A stretch of DNA of 64,000 bases from Megasphaera vaginalis (ex Bordigoni et al. 2020) (GTDB lineage: Bacteria; Bacillota; Negativicutes; Veillonellales; Megasphaeraceae), in NCBI RefSeq assembly GCF_900240295.1, contig NZ_OEQB01000005.1, positions 1 through 64,000 of the forward strand. Direction: 5' to 3'. A program made the translations under genes and the position numbers. The notes beneath the pieces were generated by a model, which saw nothing but the letters and a program-made list of their open reading frames with translations, ran no database searches and was not told the origin of the DNA. Shown in pieces: positions 1 to 64,000 of this stretch; position 1 is the first letter of the stretch; each line of letters opens with the position of its first letter.

Positions 1-124
1 CAAAGCCTTTCTTCGACAATACCTTGGTAATTGCTGCCGTTAATGTCGTTTTGCCATGGTCTACGTGGCCGATCGTTCCAATGTTAACATGCGGTTTGGT
101 TCTTTCGTATTTTTCTTTAGCCAT
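1..124 (-). CDS. tuf: Elongation factor Tu, N-terminal part (runs off left edge)
   Basis: Translation elongation factor Tu is the GTPase that carries aminoacyl-tRNA to the ribosome. Only about 41 N-terminal residues are present, beginning [20 protein letters not shown] and continuing through the P-loop [11 protein letters not shown]. The start is fixed by the family N-terminus and by a CCTCC (AGGAGG-type ribosome site on the minus strand) near 136-140. It lies downstream of a five-gene tRNA array on the same strand, an arrangement similar to the tRNA-tufB operons of other bacteria, so it is probably co-transcribed with the tRNAs. Confidence 0.97.
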
Positions 125-251
125 TTTGCTGATTTCCTCCTTCAGGAAAAACAAACTCTTGCGACTATTCTGTAAAAGCTGCCGAAGCAGCATTAAGCAG
201 ACGAATAATTTCGGATATAGAAATAACCCCGCAAAACGAGGTTATTTAGTG

Positions 252-328
252 TGGTGGCGGCTCGGAGATTCGAACTCTGGACACTGCGGGTATGAACCGC
301 ATGCTCTAGCCAACTGAGCTAAGCCGCC
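252..328 (-). tRNA. tRNA-Met (CAT), elongator type
   Basis: The cloverleaf is readable on the minus strand: a GGCGGCT acceptor arm paired with AGCCGCC, discriminator A and an encoded CCA. The anticodon arm is TGCGG-TTCATAC-CCGCA, giving CAT. The normal G1-C72 pair and lack of the initiator GGG/CCC anticodon stem point to elongator Met. A CAT tRNA modified to read AUA (Ile2) is the alternative. Confidence 0.93.
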
Positions 329-331
329 ATG

Positions 332-407
332 TGGAGCTATTGACCGGGATTGAACCGGTGACCTTATCCTTACCAAGGATACGCTCTACCGACTGAGCTA
401 CAACAGC
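332..407 (-). tRNA. tRNA-Thr (GGT)
   Basis: The 76-nt cloverleaf has acceptor GCTGTTG/CAATAGC, anticodon arm TATCC-TTGGTAA-GGATA (anticodon GGT), a GGTTCAATCCC T-arm and an encoded CCA. It is the fourth gene of the tRNA array read towards tuf. Confidence 0.95.
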
Positions 408-445
408 TTAATACCGTTCAAAGCCATATGCTGTTTTAAAAAATT

Positions 446-521
<76 letters not shown>

Positions 522-528
522 ACAATAT

Positions 529-614
529 TGGTGGTGGGAGAAGGATTCGAACCTTCGAAGGCGGACGCCGGCAGATTTACAGTCTGCTCCCTTTAGCCAC
601 TCGGGAATCCCACC
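529..614 (-). tRNA. tRNA-Tyr (GTA)
   Basis: This is an 86-nt class II tRNA with a long variable arm. The acceptor is GGTGGGA/TCCCACC, the anticodon arm GCAGA-CTGTAAA-TCTGC (anticodon GTA), and CCA is encoded. Confidence 0.95.
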
Positions 615-618
615 ATTT

Positions 619-694
<76 letters not shown>

Positions 695-715
695 TTACCT
701 AACAGAACGTAGTTA

Positions 716-744
716 ATTATACCTAATAAGAAACCGTCTGTCAA
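716..744 (-). promoter_or_regulatory. Consensus sigma-70-type promoter of the tRNA-tuf operon
   Basis: On the minus strand an exact TTGACA (739-744) is followed by a 17-base spacer and an exact TATAAT (716-721), about 22 bases before the first tRNA. This is a perfect housekeeping promoter, as expected for stable-RNA genes. Confidence 0.93.
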
Positions 745-1080
745 TAGCATTGCATAACATTGCATAATAAACCTACAATTTTTTCAGAAGGTAGCGCTAT
801 ATCATCTGTTACGTAGTAAAGTATACTATATGCACGTAAAAAAGGCAAGCAAAAGACGTTTCTCTCTCTGTTGATAACTAAGCCGGTGTTTCCCCGCCAG
901 AGGACATCCCCGCACGCGAGGAGGCGAATGAATAACCAAGATACTGGCGGCTTCCCCTGAAAAAAGGCCGTCGTTTGCCTTCCCGACCGGGACACACGGC
1001 AAAACACCAGGGAGCCGCCTCTCCAAAGAAACGGCGCCCTTGACAAATCCTCGAGGATAACGCCCCTATTCATCATACAG
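745..1080. other. Non-coding gap between tRNA promoter and dhaM
   Basis: I see no recognisable gene here. A long open frame on the minus strand overlaps the end of dhaM in another frame and has no family features. Short repeats of TTGCATAA lie just upstream of the tRNA promoter. Confidence 0.6.
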
Positions 1081-1467
1081 TCAATCTGGCAGCTTTTTGG
1101 CCTCCCGCACTTCTGCAATCCTATCGGCAATCTCTTCCAGCGTGGCCCCGGCAGCCGCCTCAACGGCCGCAAAAACGGCGCCTTCAACGACGGGGCAGTC
1201 CAACAGAAGCAGACGCCGGTCCGTCATGGTTTCCATAACCATTTCCGCCGTCATGACAGCGCTGCCCATATCCATAATCAAAACGACACCATCATCCGAG
1301 TACGCTTCCTCGACGGCCTGACTGATTCGCGCAAAGCTGGTGCCGATGCTGCCGTCTTCCAATCCGCCGGCAGCGACTATACGGACCGTGTCGGCCATGG
1401 CCGCAGCCAGTTCAACAACGCCTTCAGCCAGTTTTCGGCTATGTGAGATAACGACAATTCCTACCAT
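1081..1467 (-). CDS. dhaM: PTS-dependent dihydroxyacetone kinase, phosphoryl donor subunit DhaM
   Basis: DhaM accepts phosphate from HPr and passes it to the ADP held by DhaL, so dihydroxyacetone is phosphorylated at the expense of PEP. At 128 residues it is the single EIIA-mannose-like domain form found in Firmicutes, not the three-domain Escherichia form. The phosphorylatable histidine is His9 in VVISHS, and the conserved MDMGSA segment follows at about residue 65. It is the last gene of dhaK-dhaL-dhaM, 12 bases after dhaL. It lies in the cytoplasm and depends on general PTS proteins not encoded in the window. Confidence 0.93.
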   Translation of the reverse strand: MVGIVVISHSRKLAEGVVELAAAMADTVRIVAAGGLEDGSIGTSFARISQAVEEAYSDDGVVLIMDMGSAVMTAEMVMETMTDRRLLLLDCPVVEGAVFAAVEAAAGATLEEIADRIAEVREAKKLPD

Positions 1468-1479
1468 GGTTTTCTCTCC

Positions 1480-2103
1480 TTAAGCAATACGTCCGGCAAT
1501 GACTTGAAGCATGAAAAGAGAAGATGTCGCGCCCGGATCCTGGTGACCGATGCTCCGCTCACCGAGGTAGCTGGCTCGTCCTTTCGCCGCCGCAATCGTT
1601 TTCGTATAGGCAACGCCCGCCTCGGCCGCCGCGACCGCTTTTTTTACGGCCAGGGCAAGTTCTTCCCCGTCGGCAAGCGAACGGGCCAGCGCTTCATACG
1701 CCGGACAAAGGGCATCCAACATCGTTTTATCCCCCTTTTCCGCTCTGCCGCGCATCTTTACGCCTTCAATCGCAGCTGCAAAGGCCGTCTGAAAATCAAT
1801 TGCCGTAAGTTCCAGCTTATCTTTGCAGGTCGCTCCGGCTTTCATGAAAGCCGTACCGTACAACGGCCCTGAAGCGCCCCCGACGGTAGAAACTAATTGC
1901 ATGCCGACACCTTTAAGGATTGTCCCGATATCCTTATCTGCCAGCTCCGGCAGTTTTTCTTCCACAGCCTTAAAGCCCCGCGCCATATTGATGCCATGAT
2001 CGCCATCGCCGATAGCGGTATCCAGATCTGTGAGATATTCTTTTTCCGCGCGGATCTTCTCCGCCATCGCTTTAATTACCGCCAATACTGCTTCCCGATC
2101 CAT
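1480..2103 (-). CDS. dhaL: Dihydroxyacetone kinase ADP-binding subunit DhaL
   Basis: DhaL holds a permanently bound ADP that is recharged by DhaM and transfers phosphate to dihydroxyacetone on DhaK. The Mg-ADP ligands are visible as the acidic motif DTAIGDGDHG, with Asp28, Asp33 and Asp35. The ADP-binding GGASGPLYG segment lies at about residues 75-84 and HQDPGATS near the C-terminus. At 207 residues it has the usual length. It sits 22 bases downstream of dhaK and 12 upstream of dhaM in one operon. Confidence 0.95.
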   Translation of the reverse strand: MDREAVLAVIKAMAEKIRAEKEYLTDLDTAIGDGDHGINMARGFKAVEEKLPELADKDIGTILKGVGMQLVSTVGGASGPLYGTAFMKAGATCKDKLELTAIDFQTAFAAAIEGVKMRGRAEKGDKTMLDALCPAYEALARSLADGEELALAVKKAVAAAEAGVAYTKTIAAAKGRASYLGERSIGHQDPGATSSLFMLQVIAGRIA

Positions 2104-2125
2104 ACCTGAGCATCTCCTTTCCGCC

Positions 2126-3115
2126 TTATTTTTTCAAAGCCGGCGTATCGGCTTTGGCGTCATACAGCCCTTTAAGTTCCTCGTCAAGACGCAACAGAGT
2201 CAGCGAGAAGCCCGCCATTTCAATTGACGTCATATAATTGCCTACAAGCGTATCATAGACGATGATCTGCCGCTCCTTCAGATAGTCTTGAACAAAATTA
2301 TTGACGACGTACAGTTCCATCAGCGGCGTTCCGCCCATGCCATTGACGAGTACAACGACTTCGCGTCCGACATAATCAAGATCAGCGAGAATTTTATCCA
2401 GTAATATTTCGGCAATTTTGTCGGCAGACTGCAACGTTTCCCGATGCGTTCCCGGCTCACCGTGAATACCGATGCCGATTTCCATTTCATCTTCGGCCAA
2501 TTCGAATCCCGGCTTTCCGTTGGCCGGAACAGTACAAGGATAAACAGCCATTCCCATCGACCGCACATTGGCAACGGTTTTTTCAGCAACCTCCTTAACC
2601 TCGGCCAGGCTGCCGCCGCTTTCCGCTTTAGCGCCGGCTATCTTATGCACAAATACCGTCCCGGCCACACCGCGACGCCCTGTCGTATAAAGGCTGTCCT
2701 TAACGGCTACATCATCGTTGACAACGACATAATCTGCAGTAATCCCATCCTCTTGCGCCAGATCAATAGCCATTTCAAAATTCATCATATCGCCTGTATA
2801 GTTTTTGACGATGCAAAGCACACCTTCTTCCGTGGCAACAGCCTTGATCCCTTCTAAAATCTGATCTGGCGTCGGCGAGGTAAAAACGGCGCCGGCCACG
2901 GCCGCATCCAGCATTCCTTCTCCCACATAGCCGCCGTGCGCCGGTTCATGACCGCTGCCGCCGCCGCTGACCAAAGCGACACGACCGGATTTTTTCACTT
3001 TCCGCACGATAATATTACGATCTTCCAACTGGGAAAGTTTTCTTGGAAACGCCTTGGCCAATCCTTGTATCATTTGCGCCTCTACCAACTCCGTATCATT
3101 TAGAATTTTTTTCAT
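2126..3115 (-). CDS. dhaK: Dihydroxyacetone kinase substrate-binding subunit DhaK
   Basis: DhaK binds dihydroxyacetone covalently and presents it to DhaL for phosphorylation to dihydroxyacetone phosphate, feeding glycerol or DHA carbon into glycolysis. The 329-residue protein has the DAK1 signature GGGSGHEPAHGGYVG at residues 51-65. The hemiaminal-forming histidine is His218 in GIGIHGEPG, the same position as in the Escherichia enzyme. A strong AAGGAGG site precedes the ATG. The LysR gene upstream lies on the same strand, but a separate promoter precedes dhaK. Confidence 0.96.
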   Translation of the reverse strand: MKKILNDTELVEAQMIQGLAKAFPRKLSQLEDRNIIVRKVKKSGRVALVSGGGSGHEPAHGGYVGEGMLDAAVAGAVFTSPTPDQILEGIKAVATEEGVLCIVKNYTGDMMNFEMAIDLAQEDGITADYVVVNDDVAVKDSLYTTGRRGVAGTVFVHKIAGAKAESGGSLAEVKEVAEKTVANVRSMGMAVYPCTVPANGKPGFELAEDEMEIGIGIHGEPGTHRETLQSADKIAEILLDKILADLDYVGREVVVLVNGMGGTPLMELYVVNNFVQDYLKERQIIVYDTLVGNYMTSIEMAGFSLTLLRLDEELKGLYDAKADTPALKK

Positions 3116-3184
3116 AATAAACGCCTCCTTTTATCATCAGCTAAGCAAACGAAGTTCTCCGCACGGCAATGGACATATGTATTT

Positions 3185-3214
3185 AGTATATCATTATTCT
3201 TTTTTGTATGCCAA
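3185..3214 (-). promoter_or_regulatory. dhaK: Probable promoter of dhaKLM
   Basis: On the minus strand TTGGCA (3209-3214) and TATACT (3185-3190) are separated by 18 bases, about 70 bases upstream of the dhaK start. Confidence 0.65.
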
Positions 3215-3221
3215 ATCGCAA

Positions 3222-4115
3222 TTATATAAGTCCTCTTTTCCAGCGAGACAGAACAAAATTCCTGAATCGTTCTACAACAGGAAGCATATTGGCTTGTTTA
3301 TAAACGGCTAAATATATATATCGTTTTTCCATCGGATCAGCAATCGGAATTCTGTCCAGGTCATAATACTGCAACGTATAAAAATCGGGAATAACGGCCA
3401 CCCCATAGCCGGCGGCGACAAAGCCGGCCATGGCATTGTCTTCTTCAATATGCGTCACGACTTCCGGATAGGTGCCGGCAGCGGTAAACAAGGCCTTGAT
3501 CTGTGTATAGAGGCCGCTTTCCTTATTAAAAGATATAAACGGGTACTGCTCCAACTCTCGTATTGATACGGACCCTCTGTTACTGAGAGGATGCCCCTTG
3601 GGCGCAATGACGACCAACTTCTCTTCAGCAACAGGATAAAACGTCAGTTCAGATGCATCTTCGACGGAGGAGCAAAAAGCCAAATCAATCGTTTCTTCTT
3701 TCAATTCGGCAAGCAAATCACTCGTCGTTCCTTGACGGAAATCAAAACTGATCTGGCTGTTGCCCGGACTGTTCTTAAACTGCATAATCATTTCCGGCAC
3801 AACCGTATATCCCATGGTATAAATAAAGCCTAAATTGATACGGCCTTTATCCGGACTGGTATACGCCCTCATCACATCAATGCCATGCTCCAGTTCAGAC
3901 AGAGATTTGGTAACATAAGGCAGAAAAATGCGGCCGTATCTTGTCAAATAAATATTGCGACCTCTTTTTTCAAAAAGATGCACGCCCAGTTCTTTTTCCA
4001 AGTCTCGTATCGATCGGTTCAAGCTGGGTTCCGTAATATACAATGACTCGGCAGCCTTCCGATAATGTTCCGTTTCGGATAATTTGATGAAATACTGCAA
4101 CTGCTTTAAATTCAT
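3222..4115 (-). CDS. LysR-family transcriptional regulator
   Basis: This is a 297-residue LysR-type regulator. The N-terminal winged helix-turn-helix (MNLKQLQYFIKLSETEHYRK, then ESLYITEPSLNRSIRDLEKE) covers residues 1-60 and a periplasmic-binding-protein-like effector domain follows from about residue 90. I chose the ATG at 4115 because the AAGGGGTG ribosome site sits 8 bases upstream. A GTG at 4124 would overlap that site. It is divergent from the reductase/YdiB/AroD cassette that starts at 4490, the standard layout for a LysR regulator and its target, so it probably senses a hydroaromatic or related acid. Control of dhaK is less likely. Confidence 0.9.
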   Translation of the reverse strand: MNLKQLQYFIKLSETEHYRKAAESLYITEPSLNRSIRDLEKELGVHLFEKRGRNIYLTRYGRIFLPYVTKSLSELEHGIDVMRAYTSPDKGRINLGFIYTMGYTVVPEMIMQFKNSPGNSQISFDFRQGTTSDLLAELKEETIDLAFCSSVEDASELTFYPVAEEKLVVIAPKGHPLSNRGSVSIRELEQYPFISFNKESGLYTQIKALFTAAGTYPEVVTHIEEDNAMAGFVAAGYGVAVIPDFYTLQYYDLDRIPIADPMEKRYIYLAVYKQANMLPVVERFRNFVLSRWKRGLI

Positions 4116-4489
4116 ATATCGCACCCCTTACTTATCCTGATTTTTCACAAAGTCTTCTAATTTTATTGTTATTTTACCTATTAATATATAATGAATAAAG
4201 TATTAATTGTGTCGTTGAACGCGTTTTTAAGTATTCGCATATTTTCTAACGCAATAACGCATCCAAGAAAAGTCAGCCAGATTTTTTTCAGTATAACTAT
4301 TCATATTTCTGATTTTTATTTATCCATTCACTTTAATTATATTCTTTTTAATAGCTCTTATGAATTATTTATCCATTAATTTAGAAATTGTCCTATTAAA
4401 ATCATCTTCGTATAATAAGTTTGTAAAACGAACTTAGTTCTTTTTTTCACTAATTATTCGTATATCGAATTATGAGGAGGTCATCATTA
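4116..4489. promoter_or_regulatory. Divergent control region between LysR gene and the hydroaromatic cassette
   Basis: This is an AT-rich 374-bp gap without a gene. On the plus strand TTGTCC (4388-4393), a 17-base spacer and an exact TATAAT (4411-4416) form a good promoter for the reductase gene. Imperfect inverted repeats, including a TATTCG/CGAATT pair just before the ribosome site, are candidate LysR contact sites. Confidence 0.65.
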
Positions 4490-6496
4490 ATGAATACACC
4501 GTACGCCCATATTTTCCAGCCGTTGACGGTGAAACGCACTACGCTTCGCAATCGTATCATCATGCCGCCAATGGGTTCAAACTATGCCACTTTTACCGGC
4601 GAAGTATCGGAAGAAATGAAAGATTACTACGGACTTCGCGCAAAGGGCGGTACTGCATTGATTACCGTCGAAAATGCCTGCATTGACTATCCCTTGGCAA
4701 CAAACGGAACAAAGCAGCTGCGCATTGATAAAAAACAATTTATCCCCGGTCTCTATGAATTAACGGAACGGATTCACCTGTACGGAGCGCTGGCGTCAAT
4801 CCAATTAAACCATGCCGGCGCGTCTGCCTATCCGGAGCGATTGAACGGACTCCAAGCCGTTTCTTCTTCATCTGTCCCGTCAAAAGAAGGAAATCCGGCG
4901 CCGCGGCCCTTAACGAAACAGGAAATTCTGGCAATCGTCGATAAATATGCCAAAGCGGCTGAAAACGCCGTTGCCGCCGGCTTTGATATGGTAGAAATTC
5001 ACGGCGGCCATTCGTACCTGCTCGACCAGTTCCTCTCGCCGCTATATAATAAGAGAACTGATGAATTCGGCGGTTGTTATGAAAATCGTGCCCGCTTTGC
5101 CCGACTCGTCGTCGAAGCTGTCCGTGCTGCTGTCGGCAAATGGATACCCATTTCTTTCCGCATCTCTGCTGATGAGTTTATAAAAGGCGGCAATACATTG
5201 GAAGATACCTTAATGCTGCTGGAATTTATCGAACCGGAAGTCGATATCATCAACGTTTCGGCAGCAGTAAACGATTCGCTCCAATACCAGATCGATAAAT
5301 GCGACATGCCCGACGGCTGGCGCGCCTATTTATCAGAAGCTGTCCGAAAAAAATTCGGTAAGCCCGTCATTATTTCCGGCAACATCCGCGATCCGAAAAT
5401 TGCAGATGACATCATCGCCCAGAGCAAAAGCGATCTTATCGCCATGGGTCGCGGTTTAATCGCCGATCCCGATTGGGTTCGCAAGGTGCAAAGCGGTCAT
5501 GCAGACTGCCTGCGCAAGTGTATCAGCTGCAATATCGGCTGCGCCGATCACCGCATCGCGAAATCAAAGCCGATCCGTTGCACAATCAACCCTGCCGTAA
5601 TTGAAGGCGAACAGTACCGTCAGAAGAAAGTAACGCGCCCGCTGCACGTTGTCGTCATCGGCGCCGGCACAGGCGGACTTGAAACAGCTTGCACCGCCGC
5701 TGAAGTGGGCTGCCGCGTAACGCTTATCGAACGGGACAAGGAAGTAGGCGGCATGGCCCGCAGAATTGCCCGCTTCCCTGAAAAGTCCCGTATCGAAGAT
5801 TTCCCCGCTTACCTCGAAAAACGGGCTGCTGCGCTGCCGAATCTGACACTCAAGCTGAATACGACAGCGACGAAAGAACTGTTGACAGAATTGCAGCCGG
5901 ATATTCTCTACGCCGCTACCGGGTCCAAGCCGATGCTGCCGCCGATTGAAGGCTTACGTGAATTGACGGATGCTGAAGGATCCGCTATCCAGTCCATTGA
6001 AGGCTTTATGAAAAACATTCCTTATTTCGAAAAGAATGCTGCCGGGAAAAATGTGGTTATCATCGGTTGCGGTGCTGTCGGCCTCGATGTAATGGAATTC
6101 TTCGCACTCCGTAAAGCACGCGTCACGATGATTGAAATGATGCCATCCTTCGGTAAAGACGCCGATGTCGTTTCCAAACAGACATTCAAAGAACTGTTAG
6201 CCACTCATCCTGTCGACATGCACCTCGGCACATCCCTGCAAAAGGTGCTGCCCCATACCTTCATTGCTTCAAAGGACGGGCAAGAAGCGGCTTATCCGTT
6301 CGATTACGGATTCATCTGCATGGGACTCGTTCCTGATATCCCGTCAGACGATCCCTTCCGAACATACGCAACCGAACACGGAATTCCTTTCGACAATATT
6401 GGCAACAGCCGAAAAACCGGCCAGATCATCCACGGCGTGGAATCGGGACGCAGCATCTTACAGACCATTGATATGATCGGCGGTTTCGACGCCTGA
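4490..6496 (+). CDS. NADH:flavin oxidoreductase / 2-enoate reductase family (Old Yellow Enzyme plus FAD/NAD domain)
   Basis: This 668-residue flavo-iron-sulfur reductase of the 2,4-dienoyl-CoA/2-enoate reductase type reduces activated C=C bonds with NAD(P)H. The FMN TIM barrel (residues 1 to about 360) carries the family motifs QLNHAG and HGGHSYLLDQFLSP. A 4Fe-4S cysteine cluster follows (CLRKCISCNIGC with a later Cys). The C-terminal half is an FAD/NAD fold starting VVVIGAGTGGLE, with a second dinucleotide motif NVVIIGCGAVGLD. I use the ATG at 4490 because AGGAGG lies 9-10 bases upstream. An upstream in-frame ATG at 4472 contains that ribosome site. The gene leads a set with YdiB-like and AroD genes. 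From memory a similar order with a LysR gene exists in Listeria. Its substrate is unknown. Confidence 0.9.
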   Translation: MNTPYAHIFQPLTVKRTTLRNRIIMPPMGSNYATFTGEVSEEMKDYYGLRAKGGTALITVENACIDYPLATNGTKQLRIDKKQFIPGLYELTERIHLYGALASIQLNHAGASAYPERLNGLQAVSSSSVPSKEGNPAPRPLTKQEILAIVDKYAKAAENAVAAGFDMVEIHGGHSYLLDQFLSPLYNKRTDEFGGCYENRARFARLVVEAVRAAVGKWIPISFRISADEFIKGGNTLEDTLMLLEFIEPEVDIINVSAAVNDSLQYQIDKCDMPDGWRAYLSEAVRKKFGKPVIISGNIRDPKIADDIIAQSKSDLIAMGRGLIADPDWVRKVQSGHADCLRKCISCNIGCADHRIAKSKPIRCTINPAVIEGEQYRQKKVTRPLHVVVIGAGTGGLETACTAAEVGCRVTLIERDKEVGGMARRIARFPEKSRIEDFPAYLEKRAAALPNLTLKLNTTATKELLTELQPDILYAATGSKPMLPPIEGLRELTDAEGSAIQSIEGFMKNIPYFEKNAAGKNVVIIGCGAVGLDVMEFFALRKARVTMIEMMPSFGKDADVVSKQTFKELLATHPVDMHLGTSLQKVLPHTFIASKDGQEAAYPFDYGFICMGLVPDIPSDDPFRTYATEHGIPFDNIGNSRKTGQIIHGVESGRSILQTIDMIGGFDA

Positions 6497-6642
6497 CCGC
6501 GCCAAATCACCTGCTGCCGAATATTCGAGGCAACAGGGTGTCAGGCCGTATCATGATGGCTGTAATTCATCTGTACTACTGTAAGAGTATATATAATCTG
6601 TTTCTATCTCTATTTAATACATGTCAGGAGGACTAACTTATC

Positions 6643-7521
6643 ATGGGTAAAATCGCTATTACGGAAAGAGTAACAGGTCATACGGAATTAATTGGCTTGA
6701 TCGCCTATCCGATCCGCCACAGCATGTCGCCGACAATGCATAACGAAGCATTCAAAAAACTGGGATTGGATTATGTTTACGTCTGCTTTGAAGTAGATAA
6801 CTCCACCTTAAAGGATACCGTCGCCGGACTCCGCGCCATGAAAGTACGCGGCTGGAACGTTTCCATGCCGAATAAAGGGCCGATCACAGAATACCTCGAC
6901 AACTTATCGCCTGTTTCGCAAATCGTCGGCGCCTGCAACACCGTCGTTAATGATAACGGCGTGCTGACAGGCACGATTACAGACGGCGTCGGCGCAATGC
7001 AATCACTGAAAGAAGAAGGCGTTGCATATGTCGGCAAAAAAATGACCATTATCGGCGCCGGCGGCGCGGCTACTGCCATTCAAGTTCAAGCAGCCCTTGA
7101 CGGTGCTCGGGAAATCTCCATTTTCAATTTAAAAGATAAATTCTTCGCTCACGCCGAAAAAATCGTCAACGATTTGAATGAACGAACAGATTGTCGCGTA
7201 ACGCTCTTTGATTTGGCAGACCATGCCGCGTTAAAACGCGAACTCGACAGCAGCGACATTTATATTGACGCCACATCATGCGGCATGAAACCGTTGGAAG
7301 ATGTCGTCGCTATCCCCGACAAATCCTACTTGCGTCCTGATCTCGTCGTCATGGACACCGTCTATGCACCGCGTGAAACGAAGCTGATGAAATGGGCACA
7401 GGAAGTCGGTTGCCATACCTTCAACGGTCTCGGCATGATGCTTTATCAAGGCGCTGCCGCCTTCAAACTGTGGACGGGAAAAGAAATGCCCGTCGAACAC
7501 ATAAAAGATATTTTGTTCTGA
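6643..7521 (+). CDS. ydiB: Quinate/shikimate dehydrogenase, YdiB-like
   Basis: This 292-residue NAD(P)-dependent dehydrogenase interconverts shikimate/3-dehydroshikimate and possibly quinate/3-dehydroquinate. Substrate-binding Ser27 and Ser29 lie in RHSMSP, catalytic Lys78 in NVSMPNKGP and the catalytic Asp114 in ITDGVGA. The nucleotide loop is IIGAGGAA from residue 137. The MPNK form of the lysine motif matches YdiB better than biosynthetic AroE, and a separate biosynthetic aroE lies at 13664-14488. AGGAGG precedes the ATG by 11 bases. Its place between the ene-reductase and dehydroquinase suggests catabolic or salvage use of hydroaromatic acids. Confidence 0.88.
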   Translation: MGKIAITERVTGHTELIGLIAYPIRHSMSPTMHNEAFKKLGLDYVYVCFEVDNSTLKDTVAGLRAMKVRGWNVSMPNKGPITEYLDNLSPVSQIVGACNTVVNDNGVLTGTITDGVGAMQSLKEEGVAYVGKKMTIIGAGGAATAIQVQAALDGAREISIFNLKDKFFAHAEKIVNDLNERTDCRVTLFDLADHAALKRELDSSDIYIDATSCGMKPLEDVVAIPDKSYLRPDLVVMDTVYAPRETKLMKWAQEVGCHTFNGLGMMLYQGAAAFKLWTGKEMPVEHIKDILF

Positions 7522-7574
7522 TATACACGAATATTGCTAACCCTCTAACTTCACTATTGAAAGGTCTGTCACTC

Positions 7575-8321
7575 ATGATTAAAATCGGAAATGTCAATTT
7601 GGATAACGGAATGCCGAAGATTTGCGTTCCCATCGTCGGCCGGACACAAGAGGAACTGGTCCAGGAATGCCGGTATTTACAGGGAAAGATTTATGATGTC
7701 GTTGAACTGCGCATCGACTTTCTCCAGAAGGTAACCGAACTGCGCGCCGTCGGCGAGGCTTTGGCAACAGTTCGCAGCGAATTGCCGGCGAGTGCCATTC
7801 TGTTTACCTTCCGTACCAAAGAAGAAGGCGGTGAAACCGTCGTTCCGGAAGCGTACTATTTCGACCTTATCCGCTACGCCATTGAAAGCGGCAACGTCGA
7901 TGCCGTCGATTTAGAATATTTCCGCAACGCAGACGCGATTCAAAAAACCGTCGCTCTCGCCAGGGAAAAAGGCGTAACTGTCGTCATGAGCAATCATGAT
8001 TTTAACAAGACGCCGTCGTTCGAAGAAATCACCGATCGTCTGATCGGTATGAAAAAAGCGGGAGCTCACGTAGCGAAATTGGCGTGCATGCCGAATTCCG
8101 CCAAAGACGTACTGACACTCCTGCGCGCCACGGAAAACGTCAAGTCGCAATATCCCGATGAACCGCTCATCACGATGTCCATGGGCAAACTCGGCGCTAT
8201 CAGTCGGATCAGCGGCGAAGTGTTCGGTTCCGCCCTGACCTTTGGCTCGGCCAAAAAGGCATCGGCGCCGGGCCAGCTTGAAGTGACCATGCTTCAGCAA
8301 ATTCTGCAGGCTCTTCACTGA
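7575..8321 (+). CDS. aroD: Type I 3-dehydroquinate dehydratase
   Basis: The enzyme dehydrates 3-dehydroquinate to 3-dehydroshikimate by a Schiff-base mechanism. At 248 residues it has the usual type I length. The catalytic pair is His141 in VMSNHDFN and the imine-forming Lys168 in HVAKLACMPNS, and the sugar-acid-binding ELRIDF is near residue 44. The ATG at 7575 follows AAAGG. It is the only dehydroquinase in the window. The large aro operon at 13-20 kb lacks aroD/aroQ, so this gene may serve biosynthesis as well as the cassette it sits in. Confidence 0.95.
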   Translation: MIKIGNVNLDNGMPKICVPIVGRTQEELVQECRYLQGKIYDVVELRIDFLQKVTELRAVGEALATVRSELPASAILFTFRTKEEGGETVVPEAYYFDLIRYAIESGNVDAVDLEYFRNADAIQKTVALAREKGVTVVMSNHDFNKTPSFEEITDRLIGMKKAGAHVAKLACMPNSAKDVLTLLRATENVKSQYPDEPLITMSMGKLGAISRISGEVFGSALTFGSAKKASAPGQLEVTMLQQILQALH

Positions 8322-8370
8322 CTGAAAACGATACTTAGCCACACGGATGATTTCTCCTTATACGGTCTTC

Positions 8371-8413
8371 AAAAAAAAGCAAGGCTGCTTACATAAGCAG
8401 CCTGCTTTTTTTG
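8371..8413. terminator. Bidirectional intrinsic terminator between aroD and ornithine decarboxylase
   Basis: GGCTGCTT and AAGCAGCC form the stem, extended by AGC/GCT pairs. It is flanked by an A-run on the left and a T-run on the right, so it can serve both convergent genes. Confidence 0.9.
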
Positions 8414-8429
8414 CCGACCTTGATCACTC

Positions 8430-10586
8430 CTATTGTTTTAACACATACCCGTATGCTCTGGCCTTGCCGTTTTCCTGCTCAAAGTAAACACCCTGTATTT
8501 CCGAAGCGAAACCGGGCAAGGCGTTCATCCCCTCTTCCAACGCACGGAAATATGCCACTGCCGTCGTCGACCAGCGTTCGCCGGGAACGACGCAGAGGAC
8601 GCCGGGCGGATAAGGCAATGCGCCTTCCAGGGCAACGCGCCCTTCGATTTCCTCCAGCGGGACCAATTCCCCTTCACCGCGAATAAAAGCATGGTGCGCA
8701 TCTTGCGGCAACATCGCATAGTCGGGGAAATATTCACGCCGGAAAAGGCGGCGCTGCAATTCCTTTACGTTCCGGTCTTTATAGAAATCATGCATTTCCT
8801 GGCACAATTGCCGCAATGTGTAGCCCGCATACCGTCCCGGATGCGCATTGTATACGCCGAGCAGCACTTCCTCCATCGGGACATCGCGATCGACAAACCG
8901 TTCAAAACGGACAAGCTGACTGGTCAGAAAGCGAAGCTTATTTTTATTTTCCGCAGGAGTCAACAGGAAAAGAATAGAGTTGAGATCGCATTTTTCCGGA
9001 ATCACGCCGTTGCCGCGCAGATAGGTAGCCAGAATATTGGCATGAATTCCGAATTCTTCGTAATCGCCGCTGACTACGTCGATCCCCGGTGTCGTCAACA
9101 ACAGCTTGCAAGGATCTACCCGGTACTGGTCCCGGCCATAACCGTTAAACGCATGCCAAGACGCGCCTGGTTCAAAGGAAAAATAAGCCAAGTCATCGGC
9201 CATCATTTCCGTATCGCCTGACTGCCAACTCGCCCCATGTACCACCGGCGGCACGAAAGGCCGGATATAATGACAGCGGCGCAGAATGTCTTTGCGAGCA
9301 TCAATACCCAGCTTGACACAATCGCGCCAAAGCTTTTCACCAGCCGCACCGGCATGAATCTTCGTATTGACGTCAATCGTCGCGAAAAGAGGATAAAAAG
9401 GACTCGTCGTCGCATGAGACATAAAGGCGTTATTAACCGTTTTATGATTACAATAACGCTTTTGTCCGTGAATATGCCCGTCCTTCTTGTGTATCTGCGA
9501 CGTCTGTGAGAATCCCGCCTGCTGCTTATGAACGGACTGCACTACAAAAATCCCCGGGTCATCAGGCTGCAAGTCAAGCAAAAGAGGACTGCTGTCTTTC
9601 AACATGGGAATAAATTGCTCATAGCCGACCCAAGCCGAATCAAAGAGAATATAATCGCAAAGATGCCCGATGCGACCGACGACATAACGCGCATTGTATA
9701 AGGTGCCGTCATAGGTCCCCAATTGAATCACCGCCAATCGGAAAGGACGCGCCTGTTTTGCCTTTTCCGGATCCCGCTCTGCCGCCAACTGCCGCAAATA
9801 CGCTTCGTCAAAACAGGCGGCATCAATGCCGCCGATAAAGCCATAGGGGTTACGAGCCGTTTCCAAGTACACCGGCGTTGCCCCGGCCTGTATCAGCCCG
9901 CCGATCGCAACGGATTTATGATTATTCCTGTCATAAAGAACAAGATCTCCCGGCGTCAATAAGGCATTTGTAACGACGCGATTGGATGCCGACGAACCGT
10001 TAAGGACAAAATACGTTTTATCGGCATGAAAAACTTCTGCCGCAAAATCCTGCGCCTCCAGCGCCGGCCCCTCGTGAATCAGTAAATCTCCCAACGTGAC
10101 ATCGGCATTACAAATATCGGACTGAAAAATATGATCGCCGAAAAAATCACAAAGCAGCCAGCCTGCAGGATGTTTTTTAAAAAAAGCACCGTCCTGATGA
10201 CCGGGACAGTCAAACGGATTATTCCGTTCACTTACATATTCGACGAGTTCGCCGAAAAAAGGCGGCAGGACCTGTTGTTCATAGTTTCCGGCCAGTCGTT
10301 CTGCCGCCGCAATACAACGGCTCTTGTTGACAACCTCTTCCGAAATGACGGTTTTCACCTGATCAATGTATTTTTCAGGCAACGAGCTGCCGCTCGGCAA
10401 AATGACCATAATCGGTATGCCGAATCCGGTCGCATGGATTTTCTCGATGTACGGATAATCCTGATCGGACAGGACCGCTACGGCCACATCGGTAAAATCC
10501 GTCTTTTCTACAGGAACAATATCCCTGTCGCTATCGACAAAATAATACTGAACATCAAAACTGTAAGCAATTTTTAAACGTTTCAT
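8430..10586 (-). CDS. speC: Ornithine decarboxylase (PLP, fold type I, SpeC/SpeF family)
   Basis: The enzyme converts ornithine to putrescine and CO2, for polyamine synthesis or acid defence. The 718-residue length lies between the Escherichia SpeC and SpeF enzymes. Domains are an N-terminal response-regulator-like wing (about 1-110), the PLP aminotransferase fold, and a C-terminal domain. The PLP lysine is in QSVHKQQAGFSQTSQ at about residue 355, followed by IHKKDGHI. The C-terminal ALPYPPGVLCVVPGE and YGYVLK are typical of ornithine rather than lysine or arginine decarboxylases. No PotE-type antiporter adjoins it. A consensus promoter and an AAGGAG site precede the ATG. Confidence 0.93.
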   Translation of the reverse strand: MKRLKIAYSFDVQYYFVDSDRDIVPVEKTDFTDVAVAVLSDQDYPYIEKIHATGFGIPIMVILPSGSSLPEKYIDQVKTVISEEVVNKSRCIAAAERLAGNYEQQVLPPFFGELVEYVSERNNPFDCPGHQDGAFFKKHPAGWLLCDFFGDHIFQSDICNADVTLGDLLIHEGPALEAQDFAAEVFHADKTYFVLNGSSASNRVVTNALLTPGDLVLYDRNNHKSVAIGGLIQAGATPVYLETARNPYGFIGGIDAACFDEAYLRQLAAERDPEKAKQARPFRLAVIQLGTYDGTLYNARYVVGRIGHLCDYILFDSAWVGYEQFIPMLKDSSPLLLDLQPDDPGIFVVQSVHKQQAGFSQTSQIHKKDGHIHGQKRYCNHKTVNNAFMSHATTSPFYPLFATIDVNTKIHAGAAGEKLWRDCVKLGIDARKDILRRCHYIRPFVPPVVHGASWQSGDTEMMADDLAYFSFEPGASWHAFNGYGRDQYRVDPCKLLLTTPGIDVVSGDYEEFGIHANILATYLRGNGVIPEKCDLNSILFLLTPAENKNKLRFLTSQLVRFERFVDRDVPMEEVLLGVYNAHPGRYAGYTLRQLCQEMHDFYKDRNVKELQRRLFRREYFPDYAMLPQDAHHAFIRGEGELVPLEEIEGRVALEGALPYPPGVLCVVPGERWSTTAVAYFRALEEGMNALPGFASEIQGVYFEQENGKARAYGYVLKQ

Positions 10587-10681
10587 CTCTGCTCCTTATC
10601 TCCGTCCTTTTATGGCGCCTTATTGACAAAAGAAGGGAAAACTGGCACCGCCTGTGCCTCTTATCTCCTCCGTATAGTGAG

Positions 10682-10709
10682 ATTATAGCGGCTCCTGCAT
10701 TTCTGTCAA
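10682..10709 (-). promoter_or_regulatory. speC: Strong promoter of the ornithine decarboxylase gene
   Basis: On the minus strand an exact TTGACA (10704-10709) and an exact TATAAT (10682-10687) are spaced by 16 bases. The resulting leader of about 90 nt holds a small GGCAC/GTGCC hairpin followed by a T-rich stretch, which could modulate expression. Confidence 0.85.
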
Positions 10710-10755
10710 GTCCGGACGGCAGATGCGCCGGTTTTACTGTCCAAACCGCATGGCA

Positions 10756-10784
10756 TTGCCTTTTTGCCGGTTTTCCTTTATACT
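10756..10784 (+). promoter_or_regulatory. Probable promoter of the HpcH-type aldolase gene
   Basis: TTGCCT (10756-10761) and TATACT (10779-10784) are spaced by 17 bases, about 32 bases before the aldolase ATG. Confidence 0.65.
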
Positions 10785-10816
10785 GAATTGAAATGTAATA
10801 GAAAAGAGGTGCGCCC

Positions 10817-11584
10817 ATGCATAACCGATTAAAAGAAAAACTGCAGAACCGCGAAAAGGCGATCGGAACATTCTTCGAAAGCGGCAGTACGATCACGGCA
10901 GAATGCCTGGCCTTGGGAGGTCTCGACTATATCATCATCGACACGGAACACGGCCCTTTCGAAACGGAAAGCGCCATGGAATTCATTTGCGCCTGTCAGC
11001 GCCGCAAGATGACCCCCCTCGTCAGGGTAAAAGACAAATACCGTTCTTCTATTTTGAAAATGCTTGACGTCGGCGCCATGGGAATCGTCATTCCCGGCAT
11101 CGAATCCGTTGCAGAAGTAAACGATATCGTCCGTTACGGCAAGTATTATCCCGTCGGTGAACGAGGCGTCGCGTATGCCCGCGGCTGCGGCTACGGCTTT
11201 GCCGATTCCCTTTCTATAACGGATTACTTCGCCGAAGCCAACAGGGAAACACTGCTTTTGCCGCAATGCGAAACTGCCGGCTGTCTGGACCGAATTGAAG
11301 AAATCGCGGCGATTGAAGGCATCGACGGCATTTTCATCGGGCCTTACGATCTCTCAACGGCACTCGGCAAACCGGGACAATTTACGGCACCCGAAGTTAT
11401 TTCCGCTATTGACCGCATTTTAAAGGCTTGCCAGCAAGCCGGCAAATTCTCCATGATCTATGCCGATGACACGGCCGCTGCAAAAAGGCGTTTTCAGCAA
11501 GGCTTTGACAGCGTCGCCGTAAATATGGACACGATTCTGTTCATCCGCATGATTCAGAACCTTGTCCGCGACTTGCGCCACTGA
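10817..11584 (+). CDS. HpcH/HpaI-family class II aldolase
   Basis: This 255-residue metal-dependent pyruvate aldolase is related to GarL (2-dehydro-3-deoxyglucarate aldolase) and HpcH. The family signature IIIDTEHGPF lies at about residues 42-51. A metal and oxyacid site is seen in GVAYARGCGYG and the acidic FIGPYDLS. An AGAGG site precedes the ATG. It is convergent with an ACS-type organic-acid MFS transporter at 11663-12973, and the pair suggests catabolism of a sugar acid such as glucarate or galactarate, but no dehydratase or kinase is nearby. The exact substrate cannot be read from sequence. Confidence 0.85.
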   Translation: MHNRLKEKLQNREKAIGTFFESGSTITAECLALGGLDYIIIDTEHGPFETESAMEFICACQRRKMTPLVRVKDKYRSSILKMLDVGAMGIVIPGIESVAEVNDIVRYGKYYPVGERGVAYARGCGYGFADSLSITDYFAEANRETLLLPQCETAGCLDRIEEIAAIEGIDGIFIGPYDLSTALGKPGQFTAPEVISAIDRILKACQQAGKFSMIYADDTAAAKRRFQQGFDSVAVNMDTILFIRMIQNLVRDLRH

Positions 11585-11613
11585 GTCCGGCAACAGCTAC
11601 CCGGCAATATGCC

Positions 11614-11655
11614 AAAAGAAGGGGAAGGCTCCCGAAACGGAGTCTTCCCCTTTTC
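11614..11655. terminator. Intrinsic terminator after the aldolase gene
   Basis: AAGGGGAAGGCTCC pairs with GGAGTCTTCCCCTT around a short loop. A-rich and T-rich flanks allow it to stop transcription from both sides, aldolase and MFS. Confidence 0.88.
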
Positions 11656-11662
11656 TACGGTA

Positions 11663-12973
11663 TTATGACTTCTGCCGTTCAGCAACGGAATCAATGCGAT
11701 GAATATCTCCGACAATGAAAATAAACGAAAAGACACCCAGTGCCGCAACAGCACTGATAAAAATCATAGCGCCTACAAAAGAACCTGTTTCCTGTACGAT
11801 AAGGCCGATGACGATCGGCGTAATGATGCCTGCCAAGTTGCCGACAAAATTAAACACACCGCCTGCCAGCCCGACGGAATCGGCAGGCGCCATATCTCCA
11901 ACAGTACTCCAAACGATCGCCGCCATCCCCTGACCGAAAAAAGCGACCGTCATGATGATAATGACGACTTGAAAGGAAGCGGCATAATTGGCCGCCATAA
12001 TCGTCATTGAACAGAGCAACCCGCAGACGACGGGCAATTTTCTCGCCTTCGACAGAGAAGCTCCGCGACGCAGCATGTGATCGGACCAATACCCGCCGAG
12101 GAGCACGCCGCAAAGCGCGCCCATATACGGAATGACGGCGTAAATTCCCGCCTTAAGCATAGGCATTTCCTTCGCCACGACCAAGTACGTCGGAAACCAG
12201 GTCAGAAAAAAATACATCGTACTGGTATTGGCAAATTGTCCTAAATAAACGCCGAGAAACTGACGATGCTTAAACAGTTCGGCCACTTGTGACCACGTAA
12301 TGGCCGCCGTTGTTCCCGCCCGTTCGGCCAAGCCGCCGCCATCGCGTATATACGCCAATTCGGCGGCATTGACGCCAGTGCATGCTTTCGGATCACGATA
12401 ATGGATATACCAGAAAACACTGGCAACAATCCCGATGATACCAGTGCTGTAAAAAATAAACTGCCAGCCGTACCGTTCAAGGATCAAAAAAAGAACCGGC
12501 GTCAGAAAAGCCAAACCGATAAACTCTCCGGCCGTATAAATTGACGTCGCCGTCGCCCGTTCATGATTAGGGAACCAAGCGGCTACGACACGACTGTTCG
12601 TCGGAAAAGCAGGCGCCTCCGCCGCGCCGATGGCCAGGCGAATGCCGAAAAGCGACACAAAGCTGCGGCCCAAGCCCATAATCACGGTAAACGCAGACCA
12701 GAGAAACAACGAAATTGTATACGCAATGCGGGACCCAAAATGCTCCAAAAACCAACCGCCCGGAATTTGCATCAAGCCGTATGACCAGGCAAAAGCGGAA
12801 AATAAAAGTCCCATCGTCGCCGCATCAAAACCGAGTTCGCTGCTCATACTGGGCGCAGCAACAGCCATGTTCGTACGATCCAGATAATTGATCGCCGTCA
12901 AAAAAAAGAGCAGCAACAGCATAAACCAGCGTCTGTTCGTAGGCTTTTCCGTATACCCATCGCTTTTTTTCAT
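11663..12973 (-). CDS. MFS transporter, anion:cation symporter (ACS) type
   Basis: This is a 12-helix permease of about 436 residues resembling glucarate/galactonate/hexuronate transporters. NYLDRTNMAVAAPS at the end of helix 1 and GGWFLEHFGSR after helix 2 are typical of the ACS family, which takes up organic acid anions with protons. I start at the ATG at 12973 (MKKSDGY), after a GGTGGAGA ribosome site. The longer upstream reading would run through the palindromic operator at 12997-13036. Together with the convergent aldolase it suggests sugar-acid uptake. Confidence 0.88.
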   Translation of the reverse strand: MKKSDGYTEKPTNRRWFMLLLLFFLTAINYLDRTNMAVAAPSMSSELGFDAATMGLLFSAFAWSYGLMQIPGGWFLEHFGSRIAYTISLFLWSAFTVIMGLGRSFVSLFGIRLAIGAAEAPAFPTNSRVVAAWFPNHERATATSIYTAGEFIGLAFLTPVLFLILERYGWQFIFYSTGIIGIVASVFWYIHYRDPKACTGVNAAELAYIRDGGGLAERAGTTAAITWSQVAELFKHRQFLGVYLGQFANTSTMYFFLTWFPTYLVVAKEMPMLKAGIYAVIPYMGALCGVLLGGYWSDHMLRRGASLSKARKLPVVCGLLCSMTIMAANYAASFQVVIIIMTVAFFGQGMAAIVWSTVGDMAPADSVGLAGGVFNFVGNLAGIITPIVIGLIVQETGSFVGAMIFISAVAALGVFSFIFIVGDIHRIDSVAERQKS

Positions 12974-12996
12974 ATTCTCCACCGTATATCCCCTCA

Positions 12997-13036
12997 GAGG
13001 CCAACCTATGTGATTTTTATCACATAGGTTGGCCTC
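12997..13036. promoter_or_regulatory. Perfect 18-bp inverted repeat containing a CRP/FNR-type site
   Basis: The arms GAGGCCAACCTATGTGAT and its exact complement are separated by TTTT. The core reads TGTGA-N6-TCACA, the exact half-site pattern of CRP-family regulators. No T-run follows on either strand, so it is not an ordinary terminator. It lies 24 bases upstream of the MFS ATG, where a bound regulator, or the RNA hairpin it encodes, could block expression. Confidence 0.8.
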
Positions 13037-13154
13037 ATAACGTTTTGTATATATTGTAATCCTTTTTACAACGTACATCTATTAGCTTTTCAGTAAGATA
13101 TCAATAGTCTGTATCTATCAGTATTCGTGCGCCAACTATTTTATGACAAAGGCG

Positions 13155-13673
13155 TCATCGTTGCAAAATTTTTTGCGCCAACAACGTCAGCGCCTGCAAA
13201 ACGTCTTCCACCGCTCCTTTGTTGACGATCCTATAGTCGCCGGCATGACGATACAAGGCGATCCGCTCCCGGTAGAGCTCATAGACTTTCTGCGGCCCCG
13301 CCGCCAAAAGCGGTCGTTTGGACACATCAACGTCCGTAACGATGTCATCAGGTGAACGATCGAGAAAGATGAGAATACCCGATTGTTTCAGCAAGTCTAT
13401 ATTCTCGCTTCGTTTAACAACACCGCCACCGGTAGCTACAACAATGCCTTTCCTCGCCGCCAATTTTTCCGAGGCCCGTATCTCAGCCTGACGAAAACAG
13501 TCTTCACTGACGGCAAACAATTCCGCAATCGTTCGCCCTTCCATTGCTTCAATATAACCGTCGACATCGACAAACTCGCGGTCCAGGCACTGTGCCAGCC
13601 GTCTGCCGAAGGTCGTCTTGCCGCTGCCGGGCATACCGATGATAACAATATTTTGCTCGTTGTTCATATCCAT
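13155..13673 (-). CDS. aroK: Shikimate kinase
   Basis: The enzyme phosphorylates shikimate at O3 with ATP. At 172 residues it has the usual length. The P-loop GMPGSGKTT spans residues 13-21, the shikimate-binding acidic VDVDGYIE follows near 35, and the GGG loop VVATGGGVV near 80. The lid arginine region is DVSKRPLL. Its start overlaps the end of aroE by 10 bases and it is the last gene of the aro operon. Confidence 0.95.
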   Translation of the reverse strand: MDMNNEQNIVIIGMPGSGKTTFGRRLAQCLDREFVDVDGYIEAMEGRTIAELFAVSEDCFRQAEIRASEKLAARKGIVVATGGGVVKRSENIDLLKQSGILIFLDRSPDDIVTDVDVSKRPLLAAGPQKVYELYRERIALYRHAGDYRIVNKGAVEDVLQALTLLAQKILQR

Positions 13674-14488
13674 GACTCCATTTCCTGCGTCAATTTTTCC
13701 ATTACTGCATTACCGATTTTCCGTCCCAGCCATATTTCTTCGGAGCCGATCGCCTGTGCGACAAGCATGTACATACCGTTCAGTACGACGGCCTGATGCT
13801 GTTCGCCATATTGGAGAAATAAGGTCCGACGCGGATTGTAAATCAGATCGACGACGGCACGATACGCGGCCACAACCGCCTCTGCTACCGGTGATACATG
13901 AATATCCGGCGCCATGCCGACAGGGGTACAGTTAATAAGAACGTCGCCGCCGCATTGCCGGCGTAAATCGTCATAAGAGATCAGCGCCGCTCCTGCAGCC
14001 ATTGCAAAACGGCTGAATGCCGGTTTTTCCTGCGGAGTCCGCGATACGACGGTGATCTGAGCCGCGCCTTCATCGGCGAGGTACTGAACGACGGCCCGTG
14101 CGGCGCCGCCAGTTCCCAAAACCGTGCATTGCCGGCCATCGACGGCAATACCGGCGTGACGCAAAGACCGGCCGAAACCGCTGTAATCCGTATTATAACC
14201 GAAACAACCGTCTTCCCTGACGTGAATGGTATTGACGGCACCGATGCGTTCGGCCTCCGGAGAAAGGCCTGTCAAATGCGGTATAACATCCAGCTTATAC
14301 GATATCGTCACATTCATTCCGCCATATTCTTTCGCCAACTCGCACAACTCGTCGGCAATGTGTTCCCGATCCATTTCCAACAGACTGTACTCATGCCGGT
14401 TCGACAACGACAACAGGCTGAAAAGACGCTTATGAATCTCCGGCGAGCAGCTATGTCCCAGTTTTCCTCCAATCAGTCCCAATTTCAT
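13664..14488 (-). CDS. aroE: Shikimate dehydrogenase (biosynthetic)
   Basis: This 274-residue NADP-dependent enzyme reduces 3-dehydroshikimate to shikimate. Shikimate-binding Ser13 and Ser15 lie in GHSCSPEIH, catalytic Lys65 in NVTISYKLD and Asp101 in GYNTDYSGF. The nucleotide motif VLGTGGAARA follows. The ATG at 14488 has GGAGG at ideal spacing and gives the normal N-terminus MKLGLIGGKLGHS. Upstream in-frame codons lack family similarity. It is preceded by a 174-base gap after aroC, the only sizeable gap in the operon. Confidence 0.95.
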   Translation of the reverse strand: MKLGLIGGKLGHSCSPEIHKRLFSLLSLSNRHEYSLLEMDREHIADELCELAKEYGGMNVTISYKLDVIPHLTGLSPEAERIGAVNTIHVREDGCFGYNTDYSGFGRSLRHAGIAVDGRQCTVLGTGGAARAVVQYLADEGAAQITVVSRTPQEKPAFSRFAMAAGAALISYDDLRRQCGGDVLINCTPVGMAPDIHVSPVAEAVVAAYRAVVDLIYNPRRTLFLQYGEQHQAVVLNGMYMLVAQAIGSEEIWLGRKIGNAVMEKLTQEMESWI

Positions 14489-14662
14489 CAGTAATCCTCC
14501 CTTATGATACAATGTGACGCGAATTCGTCTTCTCCGGCGTCCCGTCATACGGCCACTTGCACGGTCTTTCAGACAACTAATCGCACGGCGCCGGAAAGCC
14601 GTTCCCCCGCCTTTCCGGCAGACTATGCTGACGGTAAAAGCACAGCCCTTCTCCACCGGTTT

Positions 14663-15772
14663 TTACTTGCCGTCATACGGCCTGCCGCTTTTGGCGGTAA
14701 GCATGATATCGAGAACGGTCCAGGCAGCGGCAGCCTCTACGGCAGGCAACGCACGCTGCACAATAGCGGGATCATGCCGTCCGGGAACGGAAAGCTTGCA
14801 ATTCGTTCCGCTGCTCCTATCGATCGTATCCTGTTCTTTGGCAATTGACGGTGTTCCCTTGATCACGGCCTGAAAGAGGACGGGCATCCCGTTCGTAATG
14901 CCGCCGTTAATGCCGCCGTTATGATTTGTCCGCGTCCGCACACGACCGTCGTCATCATAATAAAAGGAATCATTTCCTTCCGATCCCGTCATCGCCGCCA
15001 AAGCAAAGCCGTCGCCGAAAGAGACGCCTTTTACTGCCGGAATGGCAAAGATCATGTGACTGAGCTTGCTTTCAACGGAGTCGAAGAAAGGATCGCCCAT
15101 ACCTGCCGGTAGTCCCGTAATCATGCATTCCACAATACCGCCGACGGAATCGCCGTCGCGCTTCGCCTGCAAAATTGCTTTTTCCATTTCCTCTTCTTTA
15201 GTCGGATCGAGTACGGCCAACGCATTCTGCGATAATCGTCCGAAAAGCGCCTTATCTTTGCCTAGAGAGCAAAAGCGACGATCACAGATGTTCCCCAATT
15301 GCAGGATATGCGCTCCTATCGCAATTCTGTCCAAAGCCAGAATCTGTTTGGCCACGGCGCCGGCAAAAACGAGCGGCGCCGTCAACCGTCCCGAAAAATG
15401 ACCGCCGCCGCGGTAATCATTATAGCCGCCGTAACGGACGTTGCCGCTATAATCGGCATGACCGGGACGCATAATATGCCGCAGCCGCGCATAGTCTTCT
15501 GCGCGCTGATCTTCATTGGCAATGCGTACGCAAAGCGGCGTTCCCGTCGTAAAGCCGTTAAAAAAACCGCTTTCCACAGAAAACACGTCGTGTTCCCGGC
15601 GTTTTGTTGACAACTCGTTTCGTCCCGGCGCACGGCGCCGCATCTCTTGCGACACAGCCTGCCAGTCGAGGGAAACACCTGCCGGAATCCCGTCCAATAC
15701 AGCGCCGATACAAGGACCGTGAGATTCACCGAAAATGGTCAGTGACGCCGTTTCTCCCCATGTGTTGCTCAT
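14663..15772 (-). CDS. aroC: Chorismate synthase
   Basis: The enzyme converts EPSP to chorismate using reduced FMN. The 369-residue protein has all signatures: GESHGPCIGAVLDGIPAG at residues 15-32, the RPGHADYSG segment, the RGGGHFSGR loop, and the C-terminal RSSGTNCKLSVPGRHDP. Its start overlaps the aroA stop by four bases, implying translational coupling. Confidence 0.97.
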   Translation of the reverse strand: MSNTWGETASLTIFGESHGPCIGAVLDGIPAGVSLDWQAVSQEMRRRAPGRNELSTKRREHDVFSVESGFFNGFTTGTPLCVRIANEDQRAEDYARLRHIMRPGHADYSGNVRYGGYNDYRGGGHFSGRLTAPLVFAGAVAKQILALDRIAIGAHILQLGNICDRRFCSLGKDKALFGRLSQNALAVLDPTKEEEMEKAILQAKRDGDSVGGIVECMITGLPAGMGDPFFDSVESKLSHMIFAIPAVKGVSFGDGFALAAMTGSEGNDSFYYDDDGRVRTRTNHNGGINGGITNGMPVLFQAVIKGTPSIAKEQDTIDRSSGTNCKLSVPGRHDPAIVQRALPAVEAAAAWTVLDIMLTAKSGRPYDGK

Positions 15773-17061
15773 CTGCTTCCCTCCTGTCGAATAGTGCCGC
15801 CTAACCGTTGAAAGTCACGCCAAAACTGCGGATACGATTTGGCAACGGACTCGGCGCCATCAATCACGACAGTGTTTACCGCCCGCTGTGACGCAACGGC
15901 CAGCGCCATCGCCACGCGGTGGTCGTTCCAAGCCGAAACGGTACCGCCATGTAAGAAAGGCACGCCGTGGATAACGAGACCGTTTTTTTCTTCTTCAATA
16001 TCGGCCCCCAAAGAATTCAACTCCGTCGCCATAGCATGAAGCCGATCACATTCCTTGAACCGCAGCCGGCCGGCATTAACGATCTGTGTCGTTCCTGTGC
16101 TGCAAGCTGCCAATGCCGTCAATACCGGCGCCAGATCGGGGCAATCGGCTACATCGACGATACAGCCCCGCGTTCTTGTCGGCAGGGACTGAATCCCCTG
16201 CGCCGTTCGCCGCACGTCCCCTCCCATATTCGAGAGAATATCCAGGATGACCGCATCGCCCTGCCGTGAATGTTCCGTTAAGCCGCTGCAGAGAATAGCC
16301 TCCCCGATAGCTGCCGCGGCAAGCCAGAAGGCGGCTTGTGAAAAATCGCCTTCCACCTGATACCGCCCCGGCTGATATACTTGATTGCCGGTAATGTGAA
16401 ACGTATCGTTTCCGCTTTTTTCAACGCCGACGCCATACTGCCGCAGACACGCCAACGTCAACTCGACGTAGCTTGCCGACTCCAGCGCCGTCGTACTGTG
16501 CAGCACTGAATCGCCAGGCAACAGCGGCAACGCAAACAGCAGTCCTGTAAAAAATTGCGAACTGACGTTACCCGGCAGCGCATAGTACCCCGGCGTCAAT
16601 TCGCCGCGCACAGTCAACGGCAGTCCAGCATCGTTTTTTTGGCAACAGATCCGGCGCGCGTTAAAGAGATCGTAATAAGGCTGCAACGGTCGTTCGGCTA
16701 AGCGCCCGCTACCGGAAAACGTCACCGTATTACCGCTGGCAAGGGCGAGGGGAATCAAAAACCGCAAGGTCGAACCCGATTCGCCGCAGTCGGCAAAAAG
16801 GGCCGAGTTCCGCCGCCGCAAGCCGCCGCGGATATGCAACGTCCGTTGCGCTGGCCGCGGCGCCGCTGCCGTCTCAATCTCCGCCCCCAGCAGTCGAAGT
16901 ACCCTGCAGGTCGCTGCAAGATCCTGCGAAGGCGATACGTTTTCCACTACCGTTTCGCCATTCGCCAAGGCGGCGCAGATTAAATGGCGGTGTCCCATGC
17001 TTTTTGATGACGGTATCGTCACGGTGCCGTGCAATTTCTTCGGTGTAATGACTACCTTCAT
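15769..17061 (-). CDS. aroA: 3-phosphoshikimate 1-carboxyvinyltransferase (EPSP synthase)
   Basis: The enzyme joins PEP to shikimate-3-phosphate. The 430-residue protein has the two-domain inside-out fold motifs SSKSMGHRHLICAALANGE near residue 20 and the PEP loop DCGESGSTLRFLIP near residue 90. In Escherichia the equivalent loop is GNAGTAMRP, so the proline after Arg is Phe here, a change that may lower glyphosate affinity. SGSGRLAERPL and the late DHRVAMALAVA are also present. It overlaps aroB and aroC by four bases each. Confidence 0.95.
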   Translation of the reverse strand: MKVVITPKKLHGTVTIPSSKSMGHRHLICAALANGETVVENVSPSQDLAATCRVLRLLGAEIETAAAPRPAQRTLHIRGGLRRRNSALFADCGESGSTLRFLIPLALASGNTVTFSGSGRLAERPLQPYYDLFNARRICCQKNDAGLPLTVRGELTPGYYALPGNVSSQFFTGLLFALPLLPGDSVLHSTTALESASYVELTLACLRQYGVGVEKSGNDTFHITGNQVYQPGRYQVEGDFSQAAFWLAAAAIGEAILCSGLTEHSRQGDAVILDILSNMGGDVRRTAQGIQSLPTRTRGCIVDVADCPDLAPVLTALAACSTGTTQIVNAGRLRFKECDRLHAMATELNSLGADIEEEKNGLVIHGVPFLHGGTVSAWNDHRVAMALAVASQRAVNTVVIDGAESVAKSYPQFWRDFQRLGGTIRQEGSR

Positions 17062-18131
17062 CGCAATCCTTCCCTTCCGAGATAATCCGGCATCGCTTCA
17101 CAGGCAACGGAAATCAGTTTTCCCCGGCCGATCGCCGGAATAATCGCCAACGTCATCGTGTCCCCGCGCCGCTTCTTGTCTTTCTGGAGAAACGGCATGA
17201 GCCGTTCATCTGGCAGCGAAATTTCCGTCGGCAGCCGGTACCTCTCCAGCAGCTTTATCAGCCGCGCCGTCGTACCTTTTTCCGTCAATCCTTGCCGTTC
17301 CGTTCCCGCCGTGATGCGGACCATGCCGATAGACACGGCTTCACCGTGCAAATATGTACCGTAACCGCAAGCCCGTTCCACGGCATGACCGAAGGTATGG
17401 CCGAAATTGAGCAGCATCCGTTTCCCCTGATCATGGACATCGGCCGCCACGATACGGGCTTTTTCCCGACAGCAAGCGGTAATAATCTCTTCCCAATACC
17501 TGCCGATCGTTGCCGGACTCTGTCGTTCAAGAAAAGAAAAAATCCGGTCATTGCAAATGGCACCGTATTTGATGACCTCGCCCAATCCGTCACCGACACA
17601 CCGCGGCGAAAGAGAGTCCAACAAATCGGGATCAATGTACACGGCGGCAGGTTGGCAAAAGCTGCCGACCTGGTTTTTACCGCCAGCCAAATTCACGGCC
17701 GTCTTACCGCCGACGCTGCTGTCAACTTGCGCCAACAAAGTCGTCGGCATTTGAATGTAGCGTATTCCCCGCAAATACGTTGCCGCCGCGAACCCGCCGA
17801 GATCACCGACAACGCCGCCGCCAAACGCAATCAGCGTATCGCTGCGGCTGAGGCCAAAGGCTGCCAAGCTATTATAAACGGCAGCCAGCGTCGTCAGATT
17901 CTTGTGCTCTTCTCCCGGCTCAAGACGAATCACCTGTACGGCGGCGCCGGCGCTGCGCAAGGACTGCGACAGTTTTTCACCGTACAAAGCAGCCAGCGTC
18001 GTATCCGTAAGGACGGCAACTTTCCCTTTCAGCACCGCTGCCGGTAGCAGCCCCGCCGCCTGTTTCAGCAAACCGCGGGAAATATGGATATCATAAGCAT
18101 TGTTCGGCAGTGAAACATGTAGATTATTCAT
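17058..18131 (-). CDS. aroB: 3-dehydroquinate synthase
   Basis: The enzyme cyclises DAHP to 3-dehydroquinate with NAD and a divalent metal. The 357-residue protein has the NAD-binding FGGGVVGDLGGFAAATYLRG at residues 102-121 and the QMPTTLLAQVDSSVGGKTAVN active-site region. Metal-binding histidines lie in NFGHTFGHAVE and in GEAVSIGM. It overlaps tyrA by 8 bases and aroA by 4. Confidence 0.97.
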   Translation of the reverse strand: MNNLHVSLPNNAYDIHISRGLLKQAAGLLPAAVLKGKVAVLTDTTLAALYGEKLSQSLRSAGAAVQVIRLEPGEEHKNLTTLAAVYNSLAAFGLSRSDTLIAFGGGVVGDLGGFAAATYLRGIRYIQMPTTLLAQVDSSVGGKTAVNLAGGKNQVGSFCQPAAVYIDPDLLDSLSPRCVGDGLGEVIKYGAICNDRIFSFLERQSPATIGRYWEEIITACCREKARIVAADVHDQGKRMLLNFGHTFGHAVERACGYGTYLHGEAVSIGMVRITAGTERQGLTEKGTTARLIKLLERYRLPTEISLPDERLMPFLQKDKKRRGDTMTLAIIPAIGRGKLISVACEAMPDYLGREGLR

Positions 18132-18987
18132 GAAGTAAATCCCTTCTCCGTCTGGACGCCTCTTCCAGAAAAGCTTTCAAGCGCGCCCCGTCTTTTGCTT
18201 CCAGCAGTTTTGCAAAATGGCCGAGAGTCTGCTGAAAGGCCGTTATTTCGTGCAGCACATTCTCCCGATTGGAAAGAAGCAGATCTCGCCATAAAGGCGC
18301 GTTGATATTGGCAACACGCGTGCCGTCCCGAAAGCTGCCGGCAATAAAATATTTCGTAGCCTCGTCCATCGCTTCACAGTTGATCAGCGCCGTCGCCAAA
18401 ACATGAGGCAAATTGCTTGTATACGCGATCAACCGATCGTGTTCTGCCGCAGTAACACAGGCGACGCGAGCGCATCCCAAATCCTTTGCCATGGCCGCAA
18501 TGGCGTCAATATTCTCCCCTTTGTTGTCCGGCGTCGGAATCAAAATATAATTGGCGCCGTCGAAAATATCCGCCCGTGACCTGCCGTACCCCTGTCCTTC
18601 GCAGCCGGCCATAGGATGACCGGCAACAAAATCCATGCCGTCGCCGAGATAAGGCTTCACCGCAACGGCTAAATTGCCTTTGATCCCGGCAATATCCGTA
18701 ATAACAACATGCGGTGAAAAATGCGCTGCATTGGCTTTGATGAAACGGCACATCGCGGCGGCAGGCGTACAGAATATGATCAGCGCCGCATCCCTTAAAA
18801 CGGTGCCTCCTGTCGTGTATATTTCATCTACACAGCCGTCGGCCAAGCCGTTTTCCAACGTACGTTGATCGGCATCAAAAGCCAATATCCGTTTAACGCC
18901 CCGTCGTTTCAGCGCCTTAGCATAAGAACCGCCCATCAGTCCCAGCCCGACGATGGCAACACACCGGTCAACAAGATTTTCGTTCAT
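18124..18987 (-). CDS. tyrA: Prephenate dehydrogenase
   Basis: The enzyme oxidatively decarboxylates prephenate to 4-hydroxyphenylpyruvate, the tyrosine branch. The 287-residue protein starts with an NAD fold (IVGLGLMGGSYAKALK at about residues 12-27) and has the conserved GHPMAGCEGQGYG and the C-terminal SFRDGTRVA. There is no chorismate mutase or ACT domain, so it is the minimal form. The ATG at 18987 has GGGGGAGAAG upstream. It lies between aroF and aroB, with only 14 bases after aroF. Confidence 0.93.
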   Translation of the reverse strand: MNENLVDRCVAIVGLGLMGGSYAKALKRRGVKRILAFDADQRTLENGLADGCVDEIYTTGGTVLRDAALIIFCTPAAAMCRFIKANAAHFSPHVVITDIAGIKGNLAVAVKPYLGDGMDFVAGHPMAGCEGQGYGRSRADIFDGANYILIPTPDNKGENIDAIAAMAKDLGCARVACVTAAEHDRLIAYTSNLPHVLATALINCEAMDEATKYFIAGSFRDGTRVANINAPLWRDLLLSNRENVLHEITAFQQTLGHFAKLLEAKDGARLKAFLEEASRRRRDLLHE

Positions 18988-19001
18988 ATCTTCTCCCCCC
19001 G

Positions 19002-20021
19002 TTATAATATCCTTCGTCCCACGGCACAAGCCACTTGTCGCAGCGATTTCATCATTTCGGCGAACATGGCCGGAGTAACGGACTGTGCACCGTCGCACCA
19101 CGCGTGTTCCGGATCGTTATGCACCTCGATCATCACGCCGTCGGCGCCGACGGCGACAGCAGCCTTGGCCAGATCAGCAACCATCCAGCTCTTGCCGGCT
19201 GCATGACTGGGATCAACGATAACCGGTAAGTGACTCAGCCGTTTGACGGCAAGGACAGCGCTCAGATCCAACGTATTGCGCGTAAAATTTTCAAAGGTGC
19301 GGATTCCCCGCTCGCAAAGAATAACATTTCGATTGCCTTCCGCCATAATATATTCTGCCGACATCAGCCATTCTTCGACGGTAGCGCTGAGACCGCGCTT
19401 CAACAAAACCGGTTTCTTCGTCCGCCCCAAGGCCTTCAGCAAATCAAAATTCTGCATATTGCGCGCGCCGACTTGGATCAGATCTACGTCATTTTTCAAA
19501 AAAGCAGCCACCTTGTCGACTGACATGATCTCCGTCACCACCGGAATCTGTTCCTTCTTGCTCGCACGGCAAAGCATTTCCAGCCCCTTATCCCCCAATC
19601 CCTGGAAAGCGTACGGTGACGTTCGCGGTTTAAAAGCACCGCCGCGCAGCATCGCCGCGCCGCTGCTATGAACGGCGTGAGCAACGCTCTCTATCTGCCG
19701 CGGCGTTTCAATTGAACAAGGACCGGCAATAACCGCCACTGCCGGCCCGCCGACGGGAATACCGGCGACGCTAACAACGCTGTTTTTCCGGTGAAAAGCT
19801 CTGCTTGCCCGCTTGAACGGTTCCGCTACAGGAATAATATTGGCAATGAAGGCGTACTGCCGCAGCGCCGCCAACTCGACAGGCGCCGTATCGCCGATGA
19901 GTCCGAAGGCCGGCCCTTCAGCCCTGTCAACCCGTTCCACCTGCAGTCCTTGAGCCGTAAAATAAGCGGCCAGTCCGTTCATCTCCGCCTCTGTTGTCTC
20001 TGCTTTCAATAAAACGATCAT
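19002..20021 (-). CDS. aroF: DAHP synthase, type I-beta with N-terminal regulatory domain
   Basis: The first enzyme of the aromatic pathway joins PEP and erythrose-4-phosphate. The 339-residue protein has a ferredoxin-like N-terminal domain (about 1-65), which in relatives such as Thermotoga gives feedback inhibition by Tyr/Phe. The KDO8P/DAHP-synthase barrel follows. The metal Cys102 lies in VIAGPCSIE, with GGAFKPRTSPYAFQG next and metal His in VDPSHAAGK. The ATG at 20021 follows a GAGGAGGGCAGGA region. Immediately upstream is a terminator hairpin and a leader ORF rich in aromatic codons, so expression of the whole operon is probably attenuated. Confidence 0.96.
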   Translation of the reverse strand: MIVLLKAETTEAEMNGLAAYFTAQGLQVERVDRAEGPAFGLIGDTAPVELAALRQYAFIANIIPVAEPFKRASRAFHRKNSVVSVAGIPVGGPAVAVIAGPCSIETPRQIESVAHAVHSSGAAMLRGGAFKPRTSPYAFQGLGDKGLEMLCRASKKEQIPVVTEIMSVDKVAAFLKNDVDLIQVGARNMQNFDLLKALGRTKKPVLLKRGLSATVEEWLMSAEYIMAEGNRNVILCERGIRTFENFTRNTLDLSAVLAVKRLSHLPVIVDPSHAAGKSWMVADLAKAAVAVGADGVMIEVHNDPEHAWCDGAQSVTPAMFAEMMKSLRQVACAVGRRIL

Positions 20022-20042
20022 GCTTCCTGCCCTCCTCAAACC

Positions 20043-20072
20043 AAAAAGGGACAGGCTCCATGAGCCTGCCCC
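20043..20072 (-). terminator. Leader terminator (attenuator) directly before aroF
   Basis: On the minus strand GGGGCAGGCTC and GAGCCTGTCCC form an 11-bp stem (one G-U pair) with a three-base loop, followed by TTTTT. It lies after the leader-peptide stop codon and about 20 bases before the aroF start, a position that makes sense only if it is regulated. Confidence 0.9.
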
Positions 20073-20107
20073 TCCGATACTGCAACGGTCGCTGACGACG
20101 CTGTCGC

Positions 20108-20269
20108 TTATACGGCAAAAGAAGTATCATCCTGAATTCGCCTCATGGTCTTGCCTATGCGGTTGAATAAGAGGCACCAAAAATAGCCGGCGCTAACGAC
20201 GAAATAGCTCCAGCTAAAATAGATATACCCGTATTCAATTGCTTGCAATGAGCCGAACGACGTATTCAT
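20108..20269 (-). CDS. Aromatic-rich leader peptide of the aro operon (53 residues)
   Basis: The ORF starts at ATG 20269 after AAAGGA and ends with TAA. It begins MNTSFGSLQAIEYGYIYFSW. Between residues 13 and 35 there are 11 aromatic residues in 23 positions (five Tyr, four Phe, two Trp). It lies between a consensus promoter and an intrinsic terminator ahead of aroF, the classical layout of ribosome-mediated attenuation: scarcity of charged tRNA-Tyr/Phe/Trp would stall ribosomes in this stretch and favour readthrough. The hydrophobic stretch followed by NRIGKTMRR could alternatively be a small one-helix membrane protein. I do not recognise it from any named family. Confidence 0.75.
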   Translation of the reverse strand: MNTSFGSLQAIEYGYIYFSWSYFVVSAGYFWCLLFNRIGKTMRRIQDDTSFAV

Positions 20270-20316
20270 TGTGCAAACATCCTTTACCGATGATCTTTTA
20301 TCAACAAGTTGTGCCT

Positions 20317-20345
20317 ATTGTATTCCAGCCCCTGCCGTTTGTCAA
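20317..20345 (-). promoter_or_regulatory. Consensus promoter of the aro leader and operon
   Basis: On the minus strand an exact TTGACA (20340-20345), a 17-base spacer and TACAAT (20317-20322). Transcription would begin near 20310, giving a leader of about 265 nt before the terminator. Confidence 0.9.
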
Positions 20346-20363
20346 GAGGCGGAATCGCGCAGA

Positions 20364-21305
20364 CTACCAGCTGGGCGGTATGGCCGGTGTCACGACGCGA
20401 AATGTATATCCCTTTTCCTTGAGCAGATGGATGACGTCGGGCAAGGAATTAACCGTCGCCCCATGACCGGCTGAATCGTGCATAAGAATAACGAGGTGTG
20501 TGTTCAGGTATGGCCGTTTCTCCAACTGACTGCGGATATTTTCCAATTCCTGAGACGACGTCTTGCCGCTGCCGTCCGCATCTCCGTTCAACGCATTCCA
20601 CCCGACTTCTATATACCCCAAATCACGAACAGCCTGCCAATGAGCCGCCGTAAAATGTCCGGCCGTACCGCCGGGCGCTCGGGAAATGATAGGCCGTACA
20701 TGAAGAATCTGATAGATCCGTTGTTCCGTCTTTTCCATTTCATCCGTGTAGGCCTGGGCCGACGCGTAAAGCTTTGCATAATCATGACTGTAAGAATGAA
20801 GTCCGATCGCATGCCCTTCCTGATAGATGCGCTTTACCGTTTGCGGATTGTTTTCCACGTTTTTACCGACGAGAAAAAACGTGGCGCGGACATCTTCCGA
20901 CTTTAAAATATCGAGTATTTTTTGCGTATTTTCCTTGTTCGGCCCGTCGTCAAAAGTCAGATAGACGACGTGATCTCCGTAATAATATTCCCGCTCCGTC
21001 CCGCGATAATAGGTCAACGGCAGTCCTCGCTCACGACGTTGCTGCAAAGTGTACGCATCATAAACCGGTAAGGCATTATCTGCCGGCGGCAAAACGAAAT
21101 CCTTATCCAGTTTGACGACTTGCGCCGTGTCAGCAGCAGGTAACCCGAACGCTTTACCCAGCTTAAAAACGTCCGCCGTACCGGCAGGCGGCGTTTCCAC
21201 CGCCAGTCGCAACTCTTCGGCCCAAGCCCTATGACCTGTTATGGTCCAACCGACCAACACCAAAATGCAAACGGCAACAACGCCGATAAATCCTCGTAAT
21301 TTCAC
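20364..21305 (-). CDS. Secreted polysaccharide deacetylase (NodB domain)
   Basis: This 313-residue exported or membrane-anchored deacetylase probably acts on peptidoglycan or another N-acetylated glycan. A hydrophobic N-terminal segment (residues 5-25, ending near AWAEE) is a signal or anchor. A linker with two similar VFKLGKAFGLP/VVKLDKDFVLP stretches follows. The NodB domain carries TFDDGP, the zinc pair in LHSYSHD, RAPGG, and the C-terminal LMHDS. The start is GTG with GAGGGA upstream. It is the last gene of a tight minus-strand group with yqeC 14 bases upstream. Confidence 0.93.
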   Translation of the reverse strand: MKLRGFIGVVAVCILVLVGWTITGHRAWAEELRLAVETPPAGTADVFKLGKAFGLPAADTAQVVKLDKDFVLPPADNALPVYDAYTLQQRRERGLPLTYYRGTEREYYYGDHVVYLTFDDGPNKENTQKILDILKSEDVRATFFLVGKNVENNPQTVKRIYQEGHAIGLHSYSHDYAKLYASAQAYTDEMEKTEQRIYQILHVRPIISRAPGGTAGHFTAAHWQAVRDLGYIEVGWNALNGDADGSGKTSSQELENIRSQLEKRPYLNTHLVILMHDSAGHGATVNSLPDVIHLLKEKGYTFRVVTPAIPPSW

Positions 21306-21319
21306 GGTATCCCTCTCTA

Positions 21320-22108
21320 TTATATGGACTTCTTATCCAAGTTGTCATATGCAATGTACTGCCGTATGGTGCAGGTTTCTCTATAGCCGTCTGCCAACAC
21401 GCTGGCCGATAAGCCAAGGTCGTCCAATTCATCGAGAAGCGCTTCTGTCATGCGGTGCTGCACCGCATTGTAACCGGTGCAGAAGAGGACGCGCGCACAA
21501 GGCATACCGCGGAACATGCCGCGGGGATGCTTGACCAATTTGGCCAATAGGGCCGGCGTCAACACGGCGCCGATCGGCCTGCCCATAATGGCCGCCGCCG
21601 TATCAACGCCGTCGACGCGCTCCTCCGACAAGGGTGAGCTGAGCATTTGCAGATTGAGTACGCCGATCAGCGTATCGCAAGTTTGCGGCAGCGGTATGTC
21701 ATCAGCCTGCGGGGCTTTCAGCCATTTATGCCGGGACGCATCGGCTTCAATCAGAATATACCAGGCCGGATGACGGCTTTTCAAGTAATCGATCGTCTGT
21801 GCCTCCAGGCCTTCATAAAGACCGTCAGCCGTCAGATTTCTAAACCAGGCCGGTACACGTCCGGCAGCGATCCGTTCGGCGCAAAAAGCCTCTCCTTCTT
21901 CGATATTACCGGTGCAAATAACATCAAATGGTCTGACATTATCGACGCGATCACTGTTTACGGACACCGTCGTACTGATCATAATCGGCAGATTTGCAGT
22001 ATGCCCGTATTTTCCCAGGCGCTCCAGCACCGTCGTCTTCCCGCCGGCACCGACGATCGCCGTAATCCCCGGATGCAGCAGACGCCGCCAGCGTTTATCT
22101 TCTACCAT
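21320..22108 (-). CDS. yqeC: YqeC-family protein (selenium-dependent hydroxylase accessory type)
   Basis: This 262-residue putative P-loop protein is found with selenium-dependent molybdenum hydroxylases, where it is thought to help cofactor maturation. The P-loop is IVGAGGKTT at about residues 18-26, followed by MISTTVSV and an EADASRHKWLKAP segment characteristic of the family. AAGGAGG precedes the ATG. Its upstream neighbour is a molybdo-flavoenzyme FAD subunit, which supports the link, but no molybdenum catalytic subunit or selenium gene lies nearby. Confidence 0.85.
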   Translation of the reverse strand: MVEDKRWRRLLHPGITAIVGAGGKTTVLERLGKYGHTANLPIMISTTVSVNSDRVDNVRPFDVICTGNIEEGEAFCAERIAAGRVPAWFRNLTADGLYEGLEAQTIDYLKSRHPAWYILIEADASRHKWLKAPQADDIPLPQTCDTLIGVLNLQMLSSPLSEERVDGVDTAAAIMGRPIGAVLTPALLAKLVKHPRGMFRGMPCARVLFCTGYNAVQHRMTEALLDELDDLGLSASVLADGYRETCTIRQYIAYDNLDKKSI

Positions 22109-22138
22109 ACTTTATTCCTCCTTACGTCATCCGGATCA

Positions 22139-22951
22139 TCAGCGCACCGTCTCCAGGCAGCTGTATCCTTTCCAAGCCGTTTCCGCCAAATACCGCACCA
22201 TCTCTACGGTCAGCGCCTTTCGCTCTGCGCCCGAACAGGTTCCGTAATTGGCAAATTCCAGTTCTTCACTGGCCAGGTGAGCTACATTTTCCCGCGCCGC
22301 CATGCCTTTATCCGTCAGCTCCGCCGCCGCCCGCTCTGCAAGCACGGCCATACCGGGACGGCCGCCGACGGCAATACGCCACCTGCCTGCGCGGATTGAC
22401 GCCGCCCCGGTAAGATAAGGCTCATCCGTCGGCAGGCTCCGGTAAAAGAAAAAAGCGCCATATCCGCTTCCCTTGGCGATATCTATCTGCGTGATCATAT
22501 CGCCCAACGGCGGACAGCCAAGATAATCGGCAAGACTCATTCTCCCTTTGCCGTAAAGCTCCACGTCGACATGCATCGTCAACAAGATCGGAATAATCAT
22601 GGAAAAAGGCGCCTTCACTGCCAACAAGGCTCCTAACGTGGCGTTTTCTTTCAGTCTTCGGTCGTGTATTTCGCGCAATGCCCGCGGCAAGACGCCGCCG
22701 TCAATTCCGGCAACCGCCCCGTTGGCTTCAAGGTCGGACAACGTCGTCATGGCCCCGACGGCCAATTCATCTCCGCCGTCGCGAATATACGACAAACCGG
22801 TATTCGCCAAATCAATAGTCAACGGCGGCTGCGTCTTCTCATACCGGTGACGCTGTCCGCCGGCGCGGAAAGAAGCGCCGGCAGTCTGTTGAAACATGAA
22901 GTATGCTTCTTCAGGCGTTGCCGGCATATAGCTGTTCTCTTGTATCGTCAT
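22139..22951 (-). CDS. FAD-binding subunit of a xanthine dehydrogenase-type molybdoenzyme (orphan)
   Basis: This 270-residue protein is of the CoxM/XdhB family, which holds FAD and passes electrons between iron-sulfur centres and NAD or another acceptor. The family pattern is visible in the N-terminal ATPEEAYFMF, a modified FAD loop FRAGGQRH, the AVGAMTTLSDLE region and NATLGALLA. The ATG at 22951 follows AGAAAGGG. The catalytic molybdenum and 2Fe-2S subunits are not in the window, so the protein either works with distant partners or has another role. Confidence 0.85.
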   Translation of the reverse strand: MTIQENSYMPATPEEAYFMFQQTAGASFRAGGQRHRYEKTQPPLTIDLANTGLSYIRDGGDELAVGAMTTLSDLEANGAVAGIDGGVLPRALREIHDRRLKENATLGALLAVKAPFSMIIPILLTMHVDVELYGKGRMSLADYLGCPPLGDMITQIDIAKGSGYGAFFFYRSLPTDEPYLTGAASIRAGRWRIAVGGRPGMAVLAERAAAELTDKGMAARENVAHLASEELEFANYGTCSGAERKALTVEMVRYLAETAWKGYSCLETVR

Positions 22952-22963
22952 ATACAACCCTTT

Positions 22964-23692
22964 CTATTCACGCTGCAACAGTCCGATATTAGTCCGCTTC
23001 ACATCTACCAAAAAGGACCCGTCACAACTGTCGAGGATCCGTTCGATCAGTTCATCCGGTCCCAGCGTATTATATAGATCTAATTCTTCTTTATACAGCA
23101 AGATCGGCATAAAAAGCTGCAACATCGTACCGTCAGCCAACTTCATCTCGCCCAGTTCACCGTCAAACTGTACGATAATGAGTCCGGATAATGCCGTATC
23201 CGGCGCGAAAGGCTCACAAAACTCCGTATTCGGAAGCACAAAGCCGTAAGACAGCCACAATTTATGAACATGGGGAAACCGCCCAAGCTCCATCAGCAAA
23301 TGAAGCGGCCAGGCAGCAGGATCATCTCCGTCAACAACATCATTACAAGCCGAAAAGGGCCAGTTGCCGGGCAGCATCATATATAATTCGCCATAAGACG
23401 ATTTTTTCGCATCGAATTCGGCGCTGCCGGGATATTGCATCGGAGCACCACTCATGCCGATCGTATGTATCAGGTAAAAAGGTTCTTCCACCGTAGGATA
23501 TAAGATCCCGATATCCACAGGCAGCGGTTTTCTGGTGCCGTCACGCAAAACGGAATGCGTCCGATAAGGAAACAGCCGCCGGAAATAACATTTTACCTGT
23601 TCATTATATTTTCCGTCTATACTGCTGATCATCTCTGTATCGGTCAAGGAAAAAAAGCGCTTCCCTTGACGCCGTTGCGCAGTCAAAGTCAT
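22964..23692 (-). CDS. Suppressor-of-fused (SUFU) domain protein
   Basis: This 242-residue cytoplasmic protein has the SUFU-like fold known from bacteria, some of which act as immunity proteins. Features are IGILYPTVEEPFYLIHTIGM at about residues 61-80, then SYGELYMMLPGNWP and HKLWLSYGFVLP. No signal peptide or membrane helix is present. It begins a compact group with the FAD subunit 12 bases downstream. Function here is unknown, and no toxin gene is evident next to it. Confidence 0.8.
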   Translation of the reverse strand: MTLTAQRRQGKRFFSLTDTEMISSIDGKYNEQVKCYFRRLFPYRTHSVLRDGTRKPLPVDIGILYPTVEEPFYLIHTIGMSGAPMQYPGSAEFDAKKSSYGELYMMLPGNWPFSACNDVVDGDDPAAWPLHLLMELGRFPHVHKLWLSYGFVLPNTEFCEPFAPDTALSGLIIVQFDGELGEMKLADGTMLQLFMPILLYKEELDLYNTLGPDELIERILDSCDGSFLVDVKRTNIGLLQRE

Positions 23693-23760
23693 CCTATCCC
23701 TCCGCCCCTGTATCTTTTATTCATTATATCACATTCCGCCCATATTTGTCGGCAAGGAAC

Positions 23761-23803
23761 AAGCGCAATTGCGCTTTCCTTCCCTGTACCTTTCTTCTAT
23801 AAT
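23761..23803 (+). promoter_or_regulatory. Palindromic operator overlapping a nitrilase promoter
   Basis: AAGCGCAATTGCGCTT (23761-23776) is a perfect 16-bp palindrome. A weak -35 (TTTCCT, 23775-23780), a 17-base spacer and an exact TATAAT (23798-23803) follow. The palindrome abuts the -35, a typical repressor position between the divergent SUFU and nitrilase genes. Confidence 0.6.
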
Positions 23804-23831
23804 TAAATAAGAAAAAAATGAAGGAGTGATA

Positions 23832-24761
23832 ATGATGAAACCGTTGCAAAAAACACTGCGCGCCGCCATCGTCCAAGCCGCACCGCTGCTTTTCGACAAA
23901 GAAGGCACACTCGACAACGTATGCCGACAAATCGGTGAAGCCGGCCGAAATGGCGCCAGACTGATTGTTTTTCCAGAATCGCTGATCCCCTGCTACCCAT
24001 ACGGACTAACCTTCGGCTTTACCGTCGGCAGCCGCTCCGAAGCGGGACGGCGCGACTGGAAAACGTACTACGATAATGCCCTTGCCGTTCCGGGAAACGA
24101 CACACGGCGCATCGGCGACGCCGCAAAAGAGGCCGACGCCTATGTCAGTATCGGCATCACGGAACGGGACCGCGCCAACGCATCCCTTTACTGCACTAAT
24201 CTGATTTTCGGACCTGACGGAACCCTTCTCGCCAAACACAGAAAAATAAAACCGACCGGTGCCGAACGGTATATTTGGGCCGATTCTCACGATAAGGCTA
24301 CGTATTTCCCCGTAACCGACACACCGTGGGGTCCGATGGGCACACTTATTTGCTGGGAAAACTACATGCCCCTGGCCCGCATCGCCCTCTATGACAAAGG
24401 CATATCCATCTACCTCGCCCCGAACACGAACGACAATCCCGAATGGCAGGACACGATCCGTCACATTGCCATCGAAAGCCATTGCTATGTCTTCAACGCC
24501 GACCAATATTTCACCAAAGCCATGTACCCCGCCACACTTCTCGAAACAGCAGAAATCGCCGCTCTCAACGACACGGTCTGCCGTGGCGGCAGCTGTATCA
24601 TTGATCCTTACGGCCATTATGTAACGGAACCCGTCTGGGATCGGGAAGCAATCATCTATGCCGATCTCGACTTCGACAAAGTACCGATGAGCCGCATGGA
24701 ATTCGACGGCTCCGGTCATTATTCACGGCCCGACATTTTAGAACTTATTGTACACGAATAA
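23832..24761 (+). CDS. Nitrilase (carbon-nitrogen hydrolase)
   Basis: The enzyme probably hydrolyses an organic nitrile to the acid and ammonia. The 309-residue protein has the nitrilase triad: Glu49 in IVFPESLIP, Lys in KHRKIKPTGAERYIW, and Cys in GTLICWENYMPLAR. The CWENYMPL form points to true nitrilases rather than amidases or NAD synthetases. AAGGAG lies before ATGs at 23832 and 23835, and either could be used. It stands alone on the plus strand. Substrate class (aliphatic, aryl, cyanide) cannot be read. Confidence 0.9.
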   Translation: MMKPLQKTLRAAIVQAAPLLFDKEGTLDNVCRQIGEAGRNGARLIVFPESLIPCYPYGLTFGFTVGSRSEAGRRDWKTYYDNALAVPGNDTRRIGDAAKEADAYVSIGITERDRANASLYCTNLIFGPDGTLLAKHRKIKPTGAERYIWADSHDKATYFPVTDTPWGPMGTLICWENYMPLARIALYDKGISIYLAPNTNDNPEWQDTIRHIAIESHCYVFNADQYFTKAMYPATLLETAEIAALNDTVCRGGSCIIDPYGHYVTEPVWDREAIIYADLDFDKVPMSRMEFDGSGHYSRPDILELIVHE

Positions 24762-24784
24762 TTTCTTTTTAAACCGAGAATCCT

Positions 24785-24925
24785 CTAGTCATTATACACC
24801 GCAAGAAACACCGCACTGCGCGATCTCATTTTGATCCTCAGCTCATTCATGATGACCTGAGGCATTACTTTGCCGATAAAATCCCACAGCCGCGTCTTGC
24901 CTACCGGCAACACGCCGTATGTCCC
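24785..24925 (-). pseudogene. Possible C-terminal remnant of a dehydrogenase-like gene
   Basis: An open stretch of 46 codons with no usable start reads GTYGVLPVGKTRLWDFIGKV and onwards to MRSRSAVFLAVYND before a stop. It looks like the tail of a short-chain dehydrogenase. A stop lies directly upstream in frame. I see no other trace of the gene, so this is a weak call. Confidence 0.3.
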
Positions 24926-25067
24926 TCATGTACTTCTTCCTTTCACGTGCGCCAGTTGACATTTCCCTTGGATACAACGGCCATCACGATTTTGTTCCGC
25001 ATTTTCAACGAAATTACCGGCCTGTGAAAAAGCGCTTTTATTTCCGCCTGCACAATCAAATTTACAT

Positions 25068-25107
25068 AAAGAAACAGCAGATACAAAACCAATCTGCTGT
25101 TTCTTTT
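25068..25107. terminator. Bidirectional intrinsic terminator
   Basis: AAAGAAACAGCAGAT pairs with ATCTGCTGTTTCTTT around a nine-base loop, with T-rich ends on both strands. It can end the minus-strand transporter transcript and any plus-strand transcript from the nitrilase. Confidence 0.88.
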
Positions 25108-25150
25108 GTTGTATTATACTAATTACTCTATAGTACCAATTAGTAACACT

Positions 25151-26419
25151 TTATCGCATAATTGCCGCAATGGTACTAAACGCTATTAGCGATACACCAG
25201 CAATAAGCAAAAGTCCTACGCCTGCCCAAATAATAAGTTCAATAAAGACTTTTGATTGTTTTGTTGAATTAAAATCTTTAACATTGGTTCCAAGTGCAGC
25301 CAAAATCAATGCTCCACCGGTAGACATCGGAGAAAGGCCCGCCAAAGATCCCCCCGCCCCGACAGCTGCCATTAACGCAACGGGATCAACACCTCCTACT
25401 CTGACAGCAATATCAGCGCACATCGGCATCATCGTAGGATAAACAACGCCTAAGGCAGAGCTTACAAGGCTGAGAAGACCTGCGGAAATGCCAATTAATG
25501 GAACGGCAGTCGTACTGTTCATAAATGACGCAATACCGTCACTCATCAATTTAATTCCTCCTACTTTATCTACTACGCTCAGTAATGCTCCCACACAAAG
25601 GACCATCATAATCGTTCCCCATGGTAGCTCTTTCAAACATTCGCCATCTTTTGCAATTCCTCCCAAAACCAAGAGTACTGCGGAGAAAAATGCGGCTAAC
25701 CCTATATTAACGTTGCCAAATACAATCAGCATTAGCATAAGAACGATACCACTTAAAGCGATAATCTGATGCTTTGTAAAAGGGGGCAATTCATTTTCTT
25801 CAACTGCTACTGTAGTTGATTTAACTGTATACCCTTTATATACGAGAAAAACGATAACGCCAAATATAATTGTAATTAAAGTTTTACACACTAAAATAGT
25901 CGGCATAACATTTTCAATACCTGCACTTGAAGCAGCACCTGTAATAATGGCAGCTTCAGGTGTAATGGGCGTCATACGTCCGGCCATTAAGCCAAAAACA
26001 CCTATTAATCCCATCATAACCGGATTATATCCAACTTGAATAGCCGTAGAAACGGCTAAGGCAGGTATAATAGCTAAAGCAGGCACTGCCCCAGGCCCAA
26101 TGCCGGCCACAATAAAACCTGCAATATACATTGCGATCGGCAACATCCATATATGACCGCGAGTAGATGCTACTATCTTCTTAGCCAATAAATCCAAAGC
26201 ACCTGTAGATTTTATTACTGAAAACAAAAAAGTAATTCCAACTAAGGTACAAAACATGCCGCTACTGATACCGCCAATTAAAACTTTATCCGGCATGCCA
26301 AACAAACGAACGCAAACTGCACCCACAGCAATCGCTACAAGCCCAACATTAACATGCCGAATAAACGCTATGATAATGGCAAAAACGAACAATATAAATG
26401 ATAAGGCATCCATTCCCAT
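25151..26419 (-). CDS. Dicarboxylate/organic anion transporter (MatC/DASS-like ion transporter superfamily)
   Basis: This 422-residue permease has about 11-12 hydrophobic helices. GMDALSFILFVFAIIIAF forms the first helix. Internal motifs IVAGIGPGAVPALAIIPALA and the later SALGVVYPTMMPM and GAGGSLAGLSPMSTGGALIL are typical of the ion-transporter superfamily that moves di- or tricarboxylates. It is the third gene of a CoA-transferase / HMG-CoA-lyase-like operon, which suggests it imports the branched dicarboxylate those enzymes degrade. The ATG has AAAGGGG upstream. Confidence 0.82.
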   Translation of the reverse strand: MGMDALSFILFVFAIIIAFIRHVNVGLVAIAVGAVCVRLFGMPDKVLIGGISSGMFCTLVGITFLFSVIKSTGALDLLAKKIVASTRGHIWMLPIAMYIAGFIVAGIGPGAVPALAIIPALAVSTAIQVGYNPVMMGLIGVFGLMAGRMTPITPEAAIITGAASSAGIENVMPTILVCKTLITIIFGVIVFLVYKGYTVKSTTVAVEENELPPFTKHQIIALSGIVLMLMLIVFGNVNIGLAAFFSAVLLVLGGIAKDGECLKELPWGTIMMVLCVGALLSVVDKVGGIKLMSDGIASFMNSTTAVPLIGISAGLLSLVSSALGVVYPTMMPMCADIAVRVGGVDPVALMAAVGAGGSLAGLSPMSTGGALILAALGTNVKDFNSTKQSKVFIELIIWAGVGLLLIAGVSLIAFSTIAAIMR

Positions 26420-26479
26420 AATAGTAATCCCCTTTCGGATTTGCCCGAATTGAACATTCAGACTGGTGGAGAAAATACA

Positions 26480-27382
26480 TTATTTACAAGGTTCACCGAT
26501 ATGAATCTGATGGCTGCTGAAATTTCCATCAATAATCGTAGTTTCGTATTTAGCGGCTTCCAACATTCTCTCGAAGCTAATGCCTGTTTCCATCCCCATT
26601 TCATTAAACATGTAAATCAAATCTTCGGAAGCAACATTTCCCGAAGCTCCTGGTGCAAAAGGACACCCGCCCAATCCGCCTAAAGCGGCTTGAACGTTAG
26701 GAATGCCGGCTTCAATACCTGCTAATGTACATACCACTCCCATGCCACGAGTATCATGGATATGAAGTTCATAATATTCGTTTGGAAATACCTTGGTAAC
26801 AACATTGACCAAATCACGCACCATCTTGGGATCAGCCTGCCCAATCGTATCGGCAAGGCAGAACTTATGAATCCCCAGCTTTGTCCCCTCACGAATGATC
26901 CGCAATACATTTTCTACAGGAGTTTTTCCTTCAAACGGACATGTAAAAGACGTCGCCATAGAAAGAATAATATCCATATCAGGAAGTGCTTCCCGAATCT
27001 TCGCCAAGCCTTGCAGCGACTCTTCAACAGTCTGATTAATATTCGCCTTATTATGGGATTCGCTGACCGAAATGACTGTATCAATCTTTTTCAAACCGCA
27101 TTCTGCAGCAGCTTTAGCTCCATAAAGATTAGGAACCAGTGCAAAAAAATCAAGGTCCTTATCGCCGTGTTTTTCCAAAGTCTTAGTCACAACATCTTTA
27201 ATGTCTTTCATTTGAGGAATCGCTTTAGGATGAACGAAAGAGCCTATTTCCATGGTTTTAACACCGGAAGCCACGAGCATATCTATTACTTTCAACTTTT
27301 TTTCAGTCGGAATAAATTCTTTTACATTTTGAAAACCGTCGCGCGGGCCGACTTCAATAAAATTCACTTTTTGTATCATCAT
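26480..27382 (-). CDS. Hydroxymethylglutaryl-CoA lyase family protein
   Basis: This 300-residue metal-dependent lyase probably cleaves a 3-hydroxy-3-methyl-acyl-CoA. In human HMG-CoA lyase the product is acetoacetate plus acetyl-CoA. Conserved features are the catalytic Arg in EVGPRDGFQN, metal histidines in ELHIHDTRG, and the catalytic Cys loop GLGGCPFAPGASGN. The HDTRG stretch differs from HDTYG of the classical enzyme, so a related substrate is possible. It follows the CoA-transferase gene by 32 bases in one operon. Confidence 0.88.
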   Translation of the reverse strand: MMIQKVNFIEVGPRDGFQNVKEFIPTEKKLKVIDMLVASGVKTMEIGSFVHPKAIPQMKDIKDVVTKTLEKHGDKDLDFFALVPNLYGAKAAAECGLKKIDTVISVSESHNKANINQTVEESLQGLAKIREALPDMDIILSMATSFTCPFEGKTPVENVLRIIREGTKLGIHKFCLADTIGQADPKMVRDLVNVVTKVFPNEYYELHIHDTRGMGVVCTLAGIEAGIPNVQAALGGLGGCPFAPGASGNVASEDLIYMFNEMGMETGISFERMLEAAKYETTIIDGNFSSHQIHIGEPCK

Positions 27383-27414
27383 AATTCTCCCTTTTTAACA
27401 TTTATTTCAGCCTA

Positions 27415-28614
27415 TTACAGAACATTTTTTTTCGTTAATTCTTCCATTTGCTCACTGCTTAATCCAAGCCATTTGCCATATATTTCCGCATTGTCTTGCC
27501 CCAATTCGGGAGCCGGAGTTGAAATATCCGCTTTAGTCGTCATCAGCTTAATCGGATTTCCATTGACTCTCATGTCCCCAATAACGGGATGATGAATGGA
27601 TACAAACATTTCTCTCGCCTCAGCAATGTGCGGATCTGTCGTAACCCGTTTTAAGTCATTAATAGGGGCAGCCGGAACGCCTGCCGCTAAAATGGATTCA
27701 ACGTTTTCATCAATGGTACGCTGAACACTCCATTCCTCAATAATCGGTTTTAGATCCGCATAATTTTCACACCGTTTAATATTCGTTTCAAAGCGAGGAT
27801 CAATCAATAATTCCGGTTGTTTTAAAACTTTTTCACACAGCAATTTAAATAATTTATCATTCCCACAACCAATTACAAAAAGTCCGTCCGACGCTTGAAA
27901 CGAGTCATAAGGATATGCAGAAGCATATCTATTCCCCATGAGTTCAGGCTGTTTGCCAGATGCAAAATATCTCTGCGTTCCCGTTTCTAAGCTAGAAACA
28001 ACCGAATCGACGAGAGAAACATCTACTCTCTGACCTTTACCAGTAAGGGTGCGAGCATGAAGTGCCATCAAGATGCCGATAGTTAAATTTGTTCCACCCA
28101 ACACATCTCCCATGGCATTCCCCACTCGAAGAGCATGACCGCCGGCTTCACCGGTAATGCTCATCAAGCCGCCGGACGCCTGTGCAATAATATCATATCC
28201 GGGACGTTGAGAATTAGGCCCATAACAGCCAAACCCGGAAACAGCAGCATAAATGATCTGATCATTTACTTCTTTGAGCACATCATAGCCTACCCCTAGC
28301 TTATCCATAACGCCGGGACGATAATTTTCGACAACAATGTCTGCTTTTTTTACCATTTCTAAGAATATTTTTTTACCTTCAGTATCTTTTAAGTTCAGCG
28401 TGATACCTTTTTTACCTCTGTTAACATTGGCATAATACATGCTGGAACCATTTTTCAACGGACCAAATCCACGTGTATCATCCCCTTTTTTAGGAATTTC
28501 TATTTTAATAACTTTGGCCCCATAATCCGCCAAAAGCATAGTACAATAAGGACCTGCCAAAACTCTGGTCAAATCTAAAACGATGATATTTTCTAACGCT
28601 TTACTATTACTCAT
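27415..28614 (-). CDS. Class III (CaiB/BaiF) CoA-transferase
   Basis: The enzyme moves CoA from a donor thioester to a carboxylic acid, the activating step of many anaerobic acid pathways. The 399-residue protein has the N-terminal LDLTRVLAGPYCTMLLADYG, the VVENYRPGVMDKLG segment and the catalytic Asp170 in NAMGDVLGGTN. The ATG at 28614 has AAGGGGA upstream. It begins an operon with an HMG-CoA-lyase-like enzyme and a dicarboxylate transporter. By analogy with mammalian SUGCT, substrates could be 3-hydroxy-3-methylglutarate, glutarate or a citramalate/itaconate-like acid. Confidence 0.9.
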   Translation of the reverse strand: MSNSKALENIIVLDLTRVLAGPYCTMLLADYGAKVIKIEIPKKGDDTRGFGPLKNGSSMYYANVNRGKKGITLNLKDTEGKKIFLEMVKKADIVVENYRPGVMDKLGVGYDVLKEVNDQIIYAAVSGFGCYGPNSQRPGYDIIAQASGGLMSITGEAGGHALRVGNAMGDVLGGTNLTIGILMALHARTLTGKGQRVDVSLVDSVVSSLETGTQRYFASGKQPELMGNRYASAYPYDSFQASDGLFVIGCGNDKLFKLLCEKVLKQPELLIDPRFETNIKRCENYADLKPIIEEWSVQRTIDENVESILAAGVPAAPINDLKRVTTDPHIAEAREMFVSIHHPVIGDMRVNGNPIKLMTTKADISTPAPELGQDNAEIYGKWLGLSSEQMEELTKKNVL

Positions 28615-29466
28615 CACAATTCCCCTTATCATAAGATTCTTAAACTAAATTCCTTCAACCACTCCTGCGCGCCGGAGCAATCAAATATTATTTGCGTTTA
28701 TTTTAATCCTCACGATTTCATTTGTAAAATTTAATCGATTTTTTATTATGTATTTTTACGTATTATTTTGTTTTCTATTGTATTAAATTTAATCGATGAG
28801 GATTTTATCTTAATGAATTTTTATTGCATTTCTTAAAAGTACAACATTTTACCTGTTTTATTTTGTATTTTTATGGCTTTATGTCTAATTCAAATTTAAT
28901 CGTTTTTTTCAATTTATAATAAAAATTTTTGCCTGATAATTATTTGAATAATTCTTTATCCTATCATTTATTATTTAATTTTATTTTCCCCCTGCCCTTG
29001 ATATTTATTACAAACCTTTTCGCTGTAATTTATATCAAAGCCTTTTTACACATTTTTCACTTGCTTACATCGCTATTTCTTTACAATAAGTTCAACGTCT
29101 ACGAACAACACAGCTGAATTCACAACTTATATCATTTGAATCAAATATTTTTCTTAGCCATACCCAATGTACGAGGCTGCTATTATGCACATTAGTATCA
29201 ATCAACTTCTCATAGACGGTACTATCCATTTGCCGTAAAACAATATCAATGTCCTTATTTATCTCACATTCCATCTTTTATTTTATAAAGCATATTTTTC
29301 AAGCATTACGTCCATCTATCATCACTTGCAACTTTATTTACTAAGCAGTTTTTTTACTCATTACAAATAGAATCATCAAATACCGTCATTACAACAATGG
29401 AAAGCCCCAGTCCTGCCAAAACCTTTTATTGTGCAATAACATTTATCTGAAAATTTTTACGAAACT
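28615..29466. other. AT-rich non-coding region upstream of the CoA-transferase operon
   Basis: This gap of about 850 bases has no convincing gene. Short open frames exist on both strands, but none has a good ribosome site or family features. It contains three 13-bp direct repeats (listed separately). The size and composition suggest a control region for the CoA-transferase operon. Confidence 0.6.
28727..28904. repeat. Three copies of AAATTTAATCGAT
   Basis: Copies lie at 28727-28739 and 28785-28797 (exact) and at 28892-28904 (first 11 bases exact). All are in the same orientation, 110 to 290 bases upstream of the CoA-transferase start. They are plausible binding sites for the PrpR-like regulator encoded at 29559-31463. 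Confidence 0.75.
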
Positions 29467-29510
29467 AAAAAGAGTCTAATCCGGATGATTTGCCGGATTA
29501 GACTCTTTTT
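29467..29510 (-). terminator. Strong intrinsic terminator after the PrpR-like regulator gene
   Basis: AAAAAGAGTCTAATCCGG pairs perfectly with CCGGATTAGACTCTTTTT around an eight-base loop. The T-run on the minus strand follows the regulator stop codon by about 50 bases. Confidence 0.92.
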
Positions 29511-29558
29511 AGCACGCCCTCTATACTATTATGTATTCAATCAATATTTTCAGCTCTT

Positions 29559-31463
29559 TCATTTAATGTTTGTTACTTTAATATTCAGTTCTTCCATTTT
29601 TTTGTATAACGTACTACGGCTGCAGCCAAGCTGTCGTGCCGTCCTCGAAACATTTAATTTATTCAGTGACAAAGCTTCTACGATACTGCTTTTATTCCAT
29701 TTACCCAAGGTCACGTCATTGAGCACGCTGCTACTTTCCTTAGCCCCATTGGCTGGAAACGTCGTAATTATTTCTTCGGCAGACATTCTGTTCTCCAGCA
29801 AAATTGATGCTCTCTCTACTAAGTTAAACAATTCCCTAACATTACCTCGCCATGGATAATCAGCAAAAAAGTCTTCCAAAACGCGAATATCCTCTCGATA
29901 TCGATTAAATTCTTCTTTAAGTTTTTTACGGAATCCGTATTCGCAAAGCAAATAATAGTCGCGATCTCTTTGCCGTAGCGGCGGTAGCTTTAAAGTTAAC
30001 GTGTTAATTGCATATGTTAATTCTTCCAAAAATTTTCCTTCTCTGATTTCTTCCAGTATATTCGCATGAACTGACGCAATAATTCGTACATCAATAGGAA
30101 TGATGCTTTTCCCTCCCAGTCTTCTCACCTCTTTACTTTCTATAACGCGAAGAATCTGAGATTGTATCTCTTCAGATGCAGCATCAATCATATCGAGAAA
30201 AAGAGTCCCGCCATGAGCAAGTTCGAACGCACCTTCTCTTATTTCATTCCCTTTATTATCTCCCTCAACCCCGTAGAGCTCAGCCAAAAGACGATCAGAC
30301 TGAGAATGCATGCAATGCACCGTAACAAACGGCGCATTTCTTCTAGCACTAGCTTGATGTATCGCATGAGAAAATATTTCTTTCCCTGTTCCTATTTCTC
30401 CCACCAGTAAAATGGGCGCATCAGTTTTAGCATAACTTTTCGCTATGCGAAGTGTTCTCTTTAGAACTACGGACTCTCCTATAATATCTGAAAAACGATA
30501 CTTCGCAGCAATTCCTTTTTTTCGCAAATTACTGCGTATTTTTTGTTCGCTGACACGAACGGAATCAATATCTCTGAATGTTGCTACGACACCTTCTACA
30601 CGATTGTCAATTTTAATGGGAACTCGGTTTGTAATAATAATATCATTGCCGACGCGCATCAGTTCATCTAACTCAACTTCGCCATTTCTCAAGGTCGTCA
30701 TTAGTTTCGTTTCGGGAAGCATTTCTTCAATATACTTTCCTTTATATGAATCATCCCCCAATCCCAACATATCGCTTGCCTGCTTATTGACAACTTCTAT
30801 GATGCCGTCCCGATCAACTGCAATAATGCCGTCGTGCGTATAATTAAAAATAGTTTCATATCTTTGAATATGAACTTGAAGACTTTTTCGTCTCTTTTCT
30901 TCAGCTAATGTTGATTTTAACACTTGATGAGCTGAATCCAGCGCCATTTCGATATCTTCTCTCGAATTATCCAAAATATGGTATTCCAAATTATACTTAC
31001 CGGAATACAATACCGTCAATGAGCCTCCAACCCCAATTATGCACCCATCTTCAGCCGCGTTTTTCACTGCCATCTCAGCAGTTGCTTCATCAGTAAAATA
31101 ATAGTATCTTATGTCCAGATTCAACATTGCACCAAGTATTTTCACCGTTCCGGGTACATCCCCCAATGAAAAGAACGCGATTTTCCCTTTTATCCCTTTG
31201 ATACATTCAAAAATTCGAACATAACTATTACTTGTAAACTCGATCGTTATTACCGGTATATCAAACATCTGCTTTATAATACGCGCCATACCTCGACGGC
31301 TGATGATAACTCTAACGCCCTGAGCAACAGCATTCATAACATTTTTATGTATATCCGGAACAGTACTAAAACATACCTCTACATCCAAACTTTGTTCATC
31401 AATTATCTTTTCCGCGTCTTCCGCTAACCGTTGTGATGGAGATAAAAGCAAAATTCTCTTCAT
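29559..31463 (-). CDS. PrpR-like regulator with PAS, degenerate AAA+ and Fis-type HTH domains
   Basis: This 634-residue regulator has a PrpR-type sensor (about 1-180, with RVIISRRGMARIIKQ), a PAS domain (about 200-305), an AAA+ domain (about 325-555) and a Fis-like HTH (about 590-634, ending STLYKKMEELNIKV). Walker A is intact (GEIGTGKE, 355-362). Walker B reads LFLDMID instead of LFLDEI. The GAFTGA loop that contacts sigma-54 is missing (about 396-410), and arginine-finger and sensor residues are changed (FLEELTYAIN). It therefore probably acts without sigma-54, as TyrR does. The ATG at 31463 follows AAAGGA. It likely controls the adjacent CoA-transferase operon. Confidence 0.88.
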   Translation of the reverse strand: MKRILLLSPSQRLAEDAEKIIDEQSLDVEVCFSTVPDIHKNVMNAVAQGVRVIISRRGMARIIKQMFDIPVITIEFTSNSYVRIFECIKGIKGKIAFFSLGDVPGTVKILGAMLNLDIRYYYFTDEATAEMAVKNAAEDGCIIGVGGSLTVLYSGKYNLEYHILDNSREDIEMALDSAHQVLKSTLAEEKRRKSLQVHIQRYETIFNYTHDGIIAVDRDGIIEVVNKQASDMLGLGDDSYKGKYIEEMLPETKLMTTLRNGEVELDELMRVGNDIIITNRVPIKIDNRVEGVVATFRDIDSVRVSEQKIRSNLRKKGIAAKYRFSDIIGESVVLKRTLRIAKSYAKTDAPILLVGEIGTGKEIFSHAIHQASARRNAPFVTVHCMHSQSDRLLAELYGVEGDNKGNEIREGAFELAHGGTLFLDMIDAASEEIQSQILRVIESKEVRRLGGKSIIPIDVRIIASVHANILEEIREGKFLEELTYAINTLTLKLPPLRQRDRDYYLLCEYGFRKKLKEEFNRYREDIRVLEDFFADYPWRGNVRELFNLVERASILLENRMSAEEIITTFPANGAKESSSVLNDVTLGKWNKSSIVEALSLNKLNVSRTARQLGCSRSTLYKKMEELNIKVTNIK

Positions 31464-31570
31464 ATACAATCCTTTCAATTATGATTATATTATTTTTATC
31501 ATGACCTTATTTCTTTAAATATTATACTACTAAAAAAAGGAGTTGCCTTGTTTTACATAAAAGCAATATA

Positions 31571-31602
31571 AAAAAAGATTCAGCCTCAGCCGAATCCTTT
31601 TT
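31571..31602 (-). terminator. Intrinsic terminator of the T-box ABC transporter operon
   Basis: On the minus strand GATTCGGC and GCTGAATC form an eight-pair stem (one G-U) with loop TGAG, followed by TTTTTT, just past the ATPase gene. Confidence 0.85.
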
Positions 31603-31633
31603 ACCAATCATTATACAAAGCAATCTGATACGC

Positions 31634-32379
31634 TCACACAGCATCTCCATAATCACGCTGGAGAATACGACGTAAAAACCGCCGCGTTCGTTCTTCCTGC
31701 GGATGTTCAAAAAGATCTGCTGCCGATCCTTCTTCCACAATGTTGCCGTCAGCCATGAAGATGACGCGACTGGCCACGTCTCGAGCGAACTTCATTTCGT
31801 GCGTAACCACAATCATCGTCGTTCCTTCATCAGCTAAATCTTTCATGACTTTCAATACTTCACCGACCAATTCAGGATCAAGGGCAGATGTCGGTTCGTC
31901 GAAGAGGATGACGTCCGGCTTCACGGCAATCGCTCGCGCAATGCCGACGCGCTGTTGCTGTCCGCCTGACAGCTGAGACGGATAATAAGCGGCCCGATCG
32001 GCAAGACCTACCTTTTCCAAAGCTTTCATAGCGCTGGCTTCCGCCTCGGCTTGCTTGATCCCTCGCCCGGCGGTCAGGCCGAGCGTAACGTTTTATTCGC
32101 AAAGAGATTATATCCCTGGAACACGAACGCCGTCCTTTGCCGCACCTTGCGGATCTCGTCGCCGCCGGCGTGACGCAGATCCAGGTGCAGCCCGGCGAAA
32201 TCCATCGTGCCGGCATCGGCCTGTTCGAGAAAATTCAGGCAGCGCAGAAACGTCGTTTTTCCGGATCCGCTCGGCCCCAAAATAACAACGACGTCGCCTT
32301 TACCGATTTCCATGGAGACACCTTTCAGCACCTCCAAATCCGCAAATTTTTTATATACACCTTTTATGGACATGATCAT
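31634..32379 (-). pseudogene. Amino-acid ABC transporter ATPase, frameshifted
   Basis: This is the ATP-binding subunit of a polar amino-acid (family 3) importer, broken into two frames. The first part has Walker A LGPSGSGKTT and the Q-loop [13 protein letters not shown], then runs out of frame to a stop. The second part resumes with [13 protein letters not shown], signature [14 protein letters not shown], Walker [13 protein letters not shown] and the H-loop VVTHEMKFA. Family alignment predicts NKTALENVT at the join. A 13-base loss between two AAAACG repeats would give exactly the observed AATAAAACGTTACG (site about 32088-32095). Unless this is a sequencing error, the importer lacks an ATPase from this locus. 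Confidence 0.88.
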
Positions 32380-32391
32380 AGCGACAGCCTC

Positions 32392-33096
32392 CTAGGCCGT
32401 ACGGAACAACCCCATGCGCCGTTCGACAAACGCGTAGACCAGTTGTATCACCGTACAAATAACAATATAAACGAGAAAAACATCTAAATATGCCTCAATG
32501 TAGTTGTAGCCATAAGACGCGGCTATTTTGCCGACGGCCATGACATCTTTGACGGTCATCAAAAAGGCTAGGGACGTGCCTTTGATCAGGTTTACCGTAA
32601 TGTTGCAAACTGCAGGCAGCGCCACGACAAAGGCCTGCGGCAGAAGAACATAGCGATACGTTTGAAATTCGGATAAGCCGGTAGCAACGCCGGCTTCCAG
32701 TTGCCCTTTGGAAATACTCAACAACGCCGAACGAAAAACCTCGGCCAGCAAGGCGATCGTATTCAGCGAAAAAACAGCGACGGCATACCAAAAGGGATCG
32801 ATTCCGTCAAAAACGTTAAACGTGGAACCGGCGGCTTTGACGAGCCAGTTCAAAAAGCTCGGCAAAAGACTGTACAGCAACAGTATTTGCAAGACAATCG
32901 GCGTGCCGCGAACGACGGAAATGTAAGCCTTCGTGAAGGCGCTGCCTGCAACATGTCCTTTGATTCGTAATACGGCCATATACAGCGCAATCGGAGCCGC
33001 AATAAGAAGCGTCAGAAACGTCAGCTCCAATGTCACCGCCGCTCCTTCCCATACTTTATAAAAAGTTTCGCTCATAAACGTATAATCAAGTTCCAT
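32392..33096 (-). CDS. Amino-acid ABC transporter permease (intact)
   Basis: This 234-residue membrane subunit of the HisM/GlnP family has about five helices. It carries the permease signature around EAGVATGLSEFQTYRYVLLPQA and the earlier SVVRGTPIVLQILL. The ATG at 33096 with AGGAGG upstream is preferred over GTG at 33102. It lies between the frameshifted permease and the frameshifted ATPase genes in one operon. It would normally pair with the other permease as a heterodimer. Confidence 0.93.
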   Translation of the reverse strand: MELDYTFMSETFYKVWEGAAVTLELTFLTLLIAAPIALYMAVLRIKGHVAGSAFTKAYISVVRGTPIVLQILLLYSLLPSFLNWLVKAAGSTFNVFDGIDPFWYAVAVFSLNTIALLAEVFRSALLSISKGQLEAGVATGLSEFQTYRYVLLPQAFVVALPAVCNITVNLIKGTSLAFLMTVKDVMAVGKIAASYGYNYIEAYLDVFLVYIVICTVIQLVYAFVERRMGLFRTA

Positions 33097-33107
33097 GCCC
33101 ACCCTCC

Positions 33108-33879
33108 TTACTTAACGGCCGTCATCCGATCAAAAAGCGGCGCTGAAGACTTCTGCCGACGCTCCTTATTTTGACCGGACGCCGTCGCCTGCAGCGTCTG
33201 TCCTTTATCCAAGCGTCGTTCCAAGGCCAGCAGACACTTGCCGATAAGCGTCGTAACGACCCAGTAAATAATCATACAAGCCATGTAAATCTCTATTCCG
33301 TAGGCGCCGAAGTTTTGAATTTCCCTTCCCCAACAGGTCAATCAGACCGATCGTATACGCCAGAGCCCCTTCTTTCAGTAAATTAATGACGGCATTACTG
33401 AAATTCGGCAAGGCGATTACCGCCGCCTGCGGCAACATAACCTGCAGCACCGCACTCCGCGGCCGCAGACCGACGCTGACGGCAGCTTCATACTGCCCCT
33501 TCGGCACGGCAGTATACGCAGCCCGAAATACTTCGGAGATATACGCGCCGAAAAGTAAAGTAAAGGTAATAACGGCAAAAACGGCGCGGTTCATGCCATT
33601 CAAATCATAATCAACGACAGCCTCCACTAAGCGGGGCAAGCCGTAAAAAACGATAAACAGCAAAACGATAGACGGCGTGCAGCGCATAATATATGTATAG
33701 CCGTTTGCCAAGTACCGCCAAAGACGCTGCTTGCCGAGTTTCCCCCAAGCCAACGCCCCGCCCAGCAAAGATCCCAAGAGGATACTGACGGTGGCGACGC
33801 CGAGAGTAACCGTCAAATACGGCAGCAGTTCCGGCATTGTTGAAAAGATAACTGACGGATCAAAAGGTCTCGTATCCAT
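33108..33879 (-). pseudogene. Amino-acid ABC transporter permease, frameshifted
   Basis: This is a HisQ/GlnP-type permease with the EAA loop EAAVSVGLRPRSAVLQVMLPQA and MRCTPSIVLLFIVFYGL. After IDLLGKGN the frame fails and ends about 45 codons later. The expected continuation NFGAYGIEIYMACMIIYW is found in another frame up to 33108. The break lies at about 33311-33331 and needs a loss of about 2 mod 3 bases, roughly 11-14 by comparison with family length. The last transmembrane segment is lost, so the subunit is probably inactive. Confidence 0.85.
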
Positions 33880-33897
33880 CTCCCGTCCCCCTTTGCC

Positions 33898-34761
33898 TTA
33901 TTCGCTGATATATTGCGACATGCTTTCACCGAAATACTGCTGTTCCAACTCGGCGATTTTTCCTTCATCGCGAAGTTCCTGAATGGCCTTGTCATAGTCA
34001 TCGGCGAGTTGTTGTTCCTTCTTGTTAAAGAGGGGATATGTCGGAATCCCTTTATACCGCAGGTATGTCAGCGCGTCGGCAAACTGATGATACGGCGCGT
34101 CAGCTTTTTCAATGTTATTTTTGTAACTCAATTCCACTTCAAGATATCCGTCGTAACGGCCTTCCATGACCCACGAATAGGCATCGGCGATCTGGAATGC
34201 TTCCGATGATTTCAGCTGAATCGGCCGATCGCTGTGAGCTTTATTATAGTTTTCAATCACCATATAGCGAGCATCTTGCAGTGCAATCGGCACCAGCTTC
34301 CCGCTGAAAGCGGCAAAAGAATCCATATCCTTAATCTGCTGAGCCGTGTCTTTACGGATAACCAAGCCGATAACGCTGGCTCCGATATAATTTTTGGGGA
34401 AAACATATTTTTTCATCCGCGCATCCGTCTTCCAGATCCCTTTCGTCCCGACCTGATACTTACCTGATTCGACGCCGATAAGCAAATCGTCATCCGACGT
34501 CGGCGTAAATTTGAATTCATACTGCGGCAACTTTTTAGCTACCTCTTTCATGACGGCCACTTCAAAACCGTCCGCTTCTCCGTTTGCGTTAACGAAATCA
34601 TAGGGCACGTAATAGTTCGTGTACGCCACATTGATCACACGTTTTCCACCTGTCGCCGCCCGATCGCCGTCAGCTTTCTTGCCGCAGCCTGCGAGCCCCG
34701 CCGCGACAATACCGGCTAATGCGGCTATTAAGATTGTCTTACCCCATTTGTTGATTTTCAT
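33898..34761 (-). CDS. Amino-acid ABC transporter substrate-binding lipoprotein
   Basis: This 287-residue solute-binding protein of family 3 is anchored by a lipobox ending LAGC (Cys26). The mature part begins VINVAYTNYYVPYDFVNANG and has the family GFEVAVMKEVAKKL segment. Ligand is not readable with certainty. Family 3 covers Gln, His, Arg and cystine. Its operon is T-box controlled, so the T-box specifier is the best hint. A URO-D-family gene lies 50 bases upstream in the same operon. Confidence 0.9.
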   Translation of the reverse strand: MKINKWGKTILIAALAGIVAAGLAGCGKKADGDRAATGGKRVINVAYTNYYVPYDFVNANGEADGFEVAVMKEVAKKLPQYEFKFTPTSDDDLLIGVESGKYQVGTKGIWKTDARMKKYVFPKNYIGASVIGLVIRKDTAQQIKDMDSFAAFSGKLVPIALQDARYMVIENYNKAHSDRPIQLKSSEAFQIADAYSWVMEGRYDGYLEVELSYKNNIEKADAPYHQFADALTYLRYKGIPTYPLFNKKEQQLADDYDKAIQELRDEGKIAELEQQYFGESMSQYISE

Positions 34762-34811
34762 TATAAATCCCCCTTGTAACCATACCGTATTCCCGTTGAA
34801 TCATCTGCGAC

Positions 34812-35807
34812 TTATTTCGCCGCATCTCTTACCCAGTCAAAGCGTCGCCAATCCGTATTGCGCGGAACGGTGCAATCGGCGCCGAGAATGACGCCTTGTC
34901 TTCCCGCCTGAGCTAAAATCCGTTTCGTTTCGGCTTCCACTTCTTCTTTAGAACCCTTATATAAGACGTCTGTGTCCAAATTGCCGAAACCGCCGAGAAC
35001 GGCGCGATCTCCAAACAGTTTCCGACCTTTTTCCAACGGGATCCCTTCGACGACAGCTGCCCAATTGACGGTTTTCACATCATAATCGGTGTACCATGTC
35101 AAGTCATTACGATGACCGGCATAGCCGCATATATGCAAAATATGGTAAGCGCTGACGCTGTTGGCGGCGGCAAGGATTTTCTTTTCCCCCGGCGCAGCGA
35201 CGGCAGCATAGGTTTCCTTCGTCATGCCTTTGCCCAGAATATTCTGAACACTGAAATAAATCCCTGTCACCTTGGCTTCCGTAACCAGCCGTTTGGCTAA
35301 TTTCGCCAGATCATCGGAAATAATATCAAAGCCGTACCGGACGCTATCGGCATCTTCCCGTATCGCCTCAGCCAGAAAGGCTTCCCCCTTCGTCCAATCA
35401 GGCTGCATAAAACGGATCGTCGTTGCCGCGCAAAAGAGATTATAAAACATAGCGAGATCGGCACCGAAACGATCGGTCAACCGACGGGCATATGCGATCT
35501 GCTGCGTAAACCACGGATCATCATCGGCTAGCGGTTTGATGTTGCGGAAATCAGCGGCACTGTGAAGATGACGGACCGTTTCATTTTCATATGGAAAAAA
35601 ACCGTCCGTCATGATTTTGACAAAATCCGGTTTAGCCCGTTCGATATACTCGACCTCGCCTGCCAACAACTGTTCCGTGTATGCAGGCTGCCTGAAGGCG
35701 TTGGTGCCGATCTCATCTGCCAGGAAATGAAACCAAAATCCGACCGGTACCCGCTCCGTCGGTTTATTGTCCATCGCTGCCAACACCAATTCTTTTTTCG
35801 TTATCAT
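34812..35807 (-). CDS. Uroporphyrinogen decarboxylase-family protein (methyltransferase-like)
   Basis: This 331-residue TIM-barrel protein is of the URO-D superfamily, which includes HemE and corrinoid methyltransferases such as MtaA/CmuA. It starts MITKKELVLAAMDNKPTERV, with PVGFWFHF in the first strand. HemE active-site signatures are not intact, so haem synthesis is unlikely and a methyl-transfer or related role is more plausible. The ATG at 35807 follows GAGGGGGAG. It is the first gene behind a T-box leader and shares the operon with an amino-acid ABC transporter, suggesting metabolism of the amino acid imported. Confidence 0.8.
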   Translation of the reverse strand: MITKKELVLAAMDNKPTERVPVGFWFHFLADEIGTNAFRQPAYTEQLLAGEVEYIERAKPDFVKIMTDGFFPYENETVRHLHSAADFRNIKPLADDDPWFTQQIAYARRLTDRFGADLAMFYNLFCAATTIRFMQPDWTKGEAFLAEAIREDADSVRYGFDIISDDLAKLAKRLVTEAKVTGIYFSVQNILGKGMTKETYAAVAAPGEKKILAAANSVSAYHILHICGYAGHRNDLTWYTDYDVKTVNWAAVVEGIPLEKGRKLFGDRAVLGGFGNLDTDVLYKGSKEEVEAETKRILAQAGRQGVILGADCTVPRNTDWRRFDWVRDAAK

Positions 35808-35837
35808 CGTAAACTCCCCCTCATGATAAATGAACAC

Positions 35838-36079
35838 AAAAAAGCCACCATCTCCTCATACAGAGACGGTGGCCCGCGGTTCCACTCTGCTTACAGTCAC
35901 CAAGACTGTACTCAACAGCCTCTAACGCGGCCAACCGGAAAGATCTACTGGTGTTCAATCTTCCTGCTCCCGAAGGCATTCCATCCTACGCCGCTTTCTG
36001 TGCAGGCTCTCAGCCGCTGACCTGCGCTCTCTGGATGACTTTGTAGGTGTACTTGTTTCGGTCATTGCATTCAATGTTT
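35838..36079 (-). promoter_or_regulatory. T-box riboswitch leader
   Basis: On the minus strand the T-box core AGAGTGGAACCGCGG lies at 35874-35888. A terminator hairpin GCCACC..GGTGGC with a T-run follows (35838-35873), the two being mutually exclusive with the antiterminator. Upstream, Stem I shows the AGAGAG motif and a distal GCAGG..CCTGC arm. A GAA-TGC-CTTCGGGAGC segment fits the usual specifier context, suggesting TGC (Cys), but alternative pairing of CATCC with GGATG leaves this uncertain. Binding of uncharged tRNA would open the operon. Confidence 0.92.
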
Positions 36080-36085
36080 ACGGTA

Positions 36086-36113
36086 ATGGTACACTTTATT
36101 TTCAGCTAGTCAA
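36086..36113 (-). promoter_or_regulatory. Probable promoter of the T-box operon
   Basis: On the minus strand TTGACT (36108-36113) and TACCAT (36086-36091) are spaced by 16 bases, directly before the T-box leader. Confidence 0.65.
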
Positions 36114-36144
36114 ATTCCATTTGTCCATTTGTTCATGTGTTCTA

Positions 36145-36915
36145 TTACTCATATGAATAATTCGGATTAAGAACGGTGCTGCGACCGCCGGAAATTTCCA
36201 CTGCCGTCGATGTGATATAAGCCGCTCTGTCACTCGCCAAGAAGACAATCGGCGCCGCGATTTCTTCCGGCGCCGCAGCCCGATGCAGCAGACAGAGGCG
36301 ACTCTGTTCGGAAAATTCCGCCGGCGCAATCGTCGTTTTTGCCAGCGGTGTCGTCGTAAACCCCGGCATAACGGCAACAACACGTATCCCCTGCGCCGCC
36401 ACTTCACCGGCAAAGGTATTCGTATAATTGACGACAGCCGATTTCAGCGGACCGTAAAGAGAGGCCCGGCCTGAAGACGCACAGCGCGCAGCTAACGAGG
36501 CTACGTTGATAATGACGCCGCCGCCTCGACGGATCATATAAGACGCCGCGATCTGACTGCCCATGACGACGGATTTGAAATTAACGGCATAAGTCGCATC
36601 AATTTCAGCTTCCGTATACCACTGACCGGCGCGGGCGATGGTCGCCCCGACATTATTTACCCATACATCGAGAACGCCGAATCGCTGCCAAACATAGTCG
36701 CCTAAAGACGCAACATCAGCTGCACAGGTAACATCAGCCCGAAAAGGCAGCACCTTGCTTCCCAGCGAAGCGGCAGCCTGTTCCAGAACCTCCAGGCGAC
36801 GGCCGCAGATGATAACTCGCGCCCCTTCTGCGGCGAAAAATTTGGCTGCAGCATAACCGATTCCCGCACTGCCGCCGGTAATGACGACTATCTTCTCTTC
36901 CAATCCTAAATCCAT
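36145..36915 (-). CDS. Short-chain dehydrogenase/reductase
   Basis: This 256-residue classical SDR has the nucleotide motif TGGSAGIGYAA near residue 13, NNVGATIA near 87, and the catalytic Tyr-Lys in SLYGPLKSA. Its substrate is unknown. The ATG at 36915 follows GGGAGGAG. It is divergent from an MFS pump, with shared inverted ATGGTATA sites between the promoters. Confidence 0.9.
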   Translation of the reverse strand: MDLGLEEKIVVITGGSAGIGYAAAKFFAAEGARVIICGRRLEVLEQAAASLGSKVLPFRADVTCAADVASLGDYVWQRFGVLDVWVNNVGATIARAGQWYTEAEIDATYAVNFKSVVMGSQIAASYMIRRGGGVIINVASLAARCASSGRASLYGPLKSAVVNYTNTFAGEVAAQGIRVVAVMPGFTTTPLAKTTIAPAEFSEQSRLCLLHRAAAPEEIAAPIVFLASDRAAYITSTAVEISGGRSTVLNPNYSYE

Positions 36916-36940
36916 GTGATCTCCTCCCTTTTTGACTGAG

Positions 36941-36976
36941 TATACCATAAGAAAATCCTTTGTCCGATGGTATAAT
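36941..36976. promoter_or_regulatory. Overlapping divergent promoters with inverted TATACCAT/ATGGTATA sites
   Basis: TATACCAT (36941-36948) and ATGGTATA (36967-36974) form an inverted repeat. Each half overlaps a -10 element: TATACT for the minus-strand SDR and TATAAT (36971-36976) for the plus-strand MFS gene. A single regulator bound here could control both. Confidence 0.55.
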
Positions 36977-37008
36977 GAAAGCAACGCAGAAAGGACGGTG
37001 CTTTCATC

Positions 37009-38355
37009 ATGTCCGATGAAAAAAGAGTATCCCTCGCCATCTATATTACCGCCTTTATCGGTTCGTATTTGTCGACAGCCATCAATATCGCCATACCCGC
37101 CATCAGCAGCGAATTCTCCGCTCCTGCAGATACGCTCGGCTGGGTAGTGACTTCCTTCCTCATCGCTTCCGCGGCGTTCCTGCTGCCTTTCGGCAAATTA
37201 GCCGACTTAAAAGGCCGACGGAAGACCTACACGGTCTCCTTGGCCGTATTTGCCCTTTCCACATTGACAGCAGCAGCCTCCTTTTCCATAGAGTGGCTCA
37301 TCATTTGCCGCATCGTCCAGGGCGCGGCGCTGGCCGCTACCTATGTTACTTATATGCCGATTCTCCTTGCCGTCACCGACGAAGCCCATTACGGTCGCCG
37401 GCTGGGAATCGCCGTCTCCCTGACCTATCTCGGCTTATCGTGCGGTCCCGTTGCAGGCGGATTTTTGACGCAATTTTCAGGCTGGCGCAGTATTTTTATC
37501 CTCGCCTTTGCGTTCCAGCTCAGCAGTCTGTTTCTTCTGTTTCCAGTCCGAGCGGAATGGTATTCCCGCACCGTTCCGTACGTCAATTTTCCCGGCAGCG
37601 TCCTCGCCGTTACGTCGATCACCTTTTTTCTTTACGGCCTCTCTCATATTTCCGAGTCTTATGTTCCCTGCGGCGCCGGCATACTTCTGCTCGCCCTTTT
37701 TATCTTGCATGAAAAACGGTGCGCCTATCCGCTGCTGCCGCTCTTCCTGTTCCGCAATCTGACCTTCACTATGTCCAATGCGGCTGCCCTTATCCAGTAC
37801 AGCGCCACTTACGGTATCTCCTTTTTGCTTTCTCTCTACTTGCAACTCGTCTTGCAACTGACACCGCTGTCATCGGGACTCATCCTGCTGATTCAGCCGT
37901 TGCTTATGGCCGCCTTATCAACGAAAGCCGGTGATTTGGCAGATCGTTACGGGCCTCGTTTGATCGCCTCCATTGGGATTGCCGTTACTACAGCGGGACT
38001 GTCCGCCTTCGCTTTCACCGCTGCGCCAACGGTAGCGATGACGGCGGCCAATCTCATTCTCATCGGCATCGGCGCCGCCTTATTCGGCGCTCCAAACAAC
38101 AGCGCCATTATGGGCGCCGTACCGGTAGATCATCGGGGAACAGCCTCAGGTGTACTCGCACTGGTCCGGAATTGCGGGCAAGCCATGAGCATGGCCATCG
38201 TTACCTTCATTTTCCATGCGACCGCCGGTACAGCCGCATACGGCGTCGCCGTCGCCGCAACCGTCCGTTCTTCGTTTCTGATCTTCACCGGACTCTGCGC
38301 ACTGGCTGTCTTCGCTTCCCTATGCCGCGGCAAAAAAAGCCCACGCGCCGATTAA
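37009..38355 (+). CDS. MFS transporter, drug:H+ antiporter type
   Basis: This 448-residue membrane protein with about 13-14 helices is of the EmrB/QacA (DHA2) type. The helix 2-3 loop motif is GKLADLKGRRK, preceded by LGWVVTSFLIASAAFLLPF. The antiporter motif in helix 5 reads LGLSCGPVAGGFL. It probably exports toxic compounds. The substrate is unknown. It is divergent from an SDR gene. Confidence 0.88.
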   Translation: MSDEKRVSLAIYITAFIGSYLSTAINIAIPAISSEFSAPADTLGWVVTSFLIASAAFLLPFGKLADLKGRRKTYTVSLAVFALSTLTAAASFSIEWLIICRIVQGAALAATYVTYMPILLAVTDEAHYGRRLGIAVSLTYLGLSCGPVAGGFLTQFSGWRSIFILAFAFQLSSLFLLFPVRAEWYSRTVPYVNFPGSVLAVTSITFFLYGLSHISESYVPCGAGILLLALFILHEKRCAYPLLPLFLFRNLTFTMSNAAALIQYSATYGISFLLSLYLQLVLQLTPLSSGLILLIQPLLMAALSTKAGDLADRYGPRLIASIGIAVTTAGLSAFAFTAAPTVAMTAANLILIGIGAALFGAPNNSAIMGAVPVDHRGTASGVLALVRNCGQAMSMAIVTFIFHATAGTAAYGVAVAATVRSSFLIFTGLCALAVFASLCRGKKSPRAD

Positions 38356-38415
38356 AAATCGCCGGCACGGGAATTGCATTCACCAAAAATCATGGTAAAA
38401 TAGGGACAATATTTG

Positions 38416-39837
38416 ATGACCGAAGGGGGACTTCCATTGAAAACATACCAACCTATTACAGAAGAAATTATTCATCAGTTAAAGACCATCGTCGGCGCCA
38501 ATTATGTAAAAACCGACAAAGACCTGCTCGTTGCCTACGAGACGGATTACGAAACGGACCCGCGTCTCTTCCATTTGCCTGAAGCCGCCGTTTTTCCCGG
38601 TTCGGCCGAAGAAATCGCCGCTATCGTCAAGCTTGCCAACACCTGTCATTTTCCCATTACCGTTCGCAGCGGCGGCACAAGTCTGGCAGACGGTGCGATT
38701 CCCGTCTGCGGCGGACTCGTCCTCCTCATGGAACGACTTGATAAAATCATCGAGCTAAATGAAGAAGGTCTCTATATGACCGTCGAAGCCGGTGTTCGCA
38801 CTGTCGACCTGCAGCGCCTCGCCCATGCATCAGGACTTCTTTATGCCGGCGATCCGTCCAGCGCGGAAAGCTGCCTCATCGGCGGCAATCTCGCCACCAA
38901 CGCCGGCGGCCTCAAAGCCGTCCGCTATGGCGTCACGCGGCATCAGGTATACAGTTTGGAAGTAGTCACGCCCTTAGGCGAAATCGTCGAAGTCGGCGCT
39001 ACGTTAAAAAAATGCACGACCGGGTATAGCCTGGAGCAGCTCATTATCGGCAGCGAAGGAACATTGGGCATCATTACAAAAGTAACAGTCAAGCTGACAC
39101 CGTTGCCGCCACATCGCTTTGACGTTCTCGCCGTCTACACGGACCCGAAAAAAGCTCTTCATATGGTCCCTTCTCTCCTGAAAGCCGGCATTGATCCGAC
39201 AAGCGTCGAATATATGGATAATTCCTATGTACGCGGCTGCGCCGACTACTGCCAATACAGCGATATGCCCCACTATGAAGACGGTGTTTACGTCATCATT
39301 ACAGTGGAAACATTCCGCGAAGACGACCTTGATGCGAAGATGGAGACAGTTTGTACTGTCTGCGAAAACTCCGGCGCCGTCGAAGTTCTCGAAGCCGACG
39401 ACAGAGTCTGGAATATGCGCCGCAACTGTCAGACTTCGGTAGAACGGATCAGCAAGATATTTCTGACCGATGACGTCGTTGTTCCCGTCCATAAAATAGC
39501 CGATACGATCGAAGCCATTATGGAAATCGGCGAGAAGTATCCGTTTGAAGTCAAAATTAACGCCCATATCGGTGATGGAAATCTTCACATCGTTCTCTGC
39601 AAAATGGATATGGACGACGCAACCTGGGAAAAAGCCGTTGAAGAATTTCACCAGCAAGTTTACGCCTATGCCTACCGGGCAGGAGGGCGTCTCGCCGGAG
39701 AACACGGTATCGGCGCCAAAAAACTGCGGTACATGGAGCAATTCACACCGCAAGGTGAGCTCCGGCTAATGAAGATGATTAAATATGCATTTGACCCTAA
39801 TTATATACTAAATCCTGGTAAATTATTCATTATTTGA
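38416..39837 (+). CDS. FAD-dependent D-2-hydroxyacid dehydrogenase (GlcD / D-lactate dehydrogenase type)
   Basis: This 473-residue flavoprotein oxidises a 2-hydroxyacid, most likely D-lactate or glycolate, with ETF or another carrier as acceptor. The FAD-binding part has TVRSGGTSLADGAIP and CLIGGNLATNAGGLKAVRYGV. The C-terminal half has INAHIGDGNLHIVL and GEHGIGAKKLRYM with metal-binding histidines. The start is uncertain: ATG 38416 is used here, but TTG at 38437 has an AAGGGGG site at better spacing. A strong terminator follows, then the lut genes on the same strand, supporting a role in lactate oxidation. Confidence 0.9.
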   Translation: MTEGGLPLKTYQPITEEIIHQLKTIVGANYVKTDKDLLVAYETDYETDPRLFHLPEAAVFPGSAEEIAAIVKLANTCHFPITVRSGGTSLADGAIPVCGGLVLLMERLDKIIELNEEGLYMTVEAGVRTVDLQRLAHASGLLYAGDPSSAESCLIGGNLATNAGGLKAVRYGVTRHQVYSLEVVTPLGEIVEVGATLKKCTTGYSLEQLIIGSEGTLGIITKVTVKLTPLPPHRFDVLAVYTDPKKALHMVPSLLKAGIDPTSVEYMDNSYVRGCADYCQYSDMPHYEDGVYVIITVETFREDDLDAKMETVCTVCENSGAVEVLEADDRVWNMRRNCQTSVERISKIFLTDDVVVPVHKIADTIEAIMEIGEKYPFEVKINAHIGDGNLHIVLCKMDMDDATWEKAVEEFHQQVYAYAYRAGGRLAGEHGIGAKKLRYMEQFTPQGELRLMKMIKYAFDPNYILNPGKLFII

Positions 39838-39993
39838 GTATCTCTTCATCATTTATTATCTACGCTTTCAGTGTTTATTACAAAATGTAATTTTAATTAT
39901 ATTTTTAAAACATTTTTGTTTTATTCCTATGTTTGTCTGTTAATTTTAGATTTCCTAACGCTTCATACGTAATTTTTCTGGAATTCAATTAAA

Positions 39994-40023
39994 AAAATAC
40001 ACCCCCATATGGGGGTGTATTTT
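39994..40023. terminator. Perfect 30-bp palindrome acting as bidirectional terminator
   Basis: The stretch is fully self-complementary, centred on CCCCCATATGGGGG, with A-runs on the left and T-runs on the right. It lies 156 bases after the GlcD-type gene. The rest of the 346-base gap is AT-rich with no gene. Confidence 0.85.
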
Positions 40024-40094
40024 AAACTATGCAAAAAAGGCATCCTTTTTCTCATTCCTATATGTAATTAATATTACTTGTTTATGTATATTAA

Positions 40095-40123
40095 TTGCTT
40101 CAAAGACATAAAACTGTTATGCT
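40095..40123 (+). promoter_or_regulatory. Probable promoter of the lut-men-fix operon
   Basis: TTGCTT (40095-40100) and TATGCT (40118-40123) are spaced by 17 bases, 60 bases upstream of lutC. Confidence 0.6.
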
Positions 40124-40183
40124 AATAACATATCAGCTTGTTTTTATTGTTTTGTTACATATTTTTTAAAAAGAGGTGTGAAA

Positions 40184-40729
40184 ATGGACAAGGATGTATT
40201 GTATGACGCATTCCAAAAAGGCTTGACCAGTGTAAGCGGAGAATGTTATCGGGCTAAAAAATCGGAATTAGCCGCAACGCTGACAAAAATTTTCCAAGAA
40301 AAAGATACGCAAAGCGTCGCACTCGTTGAGTCTGAGCTCCTGAAAGAAGCCGGCGCAGCAGCGGCATTAAAAGCGGCAGGTATCAAAGTAGACACGGACC
40401 ACTTACGAAAAAACGCGCCGAACGACAAAGGCGGCGTCACGGAAGCGGATTTCGGCATCGCAAATTTAGGCTCCATCGTTAAAATGGAAGATAATATCGA
40501 CACTCGCATCGTGGAAATCGTATCTGACGTTTATGTCGGTATTATTAAACTTTCCAAAATCGTCGACAATTTTGACACCATGATCGATATCATGGCCGAC
40601 ACCAAACCGTTCCCGCGCTTCGCAGGCATCATTACGGGGCCGAGCCGAACAGCCGATATTGAATGCGTCGGCACCGTAGGGGTTCACGGCCCGCGGCAAT
40701 ATTCCGTTATCGTTGTGGAAGATGAGTAA
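40184..40729 (+). CDS. lutC: LUD-domain protein LutC
   Basis: This 181-residue protein is of the LutC/YkgG family, a subunit of the LutABC L-lactate oxidation system. Conserved GVTEADFGIANLGSIV and the C-terminal ITGPSRTADIECVGTVGVHG are LUD-domain landmarks. The ATG at 40184 follows GAGGTG, and a GTG six bases earlier is less likely. It lies 15 bases before the LutB-LutA fusion gene and begins a run of seven plus-strand genes. Confidence 0.92.
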   Translation: MDKDVLYDAFQKGLTSVSGECYRAKKSELAATLTKIFQEKDTQSVALVESELLKEAGAAAALKAAGIKVDTDHLRKNAPNDKGGVTEADFGIANLGSIVKMEDNIDTRIVEIVSDVYVGIIKLSKIVDNFDTMIDIMADTKPFPRFAGIITGPSRTADIECVGTVGVHGPRQYSVIVVEDE

Positions 40730-40744
40730 GGGAGGGAACAGGAC

Positions 40745-42907
40745 ATGTCTAATGAATTACTGAAACAGGAAATCGAGCGTGCCATGGACAGCGCTCCTTT
40801 GCAAAAAGCGTTAAAAAACTTTACAACTGCATATCCGAACAATCGAGAACGTGTTTACAAAGGATATGATTTCGAAGCGTTGCGTGAAAAGGTATATGAA
40901 GTAAAATCGTACGCCCGCGATCACATGGACGAAATGATTGCCGAATTCACCAAAAACGCCACGGCAAACGGCGCGAAGGTATTTGTCGCCCACTCTCCCC
41001 AGGAAGCCTTTGATTATGCCTTAAAACTGGCGAAGGACAACAATGTCAAGTTAGCTGTAAAATCAAAATCCATGGCTTCTGAAGAAATGCATTTCAATCA
41101 GGGTTTTGAAGCGGCCGGTATTACGGCACAGGAAACCGACTTGGGTGAATTTATCAACTCCATTGCCGGAGACACGCCGTCCCACATGGTTATGCCGGCT
41201 ATCCACTATTCTAAAGAAGACGTCGCCGATCTGTTCACATCTTACACCAAAGAAAAAGAAGAGCCTATTATTTCCGAAGAAGTAAAGACGTCTCGCCGCG
41301 TTATGCGTCCTAAATTCTTTGAAGCGGAAATGGGCGTGTCCGGCGCCAACGTCGCCGTCGCCGAAACAGGTACCGTCATTACAATGACTAACGAAGGCAA
41401 CGGCCGTATGGTCGGCACAATGCCGAAAATGCACCTGTATATTTTCGGTATCGAAAAATTCGTTGCAAAAATGAGCGATATCCGCTATATTTTCAAGGTT
41501 TTGCCTCGTAACGGCACCGCCCAGAATATTACGACGTATTTATCGTTCTACACGGGAGCTTCCCAAGTTGTTACCGATCCCGAAAACGACACGAGAGAAA
41601 CAAAAGATTTCAACATCATCATCCTTGATACGCCGGAACGCCGTCAAATCATTGCCGATGAAGACTATAAAGATATTTTCTGCTGCATCCGTTGCGCAGC
41701 CTGTCTGAATGTCTGTCCCGCTTTCCGTCTTGTCGGCGGACACGTTTACGGCGGCAGCATCTATACCGGCGGTATCGGCACGCTGCTGACAAGCTTCCTG
41801 AACAGCCGCGAACGCGGCAAAGATATTCAGAACATCTGTCTCCAGTGCGGCGCCTGCAACACCTTCTGCGGCGGTAAGCTCGACATTGCCGGCATGATCT
41901 TAAAGCTGCGCACAAAATATGCAAATGAAGACGGCCTGAATCCGATTCATAAGTTCTGTCTCGATACGGTAGCCGACCGCCATCTCTTCCATTCCATGCT
42001 GCGTATCGCCTCCGTCGCGCAAGGAGCGCTTACGAAAGATCAACCGATGATCCGCCACTTGCCGATGTTCTTATCCGGCTTGACTTCAGGACGCAGTCTC
42101 CCCGGCATTGCGCTGCAGCCGTTCCGCGATGTGCTGCCTACAATCAAGCAGGACGTTCCAAATCCGAAGGGCAAGATCGCTATCTTTACGGGCTGTCTCC
42201 TTGATTTCGTATACGTTGATATCGCCACGTCTGTCGTCAAAGCGCTCAACATGGCCGGATACGTTGTCGAAATGCCCTTAGGACAAGCCTGCTGCGGTGC
42301 TCCTGCCGCTTACATGGGCGATTCCGGCAACTCGAAGAAAGCTGCCGAAATGAACATTGAAGCGATGGAAGCAGAAAAATATGATTATATCGTCTCGGCC
42401 TGTCCGACATGTACACATGCGCTCCGCGATTACAAAGACTACTTTAAAGATGAACCGGAAATGCTGAAACGGGCCGAAGAATTAAGCAAAAAGACCTTCG
42501 ACTTCTCCAAATTGCTGCACATGCTCGGCGGTCTTCCCGACAACGGAGACGGTGAACCGCTGAAGATCACCTATCACGACTCGTGCCATATGAAACGGTT
42601 CATGGGCGTAACGGAAGAACAACGCGAATTGCTTAAAAACACCAAAGGCGTCGAATTGTGCGAAATGGAAAACTGTGATAAATGCTGCGGCTTCGGCGGT
42701 TCTTATTCGATCAAATACCCGGAAATGTCCGCACCGATCTTAGAAGAAAAAATCAACAACATCGTCGCTTCAAATGCTGACGTAGTCGCAGTGGACTGCC
42801 CCGGGTGCCTGCTCCAGATTCAAGGCGGTTTGGATGCTCGCAATTTAGGACACATCAAAGTTAAACATACGGCACAAATTCTCGTCGAAAAACGAAACAA
42901 GGGATGA
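40745..42907 (+). CDS. LutB-LutA fusion: LUD, two 4Fe-4S and cysteine-rich (CCG) domains
   Basis: This 720-residue iron-sulfur protein combines what are two proteins (LutB and LutA) in Bacillus. Residues 1 to about 300 are the LUD domain (GVSGANVAVAETGTV). Two ferredoxin motifs follow, CCIRCAACLNVCP and CLQCGACNTFCGG. The last 270 residues hold two heterodisulfide-reductase-type cysteine-rich motifs, QACCGAP..CPTC and NCDKCCGFGG..CPGC. It most likely oxidises L-lactate to pyruvate with LutC. AGGGAGGG precedes the ATG. Downstream are quinone-tail and ETF-quinone genes, the likely electron outlet. Confidence 0.93.
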   Translation: MSNELLKQEIERAMDSAPLQKALKNFTTAYPNNRERVYKGYDFEALREKVYEVKSYARDHMDEMIAEFTKNATANGAKVFVAHSPQEAFDYALKLAKDNNVKLAVKSKSMASEEMHFNQGFEAAGITAQETDLGEFINSIAGDTPSHMVMPAIHYSKEDVADLFTSYTKEKEEPIISEEVKTSRRVMRPKFFEAEMGVSGANVAVAETGTVITMTNEGNGRMVGTMPKMHLYIFGIEKFVAKMSDIRYIFKVLPRNGTAQNITTYLSFYTGASQVVTDPENDTRETKDFNIIILDTPERRQIIADEDYKDIFCCIRCAACLNVCPAFRLVGGHVYGGSIYTGGIGTLLTSFLNSRERGKDIQNICLQCGACNTFCGGKLDIAGMILKLRTKYANEDGLNPIHKFCLDTVADRHLFHSMLRIASVAQGALTKDQPMIRHLPMFLSGLTSGRSLPGIALQPFRDVLPTIKQDVPNPKGKIAIFTGCLLDFVYVDIATSVVKALNMAGYVVEMPLGQACCGAPAAYMGDSGNSKKAAEMNIEAMEAEKYDYIVSACPTCTHALRDYKDYFKDEPEMLKRAEELSKKTFDFSKLLHMLGGLPDNGDGEPLKITYHDSCHMKRFMGVTEEQRELLKNTKGVELCEMENCDKCCGFGGSYSIKYPEMSAPILEEKINNIVASNADVVAVDCPGCLLQIQGGLDARNLGHIKVKHTAQILVEKRNKG

Positions 42908-42941
42908 TCGCTGCAACCCTCAGAAAGGTGAATAGAGCATA

Positions 42942-43967
42942 ATGATCAACCAAACGATTCTAGAAAACAGTCACAGAAAGTTGATGCCGAAACTATTTGC
43001 CTGTATTCACGATGAACAGATTCAAAAGGTAAAAGAATATATAAAGATTTATACGCAACACCCCTTTGCCGGAACGGAAACCGGCGCTATCTTGGAGGAG
43101 GCGGCATCTTCGGCGGGGAAGATGCTGCGCCCCCGCCTTCTGCTGATGGCCGGCGCCTTCGGCAAGCATAACGGCGATACGCAAGAACGGCTGTATAAAC
43201 TGGCTGCCATCGTCGAAATAGCCCATTCCGCCTCTCTGATCCACGATGACGTCATTGATAACGCGTCATTCAGACGGGGGAATCCGTCTATTCAGAGCAA
43301 GTACGGAAAAAGCGCGGCCATTTATGCCGGCGATTTCCTCATGAGCCGCATTTCTTCGCACGTAATGCGAGAAGGACTCACCCATGCCGGTTCCATCCTT
43401 TTTCAAGCCGTAGCGGAAATGTGCGCCGGCGAAATCGGTCAGGCCCGTTGCCGCTATAAAGAAACAGTCACCCTTGATGAGTATTTGCATAACATCGGGG
43501 GAAAAACGGTAGCTTTGTTCCGCGCCTGTTGTCGAATGGGAGCGGTGGAAAGCGGTTGCAGCGAAGACCTGGCCGATCGGTTGGAAGCCTTCGGCGAATG
43601 CCTGGGCTATATGTTCCAAATTCGCGACGACCTGTTGGACTTCACGCCGAGCAGAACCTTGATCGGAAAAAACACCCACCAAGATGTACGGGAAGGTATC
43701 TACACCTTGCCGATCCTCTTGACATTGGAAAACCCGGCAGGCAGACAGGCCCTTTCCCCTTATCTAAAACGGAATAGGGAAGGTGATCTTTCGGACAACG
43801 ACATGCAGCAAATTTATGCGATTCTGACAGCATACGACGGCATCCTCGGAGCTTGGGAGTACATTCATAATTATCAAAAACAAGCTGATTCCATATTGAA
43901 TTCCTTACCTCCGGCGGACGTATTGCCGCAACTAAAATCCCTCATCCGCAAGCTCGGAACCGCATGA
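42942..43967 (+). CDS. Polyprenyl diphosphate synthase
   Basis: This 341-residue trans-isoprenyl synthase makes the side chain for menaquinone. The first Asp-rich motif is HDDVIDN (Asp102, Asp103, Asp106) and the second is IRDDLLDF near residue 228. The GKMLRPRLLL region binds the allylic diphosphate. It sits between the LutB-LutA fusion and menA, overlapping menA by four bases, so its product length is presumably that of the cell's menaquinone. Confidence 0.93.
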   Translation: MINQTILENSHRKLMPKLFACIHDEQIQKVKEYIKIYTQHPFAGTETGAILEEAASSAGKMLRPRLLLMAGAFGKHNGDTQERLYKLAAIVEIAHSASLIHDDVIDNASFRRGNPSIQSKYGKSAAIYAGDFLMSRISSHVMREGLTHAGSILFQAVAEMCAGEIGQARCRYKETVTLDEYLHNIGGKTVALFRACCRMGAVESGCSEDLADRLEAFGECLGYMFQIRDDLLDFTPSRTLIGKNTHQDVREGIYTLPILLTLENPAGRQALSPYLKRNREGDLSDNDMQQIYAILTAYDGILGAWEYIHNYQKQADSILNSLPPADVLPQLKSLIRKLGTA

Positions 43968-44893
43968 TGGCAGTCGCCCGATCGTTGACTCCAGCAGACG
44001 CCTTGCATCTGGCGGCGCCGCATACCTGGATCGCCTCCGTTTATCCCGCCCTGTTCGGAGAACTGTATTGCCTGCAACAGGGTTATGCTTTACCGCTGCC
44101 GACAGCGCTCTGTCTCGTCACAGCTTGCATCTGCATGCAAGCTTCCGTCAACACACTGAACGATTATTTCGACTTTATCAACGGAACGGACACGGCAGAC
44201 GATTTTCTGGAAAAGTCCGACGCCGTCCTCGTGCACGGCTCTTTTCCCGTCAAACAGGCGCTGTATTTAGGAATTGCGTACCTTTTTGCAGCGGCTCTGA
44301 TCGTTTTCCCCGTCCTCATAACTGCCGGGCCGATTCCTCTGATCATCGGCGCAACAGGCGCGCTGGCAGTCTGCACCTATTCAGGCGGCAGATTGCCCAT
44401 ATCCTACTTGCCTCTCGGCGAACTTATTTCCGGCCTGACGATGGGAGGCCTGATTCCTTTGGGCGTCGTCGCCGTCGCCAGCCAATCATTTCACGCTGCG
44501 GTCTTGCCGGCGGCGCTGCCCCTGATACTCGGCATAGGCTTGATTATGTTGACGAACAATACCTGTGACCTGGAAAAAGATGAACAGGCCTGCCGCCGCA
44601 CACTGCCCGTTTTATTGGGAAGAAAAAAGGCGTTAACGCTCTATCGCGGCTGCGTTGTATTATGGTTCGCCACGCTCTGCCTGCTCCCTTTCTGGTATAC
44701 CCATGCTTGGGGCATTGGCAGCCTTCTCCTTCTGATCGTCTTCGCCCGACCGGCGTTTCGCCGTCTCCTTCGCTTCACTTTAACGGCGCCGCAACGGGTC
44801 GCGGAGATGAAAGGAATCGTGTTGGCCAACTTGCTCGGAAACGGCGCTTATTTGATCAGCTTTGCCGCAGCAATCACAGGAGGCTTCTCCTGA
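43964..44893 (+). CDS. menA: UbiA-family prenyltransferase, probable MenA
   Basis: The integral membrane enzyme attaches the polyprenyl chain to 1,4-dihydroxy-2-naphthoate. At 309 residues with about eight helices it has the right size. The first diphosphate/metal motif is NTLNDYFDFINGTD (Asn66, Asp67, Asp70, Asp76), the second is TCDLEKDEQA. It overlaps the polyprenyl synthase gene by four bases and is followed one base later by menG, which supports the menaquinone assignment over other UbiA substrates. Confidence 0.9.
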   Translation: MMAVARSLTPADALHLAAPHTWIASVYPALFGELYCLQQGYALPLPTALCLVTACICMQASVNTLNDYFDFINGTDTADDFLEKSDAVLVHGSFPVKQALYLGIAYLFAAALIVFPVLITAGPIPLIIGATGALAVCTYSGGRLPISYLPLGELISGLTMGGLIPLGVVAVASQSFHAAVLPAALPLILGIGLIMLTNNTCDLEKDEQACRRTLPVLLGRKKALTLYRGCVVLWFATLCLLPFWYTHAWGIGSLLLLIVFARPAFRRLLRFTLTAPQRVAEMKGIVLANLLGNGAYLISFAAAITGGFS

Positions 44894-44894
44894 T

Positions 44895-45599
44895 ATGACT
44901 GACGCAACAAAAAAAGAAAAAGTCTACGCCGTGTTTGAACGCATTTCCCGCACGTATGACCAAGGCAACACGTATATCAGCTTAGGGATGTCGGGAAAGT
45001 GGAAAAAACAATTCATTGCCCGCATCGCGGACGAAACGGAAGCAGGCGGTCCGATATTGGATGTCTGTACCGGAACCGGTGATATTGCAGTCGCGCTGGC
45101 GCGGTCAAGACCCGATTGTATGATTACGGGCCTTGATTTCTCACCGGCCATGCTGCGACTGGCACGGGCAAAAGGGGAAAACAGCCCGAACCTTCGCTGG
45201 CTGCAGGGGGATGCCATGCATCTTCCATTCAAGGATAATGCCTTCTCTGCAGCATGTATTTCTTTCGGACTTCGCAACACGACGGATTACCTGCAAGTAT
45301 TGCGGGAAATGGCGCGTGTCGTCAAGAAAAACGGCGCCGTCTATTGTCTGGACTCTTTCGTGCCGGACATAACACTCGTCAAGCCGTTCTATTCCCTGTA
45401 TTTCAAATACTTGATGCCGGTCATCGGCGGCGGCCTTCGCCATCGTCAAGAATACACCTGGCTCTGGCAGTCAACACAAGACTTTATCAGTATCAACGAA
45501 TTAGCGGCATTGTTTACACAGGCCGGTCTGACCGATATACAAATAAAGCGCGTCTTATTCGGCGCCTGTGCAATGCATACGGGAAAAAACAAAACGTAA
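44895..45599 (+). CDS. menG: Demethylmenaquinone methyltransferase
   Basis: This 234-residue SAM-dependent methyltransferase performs the last step of menaquinone synthesis. UbiE/MenG landmarks are FERISRTYDQGNTYISLG at the start, the SAM loop LDVCTGTGDIAVAL, and FGLRNTTDYLQVLREMARV. ATG at 44895 begins one base after the menA stop. The earlier men genes are not in the window. Confidence 0.93.
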   Translation: MTDATKKEKVYAVFERISRTYDQGNTYISLGMSGKWKKQFIARIADETEAGGPILDVCTGTGDIAVALARSRPDCMITGLDFSPAMLRLARAKGENSPNLRWLQGDAMHLPFKDNAFSAACISFGLRNTTDYLQVLREMARVVKKNGAVYCLDSFVPDITLVKPFYSLYFKYLMPVIGGGLRHRQEYTWLWQSTQDFISINELAALFTQAGLTDIQIKRVLFGACAMHTGKNKT

Positions 45600-45677
45600 T
45601 ACCCTATCAACGTACCACGTAACAGCATATAAAAAATTACTATATCATGAACCACATGGTTAAGGAGGGTAATAAAT

Positions 45678-46973
45678 ATGAGTAGTGAAGAAAAATTTGA
45701 TGCCATAGTAGTCGGTGGCGGGTTGGCCGGTTCTGCTGCAGCCCTGACTATGGCCAGAGCCGGATTAGACGTCATGCTGGTAGAACGCGGCAAGTTCTGC
45801 GGTTCGAAAAACTCCAGCGGCGGCCGTCTCTATGGCCACAGCTTGGAAAAACTGATCCCCAACTTCGCCGACGAAGCGCCGATTGAACGCAAGATTACGC
45901 AGGAACGCCTTTCGCTCATGACCGAATCGGGGGCTTTGAGTTTCCAATACAGCTCGGACAAGCTGGAAAACTTAAAATATCCGTCCTATTCCGTCCTTCG
46001 TTCCAAGTTTGATAAATGGCTGGCAGACAAAGCGGAAGAAGCCGGCGCCATGGTCGCTCCGGGACAGCTTGTCGATGAAATTATCGTCGAAGACGGTAAA
46101 GTGATCGGCATCAACTGCGGCGGTGAAGAAGTGGATGCCGATGTCGTCATCCTCGCCGACGGCGTAAACTCCCTTTTGGCCCAACAGCTGGGCATGAAAC
46201 AGGAACTGGACGCCAAAGACGTGGCTGTCGGCGTAAAGGAAGTCATTGAACTCGGCGAAGACGTCATCAACGATCGCTTCGGCTTGTCCGGTTCCGCCGG
46301 CGCCGCTTGGATGATCGCCGGCGATCCCACATCGGGAAATTTAGGCGGCGGGTTTATCTATACGAACAAATCGACGCTCTCTCTCGGTATCGTAACGACA
46401 ATCAACGATATCGGCCGCGTCGATGTCAGCATTCCCGATATGGTTGAACGCATGAAAGCGCATCCGACGATCGCCCCCTTCATCAAAGACGGCAAGCTCG
46501 TCGAATACTCGGCCCATTTGGTAACGGAAGGCGGCCTGAAAATGATGCCTGAACTCGTTCGCGACGGTATCATCGTCGCCGGCGATGCGGCCGCTATGGT
46601 CGTCAACCTGGGCTATACAGTACGCGGCATGGACCTGGCCATCGAATCGGGCCGGTTAGCCGGCGAAGCCGTCATCAGCGCCAGAAACCGCGGCGACTTC
46701 TCCAAGGAAAGCCTCTCCGTCTATACCAAGATGCTTGATGACAGCTTCATTATGAAACTGATGAAGCAATACCAGAACTTGCCGGGTCTCTTGGAAGATC
46801 ATATGATTTTCAACGATATCCCCAAGATGGCTGATGATTTCGCCAGCATGGTTTATAAAGTGGATGGCGGCACCCCCGTCGCCCTGCCGATGATCGCCTT
46901 GAGCGTTCTGGCAAACAACGGCGGTCTGAACGGCCTGTTCTCATTAGGTAAAAAAGCTTGGGAGGCGATGTAA
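45678..46973 (+). CDS. fixC: FixC: FAD subunit of electron-transfer-flavoprotein:quinone oxidoreductase
   Basis: This 431-residue flavoprotein of the ETF-QO/FixC family moves electrons between ETF (FixAB) and quinone. The FAD fold starts at IVVGGGLAGSAAALTMARAG (residues 10-29), followed by LVERG and the second FAD motif IIVAGDAAAMVVNLGYTVRGMD. AAGGAGG precedes the ATG. FixX follows by one base. Being next to menaquinone and lactate genes suggests electron flow between lactate oxidation and the quinone pool. FixA/FixB are not in the window. Confidence 0.93.
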   Translation: MSSEEKFDAIVVGGGLAGSAAALTMARAGLDVMLVERGKFCGSKNSSGGRLYGHSLEKLIPNFADEAPIERKITQERLSLMTESGALSFQYSSDKLENLKYPSYSVLRSKFDKWLADKAEEAGAMVAPGQLVDEIIVEDGKVIGINCGGEEVDADVVILADGVNSLLAQQLGMKQELDAKDVAVGVKEVIELGEDVINDRFGLSGSAGAAWMIAGDPTSGNLGGGFIYTNKSTLSLGIVTTINDIGRVDVSIPDMVERMKAHPTIAPFIKDGKLVEYSAHLVTEGGLKMMPELVRDGIIVAGDAAAMVVNLGYTVRGMDLAIESGRLAGEAVISARNRGDFSKESLSVYTKMLDDSFIMKLMKQYQNLPGLLEDHMIFNDIPKMADDFASMVYKVDGGTPVALPMIALSVLANNGGLNGLFSLGKKAWEAM

Positions 46974-46974
46974 A

Positions 46975-47259
46975 ATGGCAAAAATGAGTGTAGATGACAA
47001 ATTAGGTGTTGTTAAATTCCTGACGGACGAAGCGGAATCCCACATTCTCATTCACGAAGATTACAAAGATGAGCAGGAAATCAATCGTCTTGTCATGGCC
47101 TGTCCCGCAAACTTATATCATTATGACAACGGCGTTCTCGTCTTCAATCATGAAGGCTGCTTGGAGTGCGGTACGTGCCGCGTCATCTCCGGCGGTAAGG
47201 GCGTTAAGAGCTGGAAACATCCGAAAGGTTCCATGGGTGTCGAATACCATCAGGGCTAA
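46975..47259 (+). CDS. fixX: FixX ferredoxin-like protein
   Basis: This 94-residue iron-sulfur partner of FixC has cysteines Cys43 (MACPAN) and Cys62, Cys65, Cys68 in GCLECGTCR. This four-cysteine pattern matches the cluster ligands of mitochondrial ETF-QO. The extra C-terminal cysteine found after CGTCR in some FixX proteins is a serine here. The C-terminal SMGVEYHQG is typical. It is the last gene of the operon before a strong terminator. Confidence 0.93.
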   Translation: MAKMSVDDKLGVVKFLTDEAESHILIHEDYKDEQEINRLVMACPANLYHYDNGVLVFNHEGCLECGTCRVISGGKGVKSWKHPKGSMGVEYHQG

Positions 47260-47273
47260 ACGCCATACGGCAT

Positions 47274-47313
47274 GTAAAAACGAATTCAGATATATATCTG
47301 AATTCGTTTTTTA
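47274..47313. terminator. Strong intrinsic terminator after fixX
   Basis: TAAAAACGAATTCAGATAT pairs with its complement ATATCTGAATTCGTTTTT, ending in a T-run. Confidence 0.92.
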
Positions 47314-47355
47314 CGTGTATTTTTATCGTCAGCAACACATTCCCGTCCAGTACGG

Positions 47356-47383
47356 TTGATCTGATAAGAGGATATGGTATAGT
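47356..47383 (+). promoter_or_regulatory. Probable promoter of the DUF445 pair
   Basis: TTGATC (47356-47361) and TATAGT (47378-47383) are spaced by 16 bases, 70 bases upstream of the first DUF445 gene. Confidence 0.6.
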
Positions 47384-47452
47384 ATACATAATCACTTGAC
47401 CGTACGGCTCTGCTGCAAATCAAAAAACAGGCTCACCACGTAAGGAGGATAT

Positions 47453-48727
47453 ATGTCTGTGCCGAATAAAATGTCACCGCCTGCCCGCACGCACGCAGCT
47501 ACATACATCTTAATAGCAGCCGCCATCATGCTGCTCGCCGCCTTCCCGTTCCGGGACACGTTCTGCGGCGGCTTTTTTACCCATGTTTCATCAGCTGCGC
47601 TGATCGGCGGACTGGCAGATTGGTATGCCGTTACCGCTTTATTTCGCCGTCCTTTGGGAATCGCCTTCAAAACGGCAATTATCCCCAACAGCAAGGTCCG
47701 CATTGCCGAAATGGCCCGCCACATGGTCGAACATGAAATTCTGACCGTTCCCAACATGTACGCCGTGCTCAAACATCATCCCATTCTAGGCTCTACCTTA
47801 GACTACCTGCATACCGGCAAAGGGTTTCAAGCCGCCGAGCGCGTATTCGGACAGATGCTCACTATCTTTCTGTATACGGTGGATATCCAAACGCTGGTGA
47901 ACGCATTTTCCTCAAAGGGCGGCCAGGCCGTAGAAAAAATAGATTTGGCTCCCATTATGAGCAAAGCCATTAAGATCGGTCTTCGCGGCGAATCTGGCAA
48001 AGATTTTCTCGATTTTATGATTCTCTACTTGGAAAAAATTATTCGCAGCGACATGATGGGCCAAGCGATTGGCGAAATTTATGAAGCTTCCTTGCTGCAA
48101 TATGCGAAACGCAATATCTTTCTAGGCTGGGCGATCAAAACGGCGCTGAAAGTCGAGGTTCTTCGCCCCCCCTACGTAGCTGGAATACTGCAAAAAAAAG
48201 GACTTTCTCTGCTGACAGAAGCAAAAGCGGACAACTCCGTGCAGCGTGAACAGGCGCTGCGTTATTTATGGAAAAAGACAGAGCAAATCCAATTCAACGA
48301 TGATTGGCACAAACGTATTGACAGCTATAAAAACCGCATGTACCAAAGCCTCGTTACGCGTCCCGATACGGGCGAAGCCTGGCAGCGATACATCCGGGAT
48401 CCGGAAAGACAGCGCCGAATCTGCAATTGGGTAGCTGCCTACGTCATTCGCAAGCTAGAATCATGGCGCGAAAGCCCCGATCGGATTGAGCAGCTGAATC
48501 ATACGCTGCTCACCTTCCTGTCGCAAGAACTGAAAAAACTGCAGGAATGGTTCGGTAAAACGGCAGAACAGGAAATCCTGAAATATGACGGAACCTACTT
48601 GGCGGAGCAATTGGAAAACAGCGTGTGGTATGATCTGCAAGTCATCCGCATCAACGGATCCCTCGTAGGCGCCCTTTTAGGAGCCGTAATTTACCTGATC
48701 ATGTACGCCGTCAAAGGAGGTGCGTAA
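47453..48727 (+). CDS. DUF445 membrane protein, first copy
   Basis: This 424-residue protein of the DUF445 family has unknown function. One hydrophobic helix near the N-terminus (about 17-33) is followed by the family core ALIGGLADWYAVTALFRRPLG at about residues 49-69. A long soluble, partly coiled-coil region comes next. A C-terminal helix follows IRINGSLVGALLGAVIYLIMY. The two end helices suggest a protein anchored at both ends. AAGGAGG precedes the ATG. The second copy begins one base after its stop. Confidence 0.88.
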   Translation: MSVPNKMSPPARTHAATYILIAAAIMLLAAFPFRDTFCGGFFTHVSSAALIGGLADWYAVTALFRRPLGIAFKTAIIPNSKVRIAEMARHMVEHEILTVPNMYAVLKHHPILGSTLDYLHTGKGFQAAERVFGQMLTIFLYTVDIQTLVNAFSSKGGQAVEKIDLAPIMSKAIKIGLRGESGKDFLDFMILYLEKIIRSDMMGQAIGEIYEASLLQYAKRNIFLGWAIKTALKVEVLRPPYVAGILQKKGLSLLTEAKADNSVQREQALRYLWKKTEQIQFNDDWHKRIDSYKNRMYQSLVTRPDTGEAWQRYIRDPERQRRICNWVAAYVIRKLESWRESPDRIEQLNHTLLTFLSQELKKLQEWFGKTAEQEILKYDGTYLAEQLENSVWYDLQVIRINGSLVGALLGAVIYLIMYAVKGGA

Positions 48728-48728
48728 T

Positions 48729-50015
48729 ATGACCTACCGTCGAAAAGCAAATCTCATTCTCCTCGGCTCATTCATCTGTTTCATCCTTGCCTTCCTGTGG
48801 TGGGCTACGCACGATCTTTCCTTGCCGGAACAGCTGCTCCTGTTCGTCATTCAATCAGCCCTCATCGGCAGTATCGCCGACTGGTTCGCCGTCACCGCCT
48901 TGTTCGAGAAACCGCTGGGATTTCCCTACCATACGGAACTGCTGTACAGCAATCGGGAACAGATTATCGACAGTATTACTAAAATTATTTCCAAACAGCT
49001 GCTGCAGCCCAAGATTTGGCAAGATAAGCTGCGCAACATTTCGTTCATCGATAAATTATCGGTATGGCTGCGCGAACCGGCGGGAAAGGAAAAATTTCGA
49101 AATCTGCTTTATGCCGTTTCAATCCGAGCCTACGGTTTTGCTCAAAAAGGAGACACACAACAAGCGATCCTTATTCGTTTACGCAGCTATCTCAAAAAGC
49201 AACCGCTCGTCAACTTTTTCCAGGACCGTCTCATTTCCCTGTTGGCTGACCCGAACAGCAACATGTTCACAGATACGCTCAATCTCATCAGAGAACTTAT
49301 TGCCAGCGACGAATTTGACACGGTGATAAAAGATCTGATCCTGCAATGGCAGGAAGAATCCAAACATTCGACGGTCTCCACGCTGACAATTAACAAAGTA
49401 CTCGGCATCGTGGACCCGCAAAAAATAGCTCAGGATATCAAAAGCGGCCTGCTCATCTGGCTTGATCATTGGGAACAGGCCGATGCGGCGCAAAAAGAGT
49501 GGCTCTGCCGCAAGTTTGAATTGTTTCTCTATTCCATGAGCGGTCAATTGGCCTTCGCCGTCCAGAACTGGCAAGACCAGTTCATCGATTCCCTGCCGCT
49601 CGAACAATGGCTCGATGCCACCCAAGGGTCTGTTGAAATCTATTTTACAAGCGGTCAGACAGGACAGGAGGAACTGAAGGATATGTTGGAAACGCAGTTC
49701 TTTCGGTACATTGCCTATTGCCGTTCCCATGAATCCGTAAAAAACTGGCTTGATGAACAGATCTGCCGCACCTGTAATATTCTTCTCGAACACGAACACA
49801 GTCTCATCGCCATTGCCGTCCGTGACGTCCTGTCAACTTTTGACAAGCGGAAATTTAACGAATTCCTTGAAAACAAACTGGGCGAAGACCTGTCGTGGAT
49901 CCGCATCAACGGAGCCATTGTGGGCGCATCCATAGGCTTTTGCGTCTTTTCCTTCTTATATTTCCTTTATCAGCCCCTAGTCGTGCCGCTGATCCGTAAT
50001 TGGGCCTTCACGTAG
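48729..50015 (+). CDS. DUF445 membrane protein, second copy
   Basis: This 428-residue paralogue of the preceding gene has the same plan: an N-terminal helix, ALIGSIADWFAVTALFEKPLGF at about residues 46-67, a long helical middle, and a C-terminal membrane segment after IRINGAIVGASIG. The ATG at 48729 has AGGAGG 8 bases upstream. A GTG at 48720 overlaps that site. Tandem co-transcription suggests the two form a complex. Function is unknown. Confidence 0.88.
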   Translation: MTYRRKANLILLGSFICFILAFLWWATHDLSLPEQLLLFVIQSALIGSIADWFAVTALFEKPLGFPYHTELLYSNREQIIDSITKIISKQLLQPKIWQDKLRNISFIDKLSVWLREPAGKEKFRNLLYAVSIRAYGFAQKGDTQQAILIRLRSYLKKQPLVNFFQDRLISLLADPNSNMFTDTLNLIRELIASDEFDTVIKDLILQWQEESKHSTVSTLTINKVLGIVDPQKIAQDIKSGLLIWLDHWEQADAAQKEWLCRKFELFLYSMSGQLAFAVQNWQDQFIDSLPLEQWLDATQGSVEIYFTSGQTGQEELKDMLETQFFRYIAYCRSHESVKNWLDEQICRTCNILLEHEHSLIAIAVRDVLSTFDKRKFNEFLENKLGEDLSWIRINGAIVGASIGFCVFSFLYFLYQPLVVPLIRNWAFT

Positions 50016-50076
50016 CCGCAAAGCCACGACTTTCCGTCTTGAAAAACCGTCATATGCGACGAGCTGTCATTTCCTC

Positions 50077-50105
50077 TTGACAAGATCGCGGCGACGCGTT
50101 ATCAT
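50077..50105 (+). promoter_or_regulatory. metQ: Promoter of the SAM riboswitch/metQ transcript
   Basis: Exact TTGACA (50077-50082), a 17-base spacer and TATCAT (50100-50105), about 25 bases before the aptamer. Confidence 0.85.
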
Positions 50106-50130
50106 TACTTTCAACAACTGCATACCGTTT

Positions 50131-50269
50131 TCATCAAGAGCAGCAGAGGGACTGGCCCTGTGAAGCTGCGGCAACCTCCTTTCGGGGAAAGGTGCTAATT
50201 CCAGCGGTTTTACCGACAGATGAAGGAGCATATACACAAGCCGTCATCGTCATGACGGCTTTTCTTTTG
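50131..50269 (+). promoter_or_regulatory. SAM-I (S-box) riboswitch with terminator
   Basis: The aptamer shows the S-box core AGAGGGACTGGCCC, TGAAGCTGCGGCAACC and GGTGCTAATTCC, closed by a P1 stem between ATCA near 50132 and the GATGAAGG near 50220. A terminator hairpin GCCGTCAT-CGTC-ATGACGGC with a T-run follows (50238-50269). High SAM should promote termination and so lower metQ expression. Confidence 0.95.
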
Positions 50270-50339
50270 TCACTTGAAGACGCTGCTATGCCGGTTGAAA
50301 TTTATACTCATCATTATAATATACAGGGGGAATTATCAA

Positions 50340-51158
50340 ATGAACGTATCCGTAAAAAAAGTTATCAGTCTCGCCTTAATTGCGGCAACATGTATCTTTG
50401 CAGCAGGCTGCGGCAGCTCCGACACTGCCGATACTACAAAAAAAGAAATCAAAGTCGGCGTAACGGCAGGACCGCATGCAGAGGTAATGGAAGAAGTGGC
50501 TAAGGAAGCGGCCAAACAGGGCATTACGCTGAAAGTCGTCGAATTTAACGACTATGTCCAGCCGAACAAAGCCCTTGCCGACAAAGACCTCGATATGAAC
50601 TCCATGCAGCACCAGCCTTACCTTGACAATGTCATCAAGAAACAGGGGCTGAAGTTAACGTCTATCGGCAAATCCATCATCTTGCCGATGGCGGCGTATT
50701 CCCATAAATACAAATCCCTTGCCGACGTCACCCCGGGAGCCAAAGTCGCCATTCCGAACGATCCGACAAACGGTGCGCGCGCACTTCTTCTGCTGCAGCA
50801 GGCAAAATTGATTACCTTGAAAAACGGCAATTCCGTTGACGCTTCCGTAACCGATATCGTCGAAAATCCGAAGAATTTGCAGTTCGTCGAATTGGATGCC
50901 GCTCAGATTTCCCGCTCTCTTGACGATACCGATCTGGCTTGCGTCAATACGAACTACGCGATTCCGGCAGGCCTGAATCCGCAAAAAGACTCGCTCATCG
51001 TCGAAGACAAAAACTCGCCTTACGCTAACGTCATCGTCGTTCGTGACGAAGATGCAAACAATGAAACGTACAAAAAGGTCGTCGCCATTTATCAGTCGGA
51101 AGCGATTAAAAAGTTTATTGAAGAACACTTCCAAGGCACCATCTTGCCGGCGTTCTAA
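50340..51158 (+). CDS. metQ: Methionine-binding lipoprotein MetQ
   Basis: This 272-residue NlpA/MetQ-family substrate-binding lipoprotein for D/L-methionine has a lipobox FAAGC with Cys24. Family segments are VGVTAGPHAEVMEEV, EFNDYVQPNKALADKDLDMN and QHQPYLD. AGGGGGAA precedes the ATG. It is under a SAM riboswitch, as expected. The ATPase MetN and permease MetI genes are absent next to it, since a terminator follows directly, so it must use subunits encoded elsewhere. Confidence 0.93.
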   Translation: MNVSVKKVISLALIAATCIFAAGCGSSDTADTTKKEIKVGVTAGPHAEVMEEVAKEAAKQGITLKVVEFNDYVQPNKALADKDLDMNSMQHQPYLDNVIKKQGLKLTSIGKSIILPMAAYSHKYKSLADVTPGAKVAIPNDPTNGARALLLLQQAKLITLKNGNSVDASVTDIVENPKNLQFVELDAAQISRSLDDTDLACVNTNYAIPAGLNPQKDSLIVEDKNSPYANVIVVRDEDANNETYKKVVAIYQSEAIKKFIEEHFQGTILPAF

Positions 51159-51160
51159 TA

Positions 51161-51192
51161 AAAAAAACACGCTCTGCAGAGCGTGTTTTTTT
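51161..51192. terminator. Intrinsic terminator after metQ
   Basis: A perfect palindrome of 32 bases centred on CGCTCTGCAGAGCG, ending in a seven-T run. Confidence 0.93.
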
Positions 51193-51367
51193 ATGGCTTA
51201 AAGCCCGCTGCTATCGCGCAAGGATCACCGTTATACGCAGGCTGCTCCCAAGAGGTCGACGCCGTCTGTCGGTCCGGTCCGATCTGGCCGCCATCTTTGC
51301 GCGCAAAAAAAAGCAGCCACATCACAGGAAAAGGAGGAGCAACAGATGGGCCCCTCCTTTTCCTTAC

Positions 51368-52141
51368 CTATACATGCAGTTCTGCCGTCGAATACAGGCA
51401 GGCATATCCGGACAAAGTAACACGGTCGCCGTGTACTTGGCAAAACAGCTCGCCGCCTCGTTGGGAAGCCTGATACGCATGCAACGCCGTCTTCCCCTCA
51501 CGCGCGGCCCAAATCGGCAAAATATGACAGTGGCCGGAACCGCAGACCGGATCTTCAGGCACTTTGAGCTTCGGCGCAAAGCTGCGGCTGACACAATCAT
51601 AATCCCGGCCTTTAGCCGTAATATGCAGCAGCAACCCGTCAAGTTCCCGGATCTTCTCCTGATTCGGTTCCGCCTGTCGAACGAAATCTTCATCATCCAT
51701 GATGCAAACGAGATCCCGCGCCATATACGCGGCCAACGGCCGACGGCCGATCGCCGCCGTCATCGCCGCCGTCACGGCCACAGGCTGCATCGCATACGCC
51801 GGAAAATCCATGGAAAACAGTTCCCCTTCACGCCGAACCGTCAAATCGCCGCCCAGCGTATGAAAGTGAAAGACCTGCCGTTCCGGCTCAATAAAATTAG
51901 CCAGAACGAACGCCGTTGCCAAGGTTGCATGACCGCAAAGGTCGATTTCTCCTCCCGGCGTAAACCAGCGCAGGCGATAATCATCCCCTTCCGGAACGGT
52001 ATACGCCGTCTCGGACAAATTATTTTCGATGGCGATCTGCTGCATCAGGCCGTCATCGGGCCAATGATCCAGAACACAGACGACGGCCGGGTTCCCGGTA
52101 AAAACGTTTTTTGCAAAAGCGTCCACATGATAGTCTTTCAT
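51368..52141 (-). CDS. PhzF-family isomerase-like protein
   Basis: This 257-residue protein is of the PhzF/diaminopimelate-epimerase fold. Landmarks are the N-terminal VDAFAKNVFTGNPAVVCVLD, NLSETAYTVP (with the catalytic-type Glu), FTPGGEIDLCGHATLATA, and the later DPVCGSGHCHILP. The ATG at 52141 has GGAGGAGAGG upstream and gives the standard N-terminus. Most members have no known substrate and none can be named here. It is convergent with metQ and downstream of the nhaC terminator. Confidence 0.9.
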   Translation of the reverse strand: MKDYHVDAFAKNVFTGNPAVVCVLDHWPDDGLMQQIAIENNLSETAYTVPEGDDYRLRWFTPGGEIDLCGHATLATAFVLANFIEPERQVFHFHTLGGDLTVRREGELFSMDFPAYAMQPVAVTAAMTAAIGRRPLAAYMARDLVCIMDDEDFVRQAEPNQEKIRELDGLLLHITAKGRDYDCVSRSFAPKLKVPEDPVCGSGHCHILPIWAAREGKTALHAYQASQRGGELFCQVHGDRVTLSGYACLYSTAELHV

Positions 52142-52204
52142 TTTCCTCTCCTCCTCATACAAATTGCTAAAAACTGTTCCTGTTTTTAGCGTATCACAAA
52201 GAAA

Positions 52205-52236
52205 TACGCCATACAATCAAAAGATTGTATGGCGTA
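52205..52236 (-). terminator. Hairpin terminator after nhaC
   Basis: TACGCCATACAATC and GATTGTATGGCGTA are perfect 14-bp arms around an AAAA/TTTT loop. TTTCTTT follows on the minus strand, about 55 bases past the nhaC stop. Confidence 0.8.
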
Positions 52237-52289
52237 CAATGTATGGCACACGGACGTGTTGCATCGAAGGGAACACCCTTTCCCGCACG

Positions 52290-53708
52290 TTATGCCGAAA
52301 CTTTGCTCTGTGCTTTCCCTTCTTCGAAATTCCAGGGATCTCTCTTGATAAACCCGTCCGAAAAGGGAATGAATACGGATACGACAGCCGAGATGCCCAA
52401 GAGATAAATAAACCATGTATACGGCAAGACTTCCAGCGGTGAGACGGTGCCGCCGGCAAAGCCCGTCACGATCAACATTTGCGCCCCATACGGAACCAAG
52501 CCTTGGAAAATACTGGAAAAGGTGCTGAGCAAGGCCGCGCTGCGCCGCGGATCGACGTGGAAGGTATAGCAGATCCGCTTGGCAACTTCACCGTTAACAA
52601 TGATAGCCACCGTATTATTGGCCAAGGCGATGTCCGTAATGGAAACCAGCGCCGAAATGCCGAGTTCAGCTGAAATTTTTCCTTTGATGAATTTCTGTAT
52701 ATTCGTCAACAGATACGCTATGCCCCCGGCTTTGCTGACCATTGCCGCCAAGCCGCCGGTAAACATGGACAAGAGGAAAATATCGTTCATGCTGACAAAG
52801 CCTTTATAAATGGCCTGCATAAACGTCAAGAAAGTCAAATCTCCATACGCGATACCGATGAGGCCGGCCAACACCGTCCCCATGACCAGAACCAGAAAAA
52901 CGTTGACCCCGGCAACGGCCGTCACCAAAACGACGATATACGGAAGCACCTTGATGAGATTAAATTCATGCTCTCCCGTCGTCACAATCGTTTCCGACTG
53001 CCCGAAAAAGATCAACAGGATAACGGTAAGGATCGCCGGGACCAGCGTCAGCCAGAAGTTCAGCTTAAATTTATCCTTCATTTCACAGCCCTGCGTCCGC
53101 GTCGAAGCGATCGTCGTATCGGAAATGATCGACAAATTATCGCCCAGCATGATGCCGCCCAGAACACAACCCATGATCAGCGGCAGCGATGCGCCCGTCT
53201 TGTCGGCAATCCCGATGGCAATAGGACCTACGGCGGCGGCGCTGCCTACCGACGTTCCCGTTGCCGTAGCAATGAATCCGGAAATGATAAAAATACCGGC
53301 CGCCAAATATTCCGGCGGAATATACGTCAAGCCGAGATTGACTGTCGAATCAATGCCGCCCATCACCTTGCAAACGGTAGCAAAGCCGCCGGCCAATAAA
53401 AAGATCACGCACATAATCAAAATATTGGAATCGCCGCAGCCTTTAACAAAGGTATCGAACTTATCATCAAAAGAACCGCTGATCAAAATAAAGGCTGCCA
53501 TAACGCCGATGATCGCCGCCAACGGCGCCGGAAACTGGTAAAAAGCCATCGGCACGCCGCTCAGATGAAGAATCATCCCGCTGCCCAGATAAACGGCCAC
53601 AAAAACGAGAAAAGGAATCAGCGCCTTGCCGCTCGGTTTTACGGTATTTTCTTCCACCACCTTTTTCCCCTTTTCCTCCTCTGTACGAACTTGCTCTTCT
53701 GTACTCAC
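52290..53708 (-). CDS. nhaC: Na+/H+ antiporter, NhaC family
   Basis: This 472-residue permease of about 12 helices follows a charged N-terminal tail of about 28 residues. NhaC-family stretches are ATATGTSVGSAAAVGPIAIGI, CVLGGIMLGDNLSIISDTTIAST and the later NNTVAIIVNGEVAK. It may exchange Na+ for H+, or organic ions in some relatives. The gene stands alone between terminators, next to methionine gamma-lyase. Confidence 0.88.
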   Translation of the reverse strand: MSTEEQVRTEEEKGKKVVEENTVKPSGKALIPFLVFVAVYLGSGMILHLSGVPMAFYQFPAPLAAIIGVMAAFILISGSFDDKFDTFVKGCGDSNILIMCVIFLLAGGFATVCKVMGGIDSTVNLGLTYIPPEYLAAGIFIISGFIATATGTSVGSAAAVGPIAIGIADKTGASLPLIMGCVLGGIMLGDNLSIISDTTIASTRTQGCEMKDKFKLNFWLTLVPAILTVILLIFFGQSETIVTTGEHEFNLIKVLPYIVVLVTAVAGVNVFLVLVMGTVLAGLIGIAYGDLTFLTFMQAIYKGFVSMNDIFLLSMFTGGLAAMVSKAGGIAYLLTNIQKFIKGKISAELGISALVSITDIALANNTVAIIVNGEVAKRICYTFHVDPRRSAALLSTFSSIFQGLVPYGAQMLIVTGFAGGTVSPLEVLPYTWFIYLLGISAVVSVFIPFSDGFIKRDPWNFEEGKAQSKVSA

Positions 53709-54018
53709 AACGATCTCTCCCTTCGATTAAAACACATCTCCTTAACAATACACCGTTAAACAACCATACGCTCTTCCCCTTGACTGCCCCCCGAATCGGT
53801 AAAAGAGTTTCGTTCTGTCTTAGCTAAAAAATACGTCAAAAAGATTTAATCCGGCTGTACATCTGCCCCACGAAATATATATGTTAAATTTATCACAATC
53901 ATATTTATTTGTATAATATATTTTTATTTTAATCATCTATAGAAATTTTCTATATTTTTTTATACCCTGTCTTACTGCAATTATTTTCTTTAAAGCAACA
54001 CCTCAAAAACAACTGCGC
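53709..54018. other. AT-rich gap upstream of nhaC
   Basis: No gene is seen in this 310-base stretch. Several T/A-rich -10-like elements on the minus strand (for example TATACA near 53910-53920) could serve nhaC, but none has a clear -35 partner. Confidence 0.5.
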
Positions 54019-54057
54019 AAAAAAAAGAAGCAGCCAGATCTGCTCTTGCTGCTTCTC
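54019..54057 (-). terminator. Intrinsic terminator after methionine gamma-lyase
   Basis: On the minus strand GAAGCAGC and GCTGCTTC frame a 13-base loop and are followed by eight Ts. Confidence 0.88.
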
Positions 54058-54078
54058 GGTGATGAATATGGGTATAGG

Positions 54079-55281
54079 TTATTTAACGATCAGATCCAAC
54101 GCCTGCTTCAAATCGGCAATAATATCTTCGGCATCTTCAAGCCCTACGGACAAACGCACCAGGCCTTCGCTGATACCGGCCATTTTGAGTTCTTCACTCG
54201 TATACGTCGAGTGCGTCATCGATGCGGCATGTTCGATCAATGTTTCGGCGTCGCCAAGAGATACGGCAAGCTTGCAGACGTGAACGTTGTTCATGACCAC
54301 GGCGCCTTCTTCTTTACCGCCGTTCAATTCAAAGGAAATCATGCCGCCAGGAAGAGCCATCTGTTTTTTTGCCAGCTCATATTGCGGGAAGCTCTTCAAT
54401 CCAGGATAGCTGACCGTGGCTACGGCAGGATGGCTTTCGAGGAATTCGGCCACCTTCATCGCGTTGGCGCAATGTTTTTCCATGCGAATCTGCAAGGTCT
54501 TCATGCCGCGAGCGATAAGAAAAGCATCGAAAGGACTGAGTACCGTTCCGGTCATATCTTTAATGCCGAAGAGGCGTACTTGGGTGATAAAATCCGTCTT
54601 ACCGCAAACAAAACCGGCGATAACGTCACCGTGGCCGTTCAGATATTTTGTTGCCGAATGAACGACTACGTCGGCGCCCAATTCTGCCGGCCGCTGGATA
54701 TACGGCGTGCAGAACGTATTATCGACAATGGCAATACAACCTTCAACAGTGTGCGCGATTTTGCTGATCGCTTCAATATCGACAATTTTCAGCGTCGGAT
54801 TGGCCGGCGTTTCCATGTAGACGACCTTCGTATTGCTCTTCATCGCTTTTTGCACGGCATCGAGATCGGTCATATCGACAAAGGATACTTCTATGCCGGC
54901 GCGAGGCAGCCCGTGATTCATCAAGGCAAAGGTGCAGCCGTAAAGCGTATCACTGGCAACGATGTGGTCACCGGACTGGACAGCCGTCCAAAGAGCCGCC
55001 GAAATAGCTCCCATGCCGGAGCCGGTGGAAACGCAAGCTTCCGTATTTTCGAGAATAGCTACTTTTTCTTCGACAACGGCATTCGTCGGATTGCCGAGAC
55101 GACTGTAAATATAGCCTTCCTCCGCCAACGCAAACCGATTGCCGCCCTGTTCAGCAGAATCGAAAACAAACGTAGAAGTTTGGTAAATAGGCGCTGTCAA
55201 TGCGCCGAACGTATTTGTCGAAGCACCGCCGTGAATGGCGCGCGTGGCAAATCCCATTTTCATTAACTCTTCTCTTTTCAT
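54079..55281 (-). CDS. megL: Methionine gamma-lyase
   Basis: This PLP enzyme splits methionine into methanethiol, 2-oxobutyrate and ammonia. The 400-residue protein belongs to the Cys/Met metabolism family. Residues that mark true methionine gamma-lyase are present: Tyr114 and Cys116 in DTLYGCTFALMNHG, PLP-binding Lys212 in HSATKYLNGHGD, and Lys241-Asp242 in FGIKDMTG. AGGAGG lies upstream of the ATG. A LysR regulator is divergent. With metQ nearby this forms a methionine uptake and breakdown neighbourhood, although under separate control. Confidence 0.93.
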   Translation of the reverse strand: MKREELMKMGFATRAIHGGASTNTFGALTAPIYQTSTFVFDSAEQGGNRFALAEEGYIYSRLGNPTNAVVEEKVAILENTEACVSTGSGMGAISAALWTAVQSGDHIVASDTLYGCTFALMNHGLPRAGIEVSFVDMTDLDAVQKAMKSNTKVVYMETPANPTLKIVDIEAISKIAHTVEGCIAIVDNTFCTPYIQRPAELGADVVVHSATKYLNGHGDVIAGFVCGKTDFITQVRLFGIKDMTGTVLSPFDAFLIARGMKTLQIRMEKHCANAMKVAEFLESHPAVATVSYPGLKSFPQYELAKKQMALPGGMISFELNGGKEEGAVVMNNVHVCKLAVSLGDAETLIEHAASMTHSTYTSEELKMAGISEGLVRLSVGLEDAEDIIADLKQALDLIVK

Positions 55282-55434
55282 CCTTCATTCCTCCTGACTG
55301 TCGTTGTGTGAAGCCTGATTCGTAATACGGACATACCCTTTTGACACTGCAAAGTATATCATATATAATTTTTTGTGAATAATACCGTGTAGCCTCACAA
55401 ATGCATAGAAAAAAGTTATGACAGGAGATTCTAT

Positions 55435-56376
55435 ATGACACTGCAGCAGTTGAAATATATTATTGAGATTTCAAAATGCGGCTCCATTTCCGCAGCGGCA
55501 AACAAATTGTTCATTGCCCAACCGAGCTTAAGCAAGGTCGTAAAGGATTTGGAGGAAGAATTTCAAATCAAGATTCTGCGCCGCAACCGACACGGCATCG
55601 CCTTTACACCGGAGGGGACGAAATTTCTCCATTTTGCCAATCACGTGCTGGAAGCTTCAAATACGATGCGCGATTATTTCGCTAAAGAAAGGGCCATGCC
55701 GGAGGCTTTGCATTTGTCCATTTCGTCGCAACACTACCTCTTTGCCGTTGACGGCCTGATCAGCTTCATCCTGAATCTGCCGGACACGGCCCGCTATACG
55801 CTGCGCATCCACGAAGTACGGACTTCACAAGTAATTCAGGATGTGCTGGTTCAACGCAGCCAGATCGGAATTCTTTACGTTTCCGACATGACGGAACAGT
55901 TCATGCATCGCACATTCACCAAAAACGGGCTCGAATTCGTCCCCTTTTTCGACTTTCCGCCGCACGCCTATATCAGCAGCCGGCATCCGTTGTCTTCGCA
56001 AAAAGAACTCACTATCGAACAACTCCTTCCCTATCCCTATATCCGCTATGAACAAGGCAGCGATCCGGCCCAGCTGTCGGAAGAAGTGGTGATTCCCAAG
56101 GTTTATTCACAAAAGACAATCTACGTCACGGACCGCTCGACAATGCTCAGCATCATCGCCAATACGGATGCCTATAATCTGGGAACCGGTTGCCTCCTGC
56201 CCCGCATCGTCGGCCCCGACGTCATTTCCGTGCCGATAAAAGGTCCCGTCGGCACGATGAAGATCGGCTGGGTAAAGAGAAAAAATGCTGCCATGAGTCC
56301 GGAAATGACCAAATATATCGCTTATCTGCAAGATTCGCTGAACAAGGTTATGTCCAAAAGCGATTATGTCTCGTAA
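55435..56376 (+). CDS. LysR-family regulator next to methionine gamma-lyase
   Basis: This 313-residue LysR-type regulator has the N-terminal HTH (MTLQQLKYIIEISKCGSISA, NKLFIAQPSLSKVVKDLEEE) and an effector domain after residue 90. CysB/MetR relationship cannot be claimed from sequence alone, but divergence from megL suggests it controls methionine degradation. ACAGGAGA precedes the ATG. Its stop codon lies in the arm of the shared terminator. Confidence 0.9.
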   Translation: MTLQQLKYIIEISKCGSISAAANKLFIAQPSLSKVVKDLEEEFQIKILRRNRHGIAFTPEGTKFLHFANHVLEASNTMRDYFAKERAMPEALHLSISSQHYLFAVDGLISFILNLPDTARYTLRIHEVRTSQVIQDVLVQRSQIGILYVSDMTEQFMHRTFTKNGLEFVPFFDFPPHAYISSRHPLSSQKELTIEQLLPYPYIRYEQGSDPAQLSEEVVIPKVYSQKTIYVTDRSTMLSIIANTDAYNLGTGCLLPRIVGPDVISVPIKGPVGTMKIGWVKRKNAAMSPEMTKYIAYLQDSLNKVMSKSDYVS

Positions 56377-56437
56377 AATAAAGAACGGCGGTCACCTGTT
56401 AGCATGAATACGAACAGGTGACCGCCGTTCTTTATTT
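56376..56437. terminator. Shared bidirectional terminator with perfect 25-bp stem
   Basis: The arms 56376-56400 and 56413-56437 are exactly complementary, beginning AAATAAAGAACGGCGG, around a 12-base loop. It overlaps the last codons of the MocR-type gene and the stop of the LysR gene, so both convergent genes end inside it. Confidence 0.92.
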
Positions 56438-57826
56438 CTTTCCTTCATAGGCATATCCGTCCAAAAGGATTTTGAGACGCCGCAAGCCGTCCGTCAGTTC
56501 CGCTTCATCCCGCGGTGACGCAATAGCCAGACGAGCGCCGTTGACGGACGCAGCGGCGCCGACGGCAAAGTGTTCCGCACCGTAAATGGAAACACCGGCG
56601 GCAGCGGCGTCTTTCTCAAACTCCAGTCCCGTCACGGCAGGCGGCAACGTCAGCCAGCGACTGATACATTCCGCCGTGCCGGCGATGTCATACGCTCCGA
56701 GAACAACATTCACCAGGCGATTCCTCCTGGCGACACGTTCGCGGCGCAAACGCAGCAGTTCCTCGTACTTCCCGGAAAGAATCAGGCGTGAAGCCAGTTC
56801 CAGCAAAAGTTCCGATTGGGACAAATTAATGGCATGCAACGCCTCGCTGAGAACCGCTGCCTGCGCGGCAGGACAGACGACGTACGCCAGGCGCAAAGAC
56901 GGCAGCAGCGTTTTCGAAAGGCTGAGCACGTAAATGACCCGATCCGGCGCCAACGCTTTAACCGGCAACAGCGGTTGCGCCAACAAGAGAGAAGTGATCG
57001 AGTCTTCTATAATCAGCAGATCATACGTATTCGCCGCTTCAGCCAACATGGTTCTCCCTTCCTTGCTCAGTATATGCGTCGTCGGATTCTGAAAATCGGG
57101 AGTAATGTAAAGGCCCTTGATATGATGGTTTTTGACGGCGTAGGCAATTCCGGCGGCACTCATTTCCCCGTTCTCCTGCCCGACAGGAATGAGTCTGATG
57201 CCGAAAAGGCGGGCGCTGTCCTTGAAGCCGGAATAAACCAGCGGATCGACGCCGATACGATCGCCGCGCCGAAAGAAAGAAGCCAGAACGGCGGCAATGG
57301 CATTCTGCCCGCCGCCGGCTAAAAGCACCGCATCGTTCCGGCCAAGCGAGAGCCCGACCCGCTTCAGCAGGACTGTCGCCGCCGCATCATAAGCGCCCCG
57401 CTCCTGACTGTATTGGAAAAAACGACCCCTGCCTTTCTCAAGCAGCATGAGCTGCAGTATTTCGGAAGCCTCGTCCTGCTGCAACGTTTCCGGCATCATC
57501 GACGCCATTTCAATCTGCTGCGGCGGCTTTTCTGCTGTTGCCAGATCGGTATTGACCGTATAGGCCACATAGGTTCCGCGGCCTACCTGGGCTGTCAACA
57601 ATCCCTTATCGGAGCAAAGCCGAAACGCTCTCGTTACGGTACTGACATTCATCCCCAAGTAATCGGCCAATTCCCGCTGCAGCGGCAATTTCGTCCCCGG
57701 CAGCAGCGTGCGCTGCCGCACGGCCCGTTCCAACTCCTGCGCCAACACACGATACAGCGGCAACGTTGACGGCGGCAGGACAGGCCGCCAGGTCAGCGGA
57801 TAATCATCAAATGAATTTATGGACAT
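56432..57826 (-). CDS. MocR-type regulator (GntR HTH fused to aminotransferase fold)
   Basis: This 464-residue protein has an N-terminal GntR winged helix (residues about 18-85, with LPLQRELADYLGMNVSTVTRAF) and a C-terminal fold-type I aminotransferase domain. The PLP lysine is in VLSLSKTLLPSLRLAYV, with the earlier YITPDFQNPTTH. The MocR/PdxR family uses PLP or an amino-acid adduct as effector. The ATG at 57826 follows GAAGGAGAAAGGG. No partner gene is divergent at once, so its target (PLP or amino-acid metabolism) is unknown. Confidence 0.9.
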   Translation of the reverse strand: MSINSFDDYPLTWRPVLPPSTLPLYRVLAQELERAVRQRTLLPGTKLPLQRELADYLGMNVSTVTRAFRLCSDKGLLTAQVGRGTYVAYTVNTDLATAEKPPQQIEMASMMPETLQQDEASEILQLMLLEKGRGRFFQYSQERGAYDAAATVLLKRVGLSLGRNDAVLLAGGGQNAIAAVLASFFRRGDRIGVDPLVYSGFKDSARLFGIRLIPVGQENGEMSAAGIAYAVKNHHIKGLYITPDFQNPTTHILSKEGRTMLAEAANTYDLLIIEDSITSLLLAQPLLPVKALAPDRVIYVLSLSKTLLPSLRLAYVVCPAAQAAVLSEALHAINLSQSELLLELASRLILSGKYEELLRLRRERVARRNRLVNVVLGAYDIAGTAECISRWLTLPPAVTGLEFEKDAAAAGVSIYGAEHFAVGAAASVNGARLAIASPRDEAELTDGLRRLKILLDGYAYEGKK

Positions 57827-58182
57827 GGCCCTTTCTCCTTCTTCAGCCTCAGTTTCTGCCGGTATCCAAAACACCGTTCTCCGCAATAGCCTCTTCCATC
57901 ATGTGCCGCCGGCAGTGCGCGTCAAAAAGATTTCCGGCAACAACGAGTCGATGACGACGACTGCACGAAGCGGTCGCCAATCGAATCTGCTGACGAAAAC
58001 AGGTATTTCTTAAAATTATAATAATCTCTCCCGTGCAGTGTCAACTGGCCGCCAATAGCGAAGCAAACGCCGCAAGCCGAAAACGGCCGAAACTCCGGCG
58101 TCATTAGGCTCGCGGCTGCGAACAAGCGAACAGGCCGGTATACATCTGTATACCGGCCTGTTCGCCTATATCCGATCATCCC
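57827..58182. other. Intergenic region with a terminator-like inverted repeat
   Basis: No gene is supported here. Perfect 18-bp arms at 58126-58143 and 58148-58165 (GCGAACAGGCCGGTATAC and complement, loop ATCT) sit just after the pfkA stop on the minus strand, followed by CTTGTTCG. They probably terminate pfkA. The upstream part would hold the MocR gene promoter. Confidence 0.65.
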
Positions 58183-59148
58183 TTACTTTCCCAGCGCGTG
58201 AACCAGGTCATACTCTTCTTCATCAATACCGTAAATATACCGTTCCGCCTGCTGATAAGGTATGGCCGTAACATGATTATCAATCAGTCCGACAATCACG
58301 TTCGCTTTCCCTGCCAATAAGGTATCCACCGCCTTCTGCGCGAATTTCCCCGCCATTTTCGCATCGTACGCAGTCGGTGAACCGCCGCGCTGCAAATACC
58401 CCAAAACGGTCAAACTGGGGTTGAGCTCCGCACGATAGTGATGGATATGTTCATATACTTCATTGCCGCTCATCGCTCCTTCGGCGACAATGACGATGCT
58501 GCTGCGTTTCCACTGTTTATGTGACTCGATTAATTCATCGGTTACTTCCTTCAGCGTCATTTCCTTTTCAGGGACCAGTACCAATTCAGCGCCGCACGAC
58601 ATGCCCGCCTCCAGAGCGATAAAACCGGCATGGCGCCCCATTACCTCAATAATGGCAACCCGATCATGAGAAAAAGCGGTATCGCGAATCTTATTGACCG
58701 CGTTCAGCACCGTATTAACGGCCGTATCATAACCGAGGGTATATTGCGTCCCGGGCATATCATTATCAATCGTACCGGGTATCGTCACCGTCGGCATACC
58801 GAGCTCGCTTAGCGCCTGCGCTCCCCGCATTGAGCCGTCTCCGCCAATGACGACTAATGCGTCAATATCGTTCTGCCGCAAAAACGCCATCGCCTTTTGT
58901 CTGCCAGCTTCAGTTTCAAACTCTTTTGAGCGCGCCGTTTTCAACAGTGTGCCGCCGCGATGAATGATCCCGCCAACAGATCTTCGATTCAACGGTACAC
59001 TTTCTCCGTTGATCAATCCTTCATAACCCTTTTGAATACCTTCGACAGCCAACCCTTTATAAATGGCATATCTGGCAATGCCGCGGATAGCCGCATTCAT
59101 ACCGGGGGCATCTCCTCCGCTGGTTAAAACACCTATTTTTTTGATCAT
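58183..59148 (-). CDS. pfkA: ATP-dependent 6-phosphofructokinase
   Basis: The enzyme phosphorylates fructose-6-phosphate in glycolysis. The 321-residue protein has LTSGGDAPGMNAAIRG at residues 8-23, the ATP site IGGDGSMRGA with Gly105, catalytic PGTIDND (Asp128), and MGRHAGFIAL. Gly at 105 and Gly at 125 mark the ATP-using rather than the pyrophosphate-using form. It lies downstream of a dehydrogenase/transketolase cassette on the same strand but is widely conserved in glycolysis and may be separately transcribed. Confidence 0.96.
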   Translation of the reverse strand: MIKKIGVLTSGGDAPGMNAAIRGIARYAIYKGLAVEGIQKGYEGLINGESVPLNRRSVGGIIHRGGTLLKTARSKEFETEAGRQKAMAFLRQNDIDALVVIGGDGSMRGAQALSELGMPTVTIPGTIDNDMPGTQYTLGYDTAVNTVLNAVNKIRDTAFSHDRVAIIEVMGRHAGFIALEAGMSCGAELVLVPEKEMTLKEVTDELIESHKQWKRSSIVIVAEGAMSGNEVYEHIHHYRAELNPSLTVLGYLQRGGSPTAYDAKMAGKFAQKAVDTLLAGKANVIVGLIDNHVTAIPYQQAERYIYGIDEEEYDLVHALGK

Positions 59149-59196
59149 TTACGTAGCCGATCCTTTCATCCTGACCATAACCGTCAATTTCGCCTA

Positions 59197-60225
59197 TTAA
59201 AATTCCAAGACAACCTTAACCAACGGTTCCGGCCGTTGATCTGCGAAACGCATAGCCGCAGACATTTCTTCTATAGGGAACCTTTTGGTTATAAATCCCT
59301 CCGTGCGGATACGGCCGGAAGCCAACGCTTCTATGACAGCCTTGAAATCGTCGCCAGTATACATATTGGAACCGATAACGCGCAGCTCTTTAACTTGAAT
59401 CAGTCCGAAAGGCGCCGCCACGTCATTCCCCATAACGGCAATCTCGGAAATTGTACCGCCACGTTTGGTAATCTCTGCGGCCTGCACCATGCAAGCGGCA
59501 TTGCCGAATGCCAAAAAGGTCACATCCACGCCTCTTCCCCCGGTCAAATCCATGATCGTTCGCGCGACGTCGACGGTAAGACTGTTGTAAACATGCGAAG
59601 CCCCCATTTCCTTCGCTTTCATCAAATTGAAATCGGAAACATCAATGCCGATGATGGTCTTTACTCCTTGGGAAAGCGCGCTGAGAATCACGCCCAAACC
59701 GATGGTGCCGCAGCCGATGACGGCAATGGTGTCGCCTTCCCCCACCCGGTTGCTGCGTACGGCGTGCATACCGACAGCAAGTGGCTCTATCAGCGCTCCC
59801 GCGTCAAAAGAAACCGTATCTTGTAAACGGATAACACAGCGTTCCGGCACAACGACAAACTCGCCAAAAGAACCGCTCCAATAGGTAGCGCCCAATATCT
59901 TTTTGTCTTCGCAAAGATTATACGCGCCGCTTGCACACAATTCGCAATGGCCGCAGCCATATTGCGGTTCCGCCGTAACCCTGTCGCCAATCTTGCAGGC
60001 TGTAACGGCGCTGCCCAGTGCTACAACAACGCCGGAAAATTCATGACCCGATACCAGAGGCGGGACCCGCCAGGCATGCTTTCCATGGTAAGCATGCACT
60101 TCAGAGCCGCAAATTCCACTTATTTTCACTTGAATTTTCACACTGTACTCGTCTATCAACTGCGGTTCTTCCAAATCGTTTCTGAAATACGCTTTCATCG
60201 GTTTTTCTATAAATCCGCCACGCAT
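59197..60225 (-). CDS. Zinc-dependent polyol/threonine dehydrogenase-like (MDR family)
   Basis: This 342-residue medium-chain dehydrogenase has catalytic zinc ligands in GICGSEVHAYHG and GHEFSG, structural zinc cysteines in CGHCELCASGAYNLC, and the NAD motif VIGCGTIGLGV. Closest in style to sorbitol, threonine or L-gulonate-type dehydrogenases. The substrate is unknown. The ATG at 60225 follows AAAAGGA. It is the last gene of the SDR-MFS-transketolase cassette, which suggests a sugar alcohol or sugar acid. Confidence 0.88.
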   Translation of the reverse strand: MRGGFIEKPMKAYFRNDLEEPQLIDEYSVKIQVKISGICGSEVHAYHGKHAWRVPPLVSGHEFSGVVVALGSAVTACKIGDRVTAEPQYGCGHCELCASGAYNLCEDKKILGATYWSGSFGEFVVVPERCVIRLQDTVSFDAGALIEPLAVGMHAVRSNRVGEGDTIAVIGCGTIGLGVILSALSQGVKTIIGIDVSDFNLMKAKEMGASHVYNSLTVDVARTIMDLTGGRGVDVTFLAFGNAACMVQAAEITKRGGTISEIAVMGNDVAAPFGLIQVKELRVIGSNMYTGDDFKAVIEALASGRIRTEGFITKRFPIEEMSAAMRFADQRPEPLVKVVLEF

Positions 60226-60246
60226 GGTTCCTTTTCCCCTTTCCTG

Positions 60247-60308
60247 CAAAAACTGCCGTCAAGAAACGTTACTGTCCGCCTCTGCAGCAAACACGTACCT
60301 TGACGGCA
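60247..60308 (-). terminator. Possible weak terminator or attenuator between SDR and dehydrogenase genes
   Basis: On the minus strand TGCCGTCAAG and CTTGACGGCA can pair around a 36-base loop and are followed by GTTTTTGC. The large loop makes this uncertain. Confidence 0.4.
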
Positions 60309-60335
60309 ATCTGTCAGTCCGTTGACGGCGGACAA

Positions 60336-61094
60336 TCAGTCCATATGCTGACCGCCGTTGATGTCAATCTCTTCACCGGTAATGTACGAGGCTTCCTTGG
60401 ATGCGAGGAATACAATCGTATCGGCAACTTCCTGCGTTTCGCCGGGGCGTCCCATGGGGATACCGTCGATAACTTTCTGCGCTTCTTCTTGCGGAAGCGA
60501 TTTCCAAATTTCCGTATTGATCAAACCGGGACATACACTGTTAATGGTAACCCCTTTCTGAGAAATTTCTCGAGAAAGATTTTTAGAAAAAGCCAATACT
60601 GCCGCTTTAGCGGCGGAATAATGTGCGCCGCCGAAAATTCCGCCGCCTCGCTTGGCGGATACGGAAGAAAGATTGACAATACGGCCATAACCGGCTTCCA
60701 CCATCGGCTTCATGCAGGCTTGTGTGCAGAGGAAGAGGCCAAACATATTTACATTAAAAATACGTTTCATATCCTCAAGCGTCATGTCCTCAACCGTAAC
60801 GTGTTGTGAAACACCGGCATTATTGATCAAAACGTCAAGACGGCCATATGTATTCATGACATGATCTACCATAGCCTGACATGACTCCTTGCTCGTAACG
60901 TCAAGTCTTACTCCTTCAGCCTTGCCGCCTGCTGCCGTAATCATTTCAACAGTTTCCTTTACTCCCTCCATGTTGATGTCGGCAATGATCAGCTGCGCGC
61001 CTTGCTGAGAAAATGTTTTGGCAATAACCCGTCCGATTCCTTTTGGCGAACCGCTGCCCGTAACAATAACGACTTGATCTTTGAAATCCAACAT
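60336..61094 (-). CDS. Short-chain dehydrogenase/reductase (FabG-like)
   Basis: This 252-residue classical SDR starts with TGSGSPKGIGRVIA, has NNAGVSQHV, the catalytic Ser in VNLSSVSAKRGG and Tyr-Lys in HYSAAKAAV, and a C-terminal YITGEEIDINGGQ. It probably oxidises a sugar alcohol or sugar acid, given its neighbours (zinc dehydrogenase, MFS transporter, transketolase). Start context ATG with AGGAGGTAAG upstream. Confidence 0.92.
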   Translation of the reverse strand: MLDFKDQVVIVTGSGSPKGIGRVIAKTFSQQGAQLIIADINMEGVKETVEMITAAGGKAEGVRLDVTSKESCQAMVDHVMNTYGRLDVLINNAGVSQHVTVEDMTLEDMKRIFNVNMFGLFLCTQACMKPMVEAGYGRIVNLSSVSAKRGGGIFGGAHYSAAKAAVLAFSKNLSREISQKGVTINSVCPGLINTEIWKSLPQEEAQKVIDGIPMGRPGETQEVADTIVFLASKEASYITGEEIDINGGQHMD

Positions 61095-61150
61095 ACTGCT
61101 TACCTCCTATTATTCATCCATAACATACCCGATACGATAACCGATGACTT

Positions 61151-62443
61151 CTATTCCAACGCCTTGCCATTCTGCTTTACACAAACGGTAACAACGAGCG
61201 CGCTGATAACCATGCAGACCGCCAGAAAGAGCACGCCGGCATCAAAAGATCCGGTAGCCGTACTGACATAGCCCATAACGTAAGGCCCTACAAAACCGCC
61301 CAAATTACCGACACTATTGATCAGCGCGATACCCGCTGCCGCAGCCGTACCGGAAAGATAGGCCGGCGGAATAGCCCAAAACGGCGAATACGCCCCATAA
61401 GCGCCGCAAAGCGCCACTGCATAAACAGCCAAACTGAGAACAACGCTGGCATGGGCAATATACACACTGGCGACCAGACCGATAGCGGCAGCAACCAAAC
61501 AAGCGGCGACATGAAAACGGCGTTCATTGACCTTGTCAGAATGACGTCCGACGCCGTACATGACAAAAGCTGCCAATAAGTACATCGCGCCGATAGTCCA
61601 ACCGATAATCGTCGTAGAAAGCGTCCCCGAAAGCTGCTTCACCAGTGTCGGCAAGAACATGACGATGCCGTAATACCCGCAGATCCAGGCAAAATAACCG
61701 CCTGACAAAATTAACACGTCCCGCTCCTTCAGCGCAGACAAGAAAGATACTTTTTTCTTTTCCGCTTTTACGGCCTGTTCTTCGGCGACAACCTTTTGCA
61801 GCCATTCCCGCTCTTCCGGTTCAAGCCAGTCGGCGTCTTCTATCTTATCCGTCAAATAAAAATAAACGACAATACCCAAAATTACCGAAGGAACGGCTTC
61901 CAAAATAAAGAGGCTTTGCCAACCGTGAAGTCCAAAAAGATTCATTTGCAGTAAATACGTAGATATCGGCGACCCGAAAGCGCTCGCGCTGGGAATCGCC
62001 ACCATAAAACCGGCAATGGCTTTGGCGTGATTTTTTGTTTGATACCAATTGCTCAAATACCAAGCCATACAAGGGAAGAAGCTGGCTTCACAGATTCCCA
62101 AGGCAAAACGGACAAGATAGAATTGCAGATCATTCTGTACAAATGCCGTCAATATGGAAACAATTCCCCAGGAAATCATGATCCGAGAAATCCAGCGACG
62201 GGCGCCGAACTTCGTCATTAAAGCCCCGCCCGGCACTTCAAGCAAAAAATATCAAAAAAAGAAAATACCGGCGCCAAAACCGAAGACAGCACTGGAAAAT
62301 CCCAGATCAGAGTTCATTTGCAACGCTGCAAAACCGATATTGACGCGATCCAAAATGGAAATAGCAAAGCAAAGGAACAAAAATGGAATCAGCCTATGCG
62401 TAACCTTTTTTACTGTACTCCGTTCAATAGCGGATACATCCAT
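61151..62443 (-). pseudogene. MFS transporter (ACS type) interrupted by an in-frame TGA
   Basis: This is a 430-codon permease of the organic-acid MFS group. The first 63 codons begin MDVSAIERSTVKKVTHRLIP and include SILDRVNIGFAALQMN. They end at TGA (62252-62254). The same frame continues without a shift as YFLLEVPGGALMTKFGARRW, so Gly (GGA) in the expected FFFGYFLLEVPGG has become a stop. The rest is intact through about 11 helices. ATG at 62443 follows GAGGAG. Either a recent nonsense mutation or a sequencing error. Confidence 0.88.
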
Positions 62444-62473
62444 TATGATCACTCCTCAAATTATCGTATATCT

Positions 62474-63397
62474 TTACCGAGTTAAAGGCGTTGAACCGTT
62501 GCCACAATATTCTCGACAGTAATGCCATTTTTGGCAAGGAGCCGATTCGCCGAAACGATCCTGGATCCCGATACGTTTAACAATGCCTTTCCCCATTTCG
62601 GCCGCTACCTCACAAACGGCGCTGCCCAAGCCGTTGATAATATTGTGATCTTCAACGGTAACCACTTTGCCGATCTTTTCAATGCATTCCTTTACAGCAT
62701 CAACATCAAGCGGTTTGATTGTGTGCATGTCAAGCACCTTTGCGGAAATACCGAGCTTTCCCAGTTCCTCTGCCGCTTCAATGGCCAGACGAACCGTATC
62801 ACCGTTGGCAATAAGGGCTACGTCTTTACCGTCTCGGATCAAATGGGCCTTGCCGATTTCCAGTTCGACACCCTCGTCATAAATGGCGGGAATGGCGTCG
62901 CGTGTAAAACGCAGATAAACAGGACCATAACTTGCAGCGGCAGCCGCCGTTAACTGTTTGGCGGCGTAATAATCAGCCGGCATAATAACCGTCATATTCG
63001 GAATGGTACGAAGTACACCCATATCTTCAATCGACTGATGGCTGGCCCCGTCATTGGCAGGTGTCACGCCACCATGCGAGCAGGCGATTTTAACATTCAA
63101 GTTCGGATAACAGATCTCCTGACGGATCATTTCACACATGCGCAGCGATCCGAATACGGCGTACGTGACGACAAACGGAATTTTTCCCGTCGTTGCCAGT
63201 CCTGCCGCCACGCCTGCGGCATTCTGTTCAGCAATCCCGACATTAACATGCTGTTGCGGCAATTCTTTGGAAAATGGCGTCGTTTTGCAGGATTTAGCAA
63301 TATCAACGTCAACTACATAAATATCTTTATTTTTCCTGCCCAACGCGAGTATTTCTTCGCCAAACCCTTCGCGAGTCGCTTTTTTTACACCCATCAT
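62474..63397 (-). CDS. Transketolase C-terminal subunit (tail frameshifted)
   Basis: This 307-residue C-terminal half of a split transketolase carries the pyrimidine-binding and C-terminal domains. FVNVGIAEQNAAG-like text (QHVNVGIAEQNAAGVAAGLA) holds the catalytic Glu of the TPP site. After FGESAP the frame shifts. The usual ending (LLAKNGITVENIVATVQRL) is present in another frame up to 62482. A loss of 14 bases between CTCC repeats at about 62537-62543 would explain it. The altered tail is of nearly normal length, so some activity may remain. It overlaps the N-subunit gene by four bases. Confidence 0.85.
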   Translation of the reverse strand: MMGVKKATREGFGEEILALGRKNKDIYVVDVDIAKSCKTTPFSKELPQQHVNVGIAEQNAAGVAAGLATTGKIPFVVTYAVFGSLRMCEMIRQEICYPNLNVKIACSHGGVTPANDGASHQSIEDMGVLRTIPNMTVIMPADYYAAKQLTAAAAASYGPVYLRFTRDAIPAIYDEGVELEIGKAHLIRDGKDVALIANGDTVRLAIEAAEELGKLGISAKVLDMHTIKPLDVDAVKECIEKIGKVVTVEDHNIINGLGSAVCEVAAEMGKGIVKRIGIQDRFGESAPCQKWHYCREYCGNGSTPLTR

Positions 63398-64000
63398 TTT
63401 AACCCTCCTTCAAGTTCCGCCATTGCCTGCTTATATTCCTCATCATTCGGCGCCACGCCATGCCAGCTGCACTCATTTTCCATAAAGGATACGCCTTTCC
63501 CCTTCACGGTATGTGCAAAAATACAGTGCGGTTTTTTATTTTTTCGCATGCGAATCATTTCAAGCGTCTTGGTAATCTCTTCCATGCTATGCCCGTCAAT
63601 TTCATAAGTGTCAAACCCGAATGCCGCAAATTTTTGACCCAAATCAATATTGGGCATAACTTCATCAGTCGTGCCGTCAAGTTGCAAATTGTTGTTATCT
63701 ATAAAAACGATCAGGTTATCCAATTCATATTTGTGCGCTGTATTGGCGGCTTCCCAAATTTCCCCTTCTTGCGCTTCTCCGTCACCGATAACCACGAAAA
63801 CGCGATAATTTTTATTGTCCCGTTTCCCAGCCAATGCCATGCCGACGCCGCAAGCCAGCCCTTGGCCTAAAGAGCCTGTAGAAATATCGATTCCCGGACA
63901 TTTTTTCATATCCGGATGGCCCTGTAAAATACTCCCTTCCTTACGAAGCGTATGTAATTCCGACTCAGGAAAATATCCGCGTGAAGCCAAAGCCGCATAC
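63394..64000 (-). CDS. Transketolase N-terminal subunit (5' end beyond window)
   Basis: This thiamine-diphosphate-binding half of a split transketolase shows YAALASRGYFPESEL, STGSLGQGLACGVGMALA, the TPP/Mg motif VIGDGEAQEGEIWEAANTA followed by DNNNLQLDG, and the C-terminal HTVKGKGVSFMEN with EWHG-like CSWHG. The protein is open at the right edge and lacks about its first 70 residues. Split transketolases often serve dedicated catabolic routes, and this one heads a cassette with an MFS transporter and two dehydrogenases. Confidence 0.95.
   Translation of the reverse strand, partial: YAALASRGYFPESELHTLRKEGSILQGHPDMKKCPGIDISTGSLGQGLACGVGMALAGKRDNKNYRVFVVIGDGEAQEGEIWEAANTAHKYELDNLIVFIDNNNLQLDGTTDEVMPNIDLGQKFAAFGFDTYEIDGHSMEEITKTLEMIRMRKNKKPHCIFAHTVKGKGVSFMENECSWHGVAPNDEEYKQAMAELEGGLK

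Follow-up and report, generated by a model that had tools for sequence, protein, structure and literature searches.

The aro operon of Megasphaera vaginalis is preceded by a short ORF rich in Tyr, Phe and Trp codons, which very probably belongs to a ribosome-mediated transcription attenuator through which the common aromatic (shikimate) operon would sense its pooled end products. The ORF itself, the selection on its aromatic codons, two pairing partners that coevolve and the tie to the aro operon, all read from sequence, carry this interpretation. The locus lies on the minus strand of the window, by which we mean the whole stretch of 64,000 nt analysed (positions 1 to 64,000 of contig NZ_OEQB01000005.1). 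As shown in Table 1, promoter, Shine-Dalgarno-like site, aromatic ORF, terminator and aroF operon follow one another. The order given in a preliminary description, from the promoter through a 53-codon ORF with 11 aromatics in 23 residues and the terminator to aroF-tyrA-aroB-aroA-aroC-aroE-aroK, was confirmed by the sequence and by Pfam matches.

Table 1. Features of the aromatic leader locus and the related T-box upstream of trpE. Positions are those of the window unless otherwise indicated.
Feature	Position	Strand	Evidence or remark
Promoter TTGACA-17-TACAAT, sigma-70-type	20317..20345	-	11/12 matches; -35/-10 kept in Megasphaera relatives
Shine-Dalgarno-like AAAGGA	20280..20285	-	10 nt 5' of leader ATG
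Putative leader peptide ORF, 53 aa, MNTSFGSLQAIEYGYIYFSWSYFVVSAGYFWCLLFNRIGKTMRRIQDDTSFAV	20108..20269	-	ATG start; kept upstream of relatives' aroF
Outer helix P1, 5' arm UUGAAUA	20232..20238	-	MFE; pairs with 20169-20163
Predicted stall zone, codons 13-35, 11 Tyr/Phe/Trp codons	20165..20233	-	Sequence; pN and pS of the Megasphaera group (see text)
Stem P2 inside the ORF, UAGCUGGAGCUA - UUUCGUCGU - UAGCGCCGGCUA	20184..20216	-	Stem scan, covariation
Outer helix P1, 3' arm UAUUCAA	20163..20169	-	MFE, alignment
Antiterminator strand AT1, CCAUGAG (codons 41-43)	20142..20148	-	Pairs with 20064-20058
Inner antiterminator helix, 5' arm UGAUACU (contains GATAC)	20123..20129	-	Folding; nested in AT1:AT2; this strain only
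Inner antiterminator helix, 3' arm AGUAUCG (contains GTATC)	20075..20081	-	Folding
AT2, CUCAUGG, upper terminator 5' arm and loop	20058..20064	-	Alignments, duplex test, folding
Intrinsic terminator and U tract	20043..20075	-	GCAGGCUCAUGNGAGCCUGC-U(n) kept in Megasphaera group
aroF (DAHP synthase, TIGR01361/PF00793), first operon gene	19002..20021	-	Profile matches
tyrA, aroB, aroA, aroC, aroE, aroK	13155..19101	-	Pfam matches
T-box below cut-off, UGG specifier, directly upstream of trpE	G000:C5:137453-137691 (outside window)	-	

The promoter is unremarkable on its own, because 0.6 promoter-like sites are expected by chance in a region of 501 nt. The aligned leaders of relatives have a GGAG-like site at the position of this Shine-Dalgarno-like sequence. 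The aromatic residues of the stall zone are Y13, Y15, Y17, F18, W20, Y22, F23, Y29, F30, W31 and F35 (11/23), so that the ORF, in its putative translation, is short and rich in end-product codons, as is typical of a leader-peptide attenuator. An intrinsic terminator, also kept in relatives, separates the ORF from the first structural gene. Its position and TTTTT (20047-20043) agreed with the preliminary description, which gave it an 11-bp stem; the stem (20075-20045) comprises 14 pairs by tool count, 8 of them G-C. The folding z of the 265-nt leader RNA was -4.8. No family for the leader peptide was found in NCBIfam, and the Rfam 15 models (Trp, Phe, His, Leu, Thr leaders etc.) gave no match in the leader at E <= 1. 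No T-box (RF00230) was detected at 19000-20400, and neither protein search nor the hairpin pattern revealed a second leader copy in the genome.

Elsewhere in the window, the sole T-box match (35859-36074, minus strand) is just under the Rfam cut-off (87.8 bits, gathering 93), has a UGC (Cys) specifier by alignment and precedes a URO-D-like gene and an amino-acid ABC transporter. An ordinary SAM riboswitch (91 bits) is located before a MetQ-like lipoprotein gene (50128-50226, plus strand).

The comparison covered regions upstream of aroF in 61 Veillonellales genomes and in 200 genomes sampled from the class, and 14 other genomes belonged to the same genus; lineage group names were assigned by similarity to named records. 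An aromatic-rich ORF with 6-11 aromatics per 15 residues was found about -200 to -380 nt from aroF in most Negativicutes examined, including nearly all sampled Megasphaera-family, Dialister-like, Veillonella-like, Acidaminococcales-like and Sporomusa/Pelosinus-type genomes. Such an ORF also precedes aroF in many Clostridia (for example SFYYFMFWGFYFSAGYFFYKN in C. difficile CD160), at Peptococcaceae and Epulopiscium loci and at single Synergistaceae, Treponema and Fusobacteriaceae loci. As a baseline, an ORF with at least 8 aromatics per 15 residues occurred in 1/284 window tiles of 450 nt, a figure which, like the choice of hairpin, carries some selection bias.

The leaders of relatives contain 7-11 aromatics per 20 codons in frame 0 versus 1-5 in the other two frames. 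In the Megasphaera group, pN was 0.13 versus a pS of 0.66 in the aromatic codon columns, while the residues after the cluster were nearly free (pN 0.52 versus pS 0.70). Replacements at aromatic positions stayed mostly within Tyr/Phe/Trp (24 versus 6 and 18 versus 4 in two other groups). These comparisons indicate that the aromatic codons are under purifying selection and that the tail of the ORF is not; conservation of the aromatic codons in related genomes, which the preliminary description had proposed to look for, was thereby found, with synonymous change. As the conserved UGG sits within a conserved RNA stem, its conservation may be partly structural.

The preliminary description had all three aromatic amino acids sensed at once. 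This fits the present genome and all 11 non-redundant Megasphaera-family leaders, which combine Tyr, Phe and Trp. It does not extend to every Negativicutes leader: among 54 non-redundant ones Phe is present in 54/54, Tyr in 53/54 and Trp in 45/54. The absence of Trp from 9/54 suggests that sensing of Tyr and Phe is general, with Trp usual and dispensable.

The AT1 block lies inside the leader ORF, just 3' of the aromatic run. Megasphaera alignments show an invariant CAUGRG at this place and CUCAUG in the upper terminator 5' arm and loop. Other groups have equivalent blocks with different, lineage-specific sequences: ACGGGUA (codons T-G-K) against UACCCGU in Veillonella, and GAUGAGUC against GACUCAUC, CGUAAAAG against CUUUUACG, GAGUGGUUUGUGC against GCACGAAUCACUC and AUAUAAAUGUGC against GCACAUUUAUAU in L101, L138, L060 and L063, respectively. 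In the Megasphaera, f18 and Sporomusa groups, most AT1 blocks begin 42-49 nt past the aromatic run. AT1 is read in different frames, encoding Met-Arg in Megasphaera and Asn-Glu in Sporomusa types, indicating that the constraint acts on the RNA.

The partners were tested by duplex energy between the 90 nt after the cluster and the terminator 5' arm and loop of each leader. The test was limited to 90 nt because, with the whole ORF, chance matches had diluted the signal of the Megasphaera and f18 groups. The terminator had to lie after the cluster, since for one f18 leader and several of the Sporomusa type the automatic finder had taken the stem inside the ORF. For the 54 Negativicutes leaders, own partners beat permuted ones, as 0/10,000 permutations reached the observed value; 12/10,000 did so when partners were permuted within lineages, where the signal came mainly from the f2 and Sporomusa groups. 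For 40 leaders from Clostridia and other phyla, own partners gave -14.95 versus -10.12 kcal/mol for permuted ones (0/10,000). In the Megasphaera group alone p was 0.77, a comparison without power because AT1 and AT2 hardly vary there. An unconstrained duplex search in the window ranked GCCGGCU/UGCCUCUU with GGAGGGGCAGGC above CCAUGAG:CUCAUGG. By alignments and permutations, AT1 and AT2 coevolve across lineages, and the predicted antiterminator is mutually exclusive with the terminator.

RNA folding was performed with a ribosome placed on the stall zone, another check proposed beforehand. With the ribosome at W20 or Y29, the MFE structure of the window RNA, taken as far as the terminator loop, was the antiterminator, in which CCAUGAG(20148-20142):CUCAUGG(20064-20058) encloses UGAUACU(20129-20123):AGUAUCG(20081-20075) and a hairpin. 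In ribosome-free window RNA the AT1 block pairs upstream within the ORF instead. Mean linking pairs between the terminator strand and upstream RNA were about 10-13 with a stalled ribosome versus about 6-9 with the ribosome at the stop codon or absent, in every group. Two weak pairings had been considered earlier as antiterminator. Folding points to CCAUGAG:CUCAUGG as the main helix, and GATAC/GTATC survived as the nested inner helix. TGCC/GGCA was discarded; it crosses GATAC/GTATC and is absent from the predicted stalled structure.

In the full-length window RNA, stability favours the terminator over the antiterminator by about 10 kcal/mol, and complete RNAs usually favour the terminator as well; the switch must therefore be kinetic and decided during transcription. 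The distance from the AT1 end to the stop codon is about 34-43 nt in most Megasphaera members and, from the coordinates, about 31 nt for the window CCAUGAG, so that a terminating ribosome would miss AT1 and only the inner strand would lie at the ribosome edge. A stop codon within about 20 nt of AT1 is seen in several types of the f18, f2 and Sporomusa groups.

The following course of events would explain these observations; the stalling, the direction of the response and the amino acids that act are what we infer. The ribosome translating the leader ORF would follow RNA polymerase. Whenever charged tRNA runs short for Tyr, Phe or (here) Trp, this ribosome would stall somewhere in codons 13-35, upstream of AT1, leaving AT1 free as the terminator 5' arm and loop emerge. 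AT1:CUCAUGG would then form and pre-empt the terminator, and the operon would be transcribed. If all tRNAs are charged, the ribosome would pass the cluster and cover AT1 and the inner antiterminator strand while the terminator is made, and transcription would stop there. Ribosome-mediated attenuation by an aromatic leader, as first suggested for this locus, is strongly supported at the sequence level by conservation, by selection on the aromatic codons and by the covarying antiterminator.

Two further helices were predicted within the leader. Both arms of the outer helix P1 are kept in Megasphaera, and UGCAUAU/AUAUGCA takes their place in L097/L098. The peptide motif F-S-W-G-Y ... S-A-G-Y corresponds to the two arms of P2 (UAGCUGGAGCUA/UAGCGCCGGCUA in the window), for which compensatory versions were found (AGUUGGAGCU/AGCUUUGACU, GCUUGGGCCAA/UUGGCGCAGGC and AGCCAAGGCU/AGCGUUGGUU). 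Among 25 sequences, 5/11 pairs change on both sides, 0/500 shuffles reached the covariation score, and 93% of cells are paired, a percentage biased upward because the sequences came from the stem scan. Most of the Clostridium leaders shown retain the codons AGC GCT GGC, third bases included. Veillonella has, in place of P2, a different stem of 13 bp that overlaps AT1 and gives the textbook 1:2 / 2:3 / 3:4 layout. P2 probably serves to pause RNA polymerase or to set ribosome-polymerase timing. From Clostridium to Megasphaera, the stem AGCUGGGGCU...AGCGCUGGCU is conserved even at third codon positions. A bolder and rather doubtful reading is that the attenuator family is old and spans several lineages, with this stem as its own pausing or ribosome-timing element, resulting in a graded Tyr/Phe/Trp OR-gate. 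T-boxes, which read one tRNA each, could not supply such a gate; they occupy the same place in some other lineages.

The nucleotide-level conservation that P2 shows between Clostridium and Megasphaera, together with its covariation, would also be expected if the conserved RNA (P1/P2) were itself the sensor, a riboswitch-like aptamer to which the ORF is secondary. We consider this improbable, since the aromatic content and frame of the ORF are kept well beyond the stem, Veillonella has a different stem in place of P2, and Rfam gave no match. The same stem bears on a TnaC-like arrest, in which the signal would be a shikimate-pathway metabolite or an aromatic amino acid in free form, and the aromatic peptide would stall its own ribosome in response to it instead of to a shortage of charged tRNA. 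The motif F-x-W-G-(Y/F)-(F/Y)-F-S-A-G-Y-F does recur from Clostridium to Megasphaera. However, its Ser-Ala-Gly is explained by P2, as even Clostridium retains AGC GCT GGC down to the third base, and compensatory changes in P2 alter residues too (SW to SQ, SR and AW). Tyr, Phe and Trp exchange freely at the aromatic positions, which a specific arrest peptide would tolerate poorly, and such an arrest has a low probability, though slightly above that of the aptamer.

That the ORF encodes a small membrane protein which merely chances to precede aroF is the least credible of the alternatives and very improbable. The peptide is hydrophobic and conserved, but there is free variation in its length, in its tail and in the non-aromatic residues that follow the cluster, and the ORF is tied to a covarying terminator and antiterminator. 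In each of 13 Megasphaera genomes the hairpin pattern is found a single time, ahead of the aro operon, and sister lineages replace the leader by a T-box.

By position, the hairpin lies just ahead of aroF in 12/13 of these genomes. In the thirteenth (L241 / L234, G004:C1:18080), this type of aroF is gone, and leader and terminator stand directly before tyrA. Selenomonadaceae-like and some other Negativicutes, 8 in the sample, have a T-box before aroF without the aromatic leader. Specifiers read from the alignment of seven of these T-boxes were UAC (Tyr) in 6/7 and UUC (Phe) in 1/7. T-box matches number 15 in the genome that contains the window, and the one directly upstream of trpE has a UGG specifier, which suggests that the common pathway is placed on the pooled leader and the Trp branch on its own single-residue T-box.

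A prephenate dehydratase (PF00800) gave no match in the same genome (G000), and most Megasphaera relatives carry one about 5 kb downstream of aroF. This strain may lack the usual Phe route; its leader nonetheless retains Phe codons. For one Megasphaera aroF (L103, 55% identical), the 450 nt before the gene contain no aromatic leader and no T-box. Acidaminococcales-like aroF copies without an upstream leader were seen in L134, L141, L143 and L146; some such genomes have two adjacent aroF copies, and the leader may therefore precede the first. In L146, two near-cut-off matches to Whalefall-1 RNA (RF01762) are located near tandem aroF copies (1433-1487 and 2684-2738).

The Megasphaera-type leader resembles the trpL, pheL and ilvG-type attenuators of Proteobacteria in the succession of promoter, leader ORF, alternative hairpins and terminator and in its end-product codons. 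It differs from all three in that the antiterminator strand lies within the ORF, after the codon run. trpL and pheL respond to one amino acid and serve one branch, whereas this leader would serve the common pathway and its pooled products; ilv leaders already pool three amino acids. The Negativicutes T-box before aroF acts on the same gene and likewise works by tRNA charging and termination, but each element reads one amino acid. A tyr-tRNA attenuator was once proposed for aroF of E. coli/Shewanella. Related leaders might be mentioned by Panina et al. 2003 and by Lopatovskaya et al. 2010 (Mol Biol 44:128, cited in PMC4833913).

Apart from that proposal, the open literature searched on aroF leaders yielded only the C. 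glutamicum and Acholeplasma cases, which are the nearest described, and no account of the family in Negativicutes or Clostridia. In C. glutamicum, aroR is reported to encode a Phe-Tyr-Phe leader of aroF which responds to Phe and not to Tyr (Neshat et al. 2014, described in PMC11802643). On that account the two systems share an aromatic-codon leader before an aroF operon, with ribosome stalling raising transcription, and aroR is a precedent for a multi-aromatic aroF leader, to be added to the trp, phe and single-residue leaders with which the preliminary description contrasted the Megasphaera leader. Compared by description, aroR has a short Phe-Tyr-Phe run and the Megasphaera-type leader 6-12 mixed Tyr/Phe/Trp codons per 15, together with a conserved internal stem and lineage-wide conservation that set it apart. 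The Acholeplasma uORFC-13-1 motif before aroF, for which attenuation was proposed, contains one or more Phe codons and is reported only from Acholeplasma and environmental sequences (PMC8632094). It is likewise a uORF with promoter, terminator and a U run that codes for Phe, and is not described for Negativicutes or Clostridia; compared by description, it may belong to the same family as a distant relative. The candidate attenuator would thus use a known mechanism, ribosome-mediated attenuation, in a family that appears new for Negativicutes and Clostridia within the open literature searched.

A shared pathway needs a signal on any of several end products, and a leader with mixed codons is one RNA for that purpose. 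The attenuator would give the common aromatic pathway a regulator in a large group of gut bacteria and clostridia, at loci where T-boxes are usually expected. Orthologous aroF genes carry either this leader or a single-residue T-box (mostly Tyr), a natural exchange that allows a direct test of what pooled sensing costs and gains relative to single sensing, and the family offers a ready sequence signature for annotating aromatic leaders.
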